A DNA stretch of 10,000 bases from Thiobacillus sp. (GTDB taxonomy: Bacteria > Pseudomonadota > Gammaproteobacteria > Burkholderiales > Thiobacillaceae): the NCBI GenBank assembly GCA_020216925.1, contig JAIWOL010000063.1, positions 1-10,000 of the forward strand. The letters run 5' to 3'. The position numbers were made by a program, and so were the translations under genes. The notes beneath the pieces are model-generated. The model was not told the DNA's origin and did no database searches. It worked only from the letters and a program-made list of their open reading frames with translations. The first letter of the stretch is position 1; every line of letters begins with the position of its first letter. Below are positions 1-10,000 of this stretch, piece by piece.

Positions 1-784
<784 letters not shown>

Positions 785-799
785 GCCGGCCGACGCCGC

Positions 800-831
800 A
801 AAAACGGGTGCCGCAAGGCGCCCGTTTTTTT
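800..831. terminator. Rho-independent terminator, probably bidirectional
   Basis: A nine-base-pair stem (804-812 with 817-825, one G-T wobble) is closed by a GCAA loop of the stable GNRA class. It is flanked by five A on the left and seven T on the right. On the plus strand the T run ends the OmpA-family transcript. On the minus strand the A run becomes a T run suited to ending the comM transcript arriving from the right. The position between two convergent stop codons (784 and 870) fits a shared terminator. Confidence 0.88.
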
Positions 832-869
832 ACGTCTGTCGGATGGCTGGGGCGTGACGAAGTGACGCC

Positions 870-2360
870 TCAGGCAGGGGGTCTGCGGTACTGGATCGCC
901 TCCGCAAGGTGCGCGGTAAGGATGGACGGGCTGCCCGCCAGGTCGGCAATGCTGCGTGCCAGTCTGAGGATGCGATGGTAGGCGCGCGCCGAAAGATTCA
1001 GGCGCGCAATCGCCTGTTTCAACAGGGCTTCGCCAGCGGCGTCCAGAATGCACAGCGCGTCGATTTCGCGGCTGCCGAGCGCCGCGTTGGGTTTGCCCTG
1101 GCGATGCATCTGCCGGGCGCGCGCGGCTTCCACGCGCGCCCGGATCGCCGCGCTGGCTTCGCCCGGGACTGCGCGCATGAGTTCGTCCTCGGTCAGGGCC
1201 GGCACGCTGATCTGGATGTCGATGCGATCGAGCAGGGGGCCGGAGATGCGGCCCCGGTAGCGCGCGATTTGCTCCGGCGTGTCGCGGCAGGCCTGGGTGG
1301 GGTGGCCCAGATACCCGCAGGGGCAGGGATTCATGGCCGCCACAAGCTGGAAGCGGGCAGGAAAGTCGGCCTGCCGCGCCGCGCGTGAAATCGTGATGTG
1401 CCCGGTTTCCAGCGGTTCGCGCAGCACCTCCAGCACCTGGCGGGAAAACTCCGGCAACTCGTCCAGAAACAGCACGCCATGATGCGCCAGCGAGATTTCA
1501 CCGGGACGCGGATTGCCGCCGCCGCCCACCAGCGCCACGGCAGAAGCGGTGTGGTGCGGGGCCCGATAGGGGCGCCGGCCCCAGTGTTCTATGCGGAACC
1601 CGCCGTTGAGCGAGGCCACGGCAGCGGCTTCCAGCGCCTCGGTCTCGTCCATGGCCGGCAGAATGCCGGGAAAACGCGCCGCGAGCATCGACTTGCCGGT
1701 ACCCGGCGGGCCCGACATCAACACGGAATGCCCGCCCGCCGCCGCGACTTCCAGCGCGCGGCGCGCGGCCGTCTGGCCTTTGACATCCGCAAAATCGGGG
1801 TAGCATGGTGCCGGCGCGGTGGACGTTGCTGAAGGCGAGGCGAGCGTGCCCTGGCCGGATAGCCAGGCGCACACATCCAGCAGGCTGCCGGCGGCCAGGG
1901 TTTCGACGCCGCTTGCCAGCGCGGCTTCGCCGGCGGATACCTGCGGCAGCACCAGGCTGCGCTGTGCCGCGCGGGTGGCCAGCGCCATCGCCAGCGCGCC
2001 ACGCACCGGGCGCAGCTCGCCCGTCAGCGCCAGCTCGCCGGCAAATTCGGCGGTGGCGAATCGGGTGGCGGGGATTTGCCCCGACGCTGCCAGGATGGCC
2101 AGCGCGATCGGCAAATCGAAACGCCCCGATTCCTTGGGCAGGTCGGCCGGGGCGAGGTTGACCGTGATGCGGCGCGCCGGAAACTCGAAACGCGCGTTCT
2201 GGATCGCGGCCCGCACGCGGTCGCGTGCTTCCTTCACTTCGGTTTCCGGCAGGCCGACCAGCGTGAATGCGGGCAGCCCGTTCGCCAGATGGGCTTCCAC
2301 CACCACCTCGGGCGCAGACATGCCAGCCAGCGCGCGGCTCTTGACGACGGCGACGGCCAT
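870..2360 (-). CDS. comM: ComM/YifB family AAA+ ATPase (Mg-chelatase-like)
   Basis: The 496-residue product has the length and full domain order of ComM, formerly annotated as a Mg-chelatase-related protein. The N-terminal ChlI-like domain has GLPETEVKEARDRVRAAI and NLAPADLPKESGRFDLPIA. The AAA+ module has Walker A GPPGTGKS (217-224), Walker B VLFLDE (296-301), the Cys-rich NPCPCGYLGHP segment with Cys346, Cys348 and Cys358, and RISGPLLDRID with candidate arginine-finger residues. The Mg_chelatase_C domain ends the protein. In Vibrio and Haemophilus, ComM is a hexameric helicase that drives branch migration when incoming single-stranded DNA recombines with the chromosome during natural transformation, but it also occurs in species not known to be competent. 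The ATG abuts the TAA of ubiK with no gap and no clear Shine-Dalgarno sequence precedes it, suggesting translation by re-initiation from ubiK. It shares the terminator near 800-831. Confidence 0.95.
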   Translation of the reverse strand: MAVAVVKSRALAGMSAPEVVVEAHLANGLPAFTLVGLPETEVKEARDRVRAAIQNARFEFPARRITVNLAPADLPKESGRFDLPIALAILAASGQIPATRFATAEFAGELALTGELRPVRGALAMALATRAAQRSLVLPQVSAGEAALASGVETLAAGSLLDVCAWLSGQGTLASPSATSTAPAPCYPDFADVKGQTAARRALEVAAAGGHSVLMSGPPGTGKSMLAARFPGILPAMDETEALEAAAVASLNGGFRIEHWGRRPYRAPHHTASAVALVGGGGNPRPGEISLAHHGVLFLDELPEFSRQVLEVLREPLETGHITISRAARQADFPARFQLVAAMNPCPCGYLGHPTQACRDTPEQIARYRGRISGPLLDRIDIQISVPALTEDELMRAVPGEASAAIRARVEAARARQMHRQGKPNAALGSREIDALCILDAAGEALLKQAIARLNLSARAYHRILRLARSIADLAGSPSILTAHLAEAIQYRRPPA

Positions 2361-2639
2361 TTATGCGTCGGGGTGTGGTTTTTCCTGTTCGGCCTGGCTT
2401 TCCAGCTGGGCCAGGCGGGCTTCCAGGGCCGCCAGTTTGTCGCGCGTGCGGGCGAGCACTTCGGTCTGCACGTCGAATTCCTCGCGCGTGACCAGATCGA
2501 GCTTGCCGAGCATGGCAGCGAGGCCGGCCTTGAGATTCTGTTCGATGTCCCCGGCGGGGGATTGCCGGAACAGGTCGGCCAGCTTCTGCGCCGCCTCGTT
2601 CAGGAAAGCGGCGTTGGGGAAAGGCGAATTGGGTTTCAT
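2361..2639 (-). CDS. ubiK: UbiK (YqiC/BMFP family) ubiquinone biosynthesis accessory factor
   Basis: The 92-residue product begins MKPNSPFPNAAFLNEAAQKL, continues with an amphipathic segment, and ends in a Glu/Leu/Ala heptad-like helix (about residues 55-85) suited to a coiled coil. This is the BMFP/DUF526 family. Its E. coli member UbiK (YqiC) binds UbiJ and supports the Ubi hydroxylation complex under aerobic conditions. The reading frame extends upstream to 2756, but the ATG at 2639 is chosen because GGAG (2646-2649) lies six bases before it and because the homologous part starts there. It is the first gene of a ubiK-comM pair and diverges from the nitrogen operon; the 223-base gap between them carries the NtrC sites. 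A TACACT at 2663-2668 on this strand could be its -10 box, but I see no good -35. Confidence 0.9.
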   Translation of the reverse strand: MKPNSPFPNAAFLNEAAQKLADLFRQSPAGDIEQNLKAGLAAMLGKLDLVTREEFDVQTEVLARTRDKLAALEARLAQLESQAEQEKPHPDA

Positions 2640-2690
2640 GTTGCACTCCGGTTGACGGACGAAGTGTAGCAATGGACGCCGGAAAGCACT

Positions 2691-2707
2691 TGCACAAGGA
2701 AAGTGCG
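2691..2707. promoter_or_regulatory. Distal NtrC (NRI) enhancer site
   Basis: TGCAC-N7-GTGCG contains an exact GCAC-N7-GTGC inverted repeat, the recognised core of NtrC sites (ideal TGCACC-N5-GGTGCA). Its centre is at 2699, about 127 bp upstream of the start expected for the sigma-54 promoter at 2800-2815. Its pairing with a second site 31 bp away strongly supports the call. It also lies just upstream of the possible ubiK promoter region. Confidence 0.75.
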
Positions 2708-2721
2708 CGTCCGGCGCGGAC

Positions 2722-2738
2722 TGCACCACATGCGTGCG
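2722..2738. promoter_or_regulatory. Proximal NtrC (NRI) enhancer site
   Basis: This is a second exact GCAC-N7-GTGC (2723-2737) flanked by T on the left and G on the right. Its centre is at 2730, about 96 bp upstream of the expected start. The 31 bp between site centres equals about three helical turns, so two NtrC dimers would sit on the same face of the DNA. The two high-affinity sites upstream of E. coli glnAp2 are spaced in the same way. Confidence 0.77.
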
Positions 2739-2779
2739 TTGTATTGCGCGGTACAACAGGGAAAAACGCTAACCATATG

Positions 2780-2792
2780 AAAAATAATGATT
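2780..2792 (-). promoter_or_regulatory. Possible IHF-like bending site
   Basis: Within an A/T-rich stretch (2771-2799), the minus strand reads AATCATTATTTTT. This matches seven of nine fixed positions of the IHF consensus WATCARNNNNTTR. It lies between the NtrC sites and the sigma-54 promoter, where a bend would help looping. A/T-rich sequence gives such matches easily, so this is only a candidate. Confidence 0.25.
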
Positions 2793-2799
2793 AAAAATC

Positions 2800-2815
2800 T
2801 GGCATGCGCCGTGCT
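2800..2815 (+). promoter_or_regulatory. Sigma-54 (RpoN) -24/-12 promoter of the porin-glnK-amtB operon
   Basis: TGGCATG-N4-GTGCT aligns with the RpoN consensus TGGCACG-N4-TTGCW. It has the invariant GG (2801-2802) and GC (2813-2814) at the required spacing and only two mismatches at tolerated positions. Transcription is predicted to start near 2826, giving a leader of about 37 bases before the ATG at 2863. The NtrC sites upstream supply the activator that RpoN holoenzyme needs, so the operon should be on under nitrogen limitation. Confidence 0.85.
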
Positions 2816-2862
2816 TGAAGGGAGATGCAATTTTGCACTCTTCAACGTCGGAGAAATCGAGC

Positions 2863-3618
2863 ATGAAAAAAATCGTATCTGCACTGATGGCTGGCCTGAT
2901 GGGCGCTCCCGCGGTCGCCCTGGCTGAAGACAGCCCGCATACCTTCAGCGGCAACGTCACGCTGAGCAGTGATTATCTCTTCCGCGGCATTTCGCAAACC
3001 GGCGGCGATGCGGCGATTCAGGGTGGACTCGATTACAGCCATGCGAGCGGCTTCTATCTGGGCACCTGGGCTTCGAACGTGGGCTGGATCGAGGATTTCC
3101 AGGGATATAAATCGGGCAACATGGAGATCGACCTGTATGGCGGCTACCGGGGTGAGCTTGGCCCGGTTTCCTACGATGTGGGGGTCATTGGCTATTTCTA
3201 TCCCGGTGACAATGGCGGGGCAACCACCGGCGACACCACTGAGCTTTATATCGGCCTGGGCTGGAAATGGTTCAGCGCCAAGTACGCCTACAGCATCAGC
3301 GACGAAACGTTCGGTTTTGCCAATTCTGACGGCTCGAACTATTTCGAAATCAACGCCAGCTATCCCGTCGGCGAAACCGGCCTGACCCTGGGCGCACACT
3401 GGGGCACCTTTTCGTTCAAGAACAATGGCGCGCAGGATTACGACGACTGGAAAGTCAGCGCCGCCTACGACATGGGCAAGCTCTCTCCCGTGATGTCCGG
3501 CGTAACGCTGGGCGTGGCCTATTCGGACAGCAATGCCGGCAAGTCGGCATGGACGGATGCCAATGGCCGGTATCTGGGCGACAGCACTACCTTCGTCTGG
3601 ATCGGCAAGGCGCTCTGA
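2863..3618 (+). CDS. TorF-like putative porin (TIGR02001/Gcw_chp family)
   Basis: The 251-residue product has a signal peptide (MKKIVSALMAGLMGAPAVALA, cleavage expected after Ala21) and then alternating aromatic/polar segments rich in Gly, Tyr and Trp, as in a small outer-membrane beta-barrel. The family signature is SDYLFRGISQT...AIQGGLDYSHASGFYLGTW near residues 36-70. The family has no established biochemical function; members are annotated as TorF family putative porins. The frame runs upstream to 2815, but the ATG at 2863 is chosen because it starts the signal peptide, follows GGAG at 2850-2853, and lies downstream of the predicted sigma-54 start. It is the first gene after an NtrC/RpoN promoter and is followed by glnK and amtB. 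It may therefore pass ammonium or another nitrogen source through the outer membrane during starvation, which is inference. The C-terminal residue is Leu, not the usual barrel-ending Phe. Confidence 0.88.
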   Translation: MKKIVSALMAGLMGAPAVALAEDSPHTFSGNVTLSSDYLFRGISQTGGDAAIQGGLDYSHASGFYLGTWASNVGWIEDFQGYKSGNMEIDLYGGYRGELGPVSYDVGVIGYFYPGDNGGATTGDTTELYIGLGWKWFSAKYAYSISDETFGFANSDGSNYFEINASYPVGETGLTLGAHWGTFSFKNNGAQDYDDWKVSAAYDMGKLSPVMSGVTLGVAYSDSNAGKSAWTDANGRYLGDSTTFVWIGKAL

Positions 3619-3632
3619 ATCGCCTGAAATGA

Positions 3633-4019
<387 letters not shown>

Positions 4020-4030
4020 GGAGCCTGAAC

Positions 4031-5464
4031 ATGAAAAAGCTATTGGCCTCGTTAGGCCTGATGTTTGCCCTGTTGTCTCCCGGCCTGACGCTGGCGCAGG
4101 ATGCTGCCGCGCCGGTTGAAGAGGCGGTTGCCGTTGAAGCGGCGGAAACGGTTGCGGTCGAAGCGCCGGTAGCCGAAGCTGCGGCGCCGGATCGGGCCGC
4201 GGCTGCCGTAGAAGCCGCCGCGCCAGTGCCCGACAAGGGCGACACTACCTGGATGATGGTTTCCACCCTGCTGGTCATCCTGATGATCATTCCGGGTGTG
4301 GCGCTGTTCTACGGTGGCCTGGTGCGCGCCAAGAACATGTTGTCGGTGCTGACCCAGGTGATGGCAATCTTCTGTCTCGTCTCCGTTCTGTGGGCGGTGT
4401 ATGGCTACTCGCTGGCCTTTGGCGACGGCGGCAGCATGAACTGGGCGATCGGCGATCTTTCGAAGATGTTCCTTGCGGGCATCACCGGGGATTCGACGGC
4501 CGCCACGTTCTCCGACGGTGTGGTCATCCCCGAATTCACCTTCGTCGCCTTCCAGCTGACCTTTGCTGCCATCACCGTGGCGCTGATCGTTGGCGGCCTG
4601 GCCGAGCGGGTGAAGTTCTCGGCGCTGCTGGTCTTTGCCGTGCTGTGGTTCACCTTCTCCTACCTGCCGATCGCACACATGGTGTGGGCAAGCGGCGGCT
4701 ATCTGTTCGAGAAGGGCGATCTGGACTTCGCGGGCGGCACCGTGGTGCACATCAACGCCGGCATCGCCGCGCTGGTGGGGGCCATCGTACTGGGCAAACG
4801 CCTGGGCTACGGTCGTGACGCCATGCCTCCGCACAGCCTGCCTATGACCATGGTTGGCGCTTCGCTGCTGTGGGTGGGCTGGTTCGGTTTCAACGCCGGT
4901 TCCAACCTCGAAGCCACCGGCGGGGCTGCGCTGGCCTTCATCAACACCATTCTGGCAACGGCGGCGGCCGGTCTGGCCTGGATGTTTGCCGAATGGATGC
5001 TGCGCGGCAAACCCTCCATGCTGGGCGTGGCGTCGGGCGTCGTCGCCGGCCTGGTGGCGATCACGCCGGCAGCCGGTCTGGTCGGCCCCATGGGCGGCAT
5101 CGTCCTCGGTGCCATCGCGGGTGTGGTCTGTCTGTGGGGTGTCACCGGCCTGAAGAAAATGCTGGGTTACGACGATACACTCGATGTGTTCGGCATCCAC
5201 GGCATCGGCGGCATCGTCGGCGCCATCGGCACCGGCATTTTCGTGTCGCCGGCTCTGGGCGGAGTGGGTGTGGACGGCTACATCATGAGCAGCCAGGTCG
5301 TCACCCAGGCAACCGGTGTGATCATCACGATCATCTGGTCGGGCGTGGTGAGTCTGGTGGCCTTCAAGCTGATCGACATGACCATGGGGCTGCGCGTCAG
5401 CGAAGAACAGGAGCGCGAGGGCCTGGATACGGCCAGCCACGGCGAGCGTGCCTACAACATGTAA
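4031..5464 (+). CDS. amtB: Ammonium transporter AmtB
   Basis: The 477-residue inner-membrane protein conducts ammonium/ammonia and is gated by GlnK. It has a signal peptide (about 1-22), an unusual Ala/Val/Glu-rich segment (about 24-70), and then the hydrophobic Amt core from about 74. Key residues can be placed against E. coli AmtB: the Phe gate (Phe174 and Phe178 in FVAFQLTF; Phe287 in WFGFNAGS), Ser291 of the outer ammonium site, Asp232 in DFAGGTVVHIN, and the pore twin-His His240 and His390 (FGIHGIGG). The cytoplasmic tail keeps GLRVSEEQEREGLDTASHGERAYNM, the conserved region contacted by PII. GGAG at 4020-4023 gives a good ribosome site seven bases before the ATG. The gene is 11 bases downstream of glnK and ends the operon at a strong terminator. 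The call is secure; only the N-terminal extension is out of the ordinary. Confidence 0.97.
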   Translation: MKKLLASLGLMFALLSPGLTLAQDAAAPVEEAVAVEAAETVAVEAPVAEAAAPDRAAAAVEAAAPVPDKGDTTWMMVSTLLVILMIIPGVALFYGGLVRAKNMLSVLTQVMAIFCLVSVLWAVYGYSLAFGDGGSMNWAIGDLSKMFLAGITGDSTAATFSDGVVIPEFTFVAFQLTFAAITVALIVGGLAERVKFSALLVFAVLWFTFSYLPIAHMVWASGGYLFEKGDLDFAGGTVVHINAGIAALVGAIVLGKRLGYGRDAMPPHSLPMTMVGASLLWVGWFGFNAGSNLEATGGAALAFINTILATAAAGLAWMFAEWMLRGKPSMLGVASGVVAGLVAITPAAGLVGPMGGIVLGAIAGVVCLWGVTGLKKMLGYDDTLDVFGIHGIGGIVGAIGTGIFVSPALGGVGVDGYIMSSQVVTQATGVIITIIWSGVVSLVAFKLIDMTMGLRVSEEQEREGLDTASHGERAYNM

Positions 5465-5489
5465 CCCCTTGCTTTCTCCAGGCAAGTCG

Positions 5490-5517
5490 GGGGCGCTCTG
5501 CAGGGCGCCCCTTTTTT
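5490..5517 (+). terminator. Rho-independent terminator after amtB
   Basis: GGGGCGC (5490-5496) pairs with GCGCCCC (5505-5511) around a loop of about eight bases. Six T follow directly (5512-5517). It lies 26 bases after the amtB stop and closes the porin-glnK-amtB operon. Confidence 0.93.
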
Positions 5518-5749
5518 CGTCCGCTGTGCGGGCGGTCAACCGGCAGAAGGGGCGGTTTTCCGCGTCGGGACACAGTGCGCGCCGTCCGTGAACGTCAAGG
5601 GGCCGGGCCTTGCCGCGCATGGAAAAACGCCCGCAAGCCGCTGCGAGAAGGGCCGCGAAAGAGACGAAAACAGGCTGTCCGCACGCTCGCCGTCGTTTGC
5701 AGCAGGCACAGCGGCCCGGCGTGGCACGCCAGCCGGCGGAGGGCCTGGC
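5518..5749. other. Non-coding gap between convergent amtB and glutaredoxin-like gene
   Basis: No convincing gene is seen on either strand in these 232 bases. Open frames crossing it are GC-rich shadows with no recognisable domain. The only structure noted is a perfect 13-base palindrome, GGCGTGGCACGCC (5718-5730), 20 bases beyond the stop of the minus-strand gene. It lacks a T run on either side, so it is at best a weak part of a terminator for that gene. Confidence 0.4.
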
Positions 5750-6277
5750 TTACTGCGCGGCCGTCGGCGCCGCGGGGGCTGCGGCAACAGGCGCGGCGGG
5801 TTTGCGGCCAGGGGGCGCGATCTTGGGGTAGCCCGCGCGGTCGAGCGCGCTCTGCCACTGGCCGGCTTCAAAACCGTCGATCTTGTCTGCGCCCACCACC
5901 AGCACCGGCACCGACAGGCGGCCGGTGAGCTTCTGCAGCTCGGCCTGCGCTTCCGGGCTGGTTTGCGGGTCCTTGTCGCTGAAGGGGATGCCGCGCCCGG
6001 CCAGCAATTGCCGGGCCTGGTCGCAGGGCGCGCCGCAGGCGCTGGCATAAAGCGTTACGGGGAACTTTTCGCGGGCGATGCGGGCGGCGTAGTTTTCGTT
6101 GCCTTCGATCACGCTGCCCTTGAATGCTTTCTGCTGCGCGTTCTTGACGCTGGGCGGTGGCGGCTGGTCGCTGTAGACCGTGCGGCCCTGCGCATCCTTC
6201 CATTGATAGAGTTGCGCGGCGCCGGCGCTGGTGATGGCGGCGAGGCACGCCGCCGCAAGGCTGAGAGCTGCTTTCAT
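5750..6277 (-). CDS. Periplasmic DUF4124 / glutaredoxin-like protein
   Basis: The 175-residue product has a signal peptide (MKAALSLAAACLAAITSAGA). It is followed by a DUF4124 motif (LYQWKDAQGRTVYSDQPPP, residues 23-41) and a glutaredoxin-like fold from about residue 73. The redox site is CGAPC (Cys81 and Cys85); Pro124 in LSVPVLVVG is the likely cis-proline, and GFEAGQW follows as in glutaredoxins. The tail (about 153-175) is Pro/Ala-rich and looks flexible. DUF4124 proteins are common small exported proteins of Betaproteobacteria with unknown function. The fused glutaredoxin domain suggests thiol-disulfide chemistry in the periplasm, with substrate unknown. GGGAGG lies four bases before the ATG. 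It follows prlC on the same strand after 104 bases and may be co-transcribed or have its own promoter. Confidence 0.85.
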   Translation of the reverse strand: MKAALSLAAACLAAITSAGAAQLYQWKDAQGRTVYSDQPPPPSVKNAQQKAFKGSVIEGNENYAARIAREKFPVTLYASACGAPCDQARQLLAGRGIPFSDKDPQTSPEAQAELQKLTGRLSVPVLVVGADKIDGFEAGQWQSALDRAGYPKIAPPGRKPAAPVAAAPAAPTAAQ

Positions 6278-6281
6278 GCTG

Positions 6282-6293
6282 CCTCCCGGGAGG
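6282..6293 (-). promoter_or_regulatory. Shine-Dalgarno sequence of the glutaredoxin-like gene inside a 12-base palindrome
   Basis: CCTCCCGGGAGG is a perfect 12-base palindrome. Its minus-strand right half, GGGAGG, is the ribosome-binding site four bases before the ATG at 6277. The left half is its exact complement. With no loop it cannot fold fully on itself within one RNA. Partial pairing, or pairing between two RNA molecules, could hide the site. Confidence 0.5.
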
Positions 6294-6381
6294 ACGGAAT
6301 CGGATAGATAACGGTGCCCCGGATCGGATCTTTAGCCGGTGGGCCGTCGCGAATCCTTCGCCCCCTCTTTGCAAACGGACC

Positions 6382-8421
6382 TCAGGCCATGCCGTTGTGC
6401 CGCAGCAGCGCGTCGATGACCGGTTCGCGGCCGCGGAAGGCCCTGAACGATTCGAGCGCGGGCCGCGCGCCGCCCTGGGCGAGGATTTCGCTCCAGAAAC
6501 GGTGGCCCACCTCCGGGTTCAGCACGCCGCCGTAGCCTTCCGCCTCGTCTTCGAACAGGGCGTAGGCGTCGGCGGAGAGCACTTCTGCCCACTTGTAACT
6601 GTAGTAACCCGCGGCGTAGCCGCCGGCGAAGATGTGCGAAAAATTGTTGGGAAAACGGTTGTAGTCCGGCGGAATGACGACAGCGACCTGTTTGCGGATC
6701 TCGTTCAGCAGGTCCATCGCGGTGCGGCTGCCGGCAGGGTCGAAATCGTCGTGCAGGCGCATATCGAACATGGCGAATTCGATCTGACGCAGGGTTTGCA
6801 GGCCGGACTGAAAGTTCTTTGCCGCCAGCATCTTGTCGAAGAGCGGGCGCGGCAACGGCTCGCCGGTGTCGACGTGCGCGGTCATGTGCTTCAGCACGTC
6901 CCATTCCCAACAGAAGTTTTCCATGAACTGGCTCGGCAGTTCGACCGCGTCCCATTCGACGCCGTTGATGCCGGATACGCCGAGTTCCTCGATCTGCGTG
7001 AGCAGATGATGCAGGCCGTGGCCGGTTTCGTGGAACAGGGTGATGACCTCGTCGTGGGTGAAGAGCGCCGGCTTGCCGCCGACCGGGGCGGAAAAGTTGC
7101 AGTTGAGATACGCCACGGGTGTTTGCACGCCGTCGCGCGTGCGACGGCGGGTGATGACGTCGTCCATCCACGCGCCGCCGCGTTTGGAGGCGCGCGCGTA
7201 CAGGTCGAGATAGAACTGGCCGATGCGCTTGCCGGCATGGTCTGTCAGCGTGTAGAACTTCACGTCGGGGTGCCACACCGGGGCGCTGTCTTCGCGGATG
7301 AAGATGCCGTAGAGCGTCTCAACCAGCTTGAACAGGCCCGCCAGCACGCGCGCTTCGGGAAAGTACTGCTTCACTTCCTGGTCCGAGAAGCTGTAGCGGG
7401 CCACGCGCAGCTTTTCCGAGACGTAGGCGTTGTCCCAGGCTTCGAGTGCGTCATAGCCGAGCGTGTCGCGGGCGAAAGTCTTGAGCTCCGCGAAATCCTT
7501 TTCGGCATAGGGACGGGCGCGGGCGGCGAGCTCGTCGAGGAATTGCAGCACCTGCCGCGGGGAATCGGCCATCTTTGCTTCGAGCGACACGTCGGCGTAG
7601 GACGCAAAACCCAGCAGTGCGGCGGTTTCGCGGCGCAGCCTGAGAATCTGCGCGATGAGCGGCGTGTTGTCGAGTTCGGCCTTGCCGAATTCGGAGGCGC
7701 GGGTGACGTAGGCGCGATAGAGAATCTGCCGCAGTTCGCGGCTGTCGGCGTACTGCATCACCGGCAGGTAGGACGGCATGTGCAGCGTGATTTTCCAGCC
7801 GCTGTGGCCGTCGGCTTCGGCGGCGGCCTTCATCATCGCCAGCACATCGTCGGGAATGCCGGCCAGTTCGGACGGCTCGTCGATGATGAGGTGGTAGTCG
7901 TTGGTCGCGTCGAGCAGGTTCTCTTCGAATCTGGCCGACAGCGCCGCCAGTTCCTCCTGAATCGCCTTGAAACGCGCTTTTTTGTCGGCCGGCAGTTCGG
8001 CGCCGCCCAGGCGGAAATCGCGCAGCTCGTTTTCAACGATCTTCCTGCGCGCCGGCGACAGCGTGGCAAACGCCGGACTGGCGGCGAGCGCCTTGTATTT
8101 GGCGTAAAGCGCTTCGTTCTGGCCCAGCTCGGCATAGTAGAGCGTGATCTTGGGCAGATTGGCGTTATAGACCTCGCGCAGTTCGGGCGAGTCCATCACC
8201 GAATGCAGGTGGGAAACCTGGCCCCAGGCGCGGCCGAGTTTTTCGTTGGCGTCGTCGAGCGGGGCAACGAAGGACTCCCACTCGGCCGGGGTGTCGGCGG
8301 CCTCGGCGCGCGCCACTGCCGCGCGGCAATCGGCCAGCAGTTGGTCGATGGCAGGGGTGACGAATTCTGGCTTGAATTCGGCAAAGCGGGGCAGGGCGGA
8401 AAAATCGAGAAGGGGATTCAT
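6382..8421 (-). CDS. prlC: Oligopeptidase A (M3 family zinc metallopeptidase)
   Basis: The 679-residue product matches the usual length of PrlC/OpdA (E. coli 680), a cytoplasmic thimet-type oligopeptidase that clears short peptides, including cleaved signal peptides. The zinc site is HETGH (His464, Glu465, His468), with the third ligand Glu494 in VEWDAVELPSQFMENF. The conserved substrate-binding segment GGYAAGYYSYKWAEVLSADAY is near the C-terminus, and the helical M3 N-terminal region precedes the catalytic domain. The frame continues four codons further up to a TTG at 8433. The ATG at 8421 is preferred because MNPLLDFSALPRF aligns with the E. coli start MTNPLL. No clear Shine-Dalgarno precedes either start. 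A TATAAT on this strand at 8456-8451 is a good -10 box giving a leader of about 22 bases. The divergent neighbour is the carbonic anhydrase-like gene. Confidence 0.95.
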   Translation of the reverse strand: MNPLLDFSALPRFAEFKPEFVTPAIDQLLADCRAAVARAEAADTPAEWESFVAPLDDANEKLGRAWGQVSHLHSVMDSPELREVYNANLPKITLYYAELGQNEALYAKYKALAASPAFATLSPARRKIVENELRDFRLGGAELPADKKARFKAIQEELAALSARFEENLLDATNDYHLIIDEPSELAGIPDDVLAMMKAAAEADGHSGWKITLHMPSYLPVMQYADSRELRQILYRAYVTRASEFGKAELDNTPLIAQILRLRRETAALLGFASYADVSLEAKMADSPRQVLQFLDELAARARPYAEKDFAELKTFARDTLGYDALEAWDNAYVSEKLRVARYSFSDQEVKQYFPEARVLAGLFKLVETLYGIFIREDSAPVWHPDVKFYTLTDHAGKRIGQFYLDLYARASKRGGAWMDDVITRRRTRDGVQTPVAYLNCNFSAPVGGKPALFTHDEVITLFHETGHGLHHLLTQIEELGVSGINGVEWDAVELPSQFMENFCWEWDVLKHMTAHVDTGEPLPRPLFDKMLAAKNFQSGLQTLRQIEFAMFDMRLHDDFDPAGSRTAMDLLNEIRKQVAVVIPPDYNRFPNNFSHIFAGGYAAGYYSYKWAEVLSADAYALFEDEAEGYGGVLNPEVGHRFWSEILAQGGARPALESFRAFRGREPVIDALLRHNGMA

Positions 8422-8450
8422 GGCGGCACGCAATACAGGAAGGATCGGGA

Positions 8451-8458
8451 ATTATACT
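8451..8458. promoter_or_regulatory. Overlapping -10 boxes: candidate bidirectional promoter
   Basis: The eight bases ATTATACT read as TATACT on the plus strand (8453-8458) and as a perfect TATAAT on the minus strand (8456-8451). They lie between the divergent starts at 8421 (prlC) and 8488 (carbonic anhydrase-like). Starts near 8465 (+) and 8444 (-) would give leaders of about 22 bases each way. Neither direction has a convincing -35 at 17 bp, so the strength is uncertain. Confidence 0.5.
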
Positions 8459-8487
8459 TTCGACCCGGCTTCCCGATTTTCAACCCC

Positions 8488-9036
8488 ATGACTGACAAGG
8501 TTTACGATTCTTCGCTGGCCCCGCACCACGGGATGGCCCCCGAATGCGCCCCGGGTGCCTGGGTGCATCCGCGCGCCACGGTCATCGGCGAGGTGACATT
8601 GGGGCGTGACAGTTCGGTGTGGCCCGGCGCGGTGATCCGCGGCGACGTGAACCGCATCGTCATCGGCGAGGCCAGCAACATCCAGGACGGCAGTGTGCTG
8701 CATGTGTCGCACAAAACGCCGGCTCATCCCGACGGCGGGCCGCTGCGGATCGGCGACCGGGTGACCGTCGGCCACACCGTCATCCTGCATGCCTGCACCA
8801 TAGCGGACGAATGCCTGATCGGCATGGGTTCGATCATCCTCGACGGCGCGGTGGTGCACAAGCACGTGCTGCTGGGCGCGGGGTCGCTGGTGCCCGAAGG
8901 CCGCGTGCTCGAATCCGGGTATCTCTACCTCGGCCGGCCGGCCAAGGCCATGCGTCCGCTCACCGAAGACGAGATTGCCTACTTTGCATATTCGGCCGGG
9001 CACTATGTGAAACTGGCCCGGTCGTACCAAACCTGA
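8488..9036 (+). CDS. Gamma-carbonic anhydrase-like protein (YrdA family)
   Basis: The 182-residue product is built of left-handed beta-helix hexapeptide repeats (for example ATVIGEVTLGRDSSVWPGAVIRGDVNRIVIGEASNIQDGSVLH). It has the three zinc-ligand histidines of the gamma-carbonic anhydrase fold: His72 (SVLHVSH), His96 and His101 (VGHTVILH). It also keeps Arg51, Asp53 and Gln66. A C-terminal helix (about 158-180) closes the trimer. Members near E. coli YrdA bind metal, but carbonic anhydrase activity is often unproven, so the reaction is uncertain. The same frame stays open back to 6397, but only because the region antisense to prlC lacks stops. The ATG at 8488 is the start that fits the family. 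No Shine-Dalgarno is seen before it. It heads a plus-strand group with the thioredoxin gene 34 bases downstream. Confidence 0.92.
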   Translation: MTDKVYDSSLAPHHGMAPECAPGAWVHPRATVIGEVTLGRDSSVWPGAVIRGDVNRIVIGEASNIQDGSVLHVSHKTPAHPDGGPLRIGDRVTVGHTVILHACTIADECLIGMGSIILDGAVVHKHVLLGAGSLVPEGRVLESGYLYLGRPAKAMRPLTEDEIAYFAYSAGHYVKLARSYQT

Positions 9037-9070
9037 CTCCCGCCTGAAACACAAGATTCAAGGATTCCCC

Positions 9071-9565
9071 GTGAAAGCCGCCAAACCTCTGCTCGTTGCC
9101 CTGGCCGTGCTCGCCATGCTGGGCGCGCTGACGTATGCCCTTACCCAGAAACCGCAGGCGCCGGCCGTCACCTTCACCACGCTCGACGGCAAACAGATCT
9201 CGCTCGAACAGATGCGCGGCAAGGTGGTGCTGGTGAATTTCTGGGCCACCTCCTGCCCCGGCTGCATCAAGGAAATGCCGGGCATGATCGAGACCTATCG
9301 CGATTACAAGGATCGGGGATTCGAGATCGTCGCGGTGGCGATGAGCTACGACCCGCCCAACTTCGTGACGAACTTCGTGCAGACCCGGCAGTTGCCGTTT
9401 CCGGTGGCGCTCGATGTGGACGGCGCGCACGCGCGTGCCTTTGACGATGTGCAGCTCACGCCGACCAGTTTCCTTATCGGCAAGGACGGCCGCATCCTCG
9501 AACGGAAACTCGGCGAACTCGATTTCGCCAGGCTGAAAGCCCAGCTCGACAAGGAACTCTCATGA
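9071..9565 (+). CDS. TlpA/ResA-type thioredoxin-like protein, membrane-anchored
   Basis: The 164-residue product has an N-terminal hydrophobic helix (about 6-24, KPLLVALAVLAMLGALTYAL) without a clear cleavage site. It is probably anchored to the inner membrane with its domain in the periplasm. The thioredoxin-like (AhpC-TSA/Redoxin) domain has NFWATSCPGCIKEMPG with redox cysteines Cys62 and Cys65 and the cis-proline Pro130 in LTPTSFLIG. TlpA/ResA relatives reduce disulfides, for example in cytochrome c or cytochrome oxidase assembly, or supply electrons to other periplasmic proteins; the substrate here is unknown. It starts with GTG at 9071, supported by AAGGA at 9060-9064 six bases upstream. 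Its stop overlaps the start of the next gene (ATGA), indicating translational coupling. Confidence 0.92.
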   Translation: MKAAKPLLVALAVLAMLGALTYALTQKPQAPAVTFTTLDGKQISLEQMRGKVVLVNFWATSCPGCIKEMPGMIETYRDYKDRGFEIVAVAMSYDPPNFVTNFVQTRQLPFPVALDVDGAHARAFDDVQLTPTSFLIGKDGRILERKLGELDFARLKAQLDKELS

Positions 9566-9792
9566 TCGCCCGCCTCATTTTCGTGTTGCCCTTCGTGCTG
9601 CTTACAGCCTGCGGTGCAGGTGCGCCGCCCCCCGCCGCCAAGTCCCTGCCGGAAGCGCCGCCCCCGCCTGCGTTGCAGGAAGAAGATCGTCTCGTCTGCC
9701 CGGCCGATGTGAAGGAATGCCCCGACGGCAGCTTCGTCAGCCGCACCGGCCCGCGTTGCGAATTCGCCGCTTGCCCGGCGGAGAAGAAATAA
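9562..9792 (+). CDS. Small Cys-rich lipoprotein
   Basis: The 76-residue product has a lipoprotein signal peptide with lipobox LTAC (Cys17). A Pro/Ala-rich spacer (about 21-40) follows, then a short domain with four cysteines: Cys46, Cys53, Cys66 and Cys71, in CPADVKECPDGSFVSRTGPRCEFAACP. The spacing suggests two disulfides and resembles small Kazal-like or Cys-rich modules found in other exported proteins, but no function can be assigned. The sorting residue after Cys17 is Gly, not Asp, so outer-membrane delivery is likely. The start codon shares bases with the stop of the thioredoxin gene (ATGA at 9562-9565), so the two are almost certainly translated together. The linked oxidoreductase may act on this protein's disulfides, which is inference. 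Confidence 0.85.
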   Translation: MIARLIFVLPFVLLTACGAGAPPPAAKSLPEAPPPPALQEEDRLVCPADVKECPDGSFVSRTGPRCEFAACPAEKK

Positions 9793-9796
9793 TGCG

Positions 9797-9839
9797 ACAG
9801 GGAGGCAGGGGAGGTTTGGTTTCCCCCCGACCGCCCTGT
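9797..9839 (+). terminator. Possible weak terminator or hairpin after the lipoprotein gene
   Basis: ACAGGG (9797-9802) pairs with CCCTGT (9834-9839). An inner run of G (9808-9811) can pair with the C run (9823-9828) across small internal mismatches. No proper T run follows, only a pyrimidine-rich stretch, so intrinsic termination would be weak. It lies between the lipoprotein stop and ettA. Confidence 0.35.
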
Positions 9840-9874
9840 AACCCTGCTTTCATTCCTCAACACTTCCTACTTCC

Positions 9875-10000
9875 ATGGCGCAATACGTCTATTCCCTCAA
9901 CCGGGTCGGCAAGATCGTGCCGCCCAAACGTCAAATCCTGAAGGACATTTCGCTGTCTTTCTTCCCCGGCGCGAAGATCGGCCTGCTGGGCCTGAACGGC
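9875..10000 (+). CDS. ettA: Energy-dependent translational throttle EttA (ABC-F), 5' fragment
   Basis: The first 42 codons run to the window edge. MAQYVYSLNRVGKIVPPKR, the following ILKDISLSFFPGAKIGLLGLNG, and the conserved start closely match EttA (YjjK) of Proteobacteria. The window ends just inside the first Walker A motif (GLNG, expected to continue AGKS). EttA is a soluble ABC-F ATPase that binds the ribosomal E site and slows entry into elongation when the ADP/ATP ratio is high. The ATG at 9875 is the expected family start, although no Shine-Dalgarno is visible in the pyrimidine-rich sequence before it. The rest of the roughly 550-residue protein lies outside this window. Confidence 0.92.
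   Translation, partial: MAQYVYSLNRVGKIVPPKRQILKDISLSFFPGAKIGLLGLNG

Follow-up and report, generated by a model that had tools for sequence, protein, structure and literature searches.

The window, i.e. the whole stretch of 10,000 nucleotides that was analyzed, comes from a draft genome of Thiobacillus sp. and carries on its plus strand a putative porin gene, glnK, and amtB, in this order and with gaps of 62 and 11 nt (Table 1). The order membrane protein, glnK, amtB is that of the nlmA-glnK-amtB operon type; the gaps and the terminator-like hairpin past amtB are compatible with cotranscription of the three genes. An intergenic region (2640-2862) divides them from a minus-strand ubiK-like gene that starts at 2639, the product of which scored above the Pfam cut-off for the BMFP family and below the NCBIfam cut-off for UbiK. 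The nearest named proteins and loci are mostly labeled Thiobacillus or Hydrogenophilales.

Table 1 Coordinates of genes and sequence elements in the window.
Feature	Position	Strand	Remarks
Distal NtrC-type site GCAC-N7-GTGC, GCACAAGGAAAGTGC	2692..2706	+	Exact match; position kept in relatives
Proximal NtrC-type site GCAC-N7-GTGC, GCACCACATGCGTGC	2723..2737	+	Exact match
IHF-like element TAACCATATGAAA, between enhancer and promoter	2770..2782	+	7/9 letters; position kept in relatives
Sigma-54 -24/-12 promoter element TGGCATG-CGCC-GTGCT	2800..2815	+	10/12 consensus letters; GG-N10-GC spacing correct
Repeat TGCAATTTTGCA at predicted transcription start	2826..2837	+	TGC[AG]-ATTT-TGC[AG], kept in relatives
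Likely ribosome-binding site GGAG	2850..2853	+	Read from sequence
Gcw_chp/TorF-family putative porin gene (nlmA-like), signal peptide-like N-terminus	2863..3618	+	PF09694 and TIGR02001 matches
Hairpin AACGGGC-ATGC-GCCCGTT, porin-glnK spacer	3634..3651	+	7-pair stem
glnK (P-II family)	3681..4019	+	NF007946 183.4 bits, cut-off 181
Ammonium transporter gene, amtB-type by position and family	4031..5464	+	PF00909 415.8 bits; TIGR00836 453.8, cut-off 343.3
Intrinsic-terminator-like hairpin and T-run past amtB	5489..5517	+	10-pair stem, T-run

The first gene product matched PF09694 with 206.6 bits (cut-off 24) and TIGR02001 with 170.5 bits (cut-off 47.15). Its predicted structure is a 12-strand barrel with a mean pLDDT of 89.7, and in this model the Gcw_chp/TorF protein is an outer-membrane beta-barrel. 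A sequence search of solved structures returned 4 matches, the best with an E value of 0.83, and in a Foldseek search the top ranks went to larger porins, the matches listed having TM-scores of about 0.3-0.55. The protein differs from the 12-strand porins KdgM and NanC (PDB 4fqe and 2wjq), to which it is 10-12% identical, and their substrate cannot be transferred to it. The ammonium transporter scored below the cut-off of the AmtB equivalog model (554.5 vs 657). Its gene encodes, at 4100-4250, a long Ala/Glu/Val-rich stretch after a signal-like N-terminus, the transporter domain beginning at about residue 74.

Sequence elements upstream of the porin gene

The two GCAC-N7-GTGC sites announced in the earlier note are both exact and their centres, at 2699 and 2730, lie 31 bp apart; the start quoted for them, 2691, is one base too low. 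Compared by hand with the E. coli NtrC box TGCACCAnnnTGGTGCA, as given in the available part of PMC8743547, the distal site matches 10 of 14 letters and the proximal site 11 of 14. The near-consensus TGGCATG-N4-GTGCT promoter is likewise present as described. Its -12 C is at 2814, which puts the predicted transcription start near 2826 and the site centres at about -127 and -96, in agreement with the distances proposed before. An enhancer of this type has two boxes about 100-140 bp upstream of the start on one helix face, and the pair at -127/-96 is arranged in this way. We take this arrangement to be the enhancer-promoter geometry of glnAp2.

The assertion that such an arrangement is very unlikely to arise by chance holds for the exact 31-bp pair, but not for the single sites or the promoter alone. 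The window contains two single sites vs 0.44 expected, with at least two also present in 13 of 200 shuffles, and the genome contains 73 vs 50 for the reversed pattern, so that single sites barely exceed chance. With up to three mismatches allowed, the promoter is matched 14 times in the window vs 20.4 expected, and alone it is therefore uninformative. On these counts we rejected any claim of significance built on single sites or on the promoter alone. In contrast, the exact 31-bp pair occurs twice in the draft genome (2.04 Mb in 196 contigs, 84.6% complete) and its reversed control does not occur; arithmetic from the single-site density gives an expectation of about 0.003 such pairs. A scan of positions 2300-5700 for sigma-70 promoters found none, a result that decides little because only 0.8 were expected.

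Two further elements accompany the promoter. The core consensus of IHF sites is YAA-N4-TTG, and the IHF-like element of the window is weak alone, its score being reached by 72% of shuffles. In an alignment of 88 loci on the promoter, 63 had a match of at least 7/9 letters whose first base stands at -30 or -31 relative to it. In the start-site repeat, pairing is possible between columns 26:37 in 41 (64/88 overall) and between columns 27:36 in all (75/88 overall) of the 42 closest loci; because pairing is possible so widely, the repeat may be a short 5'-terminal RNA hairpin or a protein site. Enhancer and promoter had been called complete in the earlier note. All the elements it named are present, but the word was too strong, as the IHF-like element, the start-site repeat, and a hairpin in the porin-glnK spacer are missing from its description.

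Conservation among relatives and trans-acting factors

We searched for the porin in 120 genomes, the window's own included, and obtained a match in 98, 67 of which belong to the window's own family. For all 107 porin loci from this search, the 260 nt preceding the porin start codon were scored, with a promoter counted at 9 or more of 12 letters and a 31-bp pair at 7 or more of 8 letters per site (one mismatch each). Three loci with a short upstream region and three cut downstream were left out of the tally; the remaining loci comprise 90 with glnK and 11 without.

The promoter was found in 88 of the 90 loci with glnK (3.9 expected from shuffles, which ignore kinship) vs 1 of the 11 without, and the 31-bp pair in 61 (0.02 from the same kind of shuffles, again blind to kinship) vs none. 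A spacing of 30-33 bp brought the pairs to 69/90, vs 0/11, and any exact site was present in 78/90 (shuffled expectation 0.8, kinship ignored) vs 0/11. Conservation in relatives, on which the earlier reading had been staked in advance, is thus borne out, with the 31-bp pair being absent from 29 of the 90 loci with glnK. Two of the 90 (L061 and L112) have no promoter though glnK follows the porin gene. One genome (G036) provides an internal control: its porin copy without glnK (L028), which is 70% identical to the window's porin, has neither element, and its copy with glnK (L048) has both. In two relatives (G005 and G048), a second copy of the porin gene (L061 and L062) has neither promoter nor sites; L061 shows a glnK match downstream and no amtB match. 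A ubiK-like match, counted in either orientation, is present in 88 of the 107 loci and in 70 of the 80 loci of the named set.

This second set consists of 80 named porin loci and overlaps the first. In it, glnK lies beside 73 porin genes, and the promoter precedes 72 of these 73, the sole exception (L218) being a locus with an upstream region of only about 76 nt. Of the 73, 58 have an exact site and 35 a pair spaced at 30-32 bp. Of the seven named loci without glnK, three (L197, L207, and L232) have promoter and exact site; the sequence ends soon after the porin gene in L197 and L232 and continues in L207. Seven Methylotenera loci and L168 have a promoter of 11-12/12 letters and no site of at least 7/8 letters within 260 nt upstream of the porin gene. 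The near-perfect sigma-54 promoter of these Methylotenera loci (L178, L205, L212, L214, L226, L229, and L230) thus has no NtrC pair nearby. All seven carry a 7/8 site 216-218 bp above the promoter, perhaps within the ubiK coding sequence, and in several of them inspection by eye shows an IHF-like stretch.

The second exact 31-bp pair of the draft genome lies upstream of glnA and is followed downstream by TGGCACGGTTGCTGCT. The glnA promoter resembles that of the porin operon in combining an exact 31-bp pair with a -24/-12 element; it differs in the distance from the proximal centre to the promoter element, which is 84 bp vs 70 bp at the porin operon. The glnA pair (L005:5588-5725) is therefore 14 bp further from its promoter. 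In a set of 200 genomes from the order that includes the window's own, only 34 have the exact 31-bp pair anywhere, and none has the reversed pattern. Of the 38 places with a pair, 30 were taken up as loci; within the sequence extracted around them, 13 have glnA, 8 porin-glnK, 4 another amt-like gene, and 5 none of these.

The genome encodes NtrC (694.7 bits, cut-off 558.6) and RpoN (468.1 bits, cut-off 277.35), as well as IhfA and IhfB (ihfA, ihfB), both over their cut-offs; several other proteins match the NtrC profile, all below its cut-off. A histidine-kinase-like frame adjoins ntrC on the same strand and is, judging from its motif, presumably NtrB.

The porin-glnK spacer

RNAalifold applied to the spacer alignment gave 0 pairs and no consensus fold, MAFFT having shifted some stems. 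We therefore looked for an explicit 7-pair stem and counted stems vs shuffles. Among the 93 spacers, 78 have a length of 40-100 nt and were used for this count; a stem of at least 7 Watson-Crick pairs was present in 39 of these 78 vs 3% of shuffles. In 40 close spacers, 89.7% of the cells pair, a value that drops to 47-66% when the partner is slid. Changes on both sides occur in 5 of the 7 pairs, and the covariation score exceeds those of all 500 shuffles. Overall, the spacers fold only modestly better than shuffles, with a median z of -1.4 for the folding energy and values under -2 in 23 of 85. The hairpin is kept by fold in many relatives, and it is a candidate mRNA element. We also considered the hairpin of the window as an intrinsic terminator and rejected this, since no T-run follows it and it was not called as a terminator; in some relatives, e.g. 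L085, a T-run does follow the stem.

Proposed regulation and alternative explanations

We consider that a glnAp2-type sigma-54 promoter activated by NtrC most probably drives a single porin-glnK-amtB transcript, with a probable bend by IHF and a probable effect of the spacer hairpin; we place the probability of this reading near 0.92. Under nitrogen starvation, NtrC would be phosphorylated and activated through NtrB and P-II signaling. Phosphorylated NtrC would then bind both sites and oligomerize on one helix face, and a bend in the DNA, probably made by IHF near 2770-2782, would bring it to the polymerase. NtrC would open the sigma-54 complex at 2800-2815, and transcription would run from about 2826 to the terminator-like hairpin at 5489-5517. 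Within the transcript, the spacer hairpin probably allows the porin mRNA to outlast or outnumber that of the distal genes. Because the standard nitrogen-starvation switch stands in front of the porin gene and is kept in many relatives, the porin is very likely part of the nitrogen-starvation response, much as reported for one relative.

The promoter could depend on sigma-54 and yet answer to a different enhancer-binding protein that uses the paired sites, as might be suggested by the further proteins matching the NtrC profile below its cut-off and by the Methylotenera loci that retain the promoter without the sites. We find this very improbable: an identical 31-bp pair precedes glnA, the letters of the sites agree with the NtrC box of E. 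coli, and one protein alone scores well over the NtrC cut-off. It seems even less probable that the sites are fortuitous, or serve only the divergent gene, and that an ordinary promoter drives the operon. The region is common to the ubiK-like gene (BMFP family), since the start of this gene is at 2639 on the opposite strand and a match to it is present in 88 of the 107 loci. However, the sites stay in register with the porin gene's -24/-12 element, and porin genes without glnK lack them; the empty sigma-70 scan of 2300-5700 (0 vs 0.8 expected) argues weakly in the same direction.

A different question concerns the spacer hairpin, which could have no effect on the product ratio, the three genes being expressed equally. 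We give this a lesser but substantial chance, as no T-run follows the stem in the window, shuffles of the window's own spacer fold just as well as the spacer itself (z -0.32), and RNAalifold proposed no consensus fold. The excess of stems over shuffles and the two-sided changes with their covariation score nevertheless argue for a hairpin effect.

A membrane-protein gene before glnK-amtB in a nitrogen regulon is not new in kind, because in Herbaspirillum seropedicae the nlmA(orf1)-glnK-amtB operon depends on NtrC, and the core finding is largely known. According to the available part of that report (PMC3023670), expression of amtB::lacZ was 21 times higher under nitrogen limitation, and NlmA was detected in membrane extracts and suggested to be periplasmic. 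The two operons are alike in placing a membrane-protein gene first, then glnK and amtB; they differ in that the first gene here encodes a Gcw_chp protein with a predicted 12-strand barrel. In E. coli, glnK-amtB is a target of the RpoN holoenzyme and NtrC (PMC8743547, available part). NtrC boxes and a sigma-54 promoter are shared by the E. coli glnA and glnK-amtB promoters and the one studied here. In contrast to the porin operon, E. coli glnK is the first gene, with no porin, and the IHF-like element between enhancer and promoter sets the present promoter apart from both E. coli promoters as described there. Azoarcus amtB and glnK were induced 9- and 7-fold, respectively (PMC8467165, available part). 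The accessible portions of two Azoarcus papers mention no gene before glnK, and those of a B. cenocepacia NtrC paper list porins and place none before glnK. In our limited literature search, nlmA was named only in the H. seropedicae paper, and we met no report of the wide map, the IHF-like element, the start-site repeat, or the spacer hairpin, the last of which was not a subject of the search. The additions made here are these four together with the predicted 12-strand barrel.

The results link an outer-membrane protein family, described in its Pfam entry as of 'unknown function', with the nitrogen-starvation regulon in many members of a large order, and they suggest a porin function to probe, namely whether ammonium or some other small source of nitrogen passes through it. 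They also add a case in which an NtrC enhancer accompanied by an IHF-like element is conserved, and they point to an mRNA hairpin as a candidate for setting how much porin is made relative to GlnK-AmtB. A broader proposal, which we regard as rather unlikely in its entirety, is that throughout the order the first effect of nitrogen starvation would be to open the outer membrane, through a dedicated 12-strand channel that admits a small nitrogen compound. A single transcript controlled by NtrC and IHF would yield more of this channel than of GlnK and AmtB, the excess being set by the start-site repeat and by the spacer hairpin, which would be kept in fold and not in sequence. With regard to NlmA, a possible member of the Gcw_chp family, a protein of this family is named from a Herbaspirillum sp., and in Noviherbaspirillum aerium a Gcw_chp-family gene lies before glnK.
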